DNA from: Phycisphaerales bacterium
GTDB lineage: Bacteria > Planctomycetota > Phycisphaerae > Phycisphaerales > SM1A02
NCBI GenBank assembly: GCA_022447205.1
Contig: JAKVBQ010000002.1
Location: 71,573-135,572 of the forward strand
Direction of reading: 5' to 3'
DNA length: 64,000 bases
Positions 1 to 64,000 of the stretch are shown here, piece by piece. How positions within the stretch are numbered: position 1 is the first letter of the stretch; the number at the start of each line of letters is the position of its first letter. The notes beneath the pieces are model-generated. The model saw nothing but the letters and a program-made list of their open reading frames with translations, was not told where the DNA came from and did no database searches. Made by a program: the position numbers and the translations under genes.

Positions 1-66
1 GGGCGGGCCCGCCCGCCCCGGGGGGGGCCCTACCAAAAAACGGGGGGCGGCCCCCCCCCCCCCCCC
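1..66. other. homopolymer-rich G/C stretch at window start
   Basis: This stretch is almost only G and C, with a run of 16 C at 51-66, plus one run of six A at 35-40. Read on the minus strand it is a G-run, a GC stem and then a T6 tract, so it could be a degenerate terminator for the outer-membrane protein gene that ends at 95. It could equally be a low-quality contig end. The sequence alone does not decide. Confidence 0.4.
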
Positions 67-94
67 GAAGGTGCGTCGTGAACGTCGGGGCGGA

Positions 95-907
95 TCAGAA
101 GTAGATGCTGATGCCGCAGCTGACGACGTTGGTGTACGTGAAGTTGCTGTCGACCGAGGGAAGTACGGGATTCGCAGGACCCTGGTATTCCATCTGGCCG
201 TAGTCAAGACCGGCAGTACCGATGAACTGATACCCGAAGGTGAATGCAACGTTGTGTTCAAAGAACAGGTCGATCGAGACCATCGCGCCGTAGCTGAAGG
301 TCCAGCCCTTCGCGCCGAAGCTGAAGGTGTCATCGCCGAAACCACGGATTTCACTGACGTTGAGATCCTGCCAGCTCATGCCCACGCTCGGACCGAATCG
401 GAGGGCACCACCACGCAGGAAGGGCCAGCCGCCGTTCCACTCGAACTCGAAGCCGGGGGTGAACATCAGGGGGATCTGATAGAAGTTGCCGTTCTCGCCC
501 TCGAGGTCTTCGATGAAGATGTCATTGGCAAAGTACCGGCCAGTGAACTTCCTGATGCCGGCCCACTGGAAACCGGAGGCGACCTCAAGGAAGACATAGG
601 TTTCGGGAATCCGGTAACCGATGGTCAGCCCGACACCGACGCCGACATCGAACTCGATCTTGGAATCGGACAGTGTGACATTATTCGTGGTCGAGTTGGT
701 GTTGATCGAGCCCTGAATGATCGGGGTCACGAGCATCCGGGTGTAGAAGGGGGATTCCTCGGCATGGGCGTGGCTGCTTTCGGGGGCCTCGGTCGGAGTC
801 TGGACGGCACTCACGGAGATGCCGAGGAGCTCTTCCACCGACTGGGCGTAGCCCGACGCGGTCATGAGTGAAACTGTCAGGGCGCTGAGGAGGATCGACT
901 TCTTCAT
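95..907 (-). CDS. outer-membrane beta-barrel protein
   Basis: The 270-residue protein starts with a classic signal peptide (MKKSILLSALTVSLMTASGYAQ, cleavage after AQ near residue 22). The rest is rich in alternating aromatic and glycine strands such as VGVGVGLTIGYRI and VAFTFGYQFIG, and it ends in phenylalanine (ISIYF). That is the usual C-terminal signature of proteins inserted by the BAM complex. About 20 residues after cleavage there is a low-complexity stretch with His and Glu. I infer a small porin-like or surface barrel of unknown ligand; no enzymatic motif is seen. It is transcribed away from hslU and stands alone at the window edge. Confidence 0.7.
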   Translation of the reverse strand: MKKSILLSALTVSLMTASGYAQSVEELLGISVSAVQTPTEAPESSHAHAEESPFYTRMLVTPIIQGSINTNSTTNNVTLSDSKIEFDVGVGVGLTIGYRIPETYVFLEVASGFQWAGIRKFTGRYFANDIFIEDLEGENGNFYQIPLMFTPGFEFEWNGGWPFLRGGALRFGPSVGMSWQDLNVSEIRGFGDDTFSFGAKGWTFSYGAMVSIDLFFEHNVAFTFGYQFIGTAGLDYGQMEYQGPANPVLPSVDSNFTYTNVVSCGISIYF

Positions 908-1123
908 GCAATTGCTTCCGTCTCTTGAGTGTTGTATTCAACGGGGTTCTGGAGAACTCGCCCGAGGAGGAACTGGACCGGTTTCACGCCCCGGAAACGG
1001 GGTGGGGCCGCACACGGCGCGACCGCTGGATGGGAGAGTATGGAGACCCAGCTCGAATTGAGCAAGTCAGCGTCATCTTCCCCACCTCAAGCCCCCTCCT
1101 GAAGCTGGAAACACGGTTCAAGC

Positions 1124-1129
1124 TACCAT
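1124..1129 (+). promoter_or_regulatory. candidate -10 element (TACCAT) for hslU
   Basis: TACCAT lies 8 nt before the hslU ATG and no Shine-Dalgarno is visible between them. This fits a leaderless or very short-leader transcript. It is one member of a pattern seen at many starts in this window. Confidence 0.4.
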
Positions 1130-1137
1130 TTGACGCG

Positions 1138-2508
1138 ATGTCGGACCTCACCCCCACCCAGATCGTCGCCGCCCTCGACCGGCACATCGTCGGCCAGCAT
1201 TCCGCCAAGAGGGCGGTCGCGGTGGCGGTGCGCAATCGTTGGCGGAGACAACAGCTTGAGAAGCGACTCGCCCGCGAGGTCGTCCCCAGGAACATGGTCA
1301 TGATCGGCCCGACCGGGGTCGGCAAGACCGAGATCGCACGCAGGCTGGCCCGGCTCGTCGAGGCACCCTTCATCAAGGTCGAGGCCACCAAGTTCACCGA
1401 GGTGGGCTATGTGGGGCGTGATGTCGAGTCGATGATCCGCGACCTCCTTGAACTGGCGATCAAGATGGTCCGCTCGGAGCAGGCGGAGGAAGTCGCGGAG
1501 AAGGCGGATGACGCCGCGAGGAATCGAATGGTCTCCCTTCTCCTCGGCGAGATGACCGAGGAACCGACCAGTGAGCGGGAACAACCTTCGGAAGACGACT
1601 CCGTGAAGACCACGGACGAGACCGGCGACCGGGTGCGTGCACGCATGCGCATCAAGCTCGATGAAGGCTTCTTCGACGAACGTGAGATCGAGATTCAGGT
1701 GCGCGAGAAGCCGACGATGCCGATGATCGGCGGAGGTGGCACCGACCAGATCGACCCGGGCCTCGGCTCGATGATCGAGAACCTGATGCCGGAAAAGCGG
1801 CACCGCCGTCGGACCACGGTCGCGCGTGCGCTCGAGATCCTCCGAGAGGAGGAGACCGAGAAGCTCATCGATCACGATCGACTCGGAGAACGGGCGATCG
1901 AACGAACCGAGGAGGCTGGGATCGTCTTCATCGACGAGATCGACAAGATCGCGGTCAGCGAACAGGGCAGGAACGCGGATGTCAGCCGCCAGGGCGTGCA
2001 GCGAGACCTGCTCCCGATCGTCGAAGGGTGTTCGGTGACGACCAGACATGGCGTGGTCAACACCGACAACATCCTCTTCATTGCTGCAGGTGCGTTCCAT
2101 GGAAGCAAGGTGAGCGACCTGATGCCGGAGCTCCAGGGCAGGTTCCCGATCCGGGTGGAGCTCGATTCACTGGATCGAGACGACTTCCGGAGGATCCTCG
2201 AGGAACCGGACGGCTCCCTCACCGAGCAGCAGGTCGCCTTGATGAACGCGGAGGGACTCGACGTCGTCTTCGAACCGAGTTCGATCGACGCGATGGCGGA
2301 CCTTGCGGCGGAAGCCAATGAACGGCTCGAGAACATCGGTGCCCGAAGACTGATGACGATCATCGAGAAGGTGTTCGAGGAGATCGCATTCGATGCACCG
2401 GAAATGGTCGAACGAGGTGAACGGTCGATCCGCATCGACGATGCCTTCGTGCGCATGCGGCTCGAGACGGTCCTCGCGGACGAGGATCTGAGCAGGTTCG
2501 TTCTTTGA
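1138..2508 (+). CDS. hslU: HslU, ATPase/unfoldase subunit of the HslUV (ClpYQ) protease
   Basis: 456 residues, the normal family length. HslU is a hexameric AAA+ unfoldase that feeds substrates to the HslV peptidase in the cytoplasm. Walker A GPTGVGKT is at 57-64, the pore-loop GYVG at about 90-93, an intermediate I-domain at about 110-240, Walker B VFIDEIDK at 263-270 and a GARRL sensor-2 motif near the C-terminus. The last residues (DLSRFVL) match the tail that docks into HslV. The upstream in-frame extension is rejected because homology begins at MSDLTP. No hslV is beside it, which is unusual since hslV normally precedes hslU. Its stop overlaps the TTG start of the next gene. Confidence 0.95.
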   Translation: MSDLTPTQIVAALDRHIVGQHSAKRAVAVAVRNRWRRQQLEKRLAREVVPRNMVMIGPTGVGKTEIARRLARLVEAPFIKVEATKFTEVGYVGRDVESMIRDLLELAIKMVRSEQAEEVAEKADDAARNRMVSLLLGEMTEEPTSEREQPSEDDSVKTTDETGDRVRARMRIKLDEGFFDEREIEIQVREKPTMPMIGGGGTDQIDPGLGSMIENLMPEKRHRRRTTVARALEILREEETEKLIDHDRLGERAIERTEEAGIVFIDEIDKIAVSEQGRNADVSRQGVQRDLLPIVEGCSVTTRHGVVNTDNILFIAAGAFHGSKVSDLMPELQGRFPIRVELDSLDRDDFRRILEEPDGSLTEQQVALMNAEGLDVVFEPSSIDAMADLAAEANERLENIGARRLMTIIEKVFEEIAFDAPEMVERGERSIRIDDAFVRMRLETVLADEDLSRFVL

Positions 2509-3314
2509 GCGGTGACCGTCGGCTCGCGGTCGTGACCGGGGCGAGTGCGGGCATCGGCCTGGCCTTCGCCGAGTTCCTCGCGGAGCGCGGATTCGATCTC
2601 GCGATCGTCGCTCGCAGGGAGGAGCGACTTCTGGAACTCGCCGCGCGCCTCGGCAATGCCCATGGGGTGGACGTCATCCCGATCACCCTGGACCTCTCCG
2701 ACCGTTCCGCACCAGAGCGCCTGCTTGAACGCATCGAGGCAGCCGGGCGACACGTCGACGTGCTCGTGAACAACGCCGGCTACGCGATACCGACGCGATT
2801 CACCGACACCGACTGGGAGGCGATCGAGGACTTCCTCGAGGTCCTTGCGATCGGACAGGTCGATCTCATGCGTCGAGTGCTTCCCGGCATGAGGGAACGT
2901 GACTACGGGAGGATCCTCAACATCGCATCGCTCGCCGCGTTCGCGCCGGAGAACGCCGGTGGACTCTACGGTGCGGTGAAGCGCTTCATGGTCTCGGCAT
3001 CACGCGCGATCTCGAAGGAACACCGGGGAAGCAATGTCCACGTCACGGCGGTGTGCCCCGGCTACACGCGGACGGAGTTCCACGACGTCCTGGGGAACCG
3101 CAGGCAGATCGATCGACTTCCTCGCTTGATGTGGCAGGAGGTCGGAGCCGTCGTCAATGAAGGCTGGTCTGCATGCGAACGCAACAAGGCGGTCGTCATC
3201 ACCGGCATGAACAACAAGTTCCTTCGAATCGTCTGCACGGTGGTCCCGGCCCGGCTGATCATGCGGGTGATGCCACGTTCCCTCCGGAAGACCCGCGCGA
3301 AGGCGAAGGACTGA
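2505..3314 (+). CDS. short-chain dehydrogenase/reductase (SDR)
   Basis: 269 residues, a classical NAD(P)-dependent SDR. The nucleotide-binding TGASAGIG is at 11-18, the structural NNAG at 89-92, catalytic Ser at 142 and the YxxxK pair at Tyr155/Lys159. The start is a TTG that overlaps the hslU stop (TTGA), so the two genes are probably translationally coupled. The sequence around PGYTRTEFH is typical of bacterial SDRs related to DltE and ketoreductases. The substrate cannot be told. The C-terminal segment MRVMPRSLRKTRAK is basic and may touch the membrane. Confidence 0.85.
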   Translation: MSGDRRLAVVTGASAGIGLAFAEFLAERGFDLAIVARREERLLELAARLGNAHGVDVIPITLDLSDRSAPERLLERIEAAGRHVDVLVNNAGYAIPTRFTDTDWEAIEDFLEVLAIGQVDLMRRVLPGMRERDYGRILNIASLAAFAPENAGGLYGAVKRFMVSASRAISKEHRGSNVHVTAVCPGYTRTEFHDVLGNRRQIDRLPRLMWQEVGAVVNEGWSACERNKAVVITGMNNKFLRIVCTVVPARLIMRVMPRSLRKTRAKAKD

Positions 3315-3336
3315 ACCGACACGCAGGTCGGTTCAG
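3311..3336. terminator. bidirectional hairpin over two convergent stop codons
   Basis: CTGAACCGAC (3311-3320) and GTCGGTTCAG (3327-3336) are perfect inverted repeats with a 6-nt loop. The SDR stop codon lies in the left arm and the aroDE stop codon in the right arm. There is no T-tract, so it may act as a 3'-end stabiliser rather than a classical intrinsic terminator. Confidence 0.6.
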
Positions 3337-4928
3337 CTGGGCTGAAGCAGCTGCTCGAAGAATCCGAGGGGGATCTCGGTTCCGGTCCAGGCATGGAACT
3401 GTCTTCGGGCCTGGTGCACGAACATCGACTCCCCGGTCGCGACGCGAGCACCGCGTGATGTGGCCTCGAGCACGAGTGGCGTCGGCTCCTCGGCATAGAT
3501 GGTGTCGAAGACCGTGATCGAGTCATCGAGTACCACCCCCTCGGGAAGGGGTGATGCCTCGGGGGCAGGACCGGTCGGCGCGCCAACGGAGGTGCAGTTG
3601 ACGAACGCATCGAACCCACCGGAAGCAAGGAGATCCGCGTCACCGACGGTGAGACGAGCGTCAGGCACGTGTTCGAGGATGTCCGCGACCAGTCGGTCCG
3701 CACGATCACGAGTCCGGTTGACGACCACCACCTCCACACCGCTCGACGCCAGGGCCGCGACCACCGCGCGTGCGACGCCGCCCGCCCCGAGGACCGCGAT
3801 GCGGGAGTCGGCGAGGGCCTCGTGTTCGATGCCCATGGTCTCGACCAGGCTGTCGAGTGCGGCCGGCGCATCGGTGTTCAGTGCCTCGAGGGTGCCGTCC
3901 TCATGCACGACCAGGGTGTTGGCCGCACCACAGATCGTGCTCATTCGATCCAGGGTGCCGCCGGCCTCCCGGACGAATCGAACCAGGTGCTCCTTGTGCG
4001 GCATGGTGACGCTCATGCCGGAGAAGTCGAGACCGTCGTGATCGAGGAACGCACCGATCGTCGCCTTGAAGTGTTCCCATTCCGGCGGGATCGGCATCCG
4101 GACGTAGACGCCGTCGAACCCGACCTGCTCGAAACCCGCGTTGTGGACGAGCGGACTCCAGGACGCATGGACGGGCCATCCGGCGATTCCGTAGACGCGG
4201 GTGTTCGCACCGATCGAATCGAATCGATGCAGTGCGCGAAGTTCGCGAATGGTGGGCTGCCCCGGCGCGGTCTCCTCGCCGGACTCGAGGGTGGCGAAGG
4301 TGAGGAAGCCGCCGAACTTCGGCGCCAACAGGCGACTCATGACCCCGAACTCCCCCATGCAGAGGGCGATCATCGGCTTGGTGCGATCACGAAGCAGGTC
4401 GAATGCCTCGAGGTTGTCGCGGAGACTGCGAGCCTGCCAGACGACCTTGCAGATCGAACACTCGCCGGCATCACCCATGTCGGCGACCCGACGCATGAGA
4501 TCGGACGGACGCCCATCAAGGTCGTGCGTCGAGAGGATCAGTCGAGGCCCCCCCTCCGTGGTGATGACTGCATCGACCGAGTCTCGAACCGTCGGATCAG
4601 CCTGGTAGTCGGCAAGTTCGAAGTCGATGTAGCCGGGACCGGGATCGGCGGTGGCGATCGATCGGAAGAGGTCGAGCCGATCCTCCTGCTCGCCTTCCCA
4701 GGCCCCCCCTTCCGCCTCGCCACGGCAGGTCACGATCCCGGGGAGGGGGGACTCCTCCAGCAGACGGCGGACGAGTCCCGGAGCATCGGGGTCCTCGGCG
4801 AGACCATCAACGCGCCATTCGACGAGACGAGCACCATCCTCTGAGGCCCTGCGGGCACGGTCGAGGCCAAGCTCGACGTCATCCGGGTGATCGACGGGGA
4901 TGGAACAGCAGATGAGGGTCTTGGCCAT
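3333..4928 (-). CDS. aroDE: bifunctional 3-dehydroquinate dehydratase (type I) / shikimate dehydrogenase
   Basis: 531 residues, a fusion of two consecutive shikimate-pathway enzymes. Residues 1 to about 235 are a type I dehydroquinase: the Schiff-base lysine is K161 (in CSICKVVWQ) and the general base is H135 (in LSTHDLDG). From about 246 it is AroE: the shikimate-binding GIAGWPVHASWSPLVHN, then VTMPHKE with the catalytic Lys, GAANTLV, a nucleotide-binding LGAGGVARAV and NCTSVGAP. Fusions of this order are known from plants and some planctomycetes. The start MAKTLICC is chosen because homology begins there and a TAGCAT element lies 7 nt upstream. The gene is divergent from the hypothetical gene at 4983. 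Confidence 0.92.
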   Translation of the reverse strand: MAKTLICCSIPVDHPDDVELGLDRARRASEDGARLVEWRVDGLAEDPDAPGLVRRLLEESPLPGIVTCRGEAEGGAWEGEQEDRLDLFRSIATADPGPGYIDFELADYQADPTVRDSVDAVITTEGGPRLILSTHDLDGRPSDLMRRVADMGDAGECSICKVVWQARSLRDNLEAFDLLRDRTKPMIALCMGEFGVMSRLLAPKFGGFLTFATLESGEETAPGQPTIRELRALHRFDSIGANTRVYGIAGWPVHASWSPLVHNAGFEQVGFDGVYVRMPIPPEWEHFKATIGAFLDHDGLDFSGMSVTMPHKEHLVRFVREAGGTLDRMSTICGAANTLVVHEDGTLEALNTDAPAALDSLVETMGIEHEALADSRIAVLGAGGVARAVVAALASSGVEVVVVNRTRDRADRLVADILEHVPDARLTVGDADLLASGGFDAFVNCTSVGAPTGPAPEASPLPEGVVLDDSITVFDTIYAEEPTPLVLEATSRGARVATGESMFVHQARRQFHAWTGTEIPLGFFEQLLQPS

Positions 4929-4935
4929 GCCGAGG

Positions 4936-4941
4936 ATGCTA
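4936..4941 (-). promoter_or_regulatory. candidate -10 element (TAGCAT) for aroDE
   Basis: On the minus strand TAGCAT lies 7 nt before the aroDE ATG, with no ribosome-binding site between. It forms a compact divergent promoter region with the TACCAT at 4968 on the other strand. Confidence 0.4.
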
Positions 4942-4967
4942 CCCGGATACGAATCGCCTGCGAGCGC

Positions 4968-4973
4968 TACCAT
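4968..4973 (+). promoter_or_regulatory. candidate -10 element (TACCAT) for the gene at 4983
   Basis: TACCAT lies 9 nt before ATG 4983 and the spacer CCAACAACG holds no Shine-Dalgarno. It is consistent with a leaderless mRNA. Confidence 0.4.
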
Positions 4974-4982
4974 CCAACAACG

Positions 4983-5612
4983 ATGAGCAACGACCCCCCC
5001 ATGATCGACCCCGAACTCCGCCTCCCCCTCGGCTGGCTCCACGGCCACCTGAGCGGCCTCTTCCGATTCGACGAGAACGTGATGCCCATGAAGGTGGTCG
5101 TCGAGCACGAAGGTCGGCTCGTCGCGCCGGTGATGGTCGCCATGCTCACCGCAAACGAGACGGTCCTCTACCTCCCCGACGAGGAGGAGTCCTCGCTGCA
5201 CCTGATGGTGACCCTGGAACAGTTCGAGGAGAACGGCCCGGACGGTCACCTCGCGGATCGCTGGAGGATCTACCACGGCGAACCGGAGGACGTCCGATGG
5301 GCGATCATGCACATCGAGGCCGGTCGACTTGAGGGTGTGTTCTACGACGGAGACGGACTCCTGATGCCCAACGCACTCGGTCCTTTCGAATCCGGCATCT
5401 GCAGATGGGCGAACGAGGAACGCGTCGATGGTCTTCGTGCAGCCTGCCTGCGTGAGCGTGAGATCGAGATCTCCGAACCGAGACTGGTCGGTGTCGACCC
5501 CCTGGGATTCGATGTCCGAGGCAGGTTCGAGGTGGTCAGGCTCGATGCGGAAGCCCCGATGCGATCGGAGGAGGAGGCTCGCTCCACCCTCGAAAGGAAG
5601 ACGTCCACGTGA
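4983..5612 (+). CDS. conserved hypothetical protein, about 209 aa
   Basis: I do not recognise the family. The start at ATG 4983 (MSNDPPMIDPELRL) is preferred over the longer upstream reading because a TACCAT element sits just before it. The protein is acidic with many beta-strand-like segments (MKVVVEHEGRLVAPVMVAML, ETVLYLPDEEE, VRWAIMHIEAGRLEGVF) and ends in a charged helix. It has no signal peptide or membrane segment. The N-terminal half (roughly residues 15-130) could be a split beta-barrel such as the pyridoxamine-oxidase-like fold, but no cofactor motif is clear. The stop overlaps the GTG of the dehydrogenase that follows, so both are probably one operon. Confidence 0.7.
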   Translation: MSNDPPMIDPELRLPLGWLHGHLSGLFRFDENVMPMKVVVEHEGRLVAPVMVAMLTANETVLYLPDEEESSLHLMVTLEQFEENGPDGHLADRWRIYHGEPEDVRWAIMHIEAGRLEGVFYDGDGLLMPNALGPFESGICRWANEERVDGLRAACLREREIEISEPRLVGVDPLGFDVRGRFEVVRLDAEAPMRSEEEARSTLERKTST

Positions 5613-6586
5613 CCGCACGCATCGTGGTGACCACGCATCTTCCAGGTGATCCCGTGGGACTCCTTCGAGCACATCCCGTCGGCCGTGATGCGGAGATCGT
5701 CCACCTCGATGTGACCCGCAAGCCGACGCGGGAGGAACTCCTCGATGCGGTCCGTGGTGCGGACGCGATCCTTCCACACATACCGGATCGAATCGACGCG
5801 GAAGTGATGGACGCCGCCGGCAGCGGACTGAAGATCGTCTCGAACTACGGAGTCGGCTACGACAACATCGACACCGAGGCTGCGCGTCAGCGAGGGGTGA
5901 TCGTCACGAACACCCCCGATGTCCTGACCGACGCGACGGCGGACGTCGCCTGGATGCTCATCCTGAATGCCGCAAGGGGAATGCAGAGAGCCAGCCGGGA
6001 ACTTCACGAAGGAACATGGACCGGCTGGCATCCGGCCCAGTACGTGGGCAAGGATCTGGTCGGCAGGACCCTGCTCGTCGTCGGCATGGGACGGATCGGA
6101 CTCGCGGTGGCGAGAAGAGCGGTCGGCTGGCGCATGCGAATCCTCTACACCGCCCGGTCGCGGAAGACGGAGGCGGAGAAGGCGCCGGTCAATGCCGTTC
6201 GTGTCGAACTCGATGAAGGACTGGCCGAAGCGGATGTCGTCAGCCTCAATTGCCCGCTGACCGAGGACACGCGTCACCTGATCGACGCACGACGCCTGGG
6301 AATCATGAAGAACGGCGCGGTGCTCGTGAACACCGCGCGAGGAGCGGTGATCGACGAGGCGGCGCTTGCGGAGGCGCTCGAACAGGGTGTGATTCACGCC
6401 GCCGGCCTCGATGTCTTCGAACGGGAACCGGAAGTCCACCCCGGGATCCTCGGGCAGGAGCGAGCGACGATCCTTCCTCACATCGGAAGCGGGACCGAGG
6501 ATTCGAGGAACGGCATGACCGAAATCGCCGTCAGGAACCTCCTCTCCGGGCTTCTGGGGGAGGATCCTCCGAATCGGGTGGCGTGA
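5609..6586 (+). CDS. D-isomer-specific 2-hydroxyacid dehydrogenase (glyoxylate/hydroxypyruvate reductase-like)
   Basis: 325 residues. The NAD(P)-binding GMGRIG is at about 159-164, and the catalytic Arg-Glu-His set is visible as R244 (NTARG), E273 (FEREPEV) and H291 (LPHIGS). The LKIVSNYGVGYDNID segment and the overall order match the glyoxylate/hydroxypyruvate reductase branch, which reduces 2-keto acids with NAD(P)H in the cytoplasm. The exact substrate is not determined. It begins at GTG 5609, overlapping the previous stop (GTGA). Confidence 0.85.
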   Translation: MTARIVVTTHLPGDPVGLLRAHPVGRDAEIVHLDVTRKPTREELLDAVRGADAILPHIPDRIDAEVMDAAGSGLKIVSNYGVGYDNIDTEAARQRGVIVTNTPDVLTDATADVAWMLILNAARGMQRASRELHEGTWTGWHPAQYVGKDLVGRTLLVVGMGRIGLAVARRAVGWRMRILYTARSRKTEAEKAPVNAVRVELDEGLAEADVVSLNCPLTEDTRHLIDARRLGIMKNGAVLVNTARGAVIDEAALAEALEQGVIHAAGLDVFEREPEVHPGILGQERATILPHIGSGTEDSRNGMTEIAVRNLLSGLLGEDPPNRVA

Positions 6587-6663
6587 GAACCTCTTCTGGA
6601 AAACATGAACGGCAGCGTGTTGAAGACTAGAATGAGGAGGCACCCAAGGAAGAGTGAACGCCC

Positions 6664-7506
6664 ATGATGAACCAGAGCCTCAATCATTCCATGATCGACG
6701 ATGGTGAAGCCAGCGTCGCCCAGGACTATGCCGACAACTTCGGGAAGCCGGGATTCGATGATCCCAGCAACATGTACATCGCACAGCGATACGAGGGGTA
6801 CACCGCGGAGAACCAGGAGACCTGGCAGAGGCTCTACGACCAACAGCACGAGTACCTGACCGACCACGCTTCGAAGGTCTATCTCGACGGTGCCGAGGCG
6901 ATCAAGCTGGTTCGCGAGCACATCCCCCACCTCGAGGGTGAGCAGAGCATCAACTCCTATCTCGGTCAGCTCACCGGCTGGCAGTCGAAGCCGGTCCCCG
7001 GCTACCTGCCGGCGAAGGCGTTCTTCGCCTGTCTCTCGCGACGGGAGTTCCCGACCACGATCGTGATCCGACCACTGGAATCGATCAACTACCTCCCGGA
7101 ACCGGACATCTTCCACGACATCTACGGCCATGTCCCGCTCCATGCCGATCCGGTCTTCGCGGACTTCCTGCAGACCTACGGCAAGGCCGCACTGTTGACC
7201 GATGATCCGGAGCACACCGAACGCCTGGCACGTCTCTTCTGGTTCACGGTCGAATTCGGCCTGATCCAGGAGGCCGGCGAGCTCAAGCTCTACGGGTCCG
7301 GACTGATCTCCTCCCCGGGCGAGAGCCGCCATGCCCTCGACAGCCCGGAGGTCGAGCGGCGACCGTTCGACCTCGAACAGGTCTGCAGCACGAGCTTCGA
7401 GATCGATCACTACCAGCCGATCCTCTACGTGCTGGACTCCTTCGAGCAGCTCCGCGACGGAATGACCACCTACGCGGAACGGATCCTCGAGAGCGTCAAC
7501 GCCTGA
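6664..7506 (+). CDS. phhA: phenylalanine 4-monooxygenase
   Basis: 280 residues, the size of the bacterial single-domain enzyme. It hydroxylates phenylalanine to tyrosine using O2, ferrous iron and a pterin cofactor. The 2-His-1-Glu iron site is seen as H151 and H156 (FHDIYGH) and E197 (FTVEFGL). Other matching segments are TGWQSKPVPGYLP and the YGSGLISSPGE loop. A TAGAAT element lies about 30 nt upstream and GGAAGAG lies before the ATG pair, so this gene has a normal leader. No pterin-carbinolamine dehydratase gene is next to it. Confidence 0.95.
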   Translation: MMNQSLNHSMIDDGEASVAQDYADNFGKPGFDDPSNMYIAQRYEGYTAENQETWQRLYDQQHEYLTDHASKVYLDGAEAIKLVREHIPHLEGEQSINSYLGQLTGWQSKPVPGYLPAKAFFACLSRREFPTTIVIRPLESINYLPEPDIFHDIYGHVPLHADPVFADFLQTYGKAALLTDDPEHTERLARLFWFTVEFGLIQEAGELKLYGSGLISSPGESRHALDSPEVERRPFDLEQVCSTSFEIDHYQPILYVLDSFEQLRDGMTTYAERILESVNA

Positions 7507-7610
7507 CAAGCTGGACATCATCACCGAACAACATGCCCCGCGGATCCTCGCCTTCACTTCCATCGTGAGGGTGGAGACGGTGTAGAATCAGCCCCCCAAG
7601 GAGACGCAAG

Positions 7611-8831
7611 ATGGCCAGGAAAGCACCCTCGATCAAGACCAGCGAGTACCAGAAGCGACGTGCCAAGGTGCTCAAGTCCTTGAAGGATTCGGTCGGCATC
7701 ATCTTTGCGGGTGATGGCGGAGGAGAGCTGACCAGCAAATGGCGGCCTGACCCGAATTTCGAATACCTCACGGGCATCACGGACGAGCCCGGTGCGGCGA
7801 TCGTGTTCGATCCCACCCACCCGGTGCCGGCGAAGCAGGTCGTCCTCTTCCTCAAGCCCCTCGATCCGGAAGTGGAGAAGTGGGACGGCGCTCGTGACTT
7901 CATCGATTCAGCCATGGTCAAGAAGTACGGGATCCAGACGATCTTCAGGACCAGCAGGATCCCACTGGTCATGCGGATCGCGGCGCAGAAGTCCAGGAAG
8001 CTGGCCTGCCTCCATCAATTCGCGCATCACGAGGCTCCGGTCTCCCCTGATCTCGCGGTCTTCCAGAAGGTCTGCCAGAGGATCCCGGGGGTGAGCATCG
8101 TCGATCGAACGGAGCTCCTCGCGAAGATGAGATCGATCAAGTCCGGTGCGGAACGCGATTGCATGAAGGAAGCGGTCCGGATCAGCGCGCTCGGCTACGA
8201 CGAGGTCCTCAGGACGATGAAGCCGGGCATGACGGAGTTCGACATCCAGGAGACGCTGGAACACGCCTATCGTGCCAACGGATCCAGGGGACCCGCATAC
8301 AACACGATCGCCGGTTCGGGATTCAACGGAACGGTCCTGCACTACGGCGCCAACGACCAGGTCATGAAGGACGGCGACCTGATCGTCATCGATTCGGGTG
8401 CGGACTATCGAGGCTACGCGGCGGACGTCACCAGGACCTACCCGGTCAATGGCAGGTTCACCAAGCGGCAGAAGGAGATCTACTCGATCGTCCTGATGGC
8501 ACTCGAAGCCTCGATACGGAAGGTCAAGGCGGGGTGCACGTTCGAACAGATCGACAAGGCCTCCCGAGACATCATCAAGAAGGCCGGTTACGGCGACTAC
8601 TTCATCCACGGCATCGGGCACCACCTCGGCATCGAGGTCCACGACATCACCCCCCAGGGTCCGTTGAAGGAAGGCGCGGTGATCACGATCGAACCGGGGA
8701 TCTACATTCCCGACGAGAACCTCGGTGTCAGGATCGAGGACGACATCGTGGTCACAAAGACGGGACACATCAACCTGAGTCGGTCGATCCCGAAGTCCAT
8801 AGCCGCCATCGAGAAGTCGATGAACGCCTGA
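7611..8831 (+). CDS. pepP: M24-family Xaa-Pro aminopeptidase
   Basis: 406 residues with an N-terminal creatinase-like domain (1 to about 170) and a C-terminal pita-bread catalytic domain. The dinuclear metal ligands are all seen: D261 (IDSGADY), D272 (ADVTRTYP), H337 (GIGHHLG), E361 (TIEPGIY) and E376 (VRIEDD). Such enzymes release an N-terminal residue preceding proline. The HGIGHHLGIEVHD segment is typical of the PepP branch. No signal peptide is present, so it should be cytoplasmic. AAGGAG sits 7 nt before the ATG, and TAGAAT about 23 nt upstream is a plausible -10. Confidence 0.9.
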   Translation: MARKAPSIKTSEYQKRRAKVLKSLKDSVGIIFAGDGGGELTSKWRPDPNFEYLTGITDEPGAAIVFDPTHPVPAKQVVLFLKPLDPEVEKWDGARDFIDSAMVKKYGIQTIFRTSRIPLVMRIAAQKSRKLACLHQFAHHEAPVSPDLAVFQKVCQRIPGVSIVDRTELLAKMRSIKSGAERDCMKEAVRISALGYDEVLRTMKPGMTEFDIQETLEHAYRANGSRGPAYNTIAGSGFNGTVLHYGANDQVMKDGDLIVIDSGADYRGYAADVTRTYPVNGRFTKRQKEIYSIVLMALEASIRKVKAGCTFEQIDKASRDIIKKAGYGDYFIHGIGHHLGIEVHDITPQGPLKEGAVITIEPGIYIPDENLGVRIEDDIVVTKTGHINLSRSIPKSIAAIEKSMNA

Positions 8832-8852
8832 CACCGACCCGAAGAGGTTGCA

Positions 8853-9746
8853 ATGCGCAAAGAACCGATCACACGCAAGATTCGCAAGCGAGTCTCGAAC
8901 ATCCAGCAACGTGACGGCCTGGTCAGGAACCTGGTCGGAGACGCCCTCGGGTTCATGGGGAGGAATTCCGGCGGACCCAGTGGCGGACGCATCGCCATGC
9001 TCCACATCGGAAGGTGCGGCAGCACCGTTCTGGGGAACATGCTGGACGAGGAAAACGATCTGCTGTGGGACAGTGAAGCACTGCACCCGAGGGTCGCGCG
9101 AGCGCGGGACCTGCCTGAGGTCAGGGCAAGAGAGCGCTTCGACGAGCACACCTTCAACCGTGAGATCCGGCGACGATTCATTCACGCCGGGAAGAGACGA
9201 TACGGCTTCGAATTGAAGACGGAGCACCTGGAGCTGTACGGCCTGACGGATCCGAAGGAAGCACGTGCGGTGCTTGAGGGTCTCGGTTTCGGCGTCTTCA
9301 TCAGCCTGGGTCGGACGAACGTGGTCCGCCAGCTGGTGAGTTCGATACGGGGGCGACAGGTTGGGAACTTCCACATCAACGCCACGGATCGCAAGGGTCT
9401 CAAGATGGTGCCGGTCGATTGCGACCTCGCCGGATTCCGTCTCGACAAGGTGGATCCGGTCATGTCGCTCGAGGAGCAGCTCGCCACTCGGCAGGAATGG
9501 ATGGAATGGAACCGCGAGGTGGTCGGCGAGGACGGTCTCCACCTCGACTTCGAGAAGCACGTCATGCAGGATCCGAGTGTCGGCTACCGGATGATCTGCG
9601 AACACATCGGGATCAAGCCCCAGGAGCTGGAGCCTTCGCTTCGACGAACCAACCCGGAATCGGTCGACCATCTCCTCGCCGACCCGAAGGCCTGGCGTGA
9701 ACGTCTGAAGGGCACGCGCTTCGAGTGGATGATGGACGCCGACTGA
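8853..9746 (+). CDS. sulfotransferase-like protein
   Basis: 297 residues. Residues 48-64 (AMLHIGRCGSTVLGNML) match the 5'-phosphosulfate-binding loop of PAPS-dependent sulfotransferases, after a 45-residue basic leader. A later arginine-rich segment (ISLGRTNVVRQLVSSIRG) fits the 3'-phosphate-binding helix with its conserved Ser and Arg. The acceptor, probably a carbohydrate or lipid, cannot be told. It starts 22 nt after the aminopeptidase stop, preceded by AGAGG. Assignment to the family is likely but rests on two motifs only. Confidence 0.65.
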   Translation: MRKEPITRKIRKRVSNIQQRDGLVRNLVGDALGFMGRNSGGPSGGRIAMLHIGRCGSTVLGNMLDEENDLLWDSEALHPRVARARDLPEVRARERFDEHTFNREIRRRFIHAGKRRYGFELKTEHLELYGLTDPKEARAVLEGLGFGVFISLGRTNVVRQLVSSIRGRQVGNFHINATDRKGLKMVPVDCDLAGFRLDKVDPVMSLEEQLATRQEWMEWNREVVGEDGLHLDFEKHVMQDPSVGYRMICEHIGIKPQELEPSLRRTNPESVDHLLADPKAWRERLKGTRFEWMMDAD

Positions 9747-9748
9747 AC

Positions 9749-9761
9749 GCGGCTCAGCCGC
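9749..9761. terminator. small hairpin at convergent gene ends
   Basis: GCGGC-TCA-GCCGC forms a 5-bp stem whose loop is the stop codon of the minus-strand gene. It lies 3 nt after the stop of the plus-strand gene. It has no T-tract and resembles the arrangements at 3311, 13868 and 44676. Confidence 0.35.
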
Positions 9762-10128
9762 CCAGCCAGTTCTGCAGCAGCAGGTAGAGCGAATACACCA
9801 CCGGCGAACCGGAGATGATGATCCCGAAGAGGATCAGGTTGCGGCCAAGCCGATCACGCTTTCGCCCGACGATCTCGCAGGCGATGATCACGAAGAGTGT
9901 CAGTGCGAACTTGAAGCCGATCGCACCGGTGAGCCCCCAGTTGTCGATCACCAGTTTCGCGACGGGATTCACCTCGAGACCGCCCTTGCTGAGAATCAGC
10001 CAGGTCAGCATGATGTCGAGGCTCGACACGAAGATGAACCAGACATAGCCGGTCTGGTATCGCATCTCGGGCAGCGAGATGAGCTTCGGCGGCTGTTCCT
10101 GCGGATTGCTGGAGGACGGGGTGCTCAC
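9754..10128 (-). CDS. small membrane protein, DUF5658-like
   Basis: 124 residues with about three hydrophobic helices: near 29-47 (VWFIFVSSLDIMLTWLILS), 65-86 (TGAIGFKFALTLFVIIACEIV) and 97-118. The LDIMLTWLILSKGGLEVNPVA signature with an invariant-looking EVNP resembles the DUF5658 family of unknown role. The N-terminus is polar and proline-rich with no signal peptide. It is convergent with the sulfotransferase gene and lies downstream of thiC on the same strand, 82 nt away. No function is inferred. Confidence 0.65.
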   Translation of the reverse strand: MSTPSSSNPQEQPPKLISLPEMRYQTGYVWFIFVSSLDIMLTWLILSKGGLEVNPVAKLVIDNWGLTGAIGFKFALTLFVIIACEIVGRKRDRLGRNLILFGIIISGSPVVYSLYLLLQNWLGG

Positions 10129-10210
10129 GTCTGGATTGTAATCCGAGGGGTGGGAATGTGGCAGCAGGCGCTCCGGGATCGGGGAACCTGCGGGAATCGC
10201 GGTGTTCGCT

Positions 10211-12076
10211 TCAGATCAGGGGGTCGTGACTCGGGATGTTGTGCGCAGGCGCGGTGTTCAACTGCACCAGCTGGTCGCCCTGGATCGCCTTCGCCTCGTC
10301 GGGATCGACGTAGTCGGAATGGCAGGAGGCCTTGCCCTCCTCGGCGTCGACCTTCTTGCGCGTCTTCGACGCCAGCTTGTGGATCTCCTCGGGGCTCAGG
10401 ACACCTCGCTTCTCGAGGATCTCCTGCTGTTCGGGAGTGAGTGCATCGGAACGAACCGGCTTGTCGCGGAAGTACTCGGGGTCCTTGCCGCTCGCGAACT
10501 CCTGGATCTCCTTCGAGATCCTCACGCTGCACCAGTCGTGCCCGCACATCGCGCAGAAATCGGTGTCGACGTCGAGGTCCTCGTCATGGTAGGCCCGTGC
10601 CGTGTCGGGATCGAAGGAGAGATCGAAGTGCTTCTGCCAGTTGAGTGCGGCGCGAGCCTTCGTGAGTTCATCGTCGCGGTCGCGCGTCCCGGGAATGCCG
10701 AGGGCGACATCACCGGCATGGGCCGCGATCTTGTAGGCGATGCACCCCTGCTTCACGTCATCGCGCTTGGGCAGACCGAGGTGTTCCTTCGGCGTGACGT
10801 AGCAGAGCATCGAGGCGCCGTGGTAGGCCGCAGCCGTCGCACCGATGCAGGAGGTGATGTGGTCGTAGCCGGGGAAGATGTCGGTGACCAGCGGGCCGAG
10901 CACGTAGAAGGGCGCGCCATGACAGAGGCGGCGCTGGAGCTTCATGTTGAACTCGATCTGGTCGAAGGGAACGTGACCGGGTCCTTCCACCATCACCTGA
11001 ACGCCGTGCCGCCAGGCCCGCTCGGTGAGGTCCCCGAGCGCCTGGAGTTCCGCGAGCTGCGCGGCATCACTCGCATCGGCGAGACCGCCGGGACGAAGAC
11101 CGTCCCCGATCGAGAAGGTCACGTCGTACCGACGCATCACCTGGCAGATCGATTCCCAGCAGGTGTTCATGAGGTTCTGCTTGCCGTGGTGGATCATCCA
11201 CTTGGCGAGCAGCGAACCGCCACGGGAGACGATGCCGATCAACCGGTCCTTCACGAGCGGAAGATGCTCGCGGAGCGTGCCGGCGTGGATCGTGAAGTAG
11301 TCGACGCCCTGGGCCGCCTGGTGCTCGAGGGTGTCGAGGATGATCTCCTCGTTCAGGTCCTCGATCTTGCGGCCGATGATCATCGAGTAGATGGGGACCG
11401 TTCCGATCGGCACGCTGCTGTTGGTGATGATCGCCTCGCGGGTCGCGTCGAGATCACCTCCGGTGGAGAGATCCATGACGGTGTCACCCCCCCACCGTTC
11501 CGCCCACTTCAGCTTGTCGACCTCTTCGTCGGTGGAGCTGGAGACGGGTGAGGCGCCCATGTTGGCGTTGATCTTGGTCTTGCTGGCACGACCGATCGCC
11601 ATGGGATCGAGCTGGTGTTCGAGGTGCACGCGATTCGCGGGGATGACCATCCGGCCGGACGCGACCTCGTCACGAACCTGTTCCGGTGTGAGGTGACCCT
11701 CGCGTTCGGCGACTCGACGCGCTTCCGGGGTGATCGTTCCGAGCCGGGCGTGTTCCAGCTGGGTGATCGGCTTGAAGCCGTCGGGTGCGATGCAGCGAAT
11801 CCAGGTCTCATCGGGTCGGCCGTGACCGGAACAACCCTCGGCATGGGAATCGACCGATTCGATGCGCCAGCCCTCGGGGAGGAAATCCCACGCGGTCTTG
11901 TCACTCGGCGGAGGCATGCCCGGCGTGTCGGGAGAGGAGAAGGTCAGGGGACCGCCGATCTCCGACCGGTTCGCGAATGAACCCGGGGTGGTGCCCTGCG
12001 CCTCGGTCGAGGGGTTGGCAGCGCCCCGCATGGGGAGGTCGTAGGTACGGTCATCGGTCGCATGCTGGTCGATCAT
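10211..12076 (-). CDS. thiC: phosphomethylpyrimidine synthase ThiC
   Basis: 621 residues. ThiC is a radical-SAM enzyme that turns aminoimidazole ribotide into the hydroxymethylpyrimidine phosphate of thiamine. The C-terminal cluster motif CxxCxxxxC is at about 508-516 (CAMCGHDWC). [20 protein letters not shown] and the zinc-binding region around [12 protein letters not shown] and [17 protein letters not shown] match the family. I chose ATG 12076 (MIDQHATDD) rather than an upstream TTG because AGGAGG sits 5 nt before it. Expression is controlled by the TPP riboswitch just upstream. No other thi gene is nearby. Confidence 0.96.
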
Positions 12077-12142
12077 CTGGGCCTCCTGGAAACGAAGGGG
12101 CCCGATTCCCATCAAGGAGTGGATGGGAACAGAGACCGATTC

Positions 12143-12215
12143 GCTTCCCTACGCCGGTATGAGCCGGATCAGGTTCTACGGGTGCGTCTCAGTCCCACGA
12201 AGGCGGGACGCCCCG
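12143..12215 (-). promoter_or_regulatory. TPP riboswitch (THI element) upstream of thiC
   Basis: On the minus strand the conserved core elements are present in order: GGGACTGAGA (antisense of 12187-12196), then ACCC, then GAACCTGATCCGG (antisense of 12164-12176) and ATACCGGCGTAGGGAA near 12145-12160. This matches the thiamine-pyrophosphate aptamer. It ends about 65 nt before the thiC ribosome-binding site, so control is probably at translation or through a short expression platform. TACCCT at about 12225-12230, read in the minus direction, is a candidate -10. Confidence 0.93.
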
Positions 12216-12310
12216 AGCGATCGAGGGTACTCTAGCAAAAGAGGGTGGCACCCCCTGCAATCCGCCGGATTGAATCCCAACGCAGATCTTGTCCACACGG
12301 AGTCGAGACG

Positions 12311-12835
12311 ATGAACGAATCAGAGAACCAGTATGCCCGACTTGATGATCCTCAGATGGCCACCAAGGGCGGCTCCGGTGCGATGAAGATCATCGTGATC
12401 GTGGTCCTGGTCCTGGTGATGCTCGGCGGCTGCTGCGGTCTCGGCCTCTTCGTGGGCCTGCCCTACCTGATGGACAGTGGCATGGGCATGGTGGTCACGC
12501 CCCAGGTCGAAGACACCCCGGCGATCCAGAAGTACATCGGGACCGTCGAGAGCGTCTCGGTCTCCTTCACCGAAACGGGACAGCAGGCCCAATCCGGAAA
12601 TGACAAGCGGATCGCTTGCACGATCTCCGGGGACAAGGGAACCGGGCTGCTCCTGATCGAGCAGGGACCGCGCGGCCTCCAGAATGCGGACTGGGCGATC
12701 CTCGAGATCGACGGCAACTCATACGTCGTCTTCGGCAGCCCCCCGGAGGATCTTGGAGCTGCAATCGTGCCGGACACGGATTCAGGCGAGGACACCACCG
12801 ATGATGGTGGGACGGATGAAGCATCCGGCTCGTGA
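12311..12835 (+). CDS. single-pass membrane protein, hypothetical
   Basis: 174 residues from ATG 12311. The first 24 residues are polar, then one long hydrophobic helix (about 25-55, MKIIVIVVLVLVMLGGCCGLGLFVGLPYL) and an outside domain of about 80 residues. The domain has the look of a small alpha/beta module (IGTVESVSVSFTETGQ, RIACTISGDKGTGLLLIEQGP, DWAILEIDGNSYVVF), similar in outline to Coa1-type membrane domains, but that is a guess. The tail is acidic and Asp/Thr-rich (DTDSGEDTTDDGGTDEA). It is divergent from thiC and precedes the dehydratase. Confidence 0.65.
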   Translation: MNESENQYARLDDPQMATKGGSGAMKIIVIVVLVLVMLGGCCGLGLFVGLPYLMDSGMGMVVTPQVEDTPAIQKYIGTVESVSVSFTETGQQAQSGNDKRIACTISGDKGTGLLLIEQGPRGLQNADWAILEIDGNSYVVFGSPPEDLGAAIVPDTDSGEDTTDDGGTDEASGS

Positions 12836-12889
12836 TCGAGGGCGGAAAACCCTCCCGGAGAAGACCGGAACACGTCCTGTCCCTGGAGC

Positions 12890-13858
12890 GTGCCGTTGAC
12901 ATACGTCGCCGACCTTGATTCCATCCGCGCTGCAGCGGAACGCATCGCACCGCATGCCCACCGGACACCGGTGGTCACCTGCGACACGCTGGACGATCGT
13001 TCAGGTCGATCGCTCTTCCTGAAGTGCGAGAACTTCCAGAAGGTCGGTGCCTTCAAGTATCGAGGTGCGTGCAACGCGGTCATGAGCCTGTCGGAGGAGG
13101 ATGCCGCGCGAGGCGTCGTCACCCATTCGAGCGGCAACCATGCCCAGGCCCTCGCACTCGCGGCACGGACCCGCGGCATCCCCGCGACGATCGTGATGCC
13201 GAGCGACGCACCCGTGGTGAAGCGGAAGGCAGTGGAAGGCTACGGGGCACGGGTCGTGGAATGCGATCCGTCCCAGGAGGCACGCGAGTCAGGTGCCCGA
13301 AGGGTCATCGAGGAAACGGGTGCGACCTTCGTGTCACCGTACGACGATCCGATGGTCATCTCGGGACAGGGCACGACGTTCCTTGAGCTCCACGAAGATG
13401 TTCCGGATCTCGACGCAGTCGTCGTTCCGGTGGGTGGTGGTGGCATGATGTCCGGAGTCGCACTCGCCGCGCGCGCCCTCGTCCCGTCGATCCGGATCAT
13501 CGGCGTGGAACCCGAGCTCGCGGACGACGCGGTCGAATCGGTGCGCACCGGACGGATCGTCCCGCAAAGACCACCGCGAACCGTCGCGGACGGTCTGAGG
13601 ACCTCGTTGGGCGAGATGACGTTTCCGATCATCAAGGATCTGGTCGACGAGATCGTCACGGTGTCGGACGAAGCGATCATCGAGGCGACGAAGTTCACGT
13701 GGGAACGCGCGAAGATCGTGGTCGAACCCAGTGGCGCGGTCGGGATCGCCGCCGTCATGGCCGAAGCATTCAGGACACGACCTGATGCGGACCGGCTCGG
13801 ACGCGTGGGCATCATCGTGACCGGAGGCAACATCGACCTGGATCGACTGCCCTGGTGA
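12890..13858 (+). CDS. PLP-dependent serine racemase / serine-threonine dehydratase
   Basis: 322 residues, fold-type II PLP enzyme. The Schiff-base lysine is in KVGAFKYRGACNAV (about 50-63), the phosphate/substrate loop is SSGNHAQALA, and the glycine-rich PVGGGGMMSG binds the PLP phosphate. The metal-site region EPELADDAVES aligns well with the corresponding EPSNADD segment of eukaryotic serine racemases, and the segment GEMTFPIIKDLVDEIVTV is also closer to them than to IlvA. It lacks the C-terminal regulatory domain of biosynthetic IlvA. It could racemise or dehydrate serine. GTG 12890 is the likeliest start, with GGAG at 12885-12888 just before it, though closer than usual. Confidence 0.85.
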   Translation: MPLTYVADLDSIRAAAERIAPHAHRTPVVTCDTLDDRSGRSLFLKCENFQKVGAFKYRGACNAVMSLSEEDAARGVVTHSSGNHAQALALAARTRGIPATIVMPSDAPVVKRKAVEGYGARVVECDPSQEARESGARRVIEETGATFVSPYDDPMVISGQGTTFLELHEDVPDLDAVVVPVGGGGMMSGVALAARALVPSIRIIGVEPELADDAVESVRTGRIVPQRPPRTVADGLRTSLGEMTFPIIKDLVDEIVTVSDEAIIEATKFTWERAKIVVEPSGAVGIAAVMAEAFRTRPDADRLGRVGIIVTGGNIDLDRLPW

Positions 13859-13867
13859 ATCGCGTGG

Positions 13868-13882
13868 TGAGCCGCCGGCTCA
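13868..13882. terminator. hairpin at convergent gene ends
   Basis: TGAGCC (13868-13873), loop GCC, GGCTCA (13877-13882). The right arm contains the stop codon of the dockerin-like gene. No T-tract follows on either strand. Confidence 0.4.
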
Positions 13883-14926
13883 GGCGCCGGTCCAGTTTCC
13901 GAGCACGATCGTCAGATCGAGACCATCGACGAGTCCGTCACAGTTGATGTCCGCGATGCCGCCCGCCGCATCCCACTCACCAAGCAGGATCGTCAGGTCG
14001 GAGCCATCGACCACGCCATCGCCGTTCATGTCGGGATCCTCGGCGCAGCCACTCCCCTCGCCGTCAGCGACGAGTGCGATGCTGAATCCGCCGGTGATCG
14101 AGCCCGTGCCGGTGGTCCCGCTGATCAGCAGCGAAGCGATGCTTCCGGGAGGCAGCACGGTCGGAAGCTCGATGGGGATGTCGGCGAAGGGTTCTTCCGC
14201 GGCGGGAATCTCCTGATCGAGATCGAAGGAGGACTGGATGACAAGCTGTGCACCGTTGTCGTTCTCGATCAGCTCGGCACTGATGGGGAACGCGGTCGGG
14301 AACGACATGCCCCCGAAGTCCTGGTCGAGCACCACGATCTCGAGCGAGAGCTCCCCCGGCACCAGGCCGGTGATGGTGGTGATGCCGGCGTCATCGACGG
14401 TGAGAATGAGGTCCGCCTCACCGGTCTGCATGAAGTCCATGGCGTTGACGTTGATCGCGCCGAGCGGGACCGGGATGTCGAAGCCACCGGGGAACAACGA
14501 CGACGGACTGAAGGTCCGGAAGGTGTCGTAGTTGATGGTGAGGGTCGAATCGAGTTCCTCGGGCTGCCCGCCGAGGATGTCGAGGGCGAGGCCGTTCATC
14601 CGTGCAAGGCTGATCTTCCTGTCCACATCGAGGGAGAAGGTGCCCGAGGGGACCGACTGGTTGCTGCCGTCGAGCGCGAAGTTCGCGCCGTAGTCGATCG
14701 GCTGGTTCCCGCTTCCACCGAAGACACCGGGTCGGGTCTGCGTGCCATCGGGATTCTCAGTCTCGTCCCAGTCACCGATCATCGTCCCGGCGAAGGGCAG
14801 GGTGACACCGGTGGTTCGATCGGAAGAGCTCGCATCGGTGTTGATCGTGAAGTCATAGGACTGCGCGGAGGCAGAGGCCGCGATCGAGAGTGCGAGGGTG
14901 GCGGACACGAAAGACATGGTGTTCAT
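13880..14926 (-). CDS. secreted protein with C-terminal dockerin-like repeats
   Basis: 348 residues from ATG 14926, preceded by AGAAGGA. A signal peptide (ends near SAQS, about residue 22) is followed by a beta-rich domain of about 260 residues with no recognised motif. At the C-terminus are two Ca-binding dockerin-like repeats: DMNGDGVVDGSDLTILLGEW and DINCDGLVDGLDLTIVLGNW. Such repeats are very common at the ends of exported planctomycete proteins. The function of the main domain is unknown. The gene is the last of a minus-strand block of exported proteins, about 100 nt after the next one. Confidence 0.8.
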   Translation of the reverse strand: MNTMSFVSATLALSIAASASAQSYDFTINTDASSSDRTTGVTLPFAGTMIGDWDETENPDGTQTRPGVFGGSGNQPIDYGANFALDGSNQSVPSGTFSLDVDRKISLARMNGLALDILGGQPEELDSTLTINYDTFRTFSPSSLFPGGFDIPVPLGAINVNAMDFMQTGEADLILTVDDAGITTITGLVPGELSLEIVVLDQDFGGMSFPTAFPISAELIENDNGAQLVIQSSFDLDQEIPAAEEPFADIPIELPTVLPPGSIASLLISGTTGTGSITGGFSIALVADGEGSGCAEDPDMNGDGVVDGSDLTILLGEWDAAGGIADINCDGLVDGLDLTIVLGNWTGA

Positions 14927-15027
14927 GGGGTGATCCTTCTCTGTACATCGAACGTAGCGGATGGCATCGCCGACGCCAACCGTCGATGTGGAAGGAATGC
15001 CGCAACTTCCGTATCGGACCCGGAAAA

Positions 15028-16083
15028 TCAACCCGTCCAGGCGCCGAGGACGACCAGGACATCCGCCCCATCGACCATGCCGTCACCGTCCACGTCCCCA
15101 AGCGGGTTCGAGGTTCCCCACCAGGCCAGGACGATCAGAAGATCCTCCCCATTCACCCGCCCGTCGCCATCCAGGTCACCTGGGAGCCCGTCAGCGTCGC
15201 AGGTGACGGAAACCAGGTAGCGAAGACCGAAGAAGGATGGTTCGACCGGAGGATCATCGGGATCCGGGGGATCCTTCGGGTCCTCGAGGTCGCACGTGAT
15301 CCCCCCCCGCAAGGCGTTGTTGACGAGGCCGGGGGCGATGACCAATGCATGAATACCCGGTTCAAGCGGCTGTTCGATGGTGATCTCCCCGCAATCCATC
15401 GCCTCCTCGAGACGAACCGCCTCCATCGGACCCACGCATGGACCGGAGACGACCACCAGCTGTGCGGGGAACTCCGACTGAACCCGCCAGGTGACGACGG
15501 TCGGAACGAGGAGTTCGATCTGGTACCAGTCGGAATCCCGAGGGCCGTCGGTGGTCGTGGTACCGACCATCGAATCACCGCATCGAAGTGCGGCATACGC
15601 AGGTTCGGCGAGATTGCAGCCGTCGTTCATGCGCTGGTAGCAGGGCTCGCCCTCCTCGGGTGTTCCATCGGGGATGACGAGTTCGCAGGGAACCCGGTCG
15701 CAGATCGCGTTCTGGATCTCGATGCACTGCTGATCCCACTCGATGTAGCAGCAGAACCAGTCATGGTCACAGACCAGTCGACAACAGACCTGGTCATCGC
15801 AGCCGGGATCGGGTGATGCCTTCCCGCAGGACTGTGCACCGGGACAGGCAAGGCCCTCACAGAGGTCCGTCGCGGAGACCACGCACTGCTCGTCCCATGA
15901 TTCCGTGCAGCAGAAGGGATCGACTTCGCAGACCACATCGCAACACTCGGTGGTCAGGCAGCCGGAACCTTCATGCTGTTCGTAACAGCTCCCCTCGGCA
16001 CCCTCGTTGCACTGCGCGAACACGGGAAGCGAAGCGGGAAGCATGAGCGCCATCGACAGCAGGATGGTGAACCGAACGATCAC
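15028..16083 (-). CDS. secreted Cys-rich repeat protein with dockerin-like end
   Basis: 351 residues starting at GTG 16083, which overlaps the preceding stop (GTGA). A signal peptide ends near FAQ (about residue 24). Then there are two long cysteine-rich repeats of the form C-C-x2-V/L-C-x4-F-C-C-x2-x-W-D-x2-C (around residues 47-70 and 99-121), each spanning about 45 residues. A central beta-rich domain (about 155-280) resembles pre-peptidase or PPC-like modules (DSDWYQIELLVPTVVTW). A Pro/Asp linker (DPKDPPDPDDPPVEP) follows, then two dockerin-like repeats (DLDGDGRVNGEDLLIVLAWW, DVDGDGMVDGADVLVVLGAW). Likely exported and disulfide-rich; role unknown. Confidence 0.8.
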   Translation of the reverse strand: MIVRFTILLSMALMLPASLPVFAQCNEGAEGSCYEQHEGSGCLTTECCDVVCEVDPFCCTESWDEQCVVSATDLCEGLACPGAQSCGKASPDPGCDDQVCCRLVCDHDWFCCYIEWDQQCIEIQNAICDRVPCELVIPDGTPEEGEPCYQRMNDGCNLAEPAYAALRCGDSMVGTTTTDGPRDSDWYQIELLVPTVVTWRVQSEFPAQLVVVSGPCVGPMEAVRLEEAMDCGEITIEQPLEPGIHALVIAPGLVNNALRGGITCDLEDPKDPPDPDDPPVEPSFFGLRYLVSVTCDADGLPGDLDGDGRVNGEDLLIVLAWWGTSNPLGDVDGDGMVDGADVLVVLGAWTG

Positions 16084-17486
16084 TCGGCACCTCCATCACG
16101 CAGTCGATCCCGCTTCATGGCGATGGCACGGATCTCGGCGGGTGTCATCTCGGCGAGTCGACGCAGCAGCTCGGGACCATCGAGCCCCTTCAGCGATCCG
16201 GGGGCGATCTCGAGAGCGACGGGAAGGTCGCCCTCGCTCGAGACACTCCCGGCGAACCCGGGATTCGAGCCGTTCCGGAAGAGCAGGATCTGGTCACCGG
16301 TGTAGTCGATGGCCAGCAGGTCCTGATCGCCGTCGAAGTCGATGTCGGCGGCAACGACATGTCGAATGAACTCACCGGTGAAGAACCACTGGGGATCGTT
16401 GAAGGTGGTGCCTTCACCGGGGACCGTGACGTTCTCCATGAAGATCACGACGCCGGGCAGGGCGTGGCCGATGCAGAGATCCTCGTCTCCGTCACCATCG
16501 AAGTCAGCAGCCTCGGAGATCCAGGAGATGCCGAAGGGAGAGGCCATCATCGGTTCGCTCGAGACGATCGTGCCGCTCTCGTCCAGCTCGAAGAAGACGA
16601 ACCACTGCTGCCCCCACGTCGTCTGGGGCGCAAGGAACTCGAGGAGTCCATCCGAATCGAAATCGGTCGAGGTGATGTAGGCACATCCACCAAGTTCGCC
16701 ATCGACCCGGGGTGCGACCCAGGCACGTGGCGTCTCCAGCGTGCCGTCGCCACGCCCCATGACGAGATGAAGCGTTCGTGCGCCGATCGAGACGAGCACG
16801 GCATCCCGGTTCCCGTCGCCGTCGAGATCCTCGTTGACGAGACTCTGCGGGTAGACGTTGCCATTGATCCAGGGTGCGAGTCGCCTCCGATCCGATGCCT
16901 GGAATCCACCAGACCCGTCGCCGAGAAGAACGTGGAAGTCCTCGGAACGGTGTCCGACGGCAAGGATGTCGAGAACCCCGTCACCGTTCATGTCATCAAG
17001 ACTCACGTGACGGATCTCACGTCCCATCGGGAGAAGACGAGGTGGCTCGATGAATCCTCCCGTGCCGTCACCATCGTAGATCGCGAGCATCCCCGCGGTG
17101 GTTCGGACCGCGGTGACGAGGTCCAACGCACCGTCACCGTCGAGATCCGCGGTCTGCAGCCAGTCGGTCTGGCCGGGTGACTCGAGTTGCCCGGCGATGG
17201 AGAGCGTGCCATCCGGTCCGCCATCCATCAGCAGGACGAAATGATCGGTCGATCGCGTGGTGAGCACCGCATCAAGATCGCCATCACCATCGCGATCACG
17301 GAGTTCGATGCAGGTTGCCGAGACATCCTCGGGAAGCGGAATCCGTTCGGGATCACCGAACGCGAAATCGGTGGTGTCGCCATGGACCGCACCGGCCACG
17401 ACCAGCAGGAGCGCGAGCGAAGCTCCGGCAGGCAGGACGCGGCCGGGTTCCGGTCGTCCGGAATCGATGGGGATTCGGATCATCAT
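16080..17486 (-). CDS. exported FG-GAP/VCBS repeat protein
   Basis: 468 residues with an N-terminal hydrophobic segment (about 22-34, ASLALLLVVAGAVHG) after a basic leader. It carries about six blade-like repeats built on D-x-D-G-D-G/x-x-D motifs (for example DRDGDGDLDAVL, DLDGDGALDLVT, DMNGDGVLDILA, DFDGDGDEDLCI, DIDFDGDQDLLA). These are integrin-like beta-propeller blades that bind calcium. The C-terminal 45 residues are a charged helix. Such proteins are exported or surface-bound. It overlaps the next gene by 4 nt and is presumably in the same transcript. Confidence 0.85.
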   Translation of the reverse strand: MMIRIPIDSGRPEPGRVLPAGASLALLLVVAGAVHGDTTDFAFGDPERIPLPEDVSATCIELRDRDGDGDLDAVLTTRSTDHFVLLMDGGPDGTLSIAGQLESPGQTDWLQTADLDGDGALDLVTAVRTTAGMLAIYDGDGTGGFIEPPRLLPMGREIRHVSLDDMNGDGVLDILAVGHRSEDFHVLLGDGSGGFQASDRRRLAPWINGNVYPQSLVNEDLDGDGNRDAVLVSIGARTLHLVMGRGDGTLETPRAWVAPRVDGELGGCAYITSTDFDSDGLLEFLAPQTTWGQQWFVFFELDESGTIVSSEPMMASPFGISWISEAADFDGDGDEDLCIGHALPGVVIFMENVTVPGEGTTFNDPQWFFTGEFIRHVVAADIDFDGDQDLLAIDYTGDQILLFRNGSNPGFAGSVSSEGDLPVALEIAPGSLKGLDGPELLRRLAEMTPAEIRAIAMKRDRLRDGGAE

Positions 17487-17583
17487 GGGGTCCGTGGCAC
17501 GAACAGGGTGGAGGCGACGCCCTGGGGCGGGGCTCGACTCGATGGTATGCCACGAGAAGAGGAAGAGAAGCGGTAATCGGAAG

Positions 17584-20298
17584 CTATTTCGAGGAGCGTT
17601 CGATGAGCTGCGTTATCGCCGCAAGACGACGCTGGTGAATAGGTCGATCGGGCTCGATCAGCACCAGTGCCTCGATGTGACGGCGCGCGTCATCGAGCGA
17701 GCCGTGCTCGATCGCGATCGCGGCGGCAAGCTCCCGGAACTCCGCTCGGTAGGGATCGATGCGTGCCATGCGGGTGGCGGATTCGAGTGCGGACTCCATG
17801 TCGCCGGAAGCACGATGCAGGCGAGCGAGTTCCCAGGCATACGATGGATCCTTGATGGAGAGGGCGTCGAGCCTCGTCAGGAACGGAACCGCCCGACCCG
17901 GTTCATCGGATTCGAGCAGGATGCGTGCGAGCACCCGATCCGGATAGGGATCGCCCGGACGTGCATCGCGATACCGTTCAAGCATGGCGATCGTGCCGTC
18001 ATCGACACGTTCATCACGATCGACCGCCCGACGAACCGCATGTTCGAGGAGGTCCGGATGATCCGGGTGACCTTCAAGCCAGCCATCGACCTGTTCGTCG
18101 GTGAGTGCGACGGACGGTGGACGAAGTGCCGGCCAGGCAACCGGTTCATCGGAGCCAGCACCCGAGGGTGCGCCGACCCTGCCGACCAGTCGGGACGCGA
18201 CACCGCCCAGTCGTGATGCACGTGCTTCGCGAAGCGCATCCGCGTGGTCGGGGTCCACTTCCATGTCCGCAAGGCGGAGTTCGTCGAGAGCCGGCGTGGG
18301 ATACAACCCCCAACCGGTCACCTCCCCTGCCGCCCAGTCGAGGAAGCGATCGTGGAAGGTCTCCCTGGAGATGCCGAGCACCGCTGGCATCGCATCGGCT
18401 TCGGGCAGACCGTCGAAGTAGTGATCAAGGAGGTCGACCAGGGCGCCTTCGCCCCAGGTCTGGTTCATGAACTCGACCATCCATGCTCCCTGGGCGTAGG
18501 CCATCGGTCGGTCGGTCGCCTTCCGCGGTCGGATGAACGCCCAATTGATCTCCTCCATGTCGAACAACTCGCCGGCACGAAAGGCGCGAGCCAGCATCTG
18601 CTGGGTCTGGTAGTCGCGCGGCTTGGTCTCCATCGACACCGATGCCGCTTCGGTCAGCCAGTGCGGAATGCGATTGCGGGTGCGATCGAGGGTGATGGTG
18701 TGGGTGTACTCGTGCCGCATCACCTCCAACCAGTCGAAGAGGCCGAGGTGATCCGAGATGGGGCCCTCACGAGGCACTTCGATCGCGATCACGGGACCGG
18801 TGCAGGCTGCCATCGTGTGTATCCAGGGCATGCCGGTGATGCGAACGGAGAAGAACTGGTGGTTGGGCATCACCTCGATGACCGTTCGATCGGCTGGCTC
18901 GTGTCCGAACCTCGAGGAGACGGACTCGTGCATCGCCTCCAGGGCCTCCGGCATCATCCTGGCGACGACCTCGTCCTCGCCGGGTCGGTAACGGATCACG
19001 AAATGCTCCGTGTCGATCGATTCGAAGCCCGCGAGTTCCTCCAGCAGTCGAAGACTGAAGGTCGCGCGTTCATTGAAGGGATCGACTTCGGCGACCTTCT
19101 GCAGCACGTCGAGCGCGCGGTCATCGCGGCCGGACTGCATCTCGAGGAGACCGAGTTCGATGAGGGGCGGCGAGTGGTTCTCGCGACGACGCACCGCTTC
19201 CTCGAGGATGTCGGCAGCATCCTGGTACTGACGGTTCTTCGCGAGGTGACGACCGACGACGAACCACCCGTCCGAGGTTCCGGGTGCGAGCTCGTCCATC
19301 TCCCGGAGCCTTCGACGCGCGGACTCGAGGTCGTAGGCGACGGCATCCGCAGCGGCGCGGAGTGCGAGTGCCTCCCGCATGCGGTCCTCGCGAGCGAGCA
19401 GTGCGTCGAGGATCGTGATCGCGAGGTCCGGATCGTTGTTGACGAGTGCGGACTCCGCCTGCAACAGCGCGGCAAGCGGGTTCTGGGAATCCAGTCGATG
19501 CAACGCGGCGATCGCCCTGGTGGCCGAATCGAAGTCGAAGATGTCCAGTGCGATCGTGCCGAGGAGATACCAGGCCTCGGCACAGCGTGGATTCAGGCCG
19601 AGGACCTCGTGCAAAGCCGCGATGCCCTCCACACGATTGTGCTTCTCGACGAGCAGACGCGCCTCGGTCAGACGGGATCGCCAGCCGAGTCGGTCCAGGT
19701 CGTTTCGCGCGCGACCAAGGAGCTTCATCATCGCCTGGTAGTCACGAGAGGGCCGGCCCTGGACGCGCCCCCGAATCGCCATCGCCTCGACGGCGCTGAC
19801 CAGGTCATCGGAGTCCTCGGACTTCAGCGTGTCGAGGCCAAGCAACACCGAATCGACCGCCTCGTCGGCCGCATCGAAACGACCCATGCGCTCGAGGAGG
19901 ACCGCGACGAGCAGCCGCGCCCTTCGATCCTCGAGCCCCGCGAGGAGTGCCATCGCCTCATCGTGACGACCGCGCCTGAGCATCGCCTCCGCCTTCTTGA
20001 TCGGAGAGACCGAAGGATCCTCGAACACCGGATCATCGAGTCGCCAGATCGACAGGGCTGCATCCGCCGCCTGTTGGGGGTCGACGAGGTCGGCCTCGTT
20101 CCAGATCCCGTGCTCGACTCGAAGCGCGGAGCGCTCCTGTTCGGTGAGCCATTCCGATTCGAGTGCGTTGAGCGCCGGCTCGACCAGGTCGAAGCCGTCG
20201 GGCACGAGAGGCGGAGCCTGCTGCGCGTCGACGGAGGACACTGACGTCGGGATGGCGACGAGAAACGCGATGATCCAGACCGGGAAGCGAGGCGTCAT
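17584..20298 (-). CDS. exported TPR protein with gluzincin-type metallopeptidase domain
   Basis: 904 residues. A signal peptide (to about residue 26, SSVDAQQ) is followed by many TPR-like helices at about 100-420 (for example EAWYLLGTIALDIFDFDSATRAI). A metallopeptidase-like domain lies at about 425-690, with HEYTH (H529, E530, H533) and a downstream glutamate in HWLTEAASVSM (E550) as the third zinc ligand. More TPR-like helices follow to the C-terminus. The layout fits the peptidase MA-like gluzincin group found in planctomycetes and bacteria. Substrates are unknown. ATG 20298 overlaps the stop of the upstream LolA-like gene (ATGA), which suggests they are co-translated and act in the envelope. 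Confidence 0.82.
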   Translation of the reverse strand: MTPRFPVWIIAFLVAIPTSVSSVDAQQAPPLVPDGFDLVEPALNALESEWLTEQERSALRVEHGIWNEADLVDPQQAADAALSIWRLDDPVFEDPSVSPIKKAEAMLRRGRHDEAMALLAGLEDRRARLLVAVLLERMGRFDAADEAVDSVLLGLDTLKSEDSDDLVSAVEAMAIRGRVQGRPSRDYQAMMKLLGRARNDLDRLGWRSRLTEARLLVEKHNRVEGIAALHEVLGLNPRCAEAWYLLGTIALDIFDFDSATRAIAALHRLDSQNPLAALLQAESALVNNDPDLAITILDALLAREDRMREALALRAAADAVAYDLESARRRLREMDELAPGTSDGWFVVGRHLAKNRQYQDAADILEEAVRRRENHSPPLIELGLLEMQSGRDDRALDVLQKVAEVDPFNERATFSLRLLEELAGFESIDTEHFVIRYRPGEDEVVARMMPEALEAMHESVSSRFGHEPADRTVIEVMPNHQFFSVRITGMPWIHTMAACTGPVIAIEVPREGPISDHLGLFDWLEVMRHEYTHTITLDRTRNRIPHWLTEAASVSMETKPRDYQTQQMLARAFRAGELFDMEEINWAFIRPRKATDRPMAYAQGAWMVEFMNQTWGEGALVDLLDHYFDGLPEADAMPAVLGISRETFHDRFLDWAAGEVTGWGLYPTPALDELRLADMEVDPDHADALREARASRLGGVASRLVGRVGAPSGAGSDEPVAWPALRPPSVALTDEQVDGWLEGHPDHPDLLEHAVRRAVDRDERVDDGTIAMLERYRDARPGDPYPDRVLARILLESDEPGRAVPFLTRLDALSIKDPSYAWELARLHRASGDMESALESATRMARIDPYRAEFRELAAAIAIEHGSLDDARRHIEALVLIEPDRPIHQRRLAAITQLIERSSK

Positions 20299-21208
20299 GA
20301 ACCTCCACCATCCGTCTCGGTGACTGGAGTCGGGAGCGGCTTTCTGTCCACGGTCCAGGCGGAGTCGGTTCCGGCACGTTCGATCAGGGTCCGTGCCTCA
20401 CCGGCACGCCCCGCGAACACGGTGTCGTCGACTGCCGCCCGGGGCTTCCGAAGCCATGCGGTCGTTCGATCCCCGGTGCGGTCGATCACCAGCAGTCCGA
20501 CCGGAAGCAACGTCTCCCGGTCATAGAGGAGGTCGATCGACTCGATGTCCTCGGCGGCGGGCGTGCCGGCACGGGGTTCGAGGTGCAGGACGTGCGGATC
20601 GGTGATCCCATGCAACACGATGTCATCAGGCTTCTCACCGAGACGCACTTCGAATCGGGCCAGCACGCGTGACGCCTTCTGGCCGATGGGTAGCGGGAGT
20701 GGGCCTTCACCGAGATCAAAGGGATCACGAATCGACCCGGCTGCCTGCATCTGTCGGGCAAGAACCTGCTTTCGCCCCGGGTTGACCTCTGTCCACCAGC
20801 CATCCTTGTAGACGTGGTAACGGGCGTCATCGGTGCCATGGCCCGACGCATCGATCACCAGCTCGAAGAACAGCACGATCTCCCGATCGATCCCATGACC
20901 ACGCAGCGCGACCTCCCCGAGGCGGGTCGGCGCCAGGGAGCTGCATCGGCGGTAGACCTGGGCGTCCCCTCGAGGGCGTATTCCTTGCGATAGGTCAGGG
21001 GAGAACTGAATGAAGTGACGGCAGCATGAGCGGCTTCAAGCCGTTCGAGGAGCTCCCGGGCCGGATCGGCCTTGCTTTCAACCACCTCGACGGACTCGGT
21101 GACCTGTTCCACCTGGCACTGGGCCGGCTGAAAGGGGAATACGCGAGCGGACAGGAGCACGGAGACCGAGAGGACGAACGAACACAGACATGAGAAGATG
21201 ATTGACAA
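20295..21208 (-). pseudogene. LolA-like periplasmic carrier protein, disrupted by one frameshift
   Basis: The reading frame from TTG 21208 (MSIIFSCLCSFVLSVSVLLSA, a signal peptide) runs through PARELLERLEAAHAAVTSFSSPLTYRKEYALEG and then goes out of phase. The frame that continues the protein (DAQVYRR, then GEVALRGHGIDREIVLFFELVIDA and on to 20295) is joined if one G is added to the GGGG run on the minus strand (CCCC at 20966-20969). The rebuilt protein is about 305 residues. The middle (YHVYKDGWWTEVNPGRKQVLARQ, and then DPFDLGEGPLPLPIGQK) has the layout of LolA-type lipoprotein chaperones. The defect is in a homopolymer, so a sequencing error is as likely as a real mutation. Confidence 0.65.
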
Positions 21209-21269
21209 GGTCGATTCTCCAGGGACATCCTACGTCGAGGTCGGCCGCCGGGAAGCAATGGAGCCCAGA

Positions 21270-21671
21270 ATGCAGCGCATCGAAATGGCAAACGGAAGAG
21301 TTCGGGTGGACAGCGGATCTCCCTGGGAACCACGCATGGGATACAGCCGTGCAATGAAGAGTGGACCCCAGATCACCGTCGCAGGCTGTGTCGGGATCGA
21401 GAAGGACGGCTCCTATCCCGATACGCTCGGAGCACAGACCCGTTGCGCCCTTCGTCGCATCGAGGAGGCACTGGCGACCCTCGAAGCCGGACTGGAACAC
21501 GTGACGAGGATGAGGATCTACACCACCTGCATCGATCGATGGGAGGAGATCGCGGATGTCATGGGGCCAGCACTGGAGGCGTTCCGGCCACCGAACGCCC
21601 TGGTCGAGGTCTCGAAACTCGTCGATGACGAGGCACTCGTGGAGATCGAAGCGGACGCCTGGCTCGACTGA
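21270..21671 (+). CDS. ridA: RidA family protein (enamine/imine deaminase)
   Basis: 133 residues from ATG 21270, with GGAG 6 nt upstream. RidA proteins hydrolyse the reactive 2-aminoacrylate/enamine products of PLP dehydratases. The family pattern is present: an N-terminal strand with W/Y-rich WEPRMGYSRA, the GCVGIEKDG strand and, near the end, the Arg-bearing MRIYTTCIDRWEEI motif, then PPNALVEVSKLV and EIEADAWL. It is plausibly useful beside the dehydratase at 12.9 kb, although the genes are not adjacent. It is convergent with ribBA. Confidence 0.85.
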   Translation: MQRIEMANGRVRVDSGSPWEPRMGYSRAMKSGPQITVAGCVGIEKDGSYPDTLGAQTRCALRRIEEALATLEAGLEHVTRMRIYTTCIDRWEEIADVMGPALEAFRPPNALVEVSKLVDDEALVEIEADAWLD

Positions 21672-21716
21672 TCCCGAGGGTCGAAACGGATCGGACGCGG
21701 TGAAGTCCGGCGCGAC

Positions 21717-22934
21717 TCAATCGGTGAGTGGAACCGACTCCACGATCTCGAGACCGAAACCCTGCAGCGTCGGCCAGGGACGAGGATGGTTGGTGATCAA
21801 CCGGAGCTTCGAGAGGCCCAGTTCACGCAGGATCTGGCTGCCGATCCCGAGTTCTCGCTGATCCATGGGCATCGCCTTGGCACCGATCCCATCGGGGCGC
21901 GCCAGGTCCGGTGCGTTGACATCCTCTGTACCGCGGCTGAGCTGCTGAAGGTCGTTGGTCAGTTCGAGATTCCCGGATTCAGGCCGCATGTAGACCAGCG
22001 CACCATGCCCGGCATCCTGGATCATCTGCATCGACTGCATGAGGGAACTTCGCGAGGCTCCGTCCTGGTCCCCACCCGAGACCTCGAAGATGTCACCGAG
22101 GAGATCTCGACGGTGCACCCGGACCAGCGTCGGCTCCGAGCATGGGATGACCCGGCCCTGTTCATCGAGCCGACCCACGTCACCCACGCAGAGTGCGATG
22201 TGCGGGAGAGCGTCGATCGTGCTCCGCATGGCGACCAGGCGGAAGACGCCCGCCGGAGTCTCGATGTCGGTGCCGGCCTCGGGCGACATGCGGGAGACGA
22301 GGCCCTCGCCCTTGAGTCGATGTTCGATGACCTGCTCGACGGAGCACATCTTGAGGTCGTGTTCGGCGCAGAGGACCTCGAGATCGGGCAGTCGCGCCAT
22401 GTCCCCGTCGGGCTTCACGACCTCGATGATCGCGGAAGCGGGACGAAGCCCGGCCAGCCTGCAGAGATCGACGGAACCCTCGGTCTGTCCGGTCCTGACG
22501 AGGACGCCGCCATCCCGGGCACGGAGCGGATTGATGTGACCGGGCCGGACGAAGTCATCCGGTCGCACGGCGGGATCCGCAAGCAGGCGGATCGAGATCG
22601 CGCGATCGCTCGCACTGATTCCGGTCCCGACCCCGTGACGAGGATGCCCGTCGACGGTGACGGTGAATGGTGTGCCGCGCAGACTGGTGTTGGTCGTCGA
22701 CTGGGGCACCAGATCGAGCCGATCGCAGGTGCCCCCATCGAGAGCGACGCAGAGATAGCCGCCGCCAACACGGGTCATGAAGTTCACGAGTTCGGGTGTC
22801 ATCGCTTCCGCGGCGCAGACGAAGTCACCTTCGTTCTCGCGATTCTCGTCATCGACCAGGACGATGACGCGACCGGCACGCAGGTCCTCGAGGATGTCTT
22901 CAATGGGAGAGAACGGCATGGGACGGACCATCAT
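21717..22934 (-). CDS. ribBA: RibBA-like: DHBP synthase with a degenerate GTP cyclohydrolase II domain
   Basis: 405 residues. Residues 1 to about 210 are an intact 3,4-dihydroxy-2-butanone-4-phosphate synthase: the acidic DDENRENEGD is at 28-37, then the RHGVGTGISASDRA and TEGSVDL segments. The second half is related to GTP cyclohydrolase II, but where the family has C-x10-C-x-C for zinc, the matching segment (VRVHRRDLLGDIFEVSGGDQ, 271-290) has no cysteine. The usual RQEGRNIGL is replaced by RPESGNLEL, while the DxRELGIG segment is kept. I infer that only the RibB activity works. A separate GCH-II should exist in the genome. Confidence 0.85.
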   Translation of the reverse strand: MMVRPMPFSPIEDILEDLRAGRVIVLVDDENRENEGDFVCAAEAMTPELVNFMTRVGGGYLCVALDGGTCDRLDLVPQSTTNTSLRGTPFTVTVDGHPRHGVGTGISASDRAISIRLLADPAVRPDDFVRPGHINPLRARDGGVLVRTGQTEGSVDLCRLAGLRPASAIIEVVKPDGDMARLPDLEVLCAEHDLKMCSVEQVIEHRLKGEGLVSRMSPEAGTDIETPAGVFRLVAMRSTIDALPHIALCVGDVGRLDEQGRVIPCSEPTLVRVHRRDLLGDIFEVSGGDQDGASRSSLMQSMQMIQDAGHGALVYMRPESGNLELTNDLQQLSRGTEDVNAPDLARPDGIGAKAMPMDQRELGIGSQILRELGLSKLRLITNHPRPWPTLQGFGLEIVESVPLTD

Positions 22935-22993
22935 ACCGAGTCCGCCGGCAGCCGAACCGGCTCCGGGCGGGGACTCGATGCGGCGAGGGAAGG

Positions 22994-22999
22994 TACCAT
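22994..22999 (+). promoter_or_regulatory. candidate -10 element (TACCAT) for the peptidase at 23006
   Basis: TACCAT lies 6 nt before ATG 23006, leaving no room for a ribosome-binding site. A leaderless transcript is likely. Confidence 0.45.
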
Positions 23000-23005
23000 C
23001 GAGTC

Positions 23006-24130
23006 ATGACCACCAAGCAGGATCGAATCGAGTCGATGCTCCTCGAGCTCACCTCCCTTCCCACGGCAGCAGGCAAGGAACAGAGGGTCCAGGCCTTCCT
23101 TGATCGGTGGCTGGCCTCCAGGAAGAAGAGCCTGCGATTCAAGCGGGACGCGGCGGGCAACCTGCTGATCATGCCTCGGACCCGGTCACGCAAGGCACCG
23201 ATCCTCATCACCGCACATCTGGATCATCCTGGATTCGTGGTGCGTTCGATCGAGGACGGTGTAGTCGAGATGGAGTTCCGAGGCGGGGTCCTCGATCCAT
23301 ACTTCGACGATGCACGCATCGAACTCTTCGACGAGGCCGATCGGCGGTCGACCGCGGTCATCACCGAACTCGACTCGAAGGCGCAACCGTTCAAGCTCGC
23401 AAAGGCCCGGCTGGTGACCAGCAGCGGGACTCTTCAGCCGGGCGACGTCGGTCGCTGGTCGCTCGGCAAGCCGGTGGTCTCCCGGGGTCGGCTGCGCACC
23501 AATGCCTGCGACGACCTTGCCGCGGCAGCCGCCGCGCTGGTTGCATTCGATGCCATCAGGCGCCGGAAGGGCACCGAACATGTGGGGCTCCTCTTCACGG
23601 TGGCGGAAGAGATCGGTTTCATCGGTGCGATCGATGCCGCCAAGAGCGGTTTCATACCGAAGGCAGCGCGCCTCATCTGCCTCGAGAACTCACGGAGCTT
23701 CGCCGAAAGCCCGATCGGTGGCGGCGCCATCGTGCGAGTGGGCGACCGAATGAGCATCTTCGACCAGGCGCTCACCAATCGGATCTCGGATCTCTGCCTC
23801 GCCGAGAGCACCCGCGATCCGAGCTTCCTCTGGCAGCGAAAGCTGATGCCCGGCGGCGCATGCGAGGCGACGGCCTTCGGCACCTACGGCTACCAGTCGA
23901 CCTGCCTCTGCCTGCCACTGGGCAACTACCACAACATGTCGGAGATCGACGAGGTCCGTGCCGGGAAGCGCCCCGCGAAGGTCAAGCGGGAGGAAATCGC
24001 CATGTCGGACTTCGACTCCCTGGTGCGCATGCTGGTGCTGGTGGCGTCGCGTCTCGATGAACGAGCGGCAACGCCCCGTTCGCGACTGGACGCACTTCAT
24101 GCCGGGCGCAAGCACGTCCTCCAGGGTTGA
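23006..24130 (+). CDS. M42-like (glutamyl/leucyl) aminopeptidase family protein
   Basis: 374 residues, a cocatalytic zinc peptidase of the M42/M20 clan. Metal ligands seen: H and D in TAHLDHPGF, an Asp in NACDDLA, the Glu pair in VAEEIGFIG (one catalytic, one ligand), an acidic residue near LENSR, and a final His in GNYHNMSEID. An inserted beta-rich lid of about 80 residues sits between the first and second ligands, as in M42 enzymes. Tetrahedral dodecamer assembly is typical of the family but not visible here. No signal peptide, so cytoplasmic. Confidence 0.82.
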   Translation: MTTKQDRIESMLLELTSLPTAAGKEQRVQAFLDRWLASRKKSLRFKRDAAGNLLIMPRTRSRKAPILITAHLDHPGFVVRSIEDGVVEMEFRGGVLDPYFDDARIELFDEADRRSTAVITELDSKAQPFKLAKARLVTSSGTLQPGDVGRWSLGKPVVSRGRLRTNACDDLAAAAAALVAFDAIRRRKGTEHVGLLFTVAEEIGFIGAIDAAKSGFIPKAARLICLENSRSFAESPIGGGAIVRVGDRMSIFDQALTNRISDLCLAESTRDPSFLWQRKLMPGGACEATAFGTYGYQSTCLCLPLGNYHNMSEIDEVRAGKRPAKVKREEIAMSDFDSLVRMLVLVASRLDERAATPRSRLDALHAGRKHVLQG

Positions 24131-24158
24131 GGGACGACACCGCCACCGGTCCCCGGTC

Positions 24159-24164
24159 TATACT
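24159..24164 (+). promoter_or_regulatory. candidate -10 element (TATACT) for argS
   Basis: TATACT lies 7 nt before ATG 24172 and the gap CCGCGCG holds no Shine-Dalgarno. This is consistent with a leaderless mRNA. Confidence 0.45.
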
Positions 24165-24171
24165 CCGCGCG

Positions 24172-26028
24172 ATGCCACAGGAAACCACCACGAACATCGA
24201 CCCGGCCGCACTCCTGGATGCGGCTTTTCGCACCGCGATCGCCACTGCCCTCGAGGAACCGGACGGTGACTTCGATCCCGTGATCAGGGTCGCTCAGAAC
24301 CCCGAGTTCGGGGACTACCAGTGCAACGCCGCGATGGCCGTCGCGAAGCAGCGACAACTCAAGCCACGCGATCTCGCGGAACGGATCATCGAAGCCGTCG
24401 ACCTCGGCGACCTGGCCGAACCTCCCGAAGTCGCCGGACCGGGATTCATCAACATCCGGCTCAAGCCCGAAGCACTCGGCTCGATGCTCGAATCGATCGA
24501 CGAGCAGGGGCTCGGACTGCCCCAGCCGGGCGAAGGCCACTCGATCGCGGTGGATCTCTGTGGCGTGAACGTCGCCAAGCAGATGCACGTCGGGCACCTT
24601 CGCTCGACGATCATCGGTGATGCCATCGCCCGACTGCACGAACGACTGGGCTGGACGGTGCACCGGGAGAACCACCTGGGCGACTGGGGCCTGCCGATCG
24701 CGATGACCCTGACTGCGCTGCGGGATGCCGGCACGGATCTCCGTTCGCTCGAGCTCGAGGACCTCAACACCGCGTATCGAGACGCCCAGCTGTCCGGGAA
24801 GCCCGACCGCCGGGGACTCGAGGGTGCGCACGCCAACGGATGCGGTCCCCACCGGATCATCGAACTCGAGGAACAGAACGCCGGCTCGGACGAGGCGATC
24901 ACGAGGGCGAAGGACACGCTCATCAAGCTGCAATCCGGGGATGCGGCACTCGTCGACGACTGGAACGCGATCATCGACTGCACGATGCGGGAGGTCTTCG
25001 ACACCCTCGCGATGCTGAACGTCAAGATCGGACCGGAGCACAACCGAGGGGAGTCCTTCTACAAGGACATCCTGCCGGAAGTCGTCGAGGCCTTCATCGC
25101 GGCCGGACTCGGCATCGAGGACGACGGCGCGATCGTGGTCCGGTTCGAGGATCGTGATCGCCCCCTCCTGATCAGGAAGTCGGATGGTGGGTTCCTCTAC
25201 GCGACGACCGACCTCGCCGCCATCAGGCACCGGGTCCGGACGCTTGATTCCGATCGACTGGTCTACGTCGTCGATGCCAGACAGCGCGATCACTTCAAGG
25301 ACGTCTTCGGAGCCGCGCACCTCATCGGCTGGGACCGGACCGAGAAGGATGTCCAGTCGGACCTGCACCACCTGCCCTTCGGCGCGGTGCTCGGCAAGGA
25401 CAAGAAGCCGCTCAAGACGAGGTCGGGCGAGAACTTCACGCTGCGAGCACTGCTCGAGGAGGCGATCGAACGCGGTTCGAAGGAGGTGATCGCTCGTTCC
25501 GAGGACGAACATGCTCCGACGCACGGTGCCACCGAAGAGGAACTCCGCGCGATCGGGAGGGCGGTCGGAATCGCGGCGGTCAAGTATGCCGACCTCTCGA
25601 GCGGAGTCGTGAAGGACTACGTGTTCGACCTGGATCGGATGATCGCCTTCGAGGGTGACACCGGTCCGTACATCCTCTACGCGCATGCGCGAATCTGTTC
25701 GATCATCGCGAGAGGGCGGGCAGCCGGCCTGTCCTCGGAAGACGCTCCGTTCAAGATCACGACCCCGGAGGAGAGACGCCTCGCGATCGCACTGCTCAGG
25801 TATCGACGGACCGTCACCGAGACGACGGACCAGCTCGAACCACACCGGCTGTGCGGATACCTGCACGAACTCGCCAACCAGTACAGCGCCTTCTACCAGG
25901 CATGCCCGGTACTCAAGGCCGACGACGAGGCGACGAGACGCTCCAGGCTCAGGATGTGCGACCTCGTCAGGAGAACCCTCGAGGACGGGCTCGACCTGCT
26001 CGGCATCGAGGCCCCTGAACGCATGTGA
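24172..26028 (+). CDS. argS: arginyl-tRNA synthetase
   Basis: 618 residues. It charges tRNA-Arg with arginine. The class I HIGH equivalent is HVGH in CGVNVAKQMHVGHLRST, preceded by the N-terminal additional domain (about 1-110). The conserved REN-HLGDWG segment and the catalytic loop KDKKPLKTRSGENF, which replaces canonical KMSKS as usual in ArgRS, are both present. VVKDYVFDLDRMIAFEGDTGPYI and a DALR anticodon-binding domain (ILYAHARI ... CDLVRRTLEDGLDLLGIEAPERM) complete it. The chosen start follows a TATACT element; the shorter N-terminus matches homology. Confidence 0.95.
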   Translation: MPQETTTNIDPAALLDAAFRTAIATALEEPDGDFDPVIRVAQNPEFGDYQCNAAMAVAKQRQLKPRDLAERIIEAVDLGDLAEPPEVAGPGFINIRLKPEALGSMLESIDEQGLGLPQPGEGHSIAVDLCGVNVAKQMHVGHLRSTIIGDAIARLHERLGWTVHRENHLGDWGLPIAMTLTALRDAGTDLRSLELEDLNTAYRDAQLSGKPDRRGLEGAHANGCGPHRIIELEEQNAGSDEAITRAKDTLIKLQSGDAALVDDWNAIIDCTMREVFDTLAMLNVKIGPEHNRGESFYKDILPEVVEAFIAAGLGIEDDGAIVVRFEDRDRPLLIRKSDGGFLYATTDLAAIRHRVRTLDSDRLVYVVDARQRDHFKDVFGAAHLIGWDRTEKDVQSDLHHLPFGAVLGKDKKPLKTRSGENFTLRALLEEAIERGSKEVIARSEDEHAPTHGATEEELRAIGRAVGIAAVKYADLSSGVVKDYVFDLDRMIAFEGDTGPYILYAHARICSIIARGRAAGLSSEDAPFKITTPEERRLAIALLRYRRTVTETTDQLEPHRLCGYLHELANQYSAFYQACPVLKADDEATRRSRLRMCDLVRRTLEDGLDLLGIEAPERM

Positions 26029-26062
26029 CCCTGCCCTCGCTCAAGTTGAAAGGACGAACGAC

Positions 26063-26710
26063 ATGCCCGTGACCCACGAGCAATTCAGCAACCTCCGACT
26101 GTTCGTCCATCCACTGATCCAGGACAAGCTCGCCCGGGCGAGAAGCACCGAGACCCCCCCATCGCAGTTCCGGAGACTCCTCAACGAGGTCGCCGGGTTG
26201 ATGACCTACGAGGTCTGCCGTGATCTTCGCACGCGGGAGGAGACGGTCACGACACCGATTGCGACGACCGAGGGCCAGCTCCTCGACGAGCCGATCACCC
26301 TGGTGCCGATCCTGCGAGCCGGCATCGGGATGACCGACGGCATCCTCTCCCTGCTTCCGGAAGCGAGGGTCGGGCACATCGGTCTCTATCGAAACGAGGA
26401 GACCCTGGAACCCGTCGAGTACTACGCCAAGATGCCGCCGGACGTCGCGGATGGCGTGGTGCTGCTCATCGACCCGATGCTGGCGACGGGCGGGAGTGCC
26501 TCGGCGGCACTGACCCAGCTCAAGAAACGCGGCTGCTCGAGGATCAGGCTGATCTGCCTGGTCGCAGCACCTGAAGGCATCGCTCGAATCGAACAGGATC
26601 ACCCGGACATCACGATGTTCGTCGCCGCGCTGGACGAGAAGCTCGATGAATCGGGATACATCATCCCGGGTCTTGGTGATGCAGGGGACCGTCTCTTCGG
26701 CACGCAGTGA
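26063..26710 (+). CDS. upp: uracil phosphoribosyltransferase
   Basis: 215 residues. It salvages uracil to UMP using PRPP. The PRPP-binding motif VLLIDPMLATGGSASAA is at about 134-150, and the uracil-binding GYIIPGLGDAGDRLFGT is at the C-terminus, both as expected for bacterial Upp. AAAGGACG lies about 5 nt before the ATG. It follows argS by 34 nt and is probably in the same transcript, although the functions are unrelated. Confidence 0.96.
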   Translation: MPVTHEQFSNLRLFVHPLIQDKLARARSTETPPSQFRRLLNEVAGLMTYEVCRDLRTREETVTTPIATTEGQLLDEPITLVPILRAGIGMTDGILSLLPEARVGHIGLYRNEETLEPVEYYAKMPPDVADGVVLLIDPMLATGGSASAALTQLKKRGCSRIRLICLVAAPEGIARIEQDHPDITMFVAALDEKLDESGYIIPGLGDAGDRLFGTQ

Positions 26711-26728
26711 GGTCGGGCGCGGAAAGGG

Positions 26729-27316
26729 TCACGCGGAATCGGTGGTTCCCGATCCCCCGGAGACCCAGGGCACATCCGGTACGCCCGCGCACTTGTTCGC
26801 AAAGCGGGCCGCAGCGAACAGCAGGTCGCTCAGGCGATTCACGCAGTGAACGGCGCAGGGATTGACTTCCTCGAGGTCGGTCAGGGTGACGATCGCACGC
26901 TCCGCCCGTCGACAGGCGACCCGAGCGACATGCAGTCGGGCGGCGAGTTCCGTTCCACCAGGCATGACGAACGATCGGATCTCGTCGTTCCGGCCATCCA
27001 CGTCATCGATCATTCGTTCAAGCTCGACGACGACATCGTCGGAGATCCGGTTGACCTTGTCCTCGTGTTCGGAACCCATCGGGGTCGCAAGGTCCGCACC
27101 GAGATCGAACAAGCGTGACTGGATCGGACCGAGCAGTGAGGCAAGGTGCGCGATCCCCTCGTCATCATCGGTGCACGCGGCGAGCGCGAGCCCGAGATGG
27201 GCATTCAGTTCATCGACGCAGCCATAGGCCTCGATGCGAGCATGATCCTTGCTCACGCGCCCTCCTCCGAAGAGCCCAGTGGTGCCGTCATCGCCGGTTC
27301 GTGTGTACAACTTCAT
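26729..27316 (-). CDS. PduO-type cob(I)alamin adenosyltransferase
   Basis: 195 residues. It makes adenosylcobalamin from cob(I)alamin and ATP. The N-terminal TRTGDDGTTGLFGGGRVSKD is the ATP-binding strand-loop, and CRRAERAIVTLTDLEEVNPCAVHCVNRLSDLLFAAARF matches the cobalamin/trimer helix with Arg/Glu residues. A TACAAT element sits 8 nt before the ATG on the minus strand. The enzyme implies a B12-dependent pathway elsewhere in the genome. Confidence 0.9.
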   Translation of the reverse strand: MKLYTRTGDDGTTGLFGGGRVSKDHARIEAYGCVDELNAHLGLALAACTDDDEGIAHLASLLGPIQSRLFDLGADLATPMGSEHEDKVNRISDDVVVELERMIDDVDGRNDEIRSFVMPGGTELAARLHVARVACRRAERAIVTLTDLEEVNPCAVHCVNRLSDLLFAAARFANKCAGVPDVPWVSGGSGTTDSA

Positions 27317-27324
27317 GGGGAACC

Positions 27325-27330
27325 ATTGTA
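27325..27330 (-). promoter_or_regulatory. candidate -10 element (TACAAT) for the adenosyltransferase
   Basis: On the minus strand TACAAT lies 8 nt before the ATG at 27316. Only one other base separates it from a perfect -10, and there is no ribosome-binding site. Confidence 0.45.
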
Positions 27331-27331
27331 G

Positions 27332-28315
27332 TCAGGTGCCGGGATGAAGGATCAGGTCGGGCTCGACGGCCCGGACCCCGTCGCTGTCCCCGACCACGGC
27401 CCGGAATCCGTCCCGCAACGCCGCACAGGCATGGGTTCCGTCGGCTGAGCAGGTGATGATCCCCACCTGGTGATCCTTGGTGGGTGCGAAGGTGGCATCC
27501 ACTCGTTCGAGAACGACGCGTGCGGCTTCAAGTGGTGTGGCACCACCACGCATCAACTCGATGGCGGCGAACGTCCCGCAGACCCCCATGATGAACTCGC
27601 CTTCCCCAGTCGCGACCGCCATCCCGACACCGGGCTCGACGTAGAGTCCATGCCCGATGATCGGCGAGTCACCAACCCGCCCCGGGCGCTTGAATGGCAG
27701 GCCACTGGTCGAACAGGCTCCTGCCATCTCGCCGTCCGGTGCCATGGCAAGCGCACCGATGGTGTCGTGATGGCGCCAACGATCCTCGGGGTCCCCCTCA
27801 TCACCAGTACTCGATGGGCCGCCCGTGAACAGCGGTCCGGCTGCCTCGGGTCCACCATCATGCGGTCGAAAGCTGGTATCGGGTGCCTGCTTCACGGAGC
27901 CCGGGTCACGCTGCCATTGCAGCCAGGCACGGCGTGCGGATGGTGCGAGCAGATCGGATTCAGGCAGGCCATGCGCCATGGCCAGAGCGTCGGTGGGATG
28001 ACCGACCAGCATCATGTGCGGGGTCTCCTCCATCACCAGACGTGCGATCCGCGTGGCGTCGAGGTGATGACGGATGCAGCAGGCGCTGCCATTTCGAGCC
28101 GGGGAACGCATCACGGAGGCATCCAGGGTGACGGCCCCGGAAGCATCTGGGAACCCGCCGTATCCAACCGAATCGACGGTTTCATCCCGCTCCGCGGTGG
28201 AACAGATGGTTTCACAGGCATCCAGCGGATCTCCACCAGCACGCAGGGGATCAAGCGCACGTTCGATGCCCTTGAGGGCGAATGACCAGGTGCCAAGCAG
28301 GAGCGGAGCCTTCAT
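27332..28315 (-). CDS. N(4)-(beta-N-acetylglucosaminyl)-L-asparaginase / isoaspartyl peptidase-like Ntn hydrolase
   Basis: 327 residues from ATG 28315 (MKAPLLLGTWSF); longer upstream starts lack support. The nucleophile threonine, exposed by autocleavage, is in RHHDTIGALAM (after HD). Other family marks are VDSVGYGGFPDASGAVTLDASVM at the start, VGDSPIIGHGLYVEPGVGMAVATGEGE and a C-terminal VGIITCSADG. This pattern is glycosylasparaginase-like; whether it cleaves glycosylasparagine or isoaspartyl peptides is unclear. No signal peptide is seen, unlike lysosomal or secreted relatives. It lies 16 nt from the adenosyltransferase on the same strand, so co-transcription is possible. Confidence 0.85.
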   Translation of the reverse strand: MKAPLLLGTWSFALKGIERALDPLRAGGDPLDACETICSTAERDETVDSVGYGGFPDASGAVTLDASVMRSPARNGSACCIRHHLDATRIARLVMEETPHMMLVGHPTDALAMAHGLPESDLLAPSARRAWLQWQRDPGSVKQAPDTSFRPHDGGPEAAGPLFTGGPSSTGDEGDPEDRWRHHDTIGALAMAPDGEMAGACSTSGLPFKRPGRVGDSPIIGHGLYVEPGVGMAVATGEGEFIMGVCGTFAAIELMRGGATPLEAARVVLERVDATFAPTKDHQVGIITCSADGTHACAALRDGFRAVVGDSDGVRAVEPDLILHPGT

Positions 28316-28858
28316 TCCGGCATTTTCTTCGAGTCGCCGGCTTATCGCAAGAACCAAGAATGTCAGTTGATCCACAGGCAGACCACAGGCTGGATGCAAT
28401 GATCCGCCAGGGAGCGAGCCCTGATGGAGCACAATTCCAGACAATCAAGTCCTATAAAAACAGCCCTGAAAGCGCGTGTTTGGTAAATAAAATCGCGTGA
28501 CCTGCGTTGAATCATGAGAAAGGCCCTGCGAGGAGCAGGGAAGGATGAAGCGTAGATTGGCAAAAATGCCAGATTCAGGGTGCCTCTCGGCGGTTGTGAA
28601 GCTGGTGAAGATTGTTTTCCTTTCGAGTTGAGGGGCCCGAATCAGCCGCTAAACTCAATGAGCGAGGCTACGTGGCCTCCATATGGTCGGATACGCGGGC
28701 GCCCCAAGCACTTCTTTGCCCGCGGACAGGGCTGACAATTCAAAGGTGTTGCGTGCTTGTACGGACCCTGGTCGGTTACGATCTCCGTTCAAGCTTCGTG
28801 CATGAGAAGCGACTCTGCCCGAGTGCGATTTCACTTCGAGATCGCGGAAAGGATACGT
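28316..28858. other. 540-nt intergenic stretch with AT-richer core
   Basis: No convincing gene is seen here. The core at about 28430-28640 is richer in A and T than the rest of the window. It holds a short hairpin (CCCTGC-GAGGA-GCAGGG at about 28526-28542), a second one (TGGCA-AAAA-TGCCA at about 28559-28572) and a possible promoter with TTGAGG (28628-28633), 16-nt spacer and TAAACT (28650-28655). It may carry the promoter region for the pseudopilin gene, or a small RNA. Confidence 0.4.
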
Positions 28859-29986
28859 ATGAACAGAGACACCCGTAAGGGATTCACGATCATCGAGCTG
28901 CTCGTGGTTGTGTCGATCATCGCACTGCTGATCGGCATCCTCCTGCCTGCACTGGGTCGCGCTCGCGACAGTGCACTGCAGTCCACGAGTCTCTCAAACC
29001 TTCGCCAGATCTCGGCAGGCCTCGCAGCCTACGCCGGTGACTGGAATGACCGTCAGCCGACGCTCGTTCCCGATGACGCCTGTCAGGCTGCTCCGGGTTC
29101 CTGCATCGCCGACGCTTCGTCCTACATCGCAAATATCGGATGCCCCGCGCAGCCGATCCTCGGTTGGATGAACGACAACGGTGGACGCGCCCTCTGGGGC
29201 TACTGGATCGGTGACGGCACCCCCGACTGCAGCTTCGGCTCGACCGGCAACTGGACCATCGCCGTCCCCTACAACTGCTCCAACCGCATCGGCTTCTTCC
29301 GCCAGATGAACATGAAGATCTTCGCGCAGTACATGAACAACAGGTACTACGACAAGGTCTTCTACGCACCGAAGGATCGAAAGAAGATCGAACGCGTCGA
29401 GAAGTTCTTCGAGAGCCCCGACGAGTTCAACTACGAAGGCACCATCGAGTGGCCCAGCTACTGCTACTCCCCGTCATCGATGTTCGCCCCGGACGTCATG
29501 GACCCCGTCGAGAACTGCGGTGGCGGCGGTGACGTCAACGATCTCATGTGCGAGCCGTGCAACGCTGAGGAAGGCGGAGGTCCTGGTGGCCTCAAGTCCG
29601 CTCCGGTCGGCGCTGCTGCATACCCCGACCTGAAGACCCGTGTCCTGGAGCACACCTGGCTCCAGAACCCCCCCACCGACACCAACCCCCTGTTTGCTGG
29701 GGGCACGACTCCTTACTACTTCAACCAAGGCATCCGCTCAGCCCCCTGCACCCTCTTCTTTGATGGTCAGGTCAGGGTCATGGGTGTCCAGGAAGCAGTG
29801 AAGGCCAACCAGCGTGTCTCCCGTCAGGAAGGCGGACAGTCCCTGTGGATTCAGGGCAACTGCTGCGGAGGACCGACCGACGGCTACTTCCAGAACCAGA
29901 GCTATGGTTTCTCGGATGAGGTCACCTCCTTCCACATCCTGACTCGCTTCGGGATCAAGGGCCGTGACACCATCGGTGAGGAATAA
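28859..29986 (+). CDS. type II secretion / prepilin-like pseudopilin
   Basis: 375 residues. The N-terminus MNRDTRKGFTIIELLVVVSIIALLIGILLPAL is a type IV pilin/pseudopilin signal with cleavage and methylation at G-F (residues 8-9), then a single hydrophobic helix. The mature domain is unusually large and rich in Cys, Pro and Gly (for example CNAEEGGGPGGLKS, WIQGNCCGGPTDGY). It has a late GxxRSAPCTLFFDGQVR stretch resembling the H-x9-DG module of planctomycete DUF1559 proteins, but the His is not obvious. AAAGGA lies 6 nt upstream. A strong terminator follows 44 nt after the stop, so it is transcribed alone. Confidence 0.82.
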   Translation: MNRDTRKGFTIIELLVVVSIIALLIGILLPALGRARDSALQSTSLSNLRQISAGLAAYAGDWNDRQPTLVPDDACQAAPGSCIADASSYIANIGCPAQPILGWMNDNGGRALWGYWIGDGTPDCSFGSTGNWTIAVPYNCSNRIGFFRQMNMKIFAQYMNNRYYDKVFYAPKDRKKIERVEKFFESPDEFNYEGTIEWPSYCYSPSSMFAPDVMDPVENCGGGGDVNDLMCEPCNAEEGGGPGGLKSAPVGAAAYPDLKTRVLEHTWLQNPPTDTNPLFAGGTTPYYFNQGIRSAPCTLFFDGQVRVMGVQEAVKANQRVSRQEGGQSLWIQGNCCGGPTDGYFQNQSYGFSDEVTSFHILTRFGIKGRDTIGEE

Positions 29987-30030
29987 ATCCCTCACACGCT
30001 CTGCCTGAGCGACACCGATTCGACCATGAC

Positions 30031-30065
30031 AAGCCGCCGTGCCTTGGGGCACGGCGGCTTTCTTG
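30031..30065 (+). terminator. strong intrinsic terminator of the pseudopilin gene
   Basis: A perfect 13-bp stem (AAGCCGCCGTGCC / GGCACGGCGGCTT) with a TTGG loop is followed by TTCTTG. It lies 44 nt after the pseudopilin stop. Confidence 0.85.
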
Positions 30066-30133
30066 TGTTCGTGTTTCCGCACCCAGTTCGAACGATCAGG
30101 TTGCATGGAAGGGCATCGTCGGTTCAACGAGGT

Positions 30134-30517
30134 TCAAGGGGAGGCATCACCGACGGCCGTGCTTCCCGTGACCTGCCAGACCACGGCACCAAGCCCGCCG
30201 GCAAGCAGCAGGATCGTGAGGAACATCAACACTCGGACTTGTCGATCACGGCGCCCGTCGACGTACCAGCGTCCATCATCAAGACGACGGGCCACGCCAA
30301 GCCGTGCGTACGGCCTGAGCACGTATTCACGCGGGATGCCGACCGCAGCCGCTCGTCGAGCCGTTTCGGGTGACCGTGCCCCAGCACTGATCAGCTTCCG
30401 AATGGGACCTGCGGGGCGCTTGAGGAACATCGCCGCCAGGGAGACCGGTGCGATCAGACTTGCGAGCCCCATGCCGGCTCCGCCAAATCCGCCGCCTTGT
30501 CCTGAGAAGAGTGACAT
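30134..30517 (-). CDS. small protein with one C-terminal membrane helix
   Basis: 127 residues from ATG 30517 (MSLFSGQGGGFGGAGMG). The glycine-rich N-terminus, an amphipathic middle (IRKLISAGARSPETARRAAAVGIPREYVLRPYARLGVARR) and a hydrophobic helix at about 96-118 (VLMFLTILLLAGGLGAVVWQV) are visible. No known domain is recognised. It lies downstream of the groEL terminator on the same strand. Composition looks protein-like, but expression is not shown. Confidence 0.5.
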   Translation of the reverse strand: MSLFSGQGGGFGGAGMGLASLIAPVSLAAMFLKRPAGPIRKLISAGARSPETARRAAAVGIPREYVLRPYARLGVARRLDDGRWYVDGRRDRQVRVLMFLTILLLAGGLGAVVWQVTGSTAVGDASP

Positions 30518-30585
30518 CACTGCCTGAGTCGGCTGAATCAGCGAACACGCCACAGGAAAAGCAACAAAGGGATCGGTCGGGAATG

Positions 30586-30619
30586 AAAACGGGCCCGGAT
30601 GGAATCCATCCGGGCCCGT
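30586..30619 (-). terminator. intrinsic terminator of groEL
   Basis: On the minus strand ACGGGCCCGGATGG, loop ATT, CCATCCGGGCCCGT forms a 14-bp stem directly followed by TTTTCATTC. It begins 40 nt after the groEL stop. Confidence 0.85.
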
Positions 30620-30658
30620 GTGATGTCAGGCATCAGGTGTTTCTGGAGAGAACGGGAC

Positions 30659-32293
<1,635 letters not shown>

Positions 32294-32310
32294 CTTGTTG
32301 TTCCTTTCAA

Positions 32311-32326
32311 CGGTCGCGTGCGACCG
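32311..32326. repeat. palindrome in the groEL leader
   Basis: CGGTCGC-GT-GCGACCG is a 7-bp inverted repeat 20 nt upstream of the groEL ATG, between the small orf and groEL. It could be an mRNA hairpin or an operator. It does not match the CIRCE consensus. Confidence 0.4.
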
Positions 32327-32362
32327 ACATGTGATTACTGTTTAACGGCGTTTGAAGCCTTT

Positions 32363-32590
32363 TCAGTGGCCATCCGAACGCACTTGATAGGCCGCAGCGA
32401 CGAGGCTGGCGTCTATCCAGATCTGGTTCTGGCGTGTTCGGATCGAAACGCCATGGGAGCTGTGCAACTCGACCGCCTTCTCGACATTCCGAATCTCGAA
32501 AGGATCGTTCTGGCCGGAGATCAGGAGATCAAGCTCCATCTCAGTGCCTTCCATGTCCTTGAGAATCCGGATGAGTGGTCCACGTTCCAT
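32363..32590 (-). CDS. small protein between groES and groEL
   Basis: 75 residues: MERGPLIRILKDMEGTEMEL and on to YQVRSDGH. GGAG is 9 nt before the ATG. It begins 36 nt after the groES stop and ends 70 nt before groEL, in the same direction. The composition is balanced and acidic-basic, with a likely helix start and three or four strands (EMELDLLIS, AVELHSSHGVSIRTR, QIWIDASLVAAAYQV), so it looks like a real folded protein rather than a shadow. No family is recognised. Its location suggests co-transcription with the chaperonin genes. Confidence 0.55.
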   Translation of the reverse strand: MERGPLIRILKDMEGTEMELDLLISGQNDPFEIRNVEKAVELHSSHGVSIRTRQNQIWIDASLVAAAYQVRSDGH

Positions 32591-32625
32591 GCAGGGGTAC
32601 TCCGAAAAGAGGTCGAGAGGGGGAA

Positions 32626-32916
32626 TCAGTCGATGATTCCGAGGATGTCGTCTTCGGTCATGATCAGGAAGTTCTCTCCCTCGATCTTGACCTCGGTACC
32701 CGAATAGGAGGTGAAGATGACTTCATCACCCTTCTTGACGGTGAACGGAAGTCGTTCGCCGGTGTCCTTGTTGAGGTTGCCGGCCCCGAGTGCGATGACC
32801 TTGCCCTGCTTCGGCTTGTCCTTCGCACTTTCGGGAAGGTAGATGCCGGAATCGGTCTGCGATTCGGCCTCCTGGCGCTTCACGATGATCTTGTCGCCCA
32901 ATGGTCGGACCTTCAT
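32626..32916 (-). CDS. groES: 10-kDa co-chaperonin GroES
   Basis: 96 residues, with KVRPLGDKIIVKRQEAESQT at the N-terminus, the mobile loop around SGIYLPESAKDKPKQG, and the closing GENFLIMTEDDILGI. It caps the GroEL ring. AGGAGT lies 9-10 nt before the ATG. No CIRCE-like inverted repeat is seen upstream. Confidence 0.97.
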   Translation of the reverse strand: MKVRPLGDKIIVKRQEAESQTDSGIYLPESAKDKPKQGKVIALGAGNLNKDTGERLPFTVKKGDEVIFTSYSGTEVKIEGENFLIMTEDDILGIID

Positions 32917-32986
32917 GTTTCAAACTCCTGAGTGGATGAGCGTGTGATGGCTCGAAAGAAAATCCGCGGCAAGGGAAGTGCCTCCC

Positions 32987-33460
32987 TCATGCCGCGGTCC
33001 AATGATTCGCGTAATGCCTGCGCACGACACGGTGCAGGACCTCGAGCATCGGCTCGAGCTTGACCGGGCCGTCCATGACGGTGAAAGCACCCTCACGAAG
33101 GGCGGTGCTGAGTCCCCTGGCCGACGCTCGCTGAGTCGCCTGGCGAGCCCTGACCACGACGGTGGGCGGCGGCTGCTCGAGCCGCCGGAGCAGCTGGAGA
33201 ACCCGTTGGCCTGCCGGCTCGCCCCGCCCCTGTTCGAAGGGGATCCGAAGATCAACGACGGCGATGTGCACGGGATGCTGGGAGAGCAGGTCGGTGGCCT
33301 CGTTGGCGGTCCCGACCCGCAGACAGTCGATCCCGAGCGGCTGGAGCAGACGGGGCAGCTGCTCGGCGAAGTTCTCCTGCTCCCACCCGCCGTAGCTGAG
33401 CATGAGCCGAAGGCGCTTCCTGGAGGCATCCTTGCCTGATGTGGTCGGGGTTTCGGACAT
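32987..33460 (-). CDS. response-regulator receiver-like protein, degenerate
   Basis: 157 residues from ATG 33460 (MSETPTTSG); an upstream ATG at 33514 would add 18 residues. The fold order looks like a receiver domain: a phosphoacceptor-like Asp (D70 in [11 protein letters not shown]), then TVVVRARQ with the Thr-like site replaced, and a Lys in GPVKLEPM. The acidic pair normally at the end of strand 1 is missing ([13 protein letters not shown]), so phosphorylation is doubtful. It could be a pseudo-receiver that senses a ligand or protein partner. It is divergent from asnS and 71 nt from groES. Confidence 0.6.
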
Positions 33461-33528
33461 GACCTGTGGGTCGCAACCGCCGTGCCAGCCGGAGAACCCG
33501 GAGAAGCGCCCCATACCCCCTCTGAGAG

Positions 33529-33549
33529 CCTAAAAACGGCGTTTTTGGG
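33529..33549. promoter_or_regulatory. AT-rich palindrome in the divergent region
   Basis: CCTAAAAACG-G-CGTTTTTGGG is a nearly perfect 10-bp inverted repeat around one G, in a GC-rich background. It lies between the divergent receiver-like gene and asnS. It could be an operator. The long A and T tracts could also make a weak terminator on either strand. Confidence 0.4.
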
Positions 33550-33700
33550 GGTACAGGGTGACATCCAGCTCCCTGGAGGGCTGCCCGTGCTGCCATTCTG
33601 GCACGCTCGACAACAGAGGATTGGCATCCATGGTCGACTCAATGGATACTTGCTGTTCTCCCCTCACTCTCGGATTGACCCCAAACAGTGGAACCCAGAC

Positions 33701-35116
33701 ATGTCGACCGGCACCCCCATTGCCTCTCTCATCGCCTCTGGAGCCTCCTCGGCAGGCACCTCCGTGGAACTCACCGGCTGGGTTCGAACCCGCCGGGACT
33801 CGAAGGCAGGCATTTCCTTCATCCAGGTTTCCGATGGTTCCTGCTTCGACGCCTTCCAGGTGGTGGCCCCCAGCGACCTGTCCAACTACGAGAGCGAGGT
33901 CCTCAAGCTGACCACCGGCTGTGCGGTCCGATGTCGCGGGGAACTCGTCGAGAGCAGGGGCAAGGGGCAGAGTCTCGAGATGAAGGCCAGCGAGATCGAG
34001 GTCGTCGGCTGGGTCGAGGACCCGGACAGCTATCCCCTCCAGCCGAAGCGACATTCCTTTGAATACCTGCGCGAGGTGGCGCACCTGCGACCCCGTTCCA
34101 ACACCTTCGGTGCGATCGGTCGCGTGCGTCACTGCCTTGCGATGGCGGTGCACCGCTTCTTCCACGAAAACGGTTTCCTCTGGATCCACACCCCGATCGT
34201 CACCGCCAACGACTGCGAGGGTGCCGGTGAGATGTTCAGGGTTTCAACCCTCGACATGATGAACGCACCACGCAACGAGGCCGGCGAGATCGACTTCACG
34301 CAGGACTTCTTCGGCCGTGAATCACACCTGACGGTTTCCGGACAGCTCAACGTGGAGACGTGGTGCTGCGCGCTGAGCAAGGTCTACACCTTCGGACCCA
34401 CCTTCAGGGCGGAGAACTCGAACACCAGTCGCCACCTCGCCGAGTTCTGGATGATCGAACCTGAGATCGCCTTCGCAGACCTTGCAGATGACGCCGACCT
34501 CGCGGAAGCGATGCTGAAGTACATCTTCAAGGCGCTTCTCGAGGAACGACAGGACGACATGGAGTTCTTCCAGCAGCGCATCGACAAGACCTGCATCGAC
34601 CGACTCGAGAAGTTCGTCGAGTCCTCCTTCGAGAGAATGGAGTACACGGATGCGATTCGAAAGCTCGAGGAAGCGGTCGCCAAGGGACACAAGTTCGAGT
34701 TCCCGGTCTCCTGGGGCATCGACCTGCAGTCGGAGCACGAACGCTATCTCACCGAGGAACTGGTTGGAAGGCCGGTCGTGGTGATGAACTACCCGAAGGA
34801 CATCAAGGCGTTCTACATGCGGGTCAACGACGACGAGAAGACGGTCGCGGCGATGGACGTCCTCGCCCCGGGCATCGGTGAGATCATCGGCGGCGCCCAG
34901 CGCGAGGAGCGACTCGACGTCCTCGACCGGAGGCTGGACGAGATGGGCCTCGCCAAGGAGGACTACTGGTGGTACCGAGACCTCCGAAAGTATGGAACGG
35001 TCCCCCATGCCGGCTTCGGCCTGGGCTTCGAACGGACCATCGTCTACGCGACCGGCATGGCGAACGTCCGTGACGTCATTCCCTTCCCGAGAACCACGAA
35101 CAGCGCTGAATTCTGA
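33701..35116 (+). CDS. asnS: asparaginyl-tRNA synthetase
   Basis: 471 residues from ATG 33701 ([10 protein letters not shown]). The N-terminal OB-fold anticodon domain (about 20-105; [26 protein letters not shown]) precedes a class II catalytic core with [15 protein letters not shown] (motif 2) and [15 protein letters not shown] (motif 3). [13 protein letters not shown] and the long spacing resemble AsnRS rather than AspRS, and the enzyme charges tRNA-Asn with asparagine. A small membrane gene follows by 17 nt. Confidence 0.92.
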
Positions 35117-35133
35117 GCACGGAGGATGATCCG

Positions 35134-35349
35134 ATGAAATGCAACATCGATGCACGTGGCAAGGCGGCACGCCTGATCTTCGGCATCGTCCTCGTCCTCG
35201 TCGCGGTCGTCCTGCTTCTGATCGGCTCCGGCGAGACCTGGAGCATCATTGCCGGGATCTCCTGCCTCGTCGGCGGAGGCTTCACGATCTTCGAGGGCGC
35301 GTCCGGTTGGTGCGCGGTTCGGGCGATGGGCATCAAGACGAAGATCTGA
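35134..35349 (+). CDS. small two-helix membrane protein, DUF2892-like
   Basis: 71 residues, with a GGAGGA ribosome-binding site upstream. Two hydrophobic segments (LIFGIVLVLVAVVLLLI and SIIAGISCLVGGGFTIFEG) flank a short loop, and the N-terminal CNIDARGKAARL plus C-terminal GWCAVRAMGIKTKI match the DUF2892 inner-membrane family. That family occurs fused to or near rhodanese and other sulfur proteins but has no defined role. It is probably in the asnS transcript. Confidence 0.7.
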   Translation: MKCNIDARGKAARLIFGIVLVLVAVVLLLIGSGETWSIIAGISCLVGGGFTIFEGASGWCAVRAMGIKTKI

Positions 35350-35358
35350 CGAGGGTCC

Positions 35359-35757
35359 CTACCAGAGCCACCACGGCCAGCGAACGGGAATCGGATCCCC
35401 GTCGGTTGTGAACCAGCCCGTACCACGGATGTGCCTGAGCGCCTCGGTGGGCAATTCCCGTTCGATCCGAAGATCGACCCATCGACGGTTCGCCTCCTCG
35501 CGAACCTCCCTGCTGCGACGCTCCACTTCACTCTCTGCCCCGTGGTCGACTTCGGTTCGAAGGAGCGATCGACGAACCACCTCGTCCACGCGACCGGCAG
35601 GATCATGCTCGGCATCGACCCGACGCAGCACCTCGGGGCGCTCACCGGTGTCGAGGACGGCGATCACCTCCTGGACGGCAGCCGGATGGAGCTGGGCGTG
35701 GAGTGGCATCGAGCAGCAGCAGGCCGTACACGCCGCGAACACGGAGCAGGTCCTCAT
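35359..35757 (-). CDS. exported protein with signal peptide, hypothetical
   Basis: 132 residues. A short Cys-rich signal peptide (MRTCSVFAACTACCCSMPLHAQ) is followed by a charged, Arg/Glu-rich helical domain and a C-terminus ending WWLW. ATG 35757 overlaps the stop of the next gene upstream (ATGA), so the two are co-translated. The composition is Arg-rich, and some caution is due because the plus strand also has open frames. Confidence 0.5.
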   Translation of the reverse strand: MRTCSVFAACTACCCSMPLHAQLHPAAVQEVIAVLDTGERPEVLRRVDAEHDPAGRVDEVVRRSLLRTEVDHGAESEVERRSREVREEANRRWVDLRIERELPTEALRHIRGTGWFTTDGDPIPVRWPWWLW

Positions 35758-36236
35758 GAGTCGTCCTCCATGACCGCGAGGATGACGTCAACGCTGCCTC
35801 CGTCGAGGAGTTCGACCGTCTTGAAACCGGAATTCGGCTCCGACCAACGGGATGAGAAGAGGGTCCGCTCCCGAACGAGGGCGCCGTCACCATCGAGGTC
35901 TTCGAACGCACCCACGACATACCGGCCCGAGGGGAGCCCGGTGAATCGGACATCGATCCCATCGGGACGCATCGCAGCCGCGGCCGCGGCCATCGGTTCC
36001 GAAAGCTCGCCGTCCGGCGCATGTCCGAAGAGGAGGATCGTGACGCTTGCGGTCCCGACACCATCGACGTGGACGTCCAGGGATCCCCCGTTGCGTTCGA
36101 AGGAGATGGCGGATGACCGCCAGGTCGTTCGCCCATCACGAACGACATCGATGTGATCCCTGCTGCATCCACAGAGGGAGGCGGTGACGATCACCAGGCT
36201 CATCAGGAGCGGGAGGTTCGTTCGAGGCATGGGCAT
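35754..36236 (-). CDS. putative lipoprotein, hypothetical
   Basis: 160 residues. The N-terminus MPMPRTNLPLLMSLVIVTASLCGC has a lipobox with Cys at 24, so lipidation in the envelope is expected. The remaining domain is beta-rich (DVHVDGVGTASVTILLFGHAPDGE, FTGLPSGRYVVGAFEDLDGDGAL) and resembles carbohydrate-binding or Ig-like folds, similar to DUF2141. It forms a two-gene unit with the exported protein downstream. Confidence 0.65.
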   Translation of the reverse strand: MPMPRTNLPLLMSLVIVTASLCGCSRDHIDVVRDGRTTWRSSAISFERNGGSLDVHVDGVGTASVTILLFGHAPDGELSEPMAAAAAAMRPDGIDVRFTGLPSGRYVVGAFEDLDGDGALVRERTLFSSRWSEPNSGFKTVELLDGGSVDVILAVMEDDS

Positions 36237-36265
36237 ACGATACCCGCGGGAACGCGAACGGGCGG

Positions 36266-37231
36266 TCAGGTCGCATGGACCTGCAATGCCGCGACTCGAG
36301 AGGCGGCGCGTTCGGCGTGACGTGGATCAAGCGAACGCGCGAGCGTCTCGAGGACCTGCCGCTGCCGGTCCTCGCGGTGGCAGCAGAGGAGGAGATCGAC
36401 ACCGGCTTCGATCGCCTTGACGGCGGCCTCCCCGATGTCCATGCGGCCGGCGACCGCCTCCATCTCGAGATCATCCGAGATGATCGCGCCATCGAAACCG
36501 AGCTCCTCGCGAAGAATCCCCTGCAGGACGTTCGGACTGAGAGTCGCAGGGACATCCGGGTCCACCGCCTCGAAGAGGACGTGCGCACTCATGATCGCGG
36601 CGACACCGGCCTCGATCGCCGCTCGGAAGGGAGGCAGCTCGACGGAACGGAGTCGATCCAGGTCGTGCGGCAGGCGGGGCAGTTCATGGTGGCTGTCCTC
36701 GCTGGTGTCACCATGTCCCGGGAAGTGCTTCGCACAGGCGGCGACTCCGTGTCGCTGCATCGCCTCGATCCAGACCGCGCCGAACCGGGCGACAAGATCG
36801 GGATCAGGCGAGAAGGAACGGTCACCGATCACCGGATTCCCGGGGTTCGTGTCGACGTCCACGACCGGTGCGAAGTCGAGCCCGAAGCCGACCGAGCGCA
36901 GTTCACGTGCGGTGGTGATCGCCGCATCACGGACCGCCTCCTCACCGGTGGAGGCGAGCTCACGCATGGACGGAACAGGTGTGAAGCCATCGACGAGCCT
37001 CCGACTGTCACCGCCCTCCTGATCGATGGCAAGGAGGATCGGCCGACCCGCGATCTCTCGAATCCGGTTGCAGATCGTCCAGGTCGCTTCGGGTGTTCCG
37101 ACGTTCCTGGAGAAGAGAATCACGGTGGAGACACCGGCGTGCAGCGCCTCCTCGAGAAAGGGAGTCGGTTCGGTGCCGTCGAATCCGATGCAGACCAGGG
37201 AGGCGATTTCGCGAGGTATCGAAAGCATCAT
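36266..37231 (-). CDS. nagZ: beta-N-acetylhexosaminidase NagZ (GH3)
   Basis: 321 residues. NagZ removes N-acetylglucosamine from muropeptides during peptidoglycan recycling. The GH3 catalytic loop KHFPGHGDTSEDSHHELP carries the His acid/base, and the nucleophile Asp lies in GAIISDDLEMEAV. LLAIDQEGGDSRRL and FAPVVDVDTNPGNPVIGDRSF are also typical. No signal peptide, so cytoplasmic, as for bacterial NagZ. It suggests a peptidoglycan recycling pathway. Confidence 0.93.
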   Translation of the reverse strand: MMLSIPREIASLVCIGFDGTEPTPFLEEALHAGVSTVILFSRNVGTPEATWTICNRIREIAGRPILLAIDQEGGDSRRLVDGFTPVPSMRELASTGEEAVRDAAITTARELRSVGFGLDFAPVVDVDTNPGNPVIGDRSFSPDPDLVARFGAVWIEAMQRHGVAACAKHFPGHGDTSEDSHHELPRLPHDLDRLRSVELPPFRAAIEAGVAAIMSAHVLFEAVDPDVPATLSPNVLQGILREELGFDGAIISDDLEMEAVAGRMDIGEAAVKAIEAGVDLLLCCHREDRQRQVLETLARSLDPRHAERAASRVAALQVHAT

Positions 37232-37329
37232 GTTCCGGACAGGTCGTGGATATCAGGCGGGAGCACCGGTTTTTTGCATTCAGCGGCAACATCCCACCCG
37301 GCGTACCGGGAAACTTCCGGCGATGAGGA

Positions 37330-37335
37330 TACCAT
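37330..37335 (+). promoter_or_regulatory. candidate -10 element (TACCAT) for tRNA-Pro
   Basis: TACCAT lies 10 nt before the mature tRNA-Pro 5' end, which gives independent support that this hexamer works as a promoter element in this genome. Confidence 0.45.
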
Positions 37336-37345
37336 CGCGCTTCTG

Positions 37346-37419
37346 CAGGGCGTAGCTCAGCTTGGTAGAGCGGCGGCTTTGGGAGTCGCAGGTCGCAGGT
37401 TCGAATCCTGTCGCCCTGA
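37346..37419 (+). tRNA. tRNA-Pro (anticodon TGG)
   Basis: A complete 74-nt cloverleaf: acceptor CAGGGCG / CGCCCTG with C1-G72 and discriminator A, D-arm GCTC...GAGC, anticodon stem GCGGC / GTCGC with loop TTTGGGA, and T-arm GCAGG-TTCGAAT-CCTGT. The C1-G72 pair and A73 are typical of bacterial tRNA-Pro. The 3' CCA is not encoded. Confidence 0.95.
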
Positions 37420-37506
37420 TTCACGGCCCGGTTCGATCACGAGCCGGGCCGACTGCCTCCAGGAAGCATGCTTCGACCGCAACGACTCACCAAGGAGATC
37501 CTGCAC

Positions 37507-39267
37507 ATGGACAACGGCAAGAAGAGGTCGAACCGACGTGACTTCATCGCCCGGGCGGCGACGCTGGCCGCAACGGCGGCGGCGACGTCGGGATGTGTGA
37601 GATCAGACGATGAGGAGGACAAGCCCGAATCGATCACCGACCTGACGAAGGGCGCTCCGCCCAGTGACGTCGATATCGACCTCCGCACGCTGGAGGAGGC
37701 CGAGAAGCTCGCGGGCATCTCGTTCTCGAAGAGCGAGCGAGAGCAGATCCTTCGAACCATCGATGAACAGCGCTCGATGATCGCGGCCCGAGTCGCACAG
37801 GGGGAGCTTCCGAACGAACTGCCACCGGCCCAGATCTTCCGCGCAAGGATCCCGGGCACCGAGCTCGATCGCGTGACACCGGATGGTGATCCCTGGTCGA
37901 ACCTGCCCGACCCCGGCCCCTGCCCGACCGATGACGTCGACCTGGCCTTCGCCCCGGTGTGGCGACTCGGTCAGTGGCTCAGGGACGGCAAGGTCAGCAG
38001 CATGAGACTCACCAGGCTTTCACTGGACCGCCTGAAGACGTTTGATCCGAAGCTGCACTGCGTGGTCACCCTCACCGAGGAAGTGGCTCTGGAGCAGGCG
38101 GCAAGAGCGGATCGCGAGATCGCCGCCGGTGACTGGAAGGGTCCCCTCCATGGTGTTCCATGGGGCGCGAAGGACATCATCGAGACCGCCGGCATCAGGA
38201 CGACCTGGGGAGCCGCCCCGCTCAAGGACCGGGTTTCGGAGGACGATGCCTTCGTGACCCGTCGCCTGGAGGAGGCGGGTGCGGTCCTGGTCGCGAAGCT
38301 CGCGGTCGGAGCGCTGGCCTACGGCGACATCTGGTTCGGCGGCATGTGCAGGAACCCGTTCGACATCGAACAGGGATCAAGCGGTTCGAGCGCGGGAAGC
38401 GCGTCCGCGACGGCGGCCGGCCTGGTCCCGTTCACGATCGGGACCGAAACCTACGGTTCGATCGTCTCACCGTCCCTTCGCTGTGGAACGACCGGCCTCA
38501 GGCCGACCTTCGGTCGCGTCGCGCGCAACGGGGTGATGGCACTCTGCTGGAGCCTCGACAAGATCGGTCCGATCTGTCGCACGGTGCTCGACACCGCGAT
38601 CGTCCTGAAGGCGATCAACGGATCCGATCCCCTCGACCCATCGAGCGTCGACGAGCCGTTCAACTTCGACCCGGCCGAACCGGCGAAGGGACTTCGACTC
38701 GCCCACGATCCCGCATGGTTCGAGGGAGAGGCCGCGACGGATGCCGATCGAGCCGCACTGAAGGCCGCGCAGAGGGCGGGTGTCGAACTCGTCGAGGTTC
38801 GACTTCCGGAGATGAACACGGCGCCGTTGCTCGTCACCCTCCTCTCGGAAGCGGCGGCGGCGTTCGAGACGTTCACCCGTGAGGACATCGACGACGAACT
38901 CACCTGGCAGGAAGACCCGGCCTGGCCGAACACCTTCCGGCAGACCTGGTTCGTTCCAGCGGTCGAACTGGTCCAGGCGGGTCGGGTTCGGAGACAGGTG
39001 ATGGACGTCATGCACCGTTTCATGCACGAGGGTGATCCGGGCTTCGATGCGATCATCTGCCCGGCGTTCGCTGCCAACCTGAACCTCATCACCAACAACA
39101 CCGGCCATCCCACCCTGATCCTGCGAAGCGGCATGAGCGACAAGGGCACTCCGATCGGCACCTCACTGATCGGCCGACTGTTCGACGAAGGGACGCTCTG
39201 TCGGATCGGACATGCCATGGAAACGGAACTGAACGTCGCAGGAACGAGACCGGAGCTCTTCTCGTGA
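37507..39267 (+). CDS. amidase-signature family protein with Tat/lipoprotein signal
   Basis: 586 residues. The N-terminus SNRRDFIARAATLAATAAATSGC has a twin-arginine motif (R10-R11) and a lipobox (TSGC, Cys30), so it is likely exported folded and lipid-anchored. The amidase Ser-cisSer-Lys triad is visible: Lys in GVPWGAKDIIE, and the Ser pair in GSSGSSAGSASATAAG. Family members hydrolyse amide bonds or serve as GatA; the export signal argues against GatA. AAGGAG lies before ATG 37507. The stop overlaps the peptidase that follows (GTGA). Confidence 0.85.
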   Translation: MDNGKKRSNRRDFIARAATLAATAAATSGCVRSDDEEDKPESITDLTKGAPPSDVDIDLRTLEEAEKLAGISFSKSEREQILRTIDEQRSMIAARVAQGELPNELPPAQIFRARIPGTELDRVTPDGDPWSNLPDPGPCPTDDVDLAFAPVWRLGQWLRDGKVSSMRLTRLSLDRLKTFDPKLHCVVTLTEEVALEQAARADREIAAGDWKGPLHGVPWGAKDIIETAGIRTTWGAAPLKDRVSEDDAFVTRRLEEAGAVLVAKLAVGALAYGDIWFGGMCRNPFDIEQGSSGSSAGSASATAAGLVPFTIGTETYGSIVSPSLRCGTTGLRPTFGRVARNGVMALCWSLDKIGPICRTVLDTAIVLKAINGSDPLDPSSVDEPFNFDPAEPAKGLRLAHDPAWFEGEAATDADRAALKAAQRAGVELVEVRLPEMNTAPLLVTLLSEAAAAFETFTREDIDDELTWQEDPAWPNTFRQTWFVPAVELVQAGRVRRQVMDVMHRFMHEGDPGFDAIICPAFAANLNLITNNTGHPTLILRSGMSDKGTPIGTSLIGRLFDEGTLCRIGHAMETELNVAGTRPELFS

Positions 39268-40274
39268 TCCTCAACGCACTGCTTGCCGCCGGCTGCCTGT
39301 ACGCCCAGGAGGCGCGGAGCGGCGATGGAGACATGCCCGAATCGATCCGGTCGATCACACCGAAGATGATTCAGGACGATGTCGATCACCTCGCGGACGA
39401 CGCCTACTACGGTCGCTACTGGCTGAGCCCGTTCGCACGAGAGGCGGCGGAGTGGGTGAGGGACCAGATGAAGGCCGCCGGATGTGAACCGGGGATGCCG
39501 GAGGACTCGTGGTTCCAGGAGATGAAGACGAAGGACGCATCGCCGAACGTCATCGGCGTGCTCAGGGGAAGCGATCCGGAAGCGGGTTGGGTCATGCTCG
39601 GCGCGCACTACGACCACCTCCCACCCCGGAGGGAGCGAAGGGGCAGGGACACGATCTACAACGGCGCCGACGACAACGCGTCCGGCGTCGCCGGCATCCT
39701 GGCCGTCGCACGTGCGCTCGCTCCGATCAGGGACCGACTCGAGGCGAGCGTGATGTTCGTCGCCTTCACCGGCGAGGAAGCGGGACTCAAGGGTTCACGT
39801 CACCTCGCCGAAAACCCTCCGGTCCCCCTGGAGTCCGTGAAGGGTCTCTTCAACATGGACATGATCAGCCGCGGCGAGGAGGACCTGATCTTCATCGACG
39901 GAGCCAGCCGGTCCCCGGACCTGATCAAGGCCCTGCGAAAGGCCAACAAACAGGTGGGCCTGCGGCTGAAGGTCGACAAGCACCCCGACTGGCTTGAACG
40001 CAGCGACCAGTGGCCCTTCCTGCGACGGAACGTCCAGGCGGTGCTCTTCTCCGTGGAGGATCACGAGGACTACCACGAGGTCACCGACCATGCGGATCGG
40101 ATCATGGCCCCCCTGGCCGCGAACGTCGCCAGATTGGTGGCCCTCGCCACCCTCGATCTGGCGGGCAATAAACCATCGGACGAGAAAGAGGCTGCCAACG
40201 GGGCCGCTGAACCGATACCATCCACGGATCAGAAACGGACCCCGGAAGGGGAACGGAAGAAGGATCCGGAATGA
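39264..40274 (+). CDS. M28-family metallopeptidase (exported)
   Basis: 336 residues. A short signal/lipobox-like N-terminus (MILNALLAAGCLYAQ) is followed by an M28 domain: H and D in GAHYDHLPP, DDNASGVAG, FTGEEAGLKGSRH, an Asp in FNMDMI and the last His in EDYHEVTDH. These are the five dinuclear zinc ligands and the Glu catalytic residue. The C-terminal tail is polar. It begins at GTG 39264, overlapping the amidase stop, and its end overlaps nuoA (ATGA). A possible role is degradation of peptides in the periplasm together with the amidase. Confidence 0.85.
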   Translation: MILNALLAAGCLYAQEARSGDGDMPESIRSITPKMIQDDVDHLADDAYYGRYWLSPFAREAAEWVRDQMKAAGCEPGMPEDSWFQEMKTKDASPNVIGVLRGSDPEAGWVMLGAHYDHLPPRRERRGRDTIYNGADDNASGVAGILAVARALAPIRDRLEASVMFVAFTGEEAGLKGSRHLAENPPVPLESVKGLFNMDMISRGEEDLIFIDGASRSPDLIKALRKANKQVGLRLKVDKHPDWLERSDQWPFLRRNVQAVLFSVEDHEDYHEVTDHADRIMAPLAANVARLVALATLDLAGNKPSDEKEAANGAAEPIPSTDQKRTPEGERKKDPE

Positions 40275-40675
40275 CGAGCATCTTCACCCTCGCCGAACTC
40301 GACCTCACCAACTACCTCCCGGTGGCGGTGATCATCGTCATGGCGTTGCTCTTCGTGGCCGCGAACCTGATCATGAGTCACATGATCGGTCCGCAGGCGG
40401 ACGGCTCCACCAAGGCCATCGCGTACGAGTCGGGCATGAACCCGATCGGGTCGACCCGCAAGCGCTTCAACGTGCGCTTCTACATCATGGCGATGACCTT
40501 CCTGGTGTTCGACGTGGAGATCATCTTCCTCTACCCGTGGGCGGTCACCTACACCCAGCTCGAACCGGGAAGCAGCGAATCACTGCTGTTCCTCGGCAGG
40601 ATCCTGTTCTTCATCACCACCAGCATCATCGCCTACATCTACGCCTGGAAGAAGGGCGTGTTCCGCTGGGACTGA
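40271..40675 (+). CDS. nuoA: NADH-quinone oxidoreductase subunit A
   Basis: 134 residues with three membrane helices (about 16-36, 73-93 and 103-123). The conserved AYESGMNPIGSTRKRFNVRFYIMAMTFLVFDVEIIFLYPWA contains the loop and helix 2 typical of NuoA/ND3. It is a membrane-arm subunit of complex I. The stop is followed by a divergent-looking spacer, and no nuoB follows, so the rest of the complex is elsewhere. Its start overlaps the peptidase stop. Confidence 0.93.
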   Translation: MTSIFTLAELDLTNYLPVAVIIVMALLFVAANLIMSHMIGPQADGSTKAIAYESGMNPIGSTRKRFNVRFYIMAMTFLVFDVEIIFLYPWAVTYTQLEPGSSESLLFLGRILFFITTSIIAYIYAWKKGVFRWD

Positions 40676-40720
40676 TCGGAACGTCGACCGCAGAACGACA
40701 TGTGAAGAAGGGCAATCGCT

Positions 40721-41263
40721 TCAGGCGACCCGTATGTTGCGTCTGAACTGAGGGTCCTCGAGCAGGGTCCCTTCCTCGATCTCCGCCAGCCAGCGCGCCA
40801 CGCGCGCATTGGAGATCCCCCGTCGTTCAACGAACCGGCTCAGGGAGACGCCCCAGGCACGCCGGGCCGCCCCGCAGGTCATCGCGGCGGCGGAGCCCAT
40901 GCTGGTGACCACCGCGGAATCGATTGCGGAATGGGATCCGAGCATCAGACGTCGGTAGACCTCGTCTCGAAGGCCGAGGACCCGTTCGAGTTCGATCTCA
41001 TCGCTGGCGCAGTAGCGGGTCGCCTCCCGTTCACGAACCATGAGTCCGGCCAGGCGACCCGACTCACGACAGCTCGTCATGCCGACGACGAGGGCCTCGA
41101 AACCATGAACGACACCGCACCGACGCATGATGCGCATGTCGACCCTTCGATGTTCATGAACAGGCCAGAGAATGGCATCTCGGCGTCCGGACATCCCGGA
41201 ACGCTCGACGCCTTCAATGCGAGACCACAACGCAAACCGCTTCGGAGCACGGATCGACCCCAT
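40721..41263 (-). CDS. hypothetical protein, uncertain start
   Basis: Up to 180 residues; internal ATG codons at 41194 (MSGRRDAIL) and 41134 (MRIMRRCGVVHG) are possible starts. The sequence is Arg-rich with several likely helices (GLMVREREATRYCASDEIELERVLGLRDEVYRRLMLGSHSA, WGVSLSRFVERRGISNARVARWLAEIEE). The last part could resemble a small DNA-binding helix-turn-helix, but no clear family is seen. Other frames here are also open, so the assignment is tentative. Confidence 0.35.
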   Translation of the reverse strand: MGSIRAPKRFALWSRIEGVERSGMSGRRDAILWPVHEHRRVDMRIMRRCGVVHGFEALVVGMTSCRESGRLAGLMVREREATRYCASDEIELERVLGLRDEVYRRLMLGSHSAIDSAVVTSMGSAAAMTCGAARRAWGVSLSRFVERRGISNARVARWLAEIEEGTLLEDPQFRRNIRVA

Positions 41264-41751
41264 GGGAATTCCCCGTTCTGCATGGCTTCTGCTGGTCCGG
41301 ATCCGGGCGATGCACGAGCATCACCACGACCCTCATGACGCGATGAATTCGATCATGGGTTCACTACGCGTGCGGGTCCGGCCGGTTCGTCCAATTCATG
41401 CAAGCAGGCGTCGGTCGATCTCGACCACGTCCGTCATCCTCGGTCGGAGACAGGACTTCCCCGCGGCGGTTCGTGGCAGGAATGGTCCGGACCGCAGGGG
41501 TCCGAGGGATGGTTCCGGCGTCCGGCGGGCCCGATCATGGGAGCTGGCCGGTTGGGAGGGTGGGGGCTCGGCCGTGGCCGCCGGAGCACCCCGCTCCCCC
41601 GCCCGGTTTCAGGCAAGGAATGCCACCTTCGGAGGTGAGTTCAAGCGGGGCGATGAACTATACTTTTACGATTGATCCGGAACGGCACGCACCATCTGCA
41701 AGGGACGCCAGGAACATCGTGACTACCACAGAATCCACGAGCAGGGTCGAC
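41264..41751. other. GC-rich structured spacer upstream of gcvP
   Basis: About 490 nt with no supported gene. It holds several inverted repeats: CATCCTCGG (about 41434-41442) with CCGAGGGATG (about 41502-41511), GGTCCGGACC (about 41484-41493), and a long arm GGGGGCTCGG...GGAGCACCCC (about 41560-41592). A TATACT lies at about 41660 and may be the gcvP -10. The long upstream open frame is low-complexity and not taken as coding. I looked for a glycine riboswitch and found no convincing core. Confidence 0.4.
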
Positions 41752-44676
41752 ATGACGACGAAGCCGAACAACTCCACCAACCTCTTCGCGCACAACGACC
41801 GGTTCGTGCAGAGGCACATCGGTCCGGACACGCTCGAAGTGACCGAGATGCTCGGTGTCCTGGGGTGCACCGATCTCGACACCCTGGTCTCGGAAGCGAT
41901 CCCCCCGTCGATCAGAACCGAACGTCCCCTGGAGCTGACGGTACCGGCCGGCCCCGATGGTCTGGGCGAGTCCGAAGCGCTCGAGGTGATCAGGCAGCTC
42001 GCCGATCGCAACGAGGCATGGCGAAGCTACATCGGCATGGGTTACCACGGAACGCTGACGCCTTCGGTCATCCTGCGCACCGTCTTCGAGAACCCCTGCT
42101 GGTACACCCAGTACACGCCGTACCAGGCGGAACTCTCACAGGGAAGACTCGAGGCACTGCTCAACTTCCAGACCATGGTCGCCGACCTGACCGGCCTTCC
42201 GATCGCAGGCGCATCGCTGCTCGACGAGGCCACCGCGGCGGCCGAGGCGATGATGATGTGCGTCGCGCACCATCGTCATGCCAGGACATCATTCTTCGTT
42301 GATGCGAACTGCCATCCACAGACCATCGGCGTGATTCAAACCCGTGCCGGCGGTCTCGGCATCGACGTCGTTGTCGACACCGTAGATGCATTCGACCCGG
42401 AAGCACGCGCATGGGCGGGCGTCCTCGTCCAGTACCCGGACACCCATGGTCACGTCACGGACCATTCCGATCTCGCCGCACGCGCCTCCGCGGCCGGTGC
42501 GCTGGTGGTCGCTGCCGCGGATCCGCTCGCTCTCTGCCTGCTGGTCTCGCCGGGTGAATGGGGTGCGGACATCGCGGTCGGTTCGACCCAGCGATTCGGC
42601 GTTCCGATGGGGTTCGGCGGACCGCATGCCGGCTACCTGGCCTGCAAGGAACCGCTGGTCCGGAAGATGCCGGGTCGCCTGATCGGCGTCTCGAAGGACA
42701 GCCAGGGCAACATGGCCCTGCGGATGGCGATCCAGACCCGCGAACAGCACATCAGGCGCGACAAGGCCACGAGCAACATCTGCACCGCGCAGGTCCTCCT
42801 CGCGATCGGTGCCTCGATGTACGGCGTCTACCACGGTCCGGAAGGCCTGCGGGCGATCGCCTCGCGGATCAACCGCATGACCGCGACCCTCGCCGAGGGC
42901 CTGCGTCAATGCGGACACGAACTCGAGGACAAGCCGTTCTTCGACACCGTGACGATCCGCCTGGCGGAGGGCTGCACCCGTGACGCGATCATCAAGGCCG
43001 GCGCGGAACGGAAGATCAACTTCCGGACCGATGATGCGTCCGGCAGGGTCAGCGTGACGCTCGACGAGACGGTGACCGAAGCGGACATCAGGGACCTGCT
43101 GGAGGTCTTCGCCACCGACACCGGAAACGGCGTCCCGGCGCTCGAGACACTCTCCGGTGAACCGATCGCCTTCGGAGAACTGGAACGGTCGAGCGGCTAC
43201 ATGACGCATCCGGTGTTCAACTCCAATCGATCCGAGACCGAACTGCTTCGGTACATCACCACCCTGCAGTCCCGGGATCTCTCGCTCGCGAACTCGATGA
43301 TCCCCCTCGGTTCCTGCACGATGAAGCTGAACGCGGCATCGGAGATGCTCCCGATCACCTGGCCGAACTTCAGCAACATGCACCCGTTCGCCCCGTCGGA
43401 TCAGGCGCAGGGCTACTTCGAGCTCTTCCGGCAGCTCGAGTCCTGGCTCGGGGAGATCACCGGCTTCGATGCGGTGAGCCTCCAGCCGAACGCCGGTTCG
43501 CAGGGTGAATATGCGGGTCTCATGGTGATCGCGGCCTACCACGCCGCACGTGGCGACACCGGTCGCACGAAGTGCATCATCCCCCTCTCCGCGCACGGGA
43601 CGAACCCGGCATCCGCGGTCATCGCGGGTATGGACGTGGTGCCCGTGAAGTGCACCGATCAGGGTGACATCGACATCGACGACCTGAAGGCCCGGATCGA
43701 GTCATGCGGCGACACCCTCGCGGCGATCATGATCACCTATCCATCGACCCACGGCGTCTTCGAGGATGACGTGAAGGAGATCTGCGACCTGGTGCACCAG
43801 GCCGGCGGCATGGTCTACATGGACGGCGCGAACATGAACGCCCAGGTCGGCCTGGCGCGACCCGCCGAGATCGGCGCGGACGTCTGCCACCTGAACCTTC
43901 ACAAGACCTTCTGCATCCCCCACGGCGGTGGCGGCCCCGGCATGGGACCGATCGGCGTGACCAGCGCCCTCGCCCCGCACCTGCCGACCCACCCGGTCCG
44001 CGCACCCAGGAGCGCCGGAGAACAGGCGATCGGTCCGATCGCCGCCGCGCCCTACGGTTCGCCGATGATCCTGCCGATCTCCTGGATGTACATCGCCTGC
44101 ATGGGCGGCAAGGGGCTTCGCCACGCGAGTGAGATCGCGATCCTCAGCGCCAACTACATGGCGAAGCGACTCGAGGGGCACTACGACATCCTCTACCGCA
44201 ACGACAACGGTCGCTGCGCGCACGAGTTCATCATCGACTGCCGCGCCTTCGACAAGTCGGCGGGGATCAAGATCGACGACCTCGCGAAGCGGCTCATGGA
44301 CTACGGCTTCCACGCACCGACGATGAGCTGGCCGGTCCCCGGGACGCTGATGGTCGAGCCGACGGAAAGCGAATCCAAGGCCGAGCTCGACCGCTTCTGC
44401 GACGCGCTCATCTCGATCCGCAAGGAGATCGCGGCGATCGAGGACGGCAGCGCCGACCGCGAGGACAACCTGCTGAAGAACGCCCCGCACACCATGGGCA
44501 TGATCGGCAGCGACGAGTGGACCCACCCCTACACCAGGGAGCAGGCCGCCTGGCCCGCACCATGGCTCCGCCACAACAAGTTCTGGACGCACGTCGCCCG
44601 GGTCGACAATCCGTTCGGTGACCGCAACCTCGCCTGCAGCTGCGAGGGCATGGACGCGTACACGAACGAGGACTGA
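41752..44676 (+). CDS. gcvP: glycine dehydrogenase (decarboxylating), GcvP P-protein
   Basis: 974 residues from ATG 41752 ([24 protein letters not shown]), the normal full-length single-chain P-protein. A GTG at 41719 is an alternative start. It decarboxylates glycine with PLP and hands the aminomethyl group to lipoyl-GcvH. The PLP lysine is in [19 protein letters not shown], and the N- and C-terminal halves each show P-protein features ([15 protein letters not shown] early, [14 protein letters not shown] later). A TATACT at 41660 probably drives it. gcvH and gcvT are not in the window. Confidence 0.95.
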
Positions 44677-44688
44677 CTCGGCCCGAGT
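44676..44688. terminator. small hairpin at convergent gene ends
   Basis: ACTCGG and CCGAGT flank one C, directly at the gcvP stop and 3 nt before the mgtE stop codon. It resembles the hairpins at 3311, 9749 and 13868. Confidence 0.35.
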
Positions 44689-44690
44689 GC

Positions 44691-46151
44691 TCAGGCCAGC
44701 CAGGAATGCAGCGCGGACGCCAGGCCGAGGAAGACGAAGAAGCTCATCGAGTCGGTGACCATGGTCAGGAAGATCGTGGAGGCGGTCGCGGGGTCGAACC
44801 CGAGACGACGCATGAGCAGCGGAAGCGATGAACCGGTGAAGGTCCCGATCGCGAGCGCCGCGGTCATCGCGAGCGCCGCCACCACGCCGAGGCGCCAGCT
44901 GGCGTCGCCGAACACGGAACCGACCACGCAGATCACGAGGCCCACGACCAGTCCGCCGAGCATTCCGTTGATCAGGCCGACCATCGCCTCGCGAAGGATG
45001 AGGGGCATCGCACGATTCGGACGGATCTGTTCGAGCACGATGCCGCGCAAGGTGACGGCCAGCGACTGCTGTCCCGCATTGCCGGCCTGGTTCGCGATCA
45101 CCGGCATGAGGACCGCGAGCACCGCGATCTCCGTGATGAGACCCTCGAACTGCAGCACCACGATCGCGGCGATCGAACTCGTGAAGAGATTGACGAGAAG
45201 CCATGGGAACCGACCCTTGAGCTTCTCGCGGGCCGTCGAGTAGACCGCCTCCTCCTTGCCGGCACCAACCATGCGATTGGCGTCCTCGGTGGATTCCGCC
45301 CGGATGATCTCGATCACGTCATCGACCTCGACAACCCCGAGCAGTCGGTGTTCGGCATCCACCACCGGCAGGACGAGGAAGTCGTACTTCTCGAACTCCC
45401 TCGCAACCGCCTCCCGATCCAGTTCGGGGGGGATCGCCTCGACCTCGCGATTGCAGATGTGACTGATCAACTCGCCCGGATCCGCGATCAGGAGGCGACG
45501 AAGACTCAGGGTGCCGCGCAGGTGACCCTCCCAGTCGATCACGAACGTGAAGTGGGGGTCATCGTCGACCGCGCTCCGCCGGATCGCCTCGGTCGCCTCG
45601 TCGGCGGTCATGTCCTCGCGAACCGCGAGGAACTCGGTGGTCATCATGCCACCCGCGGATTCCTCGTGGTGGTCGAGCAGTCTCCGCAATCCATTCGCGG
45701 CGGACGGGTGCATCTCCGCGAGCACGGATTCGCGATCGGCGTGGTCGAGTTCCTGGAGGAGGTCGGTCGCATCATCGGGCGCCATCGATTCGAGCATCGC
45801 TGCGGCAAATCCGATGTCGTCCCCGATCAGGGCGACCAATGCGCTCGAGGCCAGCGGGAGCACCATCTCCGCAAGCGCCTCGCCCGCGGAATCGACCCCC
45901 ATCTTCCCGAGCACCTCGGCGGCATCGGAACCGGAGAGGGCCTCGAGGGTGTCCGCGGCATCGGCCGAATCCTGCGCCTCGACCGCGGATGCGAGCACGG
46001 GAACGTCGATGGTGTGCTCGAGCATCGCGGCGACTCGAAGATCCTCCTCGCTGGGCGTGGAGGGATGTCCGATCACCGGTCCAGGCGAGTTCGATCCCTC
46101 TCCGGATCGAGAGGAGGACATGCCTGGAGTGTCTTCATCGGGAATCGCCAT
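44691..46151 (-). CDS. mgtE: magnesium transporter MgtE
   Basis: 486 residues from ATG 46151. The N-domain repeats (about 40-165; DSAGEALAEMVLPLASSALVALIG, LLQELDHADRESVLAEMHP), a pair of CBS domains (about 170-290; MTTEFLAVREDMTADEA, AEHRLLGVVEVDDV) and five membrane helices at the C-terminus fit the family. GGFPWLLVNLF-like and GLITEIAVLAVLMPVIANQAGNAGQQ carry the pore residues. It gates Mg2+ entry according to cytosolic Mg2+. TACACT lies 7 nt before the ATG. Confidence 0.93.
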   Translation of the reverse strand: MAIPDEDTPGMSSSRSGEGSNSPGPVIGHPSTPSEEDLRVAAMLEHTIDVPVLASAVEAQDSADAADTLEALSGSDAAEVLGKMGVDSAGEALAEMVLPLASSALVALIGDDIGFAAAMLESMAPDDATDLLQELDHADRESVLAEMHPSAANGLRRLLDHHEESAGGMMTTEFLAVREDMTADEATEAIRRSAVDDDPHFTFVIDWEGHLRGTLSLRRLLIADPGELISHICNREVEAIPPELDREAVAREFEKYDFLVLPVVDAEHRLLGVVEVDDVIEIIRAESTEDANRMVGAGKEEAVYSTAREKLKGRFPWLLVNLFTSSIAAIVVLQFEGLITEIAVLAVLMPVIANQAGNAGQQSLAVTLRGIVLEQIRPNRAMPLILREAMVGLINGMLGGLVVGLVICVVGSVFGDASWRLGVVAALAMTAALAIGTFTGSSLPLLMRRLGFDPATASTIFLTMVTDSMSFFVFLGLASALHSWLA

Positions 46152-46158
46152 GAAGAGA

Positions 46159-46164
46159 AGTGTA
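46159..46164 (-). promoter_or_regulatory. candidate -10 element (TACACT) for mgtE
   Basis: On the minus strand TACACT lies 7 nt before ATG 46151, and the spacer TCTCTTC is not a ribosome-binding site. Confidence 0.4.
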
Positions 46165-46208
46165 CCGACCACGCACGAACATCGAGCTTCGGGGATGATG
46201 AATGTGAC

Positions 46209-47051
46209 ATGAGCGCACCAGATCCCGTCACACGAATCACCGATCCGAATGATCCTGCGATAGAGGAGTACCGAGCCGTACGCGATCGCGACCTCCAGGG
46301 CAGTGACACCCGGCCCGGTCGATTCATCGGTGAAGGCATGCTCATCCTCGAAGTGATGCTCGAGAACCCGGGGATGACACGTTCGGTCCTGGTCTCGGAG
46401 GCACGGGCCGACCGCGTCATGGAGTTGGTCAGGGACTCGAAGAGCCCGGGAACGGACCTGCTGGTCGCGAGTTCCGAGGTGATGAACGAGATCGTAGGAT
46501 TCGACATCCACAGGGGCGTCATCGCGAGCGGCAACCGACCGGACGAGTCGGACCGTACGCTCGAGAAGATCCTCCCCCGCTCGTCAGAACCAGCGACGAT
46601 CCTGGTCTGCGACGGCATCAACAACATCGACAACATCGGGCTGCTCTTCCGGAACGCCGCCGCCTTCGGGGTCGATGCCGTGATCCTGAGTCCCGACTGT
46701 CACGACCCCCTGTATCGCAAGAGCATCAGGGTCTCGATCGGTCATGCCCTGCGCATCCCGTTCCACAGGTCGTCGAACTGGAAGCGGACGCTCGAGGAAC
46801 TGAAGACGGTGCACGGCATCGAACTGATCGGAACATCGATCGGTCCTGATGCCGGGAACATCGAGACCATCCCGGCACCGGACCGGGTCGGGCTGGTCAT
46901 GGGCGGTGAGTTCGACGGACTCGGTCGAGAATCGATCGACGCCTGCTCGCACCTTGCCAGGATCCCGATGACGCCCGGAACCGACAGCCTCAACGTGGGG
47001 GTCGCAGCAGCGGTCTTCCTGCACAGGTTTTCCCGGGCTGATCGCGCCTAA
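46209..47051 (+). CDS. TrmH/SpoU-family RNA methyltransferase
   Basis: 280 residues from ATG 46209. An N-terminal substrate-binding domain (about 1-115) precedes a SPOUT knot. The SPOUT motifs are NNIDNIGLLFRNAAAFGVDAVILS, LYRKSIRVSIGHALRIPF, and GLVMGGEFDGLG plus IPMTPGTDSLNVGVAAAVFLH. These 2'-O-methyltransferases modify tRNA or rRNA with SAM. The exact target cannot be told. Confidence 0.9.
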   Translation: MSAPDPVTRITDPNDPAIEEYRAVRDRDLQGSDTRPGRFIGEGMLILEVMLENPGMTRSVLVSEARADRVMELVRDSKSPGTDLLVASSEVMNEIVGFDIHRGVIASGNRPDESDRTLEKILPRSSEPATILVCDGINNIDNIGLLFRNAAAFGVDAVILSPDCHDPLYRKSIRVSIGHALRIPFHRSSNWKRTLEELKTVHGIELIGTSIGPDAGNIETIPAPDRVGLVMGGEFDGLGRESIDACSHLARIPMTPGTDSLNVGVAAAVFLHRFSRADRA

Positions 47052-47064
47052 ACCCCGACCCAGT

Positions 47065-47141
47065 CGGATCCAACACAAAAAGCCGAACTGCGCCGAGACC
47101 CGGACGTATCCAACCAGAGGATCCGAACAGGCGGATCCAGG
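47065..47141. repeat. four copies of a CGGATCCAAC-like motif upstream of htrA
   Basis: CGGATCCAAC (47065-47074), CGTATCCAAC (47105-47114), AGGATCCGAAC (47118-47128) and CGGATCCAGG (47132-47141) are similar 10-mers on the plus strand. The last three are 13-14 nt apart, near one or 1.5 helical turns. They may be sites for a regulator of htrA. No consensus is known to me. Confidence 0.4.
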
Positions 47142-47200
47142 GTTCAGGAAAACGAGATCCGGGCGAAGCATGACTGCACGTCGTCATGGGATCTCCAGAC

Positions 47201-47215
47201 GGGGAATGCATCCCC
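47201..47215 (+). promoter_or_regulatory. hairpin just upstream of the htrA ribosome-binding site
   Basis: GGGGA-ATGCA-TCCCC (47201-47215) forms a 5-bp stem immediately before TTAGGAGTC, the ribosome-binding site of htrA. It might reduce initiation at low temperature, but this is a guess. Confidence 0.3.
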
Positions 47216-47227
47216 TTAGGAGTCACG

Positions 47228-48685
47228 ATGGGGTTCACGCGGACGGAAACAGTCATCCCTCGAAGGATCGGGTCGGGCGATCTCGCCCTGGCAACCGCCA
47301 TCACGGCAGCCATGCTGACGACTTCGGGGAGCGCCGCCACGAACCGTTCACTCGACGGGGCCGATCTCGAGCACGGACTGCAGCATGCACGTCAGCTCTC
47401 CAGGGCATTCCAGACGGTTGCCGCGGGGGTCGCTCCATCGGTGGTCTCGATCGAGGTGACGGACAACCACCCCTACCACCAGGCGGGCGGCGGATCGGGC
47501 GGGATGCGGGCGGTTCCAGGTGCACAGCTTCCGCCGCGACAGGGCGGTGCGACCGGCGTCGTGATCGATGCCGACGGACTGATCGTCACCAACAATCATG
47601 TCGTGGAAGGCGCGGACGAGATCCTCGTCGAGTTCCATGATGGAACAAGGGTCGCCGGAACGATCGTCGGGAAGGACATGGAGACGGATCTGGCGGTGAT
47701 CCGGGTCGAAGAGGCGGACCTGGTCCCTGCACGGTTCGGCGACTCGAACGCCGCGGAAGTCGGTGAGTGGATCCTGGCGGTCGGAAGTCCGTTCGGTCTC
47801 AACCAGACGGTGACTGCCGGGATCATCAGCGCGGTCGGCCGGGACGAGATGGGACTCGCTCGCTACGAGAGCTTCATCCAGACCGATGCCGCGATCAATC
47901 CCGGAAACAGCGGAGGACCGCTGGTCAACCTGGATGGAGAGGTGATCGGCATCAACACCGCGATCCGTTCGAGCAGTGGAGGCTCCAACGGGATCGGTTT
48001 CGCGATCCCCAGCTCGATCGTGAATCGAGTGTCCACGAGCATCGTGAGGAGTGGTCGGGTCGAACGTGGCTGGCTGGGCATCACCGTGCAACCCATGAAC
48101 GAGGAGCTCGCCCGGACCTTCGGATACGAGGGTGGTGAGGCAGTGCTCGTGAGCAGCGTCATTCCCCACACGCCTGCCGAAGAGGTCGGGCTGACCCCCG
48201 GGGACATCATCACCTCGATCGGCGGCCAGCCGACGGAGAACCCCATCGACCTCGTCAGGGAGATCGGAAGGCACGATCCGGACTCCGAACTCTCGATCGA
48301 GTACGTGCGCGAAGGAACAACTCGGGTCGTCTCCGCACGACTCATCGAACGACCCAGGGACCTGGAGAGCTTCCTCCGCGGGACGAGTGATGAAACATCG
48401 ATCGGGCTCCTGGTCAGGGAGATCGAGGAAGAAGACATCAAGGACCTTGAACTCGCATCCGACCGCGGAGTCCTCGTCGAAGGCGTCGAGGGCTCGGGAC
48501 CGGCGGACCGAGCTGGACTCCAGCCCGGTGACGTGATCCGACGGGTCGATGGAACCCCGATGAGCTCCGTGGACGAGTTCCAACAGGTGATTCGAAAGGC
48601 CGTGAAGGCCGGCGAGGTCATCCGGATGCTCGTGGAACGAGAGAACCTCACGCAGTTCATCCTCGTCGATCCCGATGCCGGTTGA
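47228..48685 (+). CDS. HtrA/DegP-like serine protease with PDZ domains
   Basis: 485 residues from ATG 47228, with TAGGAGT before it. A signal or anchor segment (about 18-45, DLALATAITAAMLTTSGSAA) is followed by the protease domain with His in NNHVVEG, Asp in METDLAVI and Ser in NPGNSGGPL. Then two PDZ-like domains (about 270-380 and 390-485, with GWLGITVQP and RGVLVEGVEGSGPADRAGL). Such proteases degrade misfolded envelope proteins. The upstream repeats and hairpin suggest stress control. Confidence 0.9.
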   Translation: MGFTRTETVIPRRIGSGDLALATAITAAMLTTSGSAATNRSLDGADLEHGLQHARQLSRAFQTVAAGVAPSVVSIEVTDNHPYHQAGGGSGGMRAVPGAQLPPRQGGATGVVIDADGLIVTNNHVVEGADEILVEFHDGTRVAGTIVGKDMETDLAVIRVEEADLVPARFGDSNAAEVGEWILAVGSPFGLNQTVTAGIISAVGRDEMGLARYESFIQTDAAINPGNSGGPLVNLDGEVIGINTAIRSSSGGSNGIGFAIPSSIVNRVSTSIVRSGRVERGWLGITVQPMNEELARTFGYEGGEAVLVSSVIPHTPAEEVGLTPGDIITSIGGQPTENPIDLVREIGRHDPDSELSIEYVREGTTRVVSARLIERPRDLESFLRGTSDETSIGLLVREIEEEDIKDLELASDRGVLVEGVEGSGPADRAGLQPGDVIRRVDGTPMSSVDEFQQVIRKAVKAGEVIRMLVERENLTQFILVDPDAG

Positions 48686-48698
48686 TGCTGAAATAAAG

Positions 48699-48822
48699 CC
48701 CGAATGATGTTCATTCGGGTGGGCCACGGTGGCCGCCCCTCCGCCGTGGCCTTTCCTCCGACGCCGAGGGAGTGGTTGCCCCGGCGGCACCAGAACGGCC
48801 CGGCTCAGCCACCTGAGCCGGG
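48699..48822 (+). terminator. three tandem hairpins between htrA and the ebo genes
   Basis: Three stems follow the htrA stop: CCCGAATGA-TGT-TCATTCGGG (48699-48719); GGCCACGG ... CCGTGGCC (48722-48751), followed by TTTCCTCC; and CCCGGCTCAG-CCAC-CTGAGCCGGG (48799-48822). The second has a T-tract on the plus strand and is the best terminator for htrA. The first has TTTATTT after it only on the minus strand, so it could stop antisense transcription. Confidence 0.7.
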
Positions 48823-48853
48823 CTGTTCGCCTACCCTAGTAAGGAACCACCCA

Positions 48854-50062
48854 GTGCCCCCCCACATGACCACCCCACCCAGACAAGCAGATGTCGCCGC
48901 CGATGGCGGGAACCCCGGGTCGATCCGCGCACCATTCGGTGTCTCGTGGACCCATCGCCTGGAGTTCACCAACCGGGCACTCGATGCCGGCAACACGATC
49001 CTGCACGACGTGATCGGGGAGGAAAACTCCCGAACCGGTGACCGCGGGCTCCTTGTCGTCGTCGACAAGGGAGTCAGTCGAGGCAACCCGGACCTGCTCG
49101 AAGAACTGCAGGGTTACTTCGGTGCTCATGATGACCTCCCGGAACTTCGCGAGATCATCGAGGCGGACGGTGGCGAACAGTGCAAGAACCACGGCGGTGT
49201 GGTCGAGTCCGTGCTGAAGGGGATCGACACCAATCGCATCTGCCGCAAGTCGACGGTCCTCGTGATCGGCGGAGGCGCGATGCTGGACGCCGCCGGATAC
49301 GCGGCGGCGACCGCACATCGCGGGGTCAGGTTGATCAGGATGCCCAGCACCGTGCTCTCACAGTGCGACTCGGGTGTCGGCGTGAAGAACGGCATCAACC
49401 ACTTCAACAAGAAGAACTTCCTGGGCACGTTCGCACCGCCCACCGCGGTGGTCTGCGATCTCCACCTCCTGAAGAGCCTTGATGACGAGGAATGGCACTG
49501 CGGGTTGAGTGAGATCGTCAAGATCGCCCTCCTCAAGGACCCGAAACTCTTCGAGACGATCGAGGCGAATCTCGACGGAATCCGGAACCGGATGGATGAT
49601 CCATCGCACGGGATCATCGAAAGATCGGCGAAGCTCCACCTGCGACACATCACGGAGGGCGGTGATCCGTTCGAACTGACGGAGGCGCGCCCGCTCGACT
49701 TCGGACACTGGTCCGCACACAAGCTCGAGCAGATGACCGGATTCGAGCTTCGCCATGGGGAAGCCGTGGCGATCGGCGTCGCCCTCGACATGACGTACTC
49801 GGGTCTCGTCGGCATCGTCGATGAAGGGCTCGTTCGCAGGACTCTCTCGATGCTCGAAGCACTGGGACTGCCGACGTCGCACGCCGCACTGCAACGTACC
49901 GATGAACTGACCGAGGGGATCGAGGAATTCCGCGAGCATCTCGGAGGGGATCTGACGATCTCACTGGTACGCGACGTGGGCGAACCCGTCGACGTCCACG
50001 AAATCGACCAGCCCAAGCTTCGAAAGGCCGTCGAACTGCTTCTCGAACGCAGCTCCGGATGA
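48854..50062 (+). CDS. eboD: EboD-type sugar-phosphate cyclase (3-dehydroquinate-synthase-like)
   Basis: 402 residues from GTG 48854 (AAGGAA 7 nt upstream; ATG 48866 is an alternative). The NAD-binding GGGAMLDAAGYAAATAHRG and the MPSTVLSQCDSGVGVKNGINHFNKKNFLGTFAPP signature are those of the EboD branch rather than housekeeping AroB. The metal ligands appear as E in CGLSEIVK, H in FGHWSAHKLE and H in RHGEAVAIG. It should make a cyclitol from a sugar phosphate. Its neighbours downstream are all ebo genes. It does not replace AroB with certainty: the shikimate-pathway DHQ synthase is not seen in the window. Confidence 0.82.
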   Translation: MPPHMTTPPRQADVAADGGNPGSIRAPFGVSWTHRLEFTNRALDAGNTILHDVIGEENSRTGDRGLLVVVDKGVSRGNPDLLEELQGYFGAHDDLPELREIIEADGGEQCKNHGGVVESVLKGIDTNRICRKSTVLVIGGGAMLDAAGYAAATAHRGVRLIRMPSTVLSQCDSGVGVKNGINHFNKKNFLGTFAPPTAVVCDLHLLKSLDDEEWHCGLSEIVKIALLKDPKLFETIEANLDGIRNRMDDPSHGIIERSAKLHLRHITEGGDPFELTEARPLDFGHWSAHKLEQMTGFELRHGEAVAIGVALDMTYSGLVGIVDEGLVRRTLSMLEALGLPTSHAALQRTDELTEGIEEFREHLGGDLTISLVRDVGEPVDVHEIDQPKLRKAVELLLERSSG

Positions 50063-50110
50063 ATCAAGCCGGTATTCGCCATTGATGGAGGCGACCCGAC
50101 CCCGGCTTGA

Positions 50111-50116
50111 TAGACT
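50111..50116 (+). promoter_or_regulatory. candidate -10 element (TAGACT) for the 99-aa gene
   Basis: TAGACT lies 9 nt before ATG 50126 and the gap TGGAATCCC has no ribosome-binding site. It may start a second transcript within the ebo cluster. Confidence 0.4.
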
Positions 50117-50125
50117 TGGAATCCC

Positions 50126-50425
50126 ATGACAGACGCCAACTGCCCAATGGACCGCGCAGCGGTCATAGACCGGTACTTCCTCGAACATCGGGCGAAGCTG
50201 ATCGACCTTGCGGCCTTCCTGGATCGCGTGGATCGATCTGGTGACGGAACGGTCGATGACTTCAGGATCACCGCCTTTCGCAAGGCGATCGAGGAACTCC
50301 TGGAGTCCGGCCCGGGTCGGGCCCGAAGAGTACAGGAAGCCTTCAGCGATCATTCGACCGAACCGATCGAGCAGGCCCCCATGAAGGGTGCGCTCGGCGC
50401 ATTCAACCCCAACGACCAGGCTTGA
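50126..50425 (+). CDS. 99-aa protein of the ebo cluster, hypothetical
   Basis: 99 residues, mostly helical ([50 protein letters not shown]) and ending in [30 protein letters not shown] and the [14 protein letters not shown] segment look conserved and acid-rich, but I cannot name the family. It is placed between eboD and eboB, where a member of a metabolite pathway or a small partner would sit. The 64-nt gap after eboD and its own TAGACT suggest separate transcription. It is much shorter than EboA, so it is not simply that protein. Confidence 0.6.
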
Positions 50426-50450
50426 TCCAGGCGAACGAAACGGATTCATC

Positions 50451-51254
50451 GTGTACATCGACCCCCACGTCCACATGGTCAGCCGAACGACCGACGACTA
50501 CGAGCGGATGGCGCTCGCAGGATGCGTCGCGATCACCGAGCCGGCGTTCTGGGCGGGCTACGACCGGTCGAGTGCGCAGGGGTTCTTCGACTACTTCCGG
50601 ACCCTGACCGACTACGAACCCAGGCGGGCGCAGCAGTACGGGATCGCACACCACACCTGGTTGTGCATCAACCCGAAGGAAGCGGAGGACCTGGGACTGG
50701 CGAGAGAGGTCCTCGAGATCATCCCTGACTTCCTCGAAAAGCCGAACGTCCTCGGGATCGGTGAGATCGGCCTCAACAAGAACTCCCGGAACGAACTCAG
50801 GATCTTCGAGGAGCATGTCGACCTCGCGAAGCGACACGACCAGATGATCCTGATCCACACCCCCCACCTCGAGGACAAGCTCAAGGGGACGAAGCTGATC
50901 CTTGATGCACTCGAGAATGCGGAAGTCGATCCCGGCAGGGTCCTGGTCGATCATGTCGAGGAGCACACCGTCGAACTTGTCCTCGATCGCGGGTTCTGGG
51001 CGGGCATGACCCTCTACCCCGACACGAAGTGCACGCCACAACGGGCGGCGGACATCTTCGAGATCTACGGACAGGAACGGATCTGGATCAACAGCGCCGG
51101 CGACTGGGGTCCGAGCGATCCTCTTGCGGTGCCGAAGTGCCAGCAGGAACTCAGGGCGCGCGGTCACTTCGAGGAGATGATCCGCAAGGTGTCCTACGAC
51201 AACCCACTCGGGTTCCTGTCGCAGAGCGGGAAGTTCCGTACCTCGGTCGAATAG
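50451..51254 (+). CDS. eboB: EboB-type TatD-like metal-dependent hydrolase
   Basis: 267 residues from GTG 50451 (MYIDPHVHM). A TatD-like TIM barrel: HVH in DPHVHM, E in [10 protein letters not shown] in LIHTPH, H in LVDHVEEHT, and D in [10 protein letters not shown] near the end. These are the metal ligands and catalytic residue of TatD/amidohydrolases. The EboB branch is found in the ebo operons of cyanobacteria and other bacteria, where its substrate is not known. It is followed after 13 nt by eboE. Confidence 0.8.
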
Positions 51255-51267
51255 GAACGGCTTGCCC

Positions 51268-52401
51268 ATGCAGGACCAGTCACTCCAGGTCGGCTACTGC
51301 ACCAACGTGCACGCGGGGAATTCACTCGAGGAGACGTTGCAGAATCTCGAGCGATACGCCGTTGCAGTCGCCCGATCCCTCGGGAACGACCGGCTCGGCA
51401 TCGGGCTCTGGCTGCCGGAGCGCACGGCGCGTGAAGTCATCGAGAACGAGGGTGCGAGACGACTCCGGGATCGACTGGATGCGATGGGTCTGCATGTCTT
51501 CACGCTGAACGGATTCCCCCAGGGGAACTTCCACGCCGAAGTGGTCAAGCATGCGGTATACGAACCGCAATGGAACACGGCGGAACGTTTCGAGTACACC
51601 ATGCACCTGGCAGGCATACTCGCGGAGCTCCTTCCGGACGACCTCCAGGAGGGTTCGATCTCCACCCTCCCCCTCGGCTGGCGCGCAGGCTTCAAGGGAC
51701 TCGATGACGCGGTGAACCGGTTGACCGCCGCCGCGGAGGAACTTGAACGGCTCGAGGAGCGGACCGGAAGACTGATCCACGTGGACCTTGAACCGGAACC
51801 GGGCTGCGTGCTGGACACCGCCGGTGATGTCATTGAACTGTTCGAGCGACTTCCGGAATCCACCCGGCGACACCTCCGAGTGTGCCACGACGTCTGTCAC
51901 TCCGCGGTCATGTTCGAACCACAGCAGGCGGCGATCGAGGCCTATCACTCCGCAGGGATCTCCGTCGGCAAGATCCAGGTCTCGGCCTGCCCGGAACTTG
52001 ATTTCGACGGACTCGAGGAAGACCAGCGCGCCGAGGCGATGGCGCAGCTCCGATCATTCGTCGAACCGAAGTACCTGCACCAGACGACGGTCAGGAACAC
52101 AGGAGGCGAGAGCAGCTTCCACCAGGATCTGCCGGAGGCACTCGAGGCGCACGGACCGAGCGGCCGATGGCGGGTGCATTTCCATGTCCCGGTCTTCGCG
52201 AAGTCACTCGGGCTGATCGACACGACCCAGGATCAGATCAAGGCATGCTTCGATGCATTCGGGGGAGACCTTCCCATGCTCGAGGTCGAGACCTACGCCT
52301 GGGGCGTGCTGCCGGGCGGTCTGTTCAAGGAGGATCTTGCGGGTGGTATCGCCGAGGAACTCCGTTTCACACGCAGCCTGCTCGCCGGGGATCGACCATG
52401 A
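51268..52401 (+). CDS. eboE: EboE-type metabolite-traffic protein (xylose-isomerase-like TIM barrel)
   Basis: 377 residues, ATG 51268 with AGGAACGG about 7 nt upstream. A TIM barrel of the AP-endonuclease/xylose-isomerase type: YCTNVHAGNSLEETLQNL, LGIGLWLPERTAREVIE, FTLNGFPQGNFHAEVVK, a Glu/His pair in VDLEPEPGC and RVCHDVCHS, VKYLHQTTVRNTGG-like and FHVPVFAKSLG. The order of these segments is that of EboE. Metal-dependent isomerase-like chemistry is possible, but the reaction is not established. Its stop overlaps the eboC start (ATGA). Confidence 0.8.
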   Translation: MQDQSLQVGYCTNVHAGNSLEETLQNLERYAVAVARSLGNDRLGIGLWLPERTAREVIENEGARRLRDRLDAMGLHVFTLNGFPQGNFHAEVVKHAVYEPQWNTAERFEYTMHLAGILAELLPDDLQEGSISTLPLGWRAGFKGLDDAVNRLTAAAEELERLEERTGRLIHVDLEPEPGCVLDTAGDVIELFERLPESTRRHLRVCHDVCHSAVMFEPQQAAIEAYHSAGISVGKIQVSACPELDFDGLEEDQRAEAMAQLRSFVEPKYLHQTTVRNTGGESSFHQDLPEALEAHGPSGRWRVHFHVPVFAKSLGLIDTTQDQIKACFDAFGGDLPMLEVETYAWGVLPGGLFKEDLAGGIAEELRFTRSLLAGDRP

Positions 52402-53576
52402 CACCCCGGACGAAGGCCTGGCTCGAGATCACCCGCGCATCCAACCTCCCCACGGTACTCGGCGGGGCACTGGTCACGTTGACGGCGGTGGAATCCATGC
52501 GATGGCAGTTCTTCGTCAACGCGATGTCTGGCGCCTGGTCTCCACTCATCACGCTGACGGGCGCGATCGCCTTGTTCTACATGGCGGGGTTCATCCTGAA
52601 TGATGTGTTCGACCGAACCATCGACCGTGAAGAACGTCCGGGCAGGCCCATTCCATCAGGTCGGATCGCGGCCCAGACCGCTGTCAAGGTCGCGGTCGTC
52701 ATGGTGACGGCGGGTCTGCTCCTCGTGGCGGATGCGGATCAGCTCCTCGGTACGGGCGACCTTCCTCGTGGCATCCCGACCGGACTCGCAGCCGCGGTCC
52801 TCCTCGTCATCCTCATCGTCCTCTACAACCGGTCCCACCTCACCAGCAGCTGGACCGTCTTCCTCATGGGCGGATGTCGGGCCATGGTGTACGTCACGTG
52901 CCTCCTGGCAGCGGCGGAATCCACCAGTACGCTCGCCGTGGAATGGGATCGATACACATCCCTCAACGGCATGGTCTACTGGCCGTTCCTCCCGTTCATC
53001 ATCGGCATCTTCCTGTACGTCGCGGGCTTCAGTCGGATCGCCCGCGGCGAGGTCGCGGATCCGGGCAACGAACGCTTCTGCTACCAATGCGGATTCCCCT
53101 GCCCCACTGATGCGACCACCTGCTCGGAATGCGGCATTGGATTCGATGCGGACCGACTCGAGCGTTCCAGTCGACCACCCATGAAGCGGTCACTCGAGAA
53201 CCTGTGTCTGGCGAGCACCTTCCTCCCGTCCGCCCTGCTGCTCCTGCTCGGCTGCTACTGGTTCGCGGAGAACGTGTACTTCGCACGGTCCATCACGAAC
53301 GATGAATTCTGGACGTACTTCGCACCGATCATGACCAACATCCTCGCGAGCATCGTCGTGGCGCTGCTCACGATCGGATGGCTGATCGTCGCGACCATGC
53401 GCTATCGGTCGGATCGAACCAGGCCGACTCGTTCGATCCTGATGTGGATCGCGGCATTCCCGTTGATCGATGCGAACCTGGCGGTGCACATGCAGTTACC
53501 CTTGTGGACGTCGTTGGCCTGTCTCGGCCTCTTCTTCGTCACCGTGTGGGGACACCGACGGATCGCGGGAACCTGA
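52398..53576 (+). CDS. eboC: EboC-type UbiA-family prenyltransferase with inserted zinc ribbon
   Basis: 392 residues with about eight membrane helices. The first Asp-rich motif is NDVFDRTIDREERPGRPIPSG (68-88), which binds prenyl diphosphate through Mg2+. In the cytoplasmic-side loop after IARGE there is an insert with CYQC (228-231), an extra Cys at 235 and CSEC (242-245), a CxxC-CxxC zinc ribbon of the planctomycete kind. The second UbiA Asp motif is not clear. The EboC branch is expected to transfer a prenyl group or flip a related molecule. The zinc ribbon is unusual and may serve regulation or partner binding. It is translationally coupled to eboE. Confidence 0.75.
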   Translation: MTPRTKAWLEITRASNLPTVLGGALVTLTAVESMRWQFFVNAMSGAWSPLITLTGAIALFYMAGFILNDVFDRTIDREERPGRPIPSGRIAAQTAVKVAVVMVTAGLLLVADADQLLGTGDLPRGIPTGLAAAVLLVILIVLYNRSHLTSSWTVFLMGGCRAMVYVTCLLAAAESTSTLAVEWDRYTSLNGMVYWPFLPFIIGIFLYVAGFSRIARGEVADPGNERFCYQCGFPCPTDATTCSECGIGFDADRLERSSRPPMKRSLENLCLASTFLPSALLLLLGCYWFAENVYFARSITNDEFWTYFAPIMTNILASIVVALLTIGWLIVATMRYRSDRTRPTRSILMWIAAFPLIDANLAVHMQLPLWTSLACLGLFFVTVWGHRRIAGT

Positions 53577-53582
53577 AACACC

Positions 53583-54941
53583 ATGAACCGAGTCGCCGTT
53601 CTCAATGTCGTGGCACTCTCCCCGAACCTGATCGGGGAACACACCCCGGCGATCAAGGCCCTTGCCGATCGATCCGGTGGCGTGCACACGATGTCGACCA
53701 CGCTGCCCGCGGTGACGACGACCGTCCAGGCCTCGATGCTCACGGGTGCGCCGGCCTCCGAACACGGAATCGTCGGCAACGGGTGGTACGACCGGACCGA
53801 AGGCCAGGTCAAGTTCTGGAAGCAGAGCAACAAGCTGGTGCAGGCGGATCCGGTCTGGCGCACCGCGCGTGAACGGGATCCCGACTTCACCTGTGCGAAC
53901 ATCTGCTGGTGGTACGCGATGAATTCCGACGTGGACACCTGGGTGACACCACGTCCGATCTATCGCGCCAACGGCCGCAAGGTGCCGGACTGCCTCACCA
54001 GGCCGGGGTCACTTCGTGATCGTCTCCAGGCCAGACACGGGACGTTCCCCCTCTTCAGGTTCTGGGGGCCGGGAGCGAACATCGAATCGACGCGCTGGAT
54101 CACGAACGCCGCACTCGACGTCGAGGAGACGTGCAAGCCGACACTGCAGCTGGTCTACCTGCCGCACCTGGACTACTGCCTCCAGAAGCTCGGCCCCGGA
54201 CACCCGGAGATCCCGAACCACCTGCGCGAGGTCGATGCCGAAGTCGCACGACTGGTCGAGCGGTTCGACCGGGAAGGGGTCCGCGTGATCCTGGTGAGTG
54301 AATACGGGATCGAACCGGTCACCCGCGGAGTCGCCCTGAACCGGATCCTCCGGGAGCATGGCCATCTCGAACTGCGGGAGGAGCTCGGCCGGGAGATGCT
54401 GGTTCCGGACGAATGTCGGGCCCTTGCGATCGCGGATCACCAGATCGCCCATGTCTACGTTCGATGCGATTCGGAGATCGAGTCGATCCGTGCACTGCTC
54501 GAAGGCGTCGACGGCGTCGAACGCGTCCTCGGCAGGGACGAACTCGAGGAAGCGGGGCTCGCGCACGAACGCAGCGGTGACCTCGTCGCGGTCAGCACCG
54601 CAGACGCCTGGTTCACCTACGACTGGTGGCTTGATGAGCGACGTGCACCGGACTACGCACGAACCGTCGACATCCACGCCAAGCCCGGGTACGACCCGCG
54701 AGAACTCTTCATGAGCAGTCGACTCAGGGCCGCGTGGAAGCTCTTCCTGATGAAGATGGGGATCCGCACCCTGCTCGACGTGATCCCACTCGACGATCGG
54801 CTGGTGCGTGGTTCCCACGGTCGAACGACACCCGCTCCGGGACACGAGGCGGTCCTGATCGCGAACGGGGCTTCCGACCAGCAGACCCCGATTCCATGCA
54901 CCATGGTCCGGGACCTGATCCTCCAGTCGATCTTCGATTGA
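53583..54941 (+). CDS. eboF: EboF-type alkaline-phosphatase-superfamily phosphodiesterase
   Basis: 452 residues. The superfamily's nucleophile Thr lies in LPAVTTTVQASMLTGAPASEHGIVGNGWYDR, and metal-binding segments are seen as LPHLDYCLQKLG and VSEYGIEPVTRG (the SEYG form of the usual D/H segment). NVVALSPNLIGEHTP is the N-terminal strand, where the first metal Asp normally is replaced by N/V, as in other EboF proteins. It is probably a nucleotide pyrophosphatase/phosphodiesterase-like enzyme. No signal peptide was seen. It closes the ebo cluster, 6 nt after eboC. Confidence 0.78.
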   Translation: MNRVAVLNVVALSPNLIGEHTPAIKALADRSGGVHTMSTTLPAVTTTVQASMLTGAPASEHGIVGNGWYDRTEGQVKFWKQSNKLVQADPVWRTARERDPDFTCANICWWYAMNSDVDTWVTPRPIYRANGRKVPDCLTRPGSLRDRLQARHGTFPLFRFWGPGANIESTRWITNAALDVEETCKPTLQLVYLPHLDYCLQKLGPGHPEIPNHLREVDAEVARLVERFDREGVRVILVSEYGIEPVTRGVALNRILREHGHLELREELGREMLVPDECRALAIADHQIAHVYVRCDSEIESIRALLEGVDGVERVLGRDELEEAGLAHERSGDLVAVSTADAWFTYDWWLDERRAPDYARTVDIHAKPGYDPRELFMSSRLRAAWKLFLMKMGIRTLLDVIPLDDRLVRGSHGRTTPAPGHEAVLIANGASDQQTPIPCTMVRDLILQSIFD

Positions 54942-54962
54942 GCTTCCCCACCTCGGGGACGG

Positions 54963-54968
54963 TACCCT
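54963..54968 (+). promoter_or_regulatory. candidate -10 element (TACCCT) for the gene at 54975
   Basis: TACCCT lies 6 nt before ATG 54975. The spacer GAACCC cannot hold a ribosome-binding site. Confidence 0.4.
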
Positions 54969-54974
54969 GAACCC

Positions 54975-55739
54975 ATGCGCGTGTTTCTCGGTATCTGCCT
55001 GTGCATCATCCTTGCCGGAGGCATCGTCATCGTCGTCGATGACGGTGACGGAGCAGGCACCGCATCCCCGCGCAGCGACAGTTCGAGTCAGACCGCAGCC
55101 GAGGTGGACGAAACTCTGGTGCAGGAATCACGAACGCTCCCGGAAGAGTCCATGCCACCAATGCCGGTCGTCCCGCTGGAGCCAGCCCCGGTGCCGAATC
55201 CGGAGCCCGAACCGGAACCAGAACCGGAATCGGAACCGGAACCGACCGAAGCGAAGACTCCGAAACGGTCGATTGTCGAGCGGATCGATGACAGATCGAT
55301 CCGATTGGGCGGCAAGTACATCCTGCGAGGCAATGGCACCGAACGTGATCCCTACACGATCTCCTGGGAACTGCTTGCCAGCGCACGCTCGACCATCGAC
55401 GCCGCCAAGGGAGAACTCGATCCACCCGCCCACATCGAACTCCTCGATGGTGCCTGGGTGCGACTCGACGGGTACTACTCCTCTCCCCTCCTCGAGGAGA
55501 CCGTGGATGAGGTGCTGCTCACCTTGAACCGCTGGGACGGCTGCTGCATCGGGCTTCCCCCCACTCCCTTCGACTGCATCGAGACCGGACTTCGGAAGCC
55601 GATCAACATGAGAAGTCGGCACCTGGTCCGATTCGGTACCGTCACGGGCCGCATGAAAGTGCGCCCCTTCGCAATCGGGAACTGGTTGATGGGGCTCTAC
55701 CAGCTTGAAGATGCGACACTTGACATGGGATCCACATGA
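54975..55739 (+). CDS. exported or anchored protein with Pro-Glu-rich linker and DUF3299-like domain
   Basis: 254 residues. An N-terminal anchor or signal (MRVFLGICLCIILAGGIVIVV) is followed by an acidic linker with repeated PEPEPEP (about 76-90) and a C-terminal domain of about 140 residues. The domain has VRLDGYYSSPLLEETVDEVLLTL and then a CC-containing WDGCCIGLPPTPFDCIETGL, which matches the DUF3299 family of small periplasmic proteins. Function unknown. It may be transcribed on its own, starting at a TACCCT. Confidence 0.65.
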   Translation: MRVFLGICLCIILAGGIVIVVDDGDGAGTASPRSDSSSQTAAEVDETLVQESRTLPEESMPPMPVVPLEPAPVPNPEPEPEPEPESEPEPTEAKTPKRSIVERIDDRSIRLGGKYILRGNGTERDPYTISWELLASARSTIDAAKGELDPPAHIELLDGAWVRLDGYYSSPLLEETVDEVLLTLNRWDGCCIGLPPTPFDCIETGLRKPINMRSRHLVRFGTVTGRMKVRPFAIGNWLMGLYQLEDATLDMGST

Positions 55740-55905
55740 ACGCACGGAGCGTCGCAAGCATGAACACCGGCCTTTCCAGGACCCCGCCAGATCCGAAGCA
55801 TCGTTTCGATGATGCCATGCTGGATCGAGATCAAGGAGTGATGCGGGCCGCCGGATTCTTCGGACGTGACTGGACGATCGGGAACGGGGACTGCACCTTC
55901 GAGGA

Positions 55906-55911
55906 TACGCT
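55906..55911 (+). promoter_or_regulatory. candidate -10 element (TACGCT) for the gene at 55918
   Basis: TACGCT lies 6 nt before ATG 55918, in the 178-nt gap after the DUF3299-like gene. This gap holds no other feature. Confidence 0.35.
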
Positions 55912-55917
55912 CCAGCC

Positions 55918-56313
55918 ATGATCGAACCCCTGACCGCCATCGCCATCCTCGGCATCGCCGCCCTCCTGGGCGGGATGATGCACCTCATCGTCCCCTACCT
56001 GGGCAAGGCGACCCTGATTGCCTGGCTGCTTCTCGAGGTCGGGCTTTGGAGCTGGTACCTCTGGAAGGGCGGCACGATCTTCAGCTACACCGTCATCGCG
56101 ACGGCGATCCCGGCGGCACTGCTGATCCTGCTGATCGGACTGCCCTTCGAATACCGGCGACGGCGGGAGATCAGGGCAAGAGGACGGGAAGTCCGGAACT
56201 CCGGAGGTTTTGCCTGCCCGCACTGCGGTTGCATCTATGATCGGGAGCTCGAGGATGACCGATGCCCGGATTGCGGCGGAGCGGTCGGCGGAGCACCCGG
56301 CGTGCTCGGTTGA
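55918..56313 (+). CDS. membrane protein with cytosolic C-terminal zinc ribbon
   Basis: 131 residues. Three hydrophobic segments (about 7-25, 33-49, 58-78) precede a basic stretch (EYRRRREIRARGREVRN) and a small zinc ribbon CPHCGCIYDRELEDDRCPDCG (about 99-119). The zinc ribbon resembles that inserted in EboC. The function is unknown. It lies 32 nt before dus, so it may share a transcript with it. Confidence 0.6.
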   Translation: MIEPLTAIAILGIAALLGGMMHLIVPYLGKATLIAWLLLEVGLWSWYLWKGGTIFSYTVIATAIPAALLILLIGLPFEYRRRREIRARGREVRNSGGFACPHCGCIYDRELEDDRCPDCGGAVGGAPGVLG

Positions 56314-56345
56314 GCCTGCGCAGGATCCCGGCGTGGTGACCACAC

Positions 56346-57383
56346 ATGAAGATCGGCTCGCTCACAATCGATACTCCGTTGCTGCTGGCACCAATCGCCG
56401 GTCATTGCGATCTTCCCTTCAGGATCCTCTGCAGGGAAATCGGTGGCGTGGGGATCGCCTACACGGATCTCGTGAACTGCCGTTCCATTCTGGCTGGTGC
56501 ACCGAAGGCACGGTACATCACGGCGACGAACGAGCTGGACGAGCCCCTTGGCATGCAGCTCTACGGAAACGCCTCCGATCCACTCCCGGAAGCGGCAGCC
56601 TGGGCGATCGACCACGGCGCACGCGTGATCGACATCAACATGGGCTGCCCGGTCGACAAGGTCGCGAAGAAGAATGGTGGATCCCTGCTGCTGCGCGACT
56701 GTTGTTCCACGGTCAGGCTGGTCGAACGGATCATCGACACGGTCCGTCGGCATGGATCGGGAAAGATCCCGGTGACCGCGAAGATCCGACTCGGTTGGGA
56801 CGACGATCACCTGGTCGGCCCGCGTCTCTCGAGGGATCTGGAGGAAGCCGGAATCGCGGCGGTGACCGTGCATGGTCGAACGACCGCCCAGAAGTTCACG
56901 GGGTGTGCCGACTGGGAGGCGATCGGCGAGGTGGTGGCGGCAGTCCGGTCGATCCCGATCATCGGCAACGGTGACGTGACGGAGCCGGAGCATGTCACGA
57001 GGTTGATGGAGGTCTCGGGATGCGCCGGGGTGATGATCGGCCGCGGTGCGCTTAGGACGCCGTGGCTCTTCAGACAGGCCTGGGAACTTCTCCAGACCGG
57101 CGTCGCCGGTCCCGAACCCTCCTTCAACGAGAAGTGCCGCATCATCCTTCGACACATCGACCTCCTCGAGGCTCATGCGCCGCGACAACTCGGCATTCGT
57201 GCCATGCAGTGCAGGATCAGCCGGTACGGCAAGACGATGGGGCACGTGAAGCCGATGAAGGAGCGGGTGAGGACCGCCGATGACTATGACGTGATGCGAG
57301 ATGCGGTTCGCGCCTGGATACTGCCACATCGCGAAACGATCTCTACGTTGCACGAACGCGAGAACCACCTGCAAACGGCATGA
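56346..57383 (+). CDS. dus: tRNA-dihydrouridine synthase
   Basis: 345 residues. It reduces uridine to dihydrouridine in tRNA with FMN and NADPH. FMN- and substrate-binding segments: [34 protein letters not shown] (with the catalytic Cys), [31 protein letters not shown] and [15 protein letters not shown], plus a C-terminal helical domain. It looks closest to DusB. The N-terminal Cys in GHCDLP is an unusual substitution. Confidence 0.92.
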
Positions 57384-57395
57384 TGGCGTGCGACC

Positions 57396-58061
57396 CTACA
57401 GGTCCTCGGACCTGGGCAGGTCCTTCAGGGTCCCGAGGCCGAAGACCTGCAGGAACTCCTTGGTGGTGCCGTAGAGCATGGGGCGACCCAGTTCCTCGGC
57501 TCGGCCGACGATCCGGACCAGTCTGCGCTCGAGCAGGCCACGAAGCACCTCGCCGCAGGCCACGCCTCGAATCGCCTCGAGATCGGCACGGAGCACGGGC
57601 TGGCGATAGGCGATGATCGAGAGGGTCTCGAGTGCCGCAGGGGTGAGCCGTGACATCTGCCGATCGCCGCGCAGTCGAGCCAGGAGCTCGCCGTGTTCCG
57701 GAAGGGTCATGACCTGGTGACCACCGGCGACCTGAACGATGCGGAACGCGCGGGATGTCTCCCCATAGCTCTCGTTCAACCGGCCGATCGCACCACGAAT
57801 CTGTTGGACGGGCGACAGCTCCGTGGTCTTGTCCGACTGCGCATCGTCACCATCGGATGCCTCGTCTCCAGCATCCTCCCGGTCACCATGTGCGGTGCTC
57901 AGTTCGAGGAGGTCCGCGATCCGTTGTTCGGTCAGTGGACGATCAGCGGCCAGAAGCAGTGCCTCGACGTGGGCGTCAAGGGTTTCGGGGGCCAGGGGCC
58001 CGCTTGTTTCCTCGACCATCTCAGCAACATCCGGTTCTGTATCTAGCATCACTTCCGTCAT
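57396..58061 (-). CDS. scpB: segregation and condensation protein ScpB
   Basis: 221 residues. ScpB forms the condensin complex with SMC and ScpA. Two winged-helix domains are seen: about 28-105 (HVEALLLAADRPLTEQRIADLL ... AIGRLNESYGETSRAF) and about 140-210 (RLTPAALETLSIIAYRQPVLRADLEAIRGV ... LVRIVGRAEELGRPMLYGTTKEFLQVFGL). The second block is the best-known family signature. A low-complexity acidic insert (DREDAGDEASDGDDAQSDKTTE) sits in the first domain. No scpA is beside it. Confidence 0.9.
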   Translation of the reverse strand: MTEVMLDTEPDVAEMVEETSGPLAPETLDAHVEALLLAADRPLTEQRIADLLELSTAHGDREDAGDEASDGDDAQSDKTTELSPVQQIRGAIGRLNESYGETSRAFRIVQVAGGHQVMTLPEHGELLARLRGDRQMSRLTPAALETLSIIAYRQPVLRADLEAIRGVACGEVLRGLLERRLVRIVGRAEELGRPMLYGTTKEFLQVFGLGTLKDLPRSEDL

Positions 58062-58126
58062 CGGTTCAAAGGGATCCGATCCAGCAGATTACGAGGGTGT
58101 ATCGACGCAACAGGACCCTCCGAGGG

Positions 58127-58555
58127 TCAGACCGAGCCTGCTCGGGAGGAACCCATCTGGGCGAGGGCGACCTTCGCGTTGGCGCGATCCTGGGCATGCT
58201 CGATCGTCTTTCGCTCGTCAGGGGAGTTGTGACCGGGCTCGACAGCAGTGGCGTTGGCCTTCTGGAGCTCTTCCTGGGCGCCTGACAAGTCGATCTGGTC
58301 CGCCGGCGTGATCGAATCGGAGAGCAGCGTCAGCACGTCGTCCTGCATCTGGGCGAAGCCGCCATCCAGCAGGTAGTGACGAGAACCGTTGCCGAAGTCG
58401 ATCCTGAGCGATCCTGCGCCGACTTCGGTGAGGAAGGCGGAGGTCGAAGGCATGACACCAACCTGGCCATCCCAGGCCGGGAAGCTGACGTAATTGACCA
58501 TCTCATCCAGGAAGGATTCGGACGGGGTCACGATCTGGCAGCGGAACTGACTCAA
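58127..58555 (-). CDS. atpC: ATP synthase epsilon subunit
   Basis: 142 residues. FRCQIVTPSESFLDEMVNYVSFPAWDGQVGVMPSTSAFLTEVGAGSLRI is the N-terminal beta sandwich of the F1 epsilon subunit, and the C-terminal part forms two helices. It regulates rotation and inhibits ATP hydrolysis in F1. It is not followed or preceded by atpD, unlike most bacterial atp operons. The C-terminal helical part looks short and Ala/Asn-rich. Confidence 0.85.
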   Translation of the reverse strand: MSQFRCQIVTPSESFLDEMVNYVSFPAWDGQVGVMPSTSAFLTEVGAGSLRIDFGNGSRHYLLDGGFAQMQDDVLTLLSDSITPADQIDLSGAQEELQKANATAVEPGHNSPDERKTIEHAQDRANAKVALAQMGSSRAGSV

Positions 58556-58622
58556 TGAAACACTCCGAAATCAGGTTCAATCGAAGCACCCATGGTACTC
58601 AGGGAAGGGGCCGAGGTCACCC

Positions 58623-59150
58623 TCATCCCGCCCCCGAGTCCTGATCGAACAGCCCGTTTCGTCTGGCAAGCTCGAAATTGCGATATCGGGGGTCCTCCGT
58701 GACCTCTTGGAGCATCCGAGGCTGGAGCCAGTCCGGTGGACTGACCGGGTGCTCGGGGTCAGGCAGTTCGACCTCGGCCAGGATCAGGTCGATGCCGAGA
58801 AAGCGATCCAGCTCCCAGACCAGACCCTCATGCGGGACCCGAAACCTCTGCTTGCGGATCCGTCGGCCCTCGGTACTCGGCCAGAGCCGGTCGAACGCCT
58901 CCCCGGAGAGCGAACGTTCCGTTTCCTCACGGACCAGCCCCATCCCCTGCTTGACGGTGTGGGTGTACTCGACGGACCCGTCAGGGAGTTCACACCGTCG
59001 GATCCGGCCCTCGGGAACGGTCCCGGGTTCACTGTCAGGAGCCGGCACGAGGTAGCCCTGTTCGATCAGCCAGACCTCATGTCCGGTCGGAAGCTCGGGC
59101 ATTCGATCGAGGATGTAGACCCGTTCGACCTCGCGGTGAGGAGCGCTCAA
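58623..59150 (-). CDS. CYTH-domain protein (triphosphatase/adenylate-cyclase-like)
   Basis: 175 residues from TTG 59150, which overlaps the holB stop (TTGA). The N-terminal EVERVYILDRMPELPTGHEVWLIEQGYLVP is the CYTH signature ExExK-like region, but with EVERV in place of ExExK. The rest has RRCELPDGSVEYTHTVKQGMGLVREETERSLSGEAFDRLW and YEL-like closing strands typical of a triphosphate tunnel. CYTH proteins cleave inorganic triphosphate or make cAMP. The change of the ExExK lysine may lower or alter activity. Confidence 0.75.
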   Translation of the reverse strand: MSAPHREVERVYILDRMPELPTGHEVWLIEQGYLVPAPDSEPGTVPEGRIRRCELPDGSVEYTHTVKQGMGLVREETERSLSGEAFDRLWPSTEGRRIRKQRFRVPHEGLVWELDRFLGIDLILAEVELPDPEHPVSPPDWLQPRMLQEVTEDPRYRNFELARRNGLFDQDSGAG

Positions 59151-60250
59151 CCGGACACCCTGCTGCTCGGTGCGAGCTGATCGGCCAGGGATGCCACCAG
59201 CCCGGAGAGCGCGAGCTTCCGGTTGACGTTCGACTCGACCTGCCCTTCGGCGGTGGCGAGCGCCTCGATCGCATTCGCCCATCGGCGGGAGTCACCAGAC
59301 GTCTCCACCGCCTCATGGAGGTGGGTGCGCATCAGCGCGGACAGCAGGGAGACCAGAAGTCCCATCGCCTTGCGCCCTGCGGCCTGCTTGCTCGTCTGGG
59401 CGTCGGCCTTCTCCGCTGCACTGGCAGAAGCCTCGATGCACGCTTCCATCTCCTCGGCCATGTTCGCGGGGAACCCCCCGGCGGCAAGCTCCTCGATCAT
59501 CGGTGCGAAGGTCTGGTTCCATTCGAAGAGCCCTTCGGCGATCGATGCGATCGCGAGACCGGGGGAACCCTGGGAGAAATCGATCGCCCAGGCCAGCTCC
59601 TCGTCCGGCACCTCGAGTTCCAGGTCATCTCGCCACCGGGACATCGCATCAGGATCAAGCGACTGGAACGATGCGGTCTGGCAACGGCTTCGAATCGTCG
59701 GGAGCAGGCGATCGGCTCGCGTCGTCACGAGGATGAACCAGGTTCGAGGCGGAGGTTCCTCGAGGGTCTTCAAAAGCAGGTTCTGTGCGCGCGAATCGAT
59801 CAGTTCGGACTCGTCGATGATGAACACCTTGCCGGTCCCACGGGTGGGCTTCATGTAGGCAGGTGCATCGAAGACATGTCCTTCGATCGAGCCGCCGATG
59901 ATCTGCTGGCGCAACACGGCGACCGGAATGCTTCGCTGCTTTCGATCACGCACCTGGGGATCAGGCGATTCGAGCGCCTGTTCCTTGCAGACCACGTGAA
60001 GATCCGGGTGTGTTCCGGCGTCGAAGAGGATTCCGGAGTCGGTATCCGAACGAGGCCTGAACGCCTTGATGTCCTCCTCCCGGGTCTCCGGATCAAGGAG
60101 GAGTCCCGCGAGCAGACGAGCGGTGGTGAACTTCCCGACACCAAAGGGGCCTCCGAAGATCCAGGTGGGCATGGAGCGCGGGCCGAACACCGCTTCGCGA
60201 AGGAGTGCGGTGGTGGGCTCGTGTCCCTGGAGCTGTCTGGAAGGAGGCAT
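59147..60250 (-). CDS. holB: DNA polymerase III subunit delta'
   Basis: 367 residues (ATG 60250; a GTG two codons upstream is possible). It belongs to the clamp loader. Features: LQGHEPTTALLREAV, Walker-A-like GGPFGVGKFTTARLLA, VFIIDESELIDSRAQNLLLKTLEEPPPRTWFILVTTRADRLLPTIRSRCQ, which holds Walker B, and the sensor 1 region and SRC motif. The zinc-binding cysteines of the AAA module are not obvious. It is coupled to the CYTH gene that follows it (TTGA). It is probably in the lipoprotein transcript upstream. Confidence 0.88.
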   Translation of the reverse strand: MPPSRQLQGHEPTTALLREAVFGPRSMPTWIFGGPFGVGKFTTARLLAGLLLDPETREEDIKAFRPRSDTDSGILFDAGTHPDLHVVCKEQALESPDPQVRDRKQRSIPVAVLRQQIIGGSIEGHVFDAPAYMKPTRGTGKVFIIDESELIDSRAQNLLLKTLEEPPPRTWFILVTTRADRLLPTIRSRCQTASFQSLDPDAMSRWRDDLELEVPDEELAWAIDFSQGSPGLAIASIAEGLFEWNQTFAPMIEELAAGGFPANMAEEMEACIEASASAAEKADAQTSKQAAGRKAMGLLVSLLSALMRTHLHEAVETSGDSRRWANAIEALATAEGQVESNVNRKLALSGLVASLADQLAPSSRVSG

Positions 60251-60266
60251 GGTCACGGCATGAGGC

Positions 60267-61271
60267 TCAACGAGGCACTTCGACGAGGAAAGGAGGCTGG
60301 TTCTTCCCTGAACGTGGATTGATGAGCGGCTCCCCGTTCACGAGAAGATGAGGGAACTGGCTCATCACGAGCTCCACTTCAGGCGCATACAGGGTACTGC
60401 GAGGATCGTACGCGTCAGGACCGAACGACCCGATGTTGACCGAACTGAGGCGCAGGGCCGAATTGTGGTGGAACCACGCATCGACGCCTCGAGCACGAAG
60501 ACTGCGAGCGGAACTTTCCGCCTTCCTGCGCAGCTCGATGTAGTCGATGGACTCGTCCCCGAAGGTCCCCCACTGGGCCACCTGGAGGGTGTAGACCGGA
60601 TGTCGTCGACCGAGCTGCGCCCTCAGGGAACGGAGATCATGGGGATGGAGCGCCCCGGAGGTCCCCGAAAGAGGGCGCGCCGGGATGACCCGGCTGAAGG
60701 CCGGTTGCCCGTTGGAAAGAGTCAACGCACGGATCTTCTGGACCGCTTCCCGGCAGGCTGGATCGGATGGGCTGGCGAATCGACCGTAGAAGACCCCGGA
60801 ACCACTCTTGATGTCATCCACGAAGATGTCCTTGAGGGACGCGTAGCGCTCGACGATGTCGCGTCGAGCGGACATCGCGATGGCTCGGTGGTCACCTCCG
60901 GACACCGTCATCAGGGCGATCGACCATTCGAGACCCTCTGGGGTCGAACGCGTACCGGGTTCCGGTGAACCCGAGTCGGGTGCCTGCTCCGTTCGGAAGA
61001 CCTCTTCGGACGGATCGAAGAGTGCCATGTCACTGGATCGATTGGCTCCTGACGCGCCGCTGGGGCCTCCCTGGGGAGCGCATCCGGTCAGCTGAACGAC
61101 GATTTGAAGAAAAACCGAAAAACCGAGAAGCAGGAGCCAAGGCCGAGCGTAAGACCTTGCGGGCGATAAAAGGACCCGATTGAAGGCTCGTGGATGCGAT
61201 TTTCCGGACCAGCTGAATTCAGCGCCTCGCGAACGCTTGATTCGACCAGATACGGGTCGGGTCGGACTCAT
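60267..61271 (-). CDS. putative lipoprotein, hypothetical
   Basis: 334 residues from ATG 61271, with GAAGGA about 8-9 nt before it. An unusually long N-terminal region (about 1-43, basic) precedes a hydrophobic helix and a lipobox (LLLLGFSVFLQIVVQLTGC, Cys about 63). The mature part has an alpha/beta SPOR-like look (VYTLQVAQWGTFGDESIDYIELRRKAESSARSLRARGVDAWFH). It ends in a Pro-rich tail. The SPOR-like segment could bind denuded peptidoglycan, but this is a guess. It lies 16 nt before holB and is probably co-transcribed. Confidence 0.6.
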   Translation of the reverse strand: MSPTRPVSGRIKRSRGAEFSWSGKSHPRAFNRVLLSPARSYARPWLLLLGFSVFLQIVVQLTGCAPQGGPSGASGANRSSDMALFDPSEEVFRTEQAPDSGSPEPGTRSTPEGLEWSIALMTVSGGDHRAIAMSARRDIVERYASLKDIFVDDIKSGSGVFYGRFASPSDPACREAVQKIRALTLSNGQPAFSRVIPARPLSGTSGALHPHDLRSLRAQLGRRHPVYTLQVAQWGTFGDESIDYIELRRKAESSARSLRARGVDAWFHHNSALRLSSVNIGSFGPDAYDPRSTLYAPEVELVMSQFPHLLVNGEPLINPRSGKNQPPFLVEVPR

Positions 61272-61482
61272 GGGCCAATTCCTTCAAGTCTCTTTATTAC
61301 AAATACTTACAGATCTCAGGCGTCCCAAGGAGATCGTTCAAGAAAAACGACCTGACTCGACGATATGAATGGTGCAGGGGTTGAGCAATCCCGAACGTCC
61401 CGCTCAGCCCTCGTCCAGCACATGATCCCCCTTTTCCGCGGTTCTGGCCAGTCGGTCAGCCCGCGCCCGGAGTAGCACCCGA

Positions 61483-61794
61483 ATGACAGACATCGGCCAC
61501 ATTGGCACTTCTCCAAACTCCCACGGCATCAGTAGTTTCGTTGCTTCTGGGCGCGTGGAGGACGCTGGTCCGAACCGGACCACTGAACAGACCCCATCGC
61601 GCGACGTCCACGCCGGTGACCGGGTCGAGATCTCTGAACACGCTCGACACCTCTCCAGGATCAAGGCACTGCCCGAGGTCCGCCAGGAGCTGGTGATCGC
61701 AGCACGAGCCGCCATCGAAGATGGCTCCCTGGATACCCCCCAGAACCTCGAGAACGCGGTTGGCAACCTGCTGGACGAGCTGGAACTGCTCTGA
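61483..61794 (+). CDS. FlgM-like anti-sigma factor
   Basis: 103 residues. An unstructured N-terminal half is followed by DRVEISEHARHLSRIKALPEVRQELVIAARAAIEDGSLDTPQNLENAVGNLLDELELL, with the helix pattern of FlgM, the inhibitor of the flagellar sigma factor FliA (sigma-28). No flagellar gene is nearby, so the target is unproven. A strong terminator follows 30 nt later. Confidence 0.75.
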   Translation: MTDIGHIGTSPNSHGISSFVASGRVEDAGPNRTTEQTPSRDVHAGDRVEISEHARHLSRIKALPEVRQELVIAARAAIEDGSLDTPQNLENAVGNLLDELELL

Positions 61795-61821
61795 CACCGA
61801 CAGGACAACCAAGATCGACCA

Positions 61822-61858
61822 CAACGGGATGCGGCAAGCCGCATCCCGTTGTTCATTT
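61822..61858 (+). terminator. intrinsic terminator after the FlgM-like gene
   Basis: A 13-bp perfect stem (CAACGGGATGCGG / CCGCATCCCGTTG) with CAAG loop is followed by TTCATTT. It lies 27 nt after the stop. Confidence 0.85.
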
Positions 61859-61967
61859 GTGGATTGGCAGACAGACCGGGAAGAGTCACTTGAACCAGGC
61901 TCGCTCCGTCTAAACTCGAGTATCGAACACCCACTCACTCGTTCGTGGAACTCTCGAGGACCGGCAC

Positions 61968-64000
61968 ATGCGCCCCATCCAGATCGCCTTCTTCCTTGTC
62001 TCGATCATCGTCCTGCTTGGTGCAGCCACCCCAGGCCTCACGCAGGAAGCGACGACCACCACCATCAGAACACCGGAACTCCGACGTGACGCCCTCATCG
62101 GGGTCGACATCGTTCCCCGCTCGGGCGAACGAATCGAGGATGGCATCATCCTCCTCGCGGACGGTGTGATCGTCGGGGTCGGTGCAGGGATCGAGATCCC
62201 ACCCGACTACCGCATCCATGACCGCACGGGCATGGTCGCCTATCCGGGCCTGATCGAGAGTGCGCTGCAGATCGACACCAGCGAGACGGCGACCGCGGTG
62301 GCTTCGGAAAAGGGCGCGTACCCGAACACCAACGTCGTTCCGCAGCTGGATGTCGCCTCCCTTCCCGACCGCCTGTCGGATGATGGTGCGAGCCTGCGCA
62401 ACCTCGGTTTCTGCACCGCTCTGGTCGTGCCATCGGATCGGATCTTCCGAGGAACCGGTCAGGTGGTCCTGCTGGACGAGGATGCGTCACATGTCAGGTC
62501 GCCGGGGGGCGTTCGCCCTCAGCTGATCGGCGTCGAGTCCACGGGAGGCTGGCGTGCCAGGCAGTATCCGAACTCGAACATGGGTGTCGCGGCCCTGATT
62601 CGGCAGGTCCTCTCGGATGCGCAATGGCACGGTGCGTGCACTGCGGTCTGGGAAGACGATCCGGAGGGGAACGAACCACCGGTCGATGCGCGCGCGCTTG
62701 ATGCGCTGCAGGACGTCCTTGAAGGTCGTGAACCGGTCGTGATCGATGCCTCCAGCGAGATCAAGGCGCTTCGTGGCGCTCGACTCGCGGAGGAGTTCGA
62801 ACTGGACGCGATGCTCCTGGGCAGTGGCACGGAGTTCCGCAGGGTCGACGAGATCGCGGAAACCGGCCTTCCGGTCATCGTTCCGATGTCCTTCCCCTCG
62901 AAGCCCGACGTCAAGGGAGCACGAAGCGCGGAAAGCGTGAGCCTCCGAACGCTTCTCACATGGAAGCATGCACCGGAGAACGCCCGGAGACTCGACGACG
63001 CCGGAGTCGACATCGCACTCACAAGCCATCGGCTCGCCAACCGAGGCGACTTCCGAGCCAACCTTGCCAAGGCGATCGAGGCGGGACTCTCGGAGGATGC
63101 CGCGCTCGACGCACTCACCACGACGCCCGCCAGGCTGCTCGGTGTCGAGGACACGCTGGGCACGATCGAGGCGGATCGGATCGCCAACATCGTGCTGGTC
63201 GAAGGCAACCTGTTCGAACCCGGAGACAAGATCAGGGAGGTCTGGATCGCCGGACGGCGCCACGAGATCTCCGCCGGTGCACCACCTGCATTCCCCGCCA
63301 AGGGCCGACTCACGATCGGGGAACTCGAACGTGATGTCACCATTGATCGAAGCGCGCGATCCTTCAAGGTCAGCGAACGAACGAACGACGTCGCTCCGGA
63401 AGCAACCGAAGAGGCCGAGGAATCCGAAGAGGCCGAGGAAGACAAGGCTGCCGTCGAAGAGGCTCCGGCGGGGAACCGGCCATGGACTGGTCGCCGCAGA
63501 GGTCCCGGTGGTCCTGGTGGGCCCGGTGGACCGGGTGGGCCCGGTGGCGAAGCGAAGGGCGAAGCCGAGGAAGAGAAGAGCTGGAAGGCACGCAACGTGC
63601 AGTTCACCGACCAGGGTCTTGAAGGCGTGATCGATGGCAGCGCCTTCGAAGTCGAGGGGTCGGTTCGATTCGATGCCGTCCTGATCGGCGATCAACTTCG
63701 AGGCTACGGCGAGACCGCCTCGGGTGACTCGATCCTCTTCATGGTCGTCCCGGTGGAACAGGACGAGGAAGAGGCCGAGGAAGAGAAGACGGAAGACGGG
63801 GAAGAGGAGACGGAAGAAGGGGAAGAGACCCTGGAACTCGTCGAACTCAAACTGCCACTTGGTGCCTACGGAAGGTCCGGGACACCGGATGAGGAATCAG
63901 TGTGCTTCAGGAATGCGAGCATCTGGACCGCTGGCGAGGATGGCATCCTCGAGACGGCGGACCTCCTGGTCCGGAACGGACGCATCGTCGCGGTAGGCAG
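61968..64000 (+). CDS. tandem amidohydrolase-like exported protein, 3' end beyond window
   Basis: 677 codons are visible from ATG 61968 and the gene is cut by the right edge. A signal peptide (MRPIQIAFFLVSIIVLLGAATPGLTQE) is followed by an amidohydrolase-like first domain (about 30-430). Its expected metal motif after MVAYPGLIES is not HxH (ALQI), so this domain looks inactive. A C-terminal-type closing segment GLSEDAALDALTTTPARLLGVEDTLGTIEADRIANIVLVEGNLF is intact. A GPGGPGGPGGPGG linker and an acidic Glu-rich stretch lead to a new amidohydrolase start (CFRNASIWTAGEDGILETADLLVRNGRIVAVG) at the very end. The protein is thus a fusion of two amidohydrolase units, likely periplasmic. Confidence 0.75.
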   Translation, partial: MRPIQIAFFLVSIIVLLGAATPGLTQEATTTTIRTPELRRDALIGVDIVPRSGERIEDGIILLADGVIVGVGAGIEIPPDYRIHDRTGMVAYPGLIESALQIDTSETATAVASEKGAYPNTNVVPQLDVASLPDRLSDDGASLRNLGFCTALVVPSDRIFRGTGQVVLLDEDASHVRSPGGVRPQLIGVESTGGWRARQYPNSNMGVAALIRQVLSDAQWHGACTAVWEDDPEGNEPPVDARALDALQDVLEGREPVVIDASSEIKALRGARLAEEFELDAMLLGSGTEFRRVDEIAETGLPVIVPMSFPSKPDVKGARSAESVSLRTLLTWKHAPENARRLDDAGVDIALTSHRLANRGDFRANLAKAIEAGLSEDAALDALTTTPARLLGVEDTLGTIEADRIANIVLVEGNLFEPGDKIREVWIAGRRHEISAGAPPAFPAKGRLTIGELERDVTIDRSARSFKVSERTNDVAPEATEEAEESEEAEEDKAAVEEAPAGNRPWTGRRRGPGGPGGPGGPGGPGGEAKGEAEEEKSWKARNVQFTDQGLEGVIDGSAFEVEGSVRFDAVLIGDQLRGYGETASGDSILFMVVPVEQDEEEAEEEKTEDGEEETEEGEETLELVELKLPLGAYGRSGTPDEESVCFRNASIWTAGEDGILETADLLVRNGRIVAVG

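Follow-up and report, generated by a model that had tools for sequence, protein, structure and literature searches.

The window, a stretch of 64,000 nucleotides from a Phycisphaerales bacterium, carries an ebo-type run of genes in the order eboD-B-E-C-F, the fourth of which encodes a protein of the UbiA prenyltransferase superfamily (Table 1). The ATG of this gene overlaps the eboE stop codon by 4 bases (ATGA), which supports the start call. The protein scores 52.9 bits against the Pfam family PF01040, above the cut-off of 34.2, and its top NCBIfam match is NF035940 (EboC), at 73 bits, under the cut-off of 250. EboC-like proteins from Azospirillum and from a Prosthecobacter MAG also score low against this model (92 and 118 bits, both under 250), so the cut-off is narrow. 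On the basis of its best NCBIfam match and of the gene order, we classify the window protein as EboC-like.

Table 1. Genes and features of the ebo run in the window
Feature	Position	Strand	Evidence
eboD-like, 3-dehydroquinate-synthase-like	48704..50062	+	NCBIfam NF004852, 477 bits (cut-off 333)
eboB-like TatD-family hydrolase	50388..51254	+	Pfam TatD_DNase, 38.7 bits (cut-off 27)
eboE, TIM barrel	51262..52401	+	NCBIfam NF035939, 410 bits (cut-off 250)
eboC-like UbiA prenyltransferase gene, 392 aa	52398..53576	+	UbiA Pfam PF01040, NCBIfam NF035940, AlphaFold2 model
First Asp-rich motif N68-D69-x2-D72-x3-D76, intact	52599..52625	+	N68, D72, D76, R83 and P84 in 38/38 ribbon EboC; D69 in 28/38
SRIARGE, residues 212-218, degenerate second Asp-rich motif (SxxARxE)	53031..53051	+	Alignment to DGGGP synthase 6m31
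Putative zinc-ribbon insert C228-x2-C231-x10-C242-x2-C245-G246	53079..53135	+	Same alignment position in 43/164 EboC-like sequences
eboF-like type I phosphodiesterase	53583..54941	+	Pfam Phosphodiest, 211 bits; adjoins eboC in relatives too

The genes eboB, eboD, eboE and eboF stand beside eboC, in the order D-B-E-C-F, in the window and in most of its relatives, whether or not EboC carries the cysteine ribbon described below. Published ebo clusters differ in the presence of EboA or EboG, and in three Planctomycetes examined in the same study the ebo genes were reported as not clustered (PMC5133447); the clustered eboD-B-E-C-F genes of Phycisphaerales extend beyond this older statement. EboA was detected in none of the 181 genomes of the window's family, which keep the rest of the cluster; as a positive control, the search did detect it in 7 of 9 other genomes that carry EboC-like genes. 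The idea that the ribbon replaces EboA was rejected, since all 181 family genomes are without detectable EboA, ribbon or not. The run also accommodates other genes. An extra gene, judged by eye to resemble class I glutamine amidotransferases or gamma-glutamyl hydrolases, lies between eboB and eboE at four loci, and predicted lipoprotein-like genes, apparently of one family by eye, lie between eboC and eboF at five, one of which has two such insertions. Downstream of eboF, positions 54975-55739 of the window encode a protein that is rich in Pro and Glu, looks secreted and weakly matches DUF3299; it is kept at this place in many relatives.

The first Asp-rich motif of EboC is intact, and its residues are equally kept in ribbon-bearing and ribbon-less EboC, save for D69, which is a G in one group of genera. 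A second Asp-rich motif with several Asp was not found in the window protein; SxxARxE holds one acid, as in EboC-like proteins generally. The ARxE aligns with KDFEDMEGD, the second Asp-rich motif of archaeal DGGGP synthase, and the single acid, E218, is kept in all 38 ribbon-bearing EboC and in 119 of the 121 ribbon-less ones. As the catalytic residues, D69 aside, are equally kept in both groups, the ribbon is no replacement for the active site. The initial annotation had placed it where UbiA enzymes usually carry the second Asp-rich motif; the position is right, but the ribbon directly follows the motif instead of taking its place. The region after the second motif is highly variable in length, and some members are without the subsequent helix hairpin. 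Four EboC-like proteins of 232-271 aa have none of the stretch that forms this hairpin elsewhere.

The insert reads FSRIARGEVADPGNERF-CYQC-GFPCPTDATT-CSEC-GIGF, with C228, C231, C242 and C245 encoded at codons 53079-53132, so that the CxxC-CxxC module announced for the loop after IARGEV is present as CxxC-x10-CxxC. A fifth cysteine of the loop, C235, is shared with a congener, not with the family at large; at 70% identity, this congener also retains the four ribbon cysteines. Shuffling the window EboC yielded the pattern CxxC-x(8-26)-CxxC in 282 of 200,000 sequences (0.14%), and the strict DNA pattern of the ribbon occurs 5 times in the window's genome against 0 for a reversed control; conservation is stronger evidence for the ribbon than either of these counts. 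Two Pfam zinc-ribbon families match it below their cut-offs, DZR (PF12773) with 15.7 against 27.3 bits and Zn_Ribbon_1 (PF13240) with 10 against 25 bits. The ribbon likely binds a metal, which would be zinc.

An AlphaFold2 model of the window EboC (pLDDT 85.1, pTM 0.85) has UbiA-fold proteins, archaeal DGGGP synthase and UbiA, as its top matches in Foldseek and VIA, with VIA Z scores of 21.4 to 6m31 and 20.9 to 4od5. Residues 220-260 are non-helical in the model; helix 194-219 precedes them and helix 261-273 follows, and short strands are formed at 225-227 and 234-236. The loop is modelled with moderate confidence (56-77 over 10-residue blocks), from an alignment drawn from the window and related loci that holds only two other ribbon proteins. 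The cysteines are thus outside a membrane helix in the model. In UbiA-fold proteins, the cytoplasmic loops CL1-3 make up a cap (PMC10994848). The loop in question faces the cytosol in solved UbiA structures and contributes to the cap over the active site, and by homology the ribbon loop would be on the cytosolic side.

How widely the ribbon occurs was assessed in an alignment of 164 EboC-like sequences, of which 159 are EboC-like proteins and 5 are paralogues encoded downstream. They come from the family of the window, from further families in the order and from 80 loci of named genomes. The pattern CxxC-x(8-26)-CxxC is found at one alignment position in about a quarter of the sequences, and the loop cysteines are all-or-none: at least four in 43 sequences, zero in 121, and one to three in none. 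Carriers are defined by these four cysteines, so what is telling here is that partial sets do not occur. Every carrier that could be placed belongs to the window's Phycisphaerales family, and among the loci from named genomes only 2 of 80 have the ribbon, both of them titled Phycisphaerales. A profile of loop plus ribbon, run against 400 genomes of the order, detected 45 genomes at E <= 2e-11, all of the window's family; outside the family the matches were weaker (6e-10 and above), and the frames read were other ribbon proteins. The suspicion of a lineage-specific insert is thereby borne out, although the ribbon is not peculiar to this protein: at least 10 genera of the family carry it, with repeated gain or loss. 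Since all carriers among the relatives examined belong to one family, the ribbon appears to be an accessory of this lineage on a known enzyme rather than the mark of a novel type of enzyme.

With the loop left out of the tree, the presence of the ribbon requires about 10 changes, at least four of them forced by starred branches (an unrooted count), and a single origin followed by simple inheritance was rejected for this reason. The closest relative outside the window's genus, locus L124, is without the ribbon, while its own congeners L126-L128 carry it; the absence in L124 is best read as a loss. Many members of the family, L124 among them, have the same operon without the ribbon, which is therefore dispensable.

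In one genus (g33), eboC is followed after about 30 bases by a second UbiA-like gene, whose product has lost NDxxDxxxD and E218 and has kept the ribbon in 4 of 4 cases. Degenerate UbiA-like paralogues of 349-353 aa, with an intact ribbon and no catalytic Asp motif, were seen at five loci, and the one compared with NCBIfam matched no family. A less decayed pair occurs at locus L145, where a tandem second EboC-like gene (6397-7693 of that locus) has the ribbon and an H in place of E218. The retention of the ribbon by a paralogue without the catalytic motif means that the ribbon is separable from catalysis. This suggests a role in assembly or docking and not in chemistry, as retention in a decayed paralogue is what would be expected of an assembly function.

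The ribbon also has counterparts elsewhere. The loop-plus-ribbon profile found matches at E <= 1e-5 in 286 of the 400 genomes of the order, and in several of the ribbon proteins read the ribbon adjoins hydrophobic stretches. One of them is encoded in the window itself, at 55918-56313: this small membrane protein carries a CPHC-CPDC ribbon after hydrophobic segments, in agreement with the resemblance to ribbons on other membrane proteins of the lineage that had been noted at the outset. At four other loci its gene is likewise kept close to the ebo cluster and to dus. As helix-adjoining ribbons are common across the order, the EboC ribbon is probably a local module transplanted from the order's ribbon pool.

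We favor, with a probability of about 0.55, the reading that the window encodes an EboC-like prenyltransferase with a Zn(Cys)4 knuckle, restricted to one family as sampled, which follows the degenerate second motif, holds structural zinc and forms a cytosolic knob that docks a partner. Most likely, the ribbon binds one zinc of structural role and, in this form, would make a rigid knob on the cap, beside the entrance to the EboC active site. The knob could then hold EboC against a partner, which might be a second EboC, the degenerate paralogue or one of the soluble Ebo enzymes passing on substrate. Recruitment of a partner, already proposed in the initial annotation, is plausible and putative, and we infer both the docking role and the identity of the partners named here. 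In the neighbourhoods read, no gene tracks the presence of the ribbon, since ribbon-plus and ribbon-minus loci share eboD-B-E-C-F; a correlation of the ribbon with other ebo genes was rejected on the same identical order.

The main rival, a tentative one that we rank well below docking, is that the ribbon fills an insertion-tolerant loop: a stable mini-fold which the lineage had ready-made would close or stabilize a long loop, and no partner would be involved. The very variable length of the region after the motif, with its hairpin absent in some members, the ten or so gains and losses on the tree and the frequency of the module in the order are all in keeping with such a filler, which has more difficulty in accounting for four cysteines that never decay singly and for a ribbon that persists in a paralogue without the catalytic motif. 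That same paralogue admits a bolder and rather improbable version of docking, in which EboC pairs through the ribbon with the dead, ribbon-bearing UbiA paralogue next door, as found in some genera; the two would make up a heteromer, either a membrane enzyme or a translocation complex, and the ribbon would be what assembles an Ebo complex peculiar to the lineage. More doubtful still is a regulatory sensor, in which zinc release or thiol oxidation would open or shut the cap and make the activity of EboC depend on redox state or on the supply of zinc. Cys4 knuckles are generally redox-sensitive and this one lies directly after the motif, in a cap loop, but relatives in the same operon context do without it and the neighbourhood gives no hint of redox control. 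An iron site that passes electrons, as in rubredoxin, is very unlikely: although a pair of CxxC(G) knuckles also fits the rubredoxin pattern, the spacing between them is short in comparison, no redox partner is encoded nearby, and the weak profile matches, all below cut-off, are to zinc ribbons (DZR and Zn_Ribbon_1). Chance cysteines without a metal site, which shuffling of the protein would allow at a frequency of about 0.0014, are already refuted by conservation, with 43 sequences bearing the ribbon at one alignment position and no partial sets.

The ebo cluster is widespread, though little has been learned about what it makes and the complex it forms; a knob on EboC that is likely metal-bound, all-or-none and separable from catalysis would be a handle for pulling down partners, and the natural pairs with and without the ribbon within one genus (L124 against L126-L128) lend themselves to a clean comparison. 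The case is also one of a mini-fold borne in the loop of an enzyme, in a lineage where the mini-fold is common. In accordance with the initial annotation, no described EboC with a ribbon was found, nor any such UbiA protein, in the non-subscription literature searched; the one text match that joins UbiA and zinc ribbon (PMC12419801) is reportedly a survey of another superfamily.

Among known systems, the nearest are the UbiA prenyltransferase described from the ebo cluster of Nostoc, EboC (PMC6282210), and its Maribacter homologue UbiA-297, which farnesylates 8-hydroxyquinoline-2-carboxylic acid (8-HQA) (PMC9235831). The window protein shares with EboC/UbiA-297 the UbiA family, the first Asp-rich motif, the operon partners D, B, E and F and the best NCBIfam match. 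It differs in its length, which exceeds the 299 residues of UbiA-297 by about 90, in its ribbon insert after the second motif, in the failure to detect EboA in its family and in an NF035940 score far under the curated cut-off, a trait of other diverged EboC-like proteins as well. Archaeal DGGGP synthase (6m31, 7bpu) and archaeal UbiA (4od4, 4tq3) share its fold (VIA Z 16-21) and, unlike it, have a canonical second Asp-rich motif and no ribbon. A precedent for docking is offered by the UBIAD1-HMGCR complex (8djk; VIA Z 17.3), in which a UbiA-fold protein docks a partner; UBIAD1 is not known to have a zinc ribbon. The ribbon itself is most like those found beside membrane helices in Phycisphaerales, for example in the protein encoded at 55918 in the window and in proteins from loci L204, L207, L209 and L211, which have the form CxxC-x(8-14)-CxxC and usually end in CPEC; these are carried by small membrane proteins of unknown function, whereas the ribbon of EboC lies inside an enzyme.
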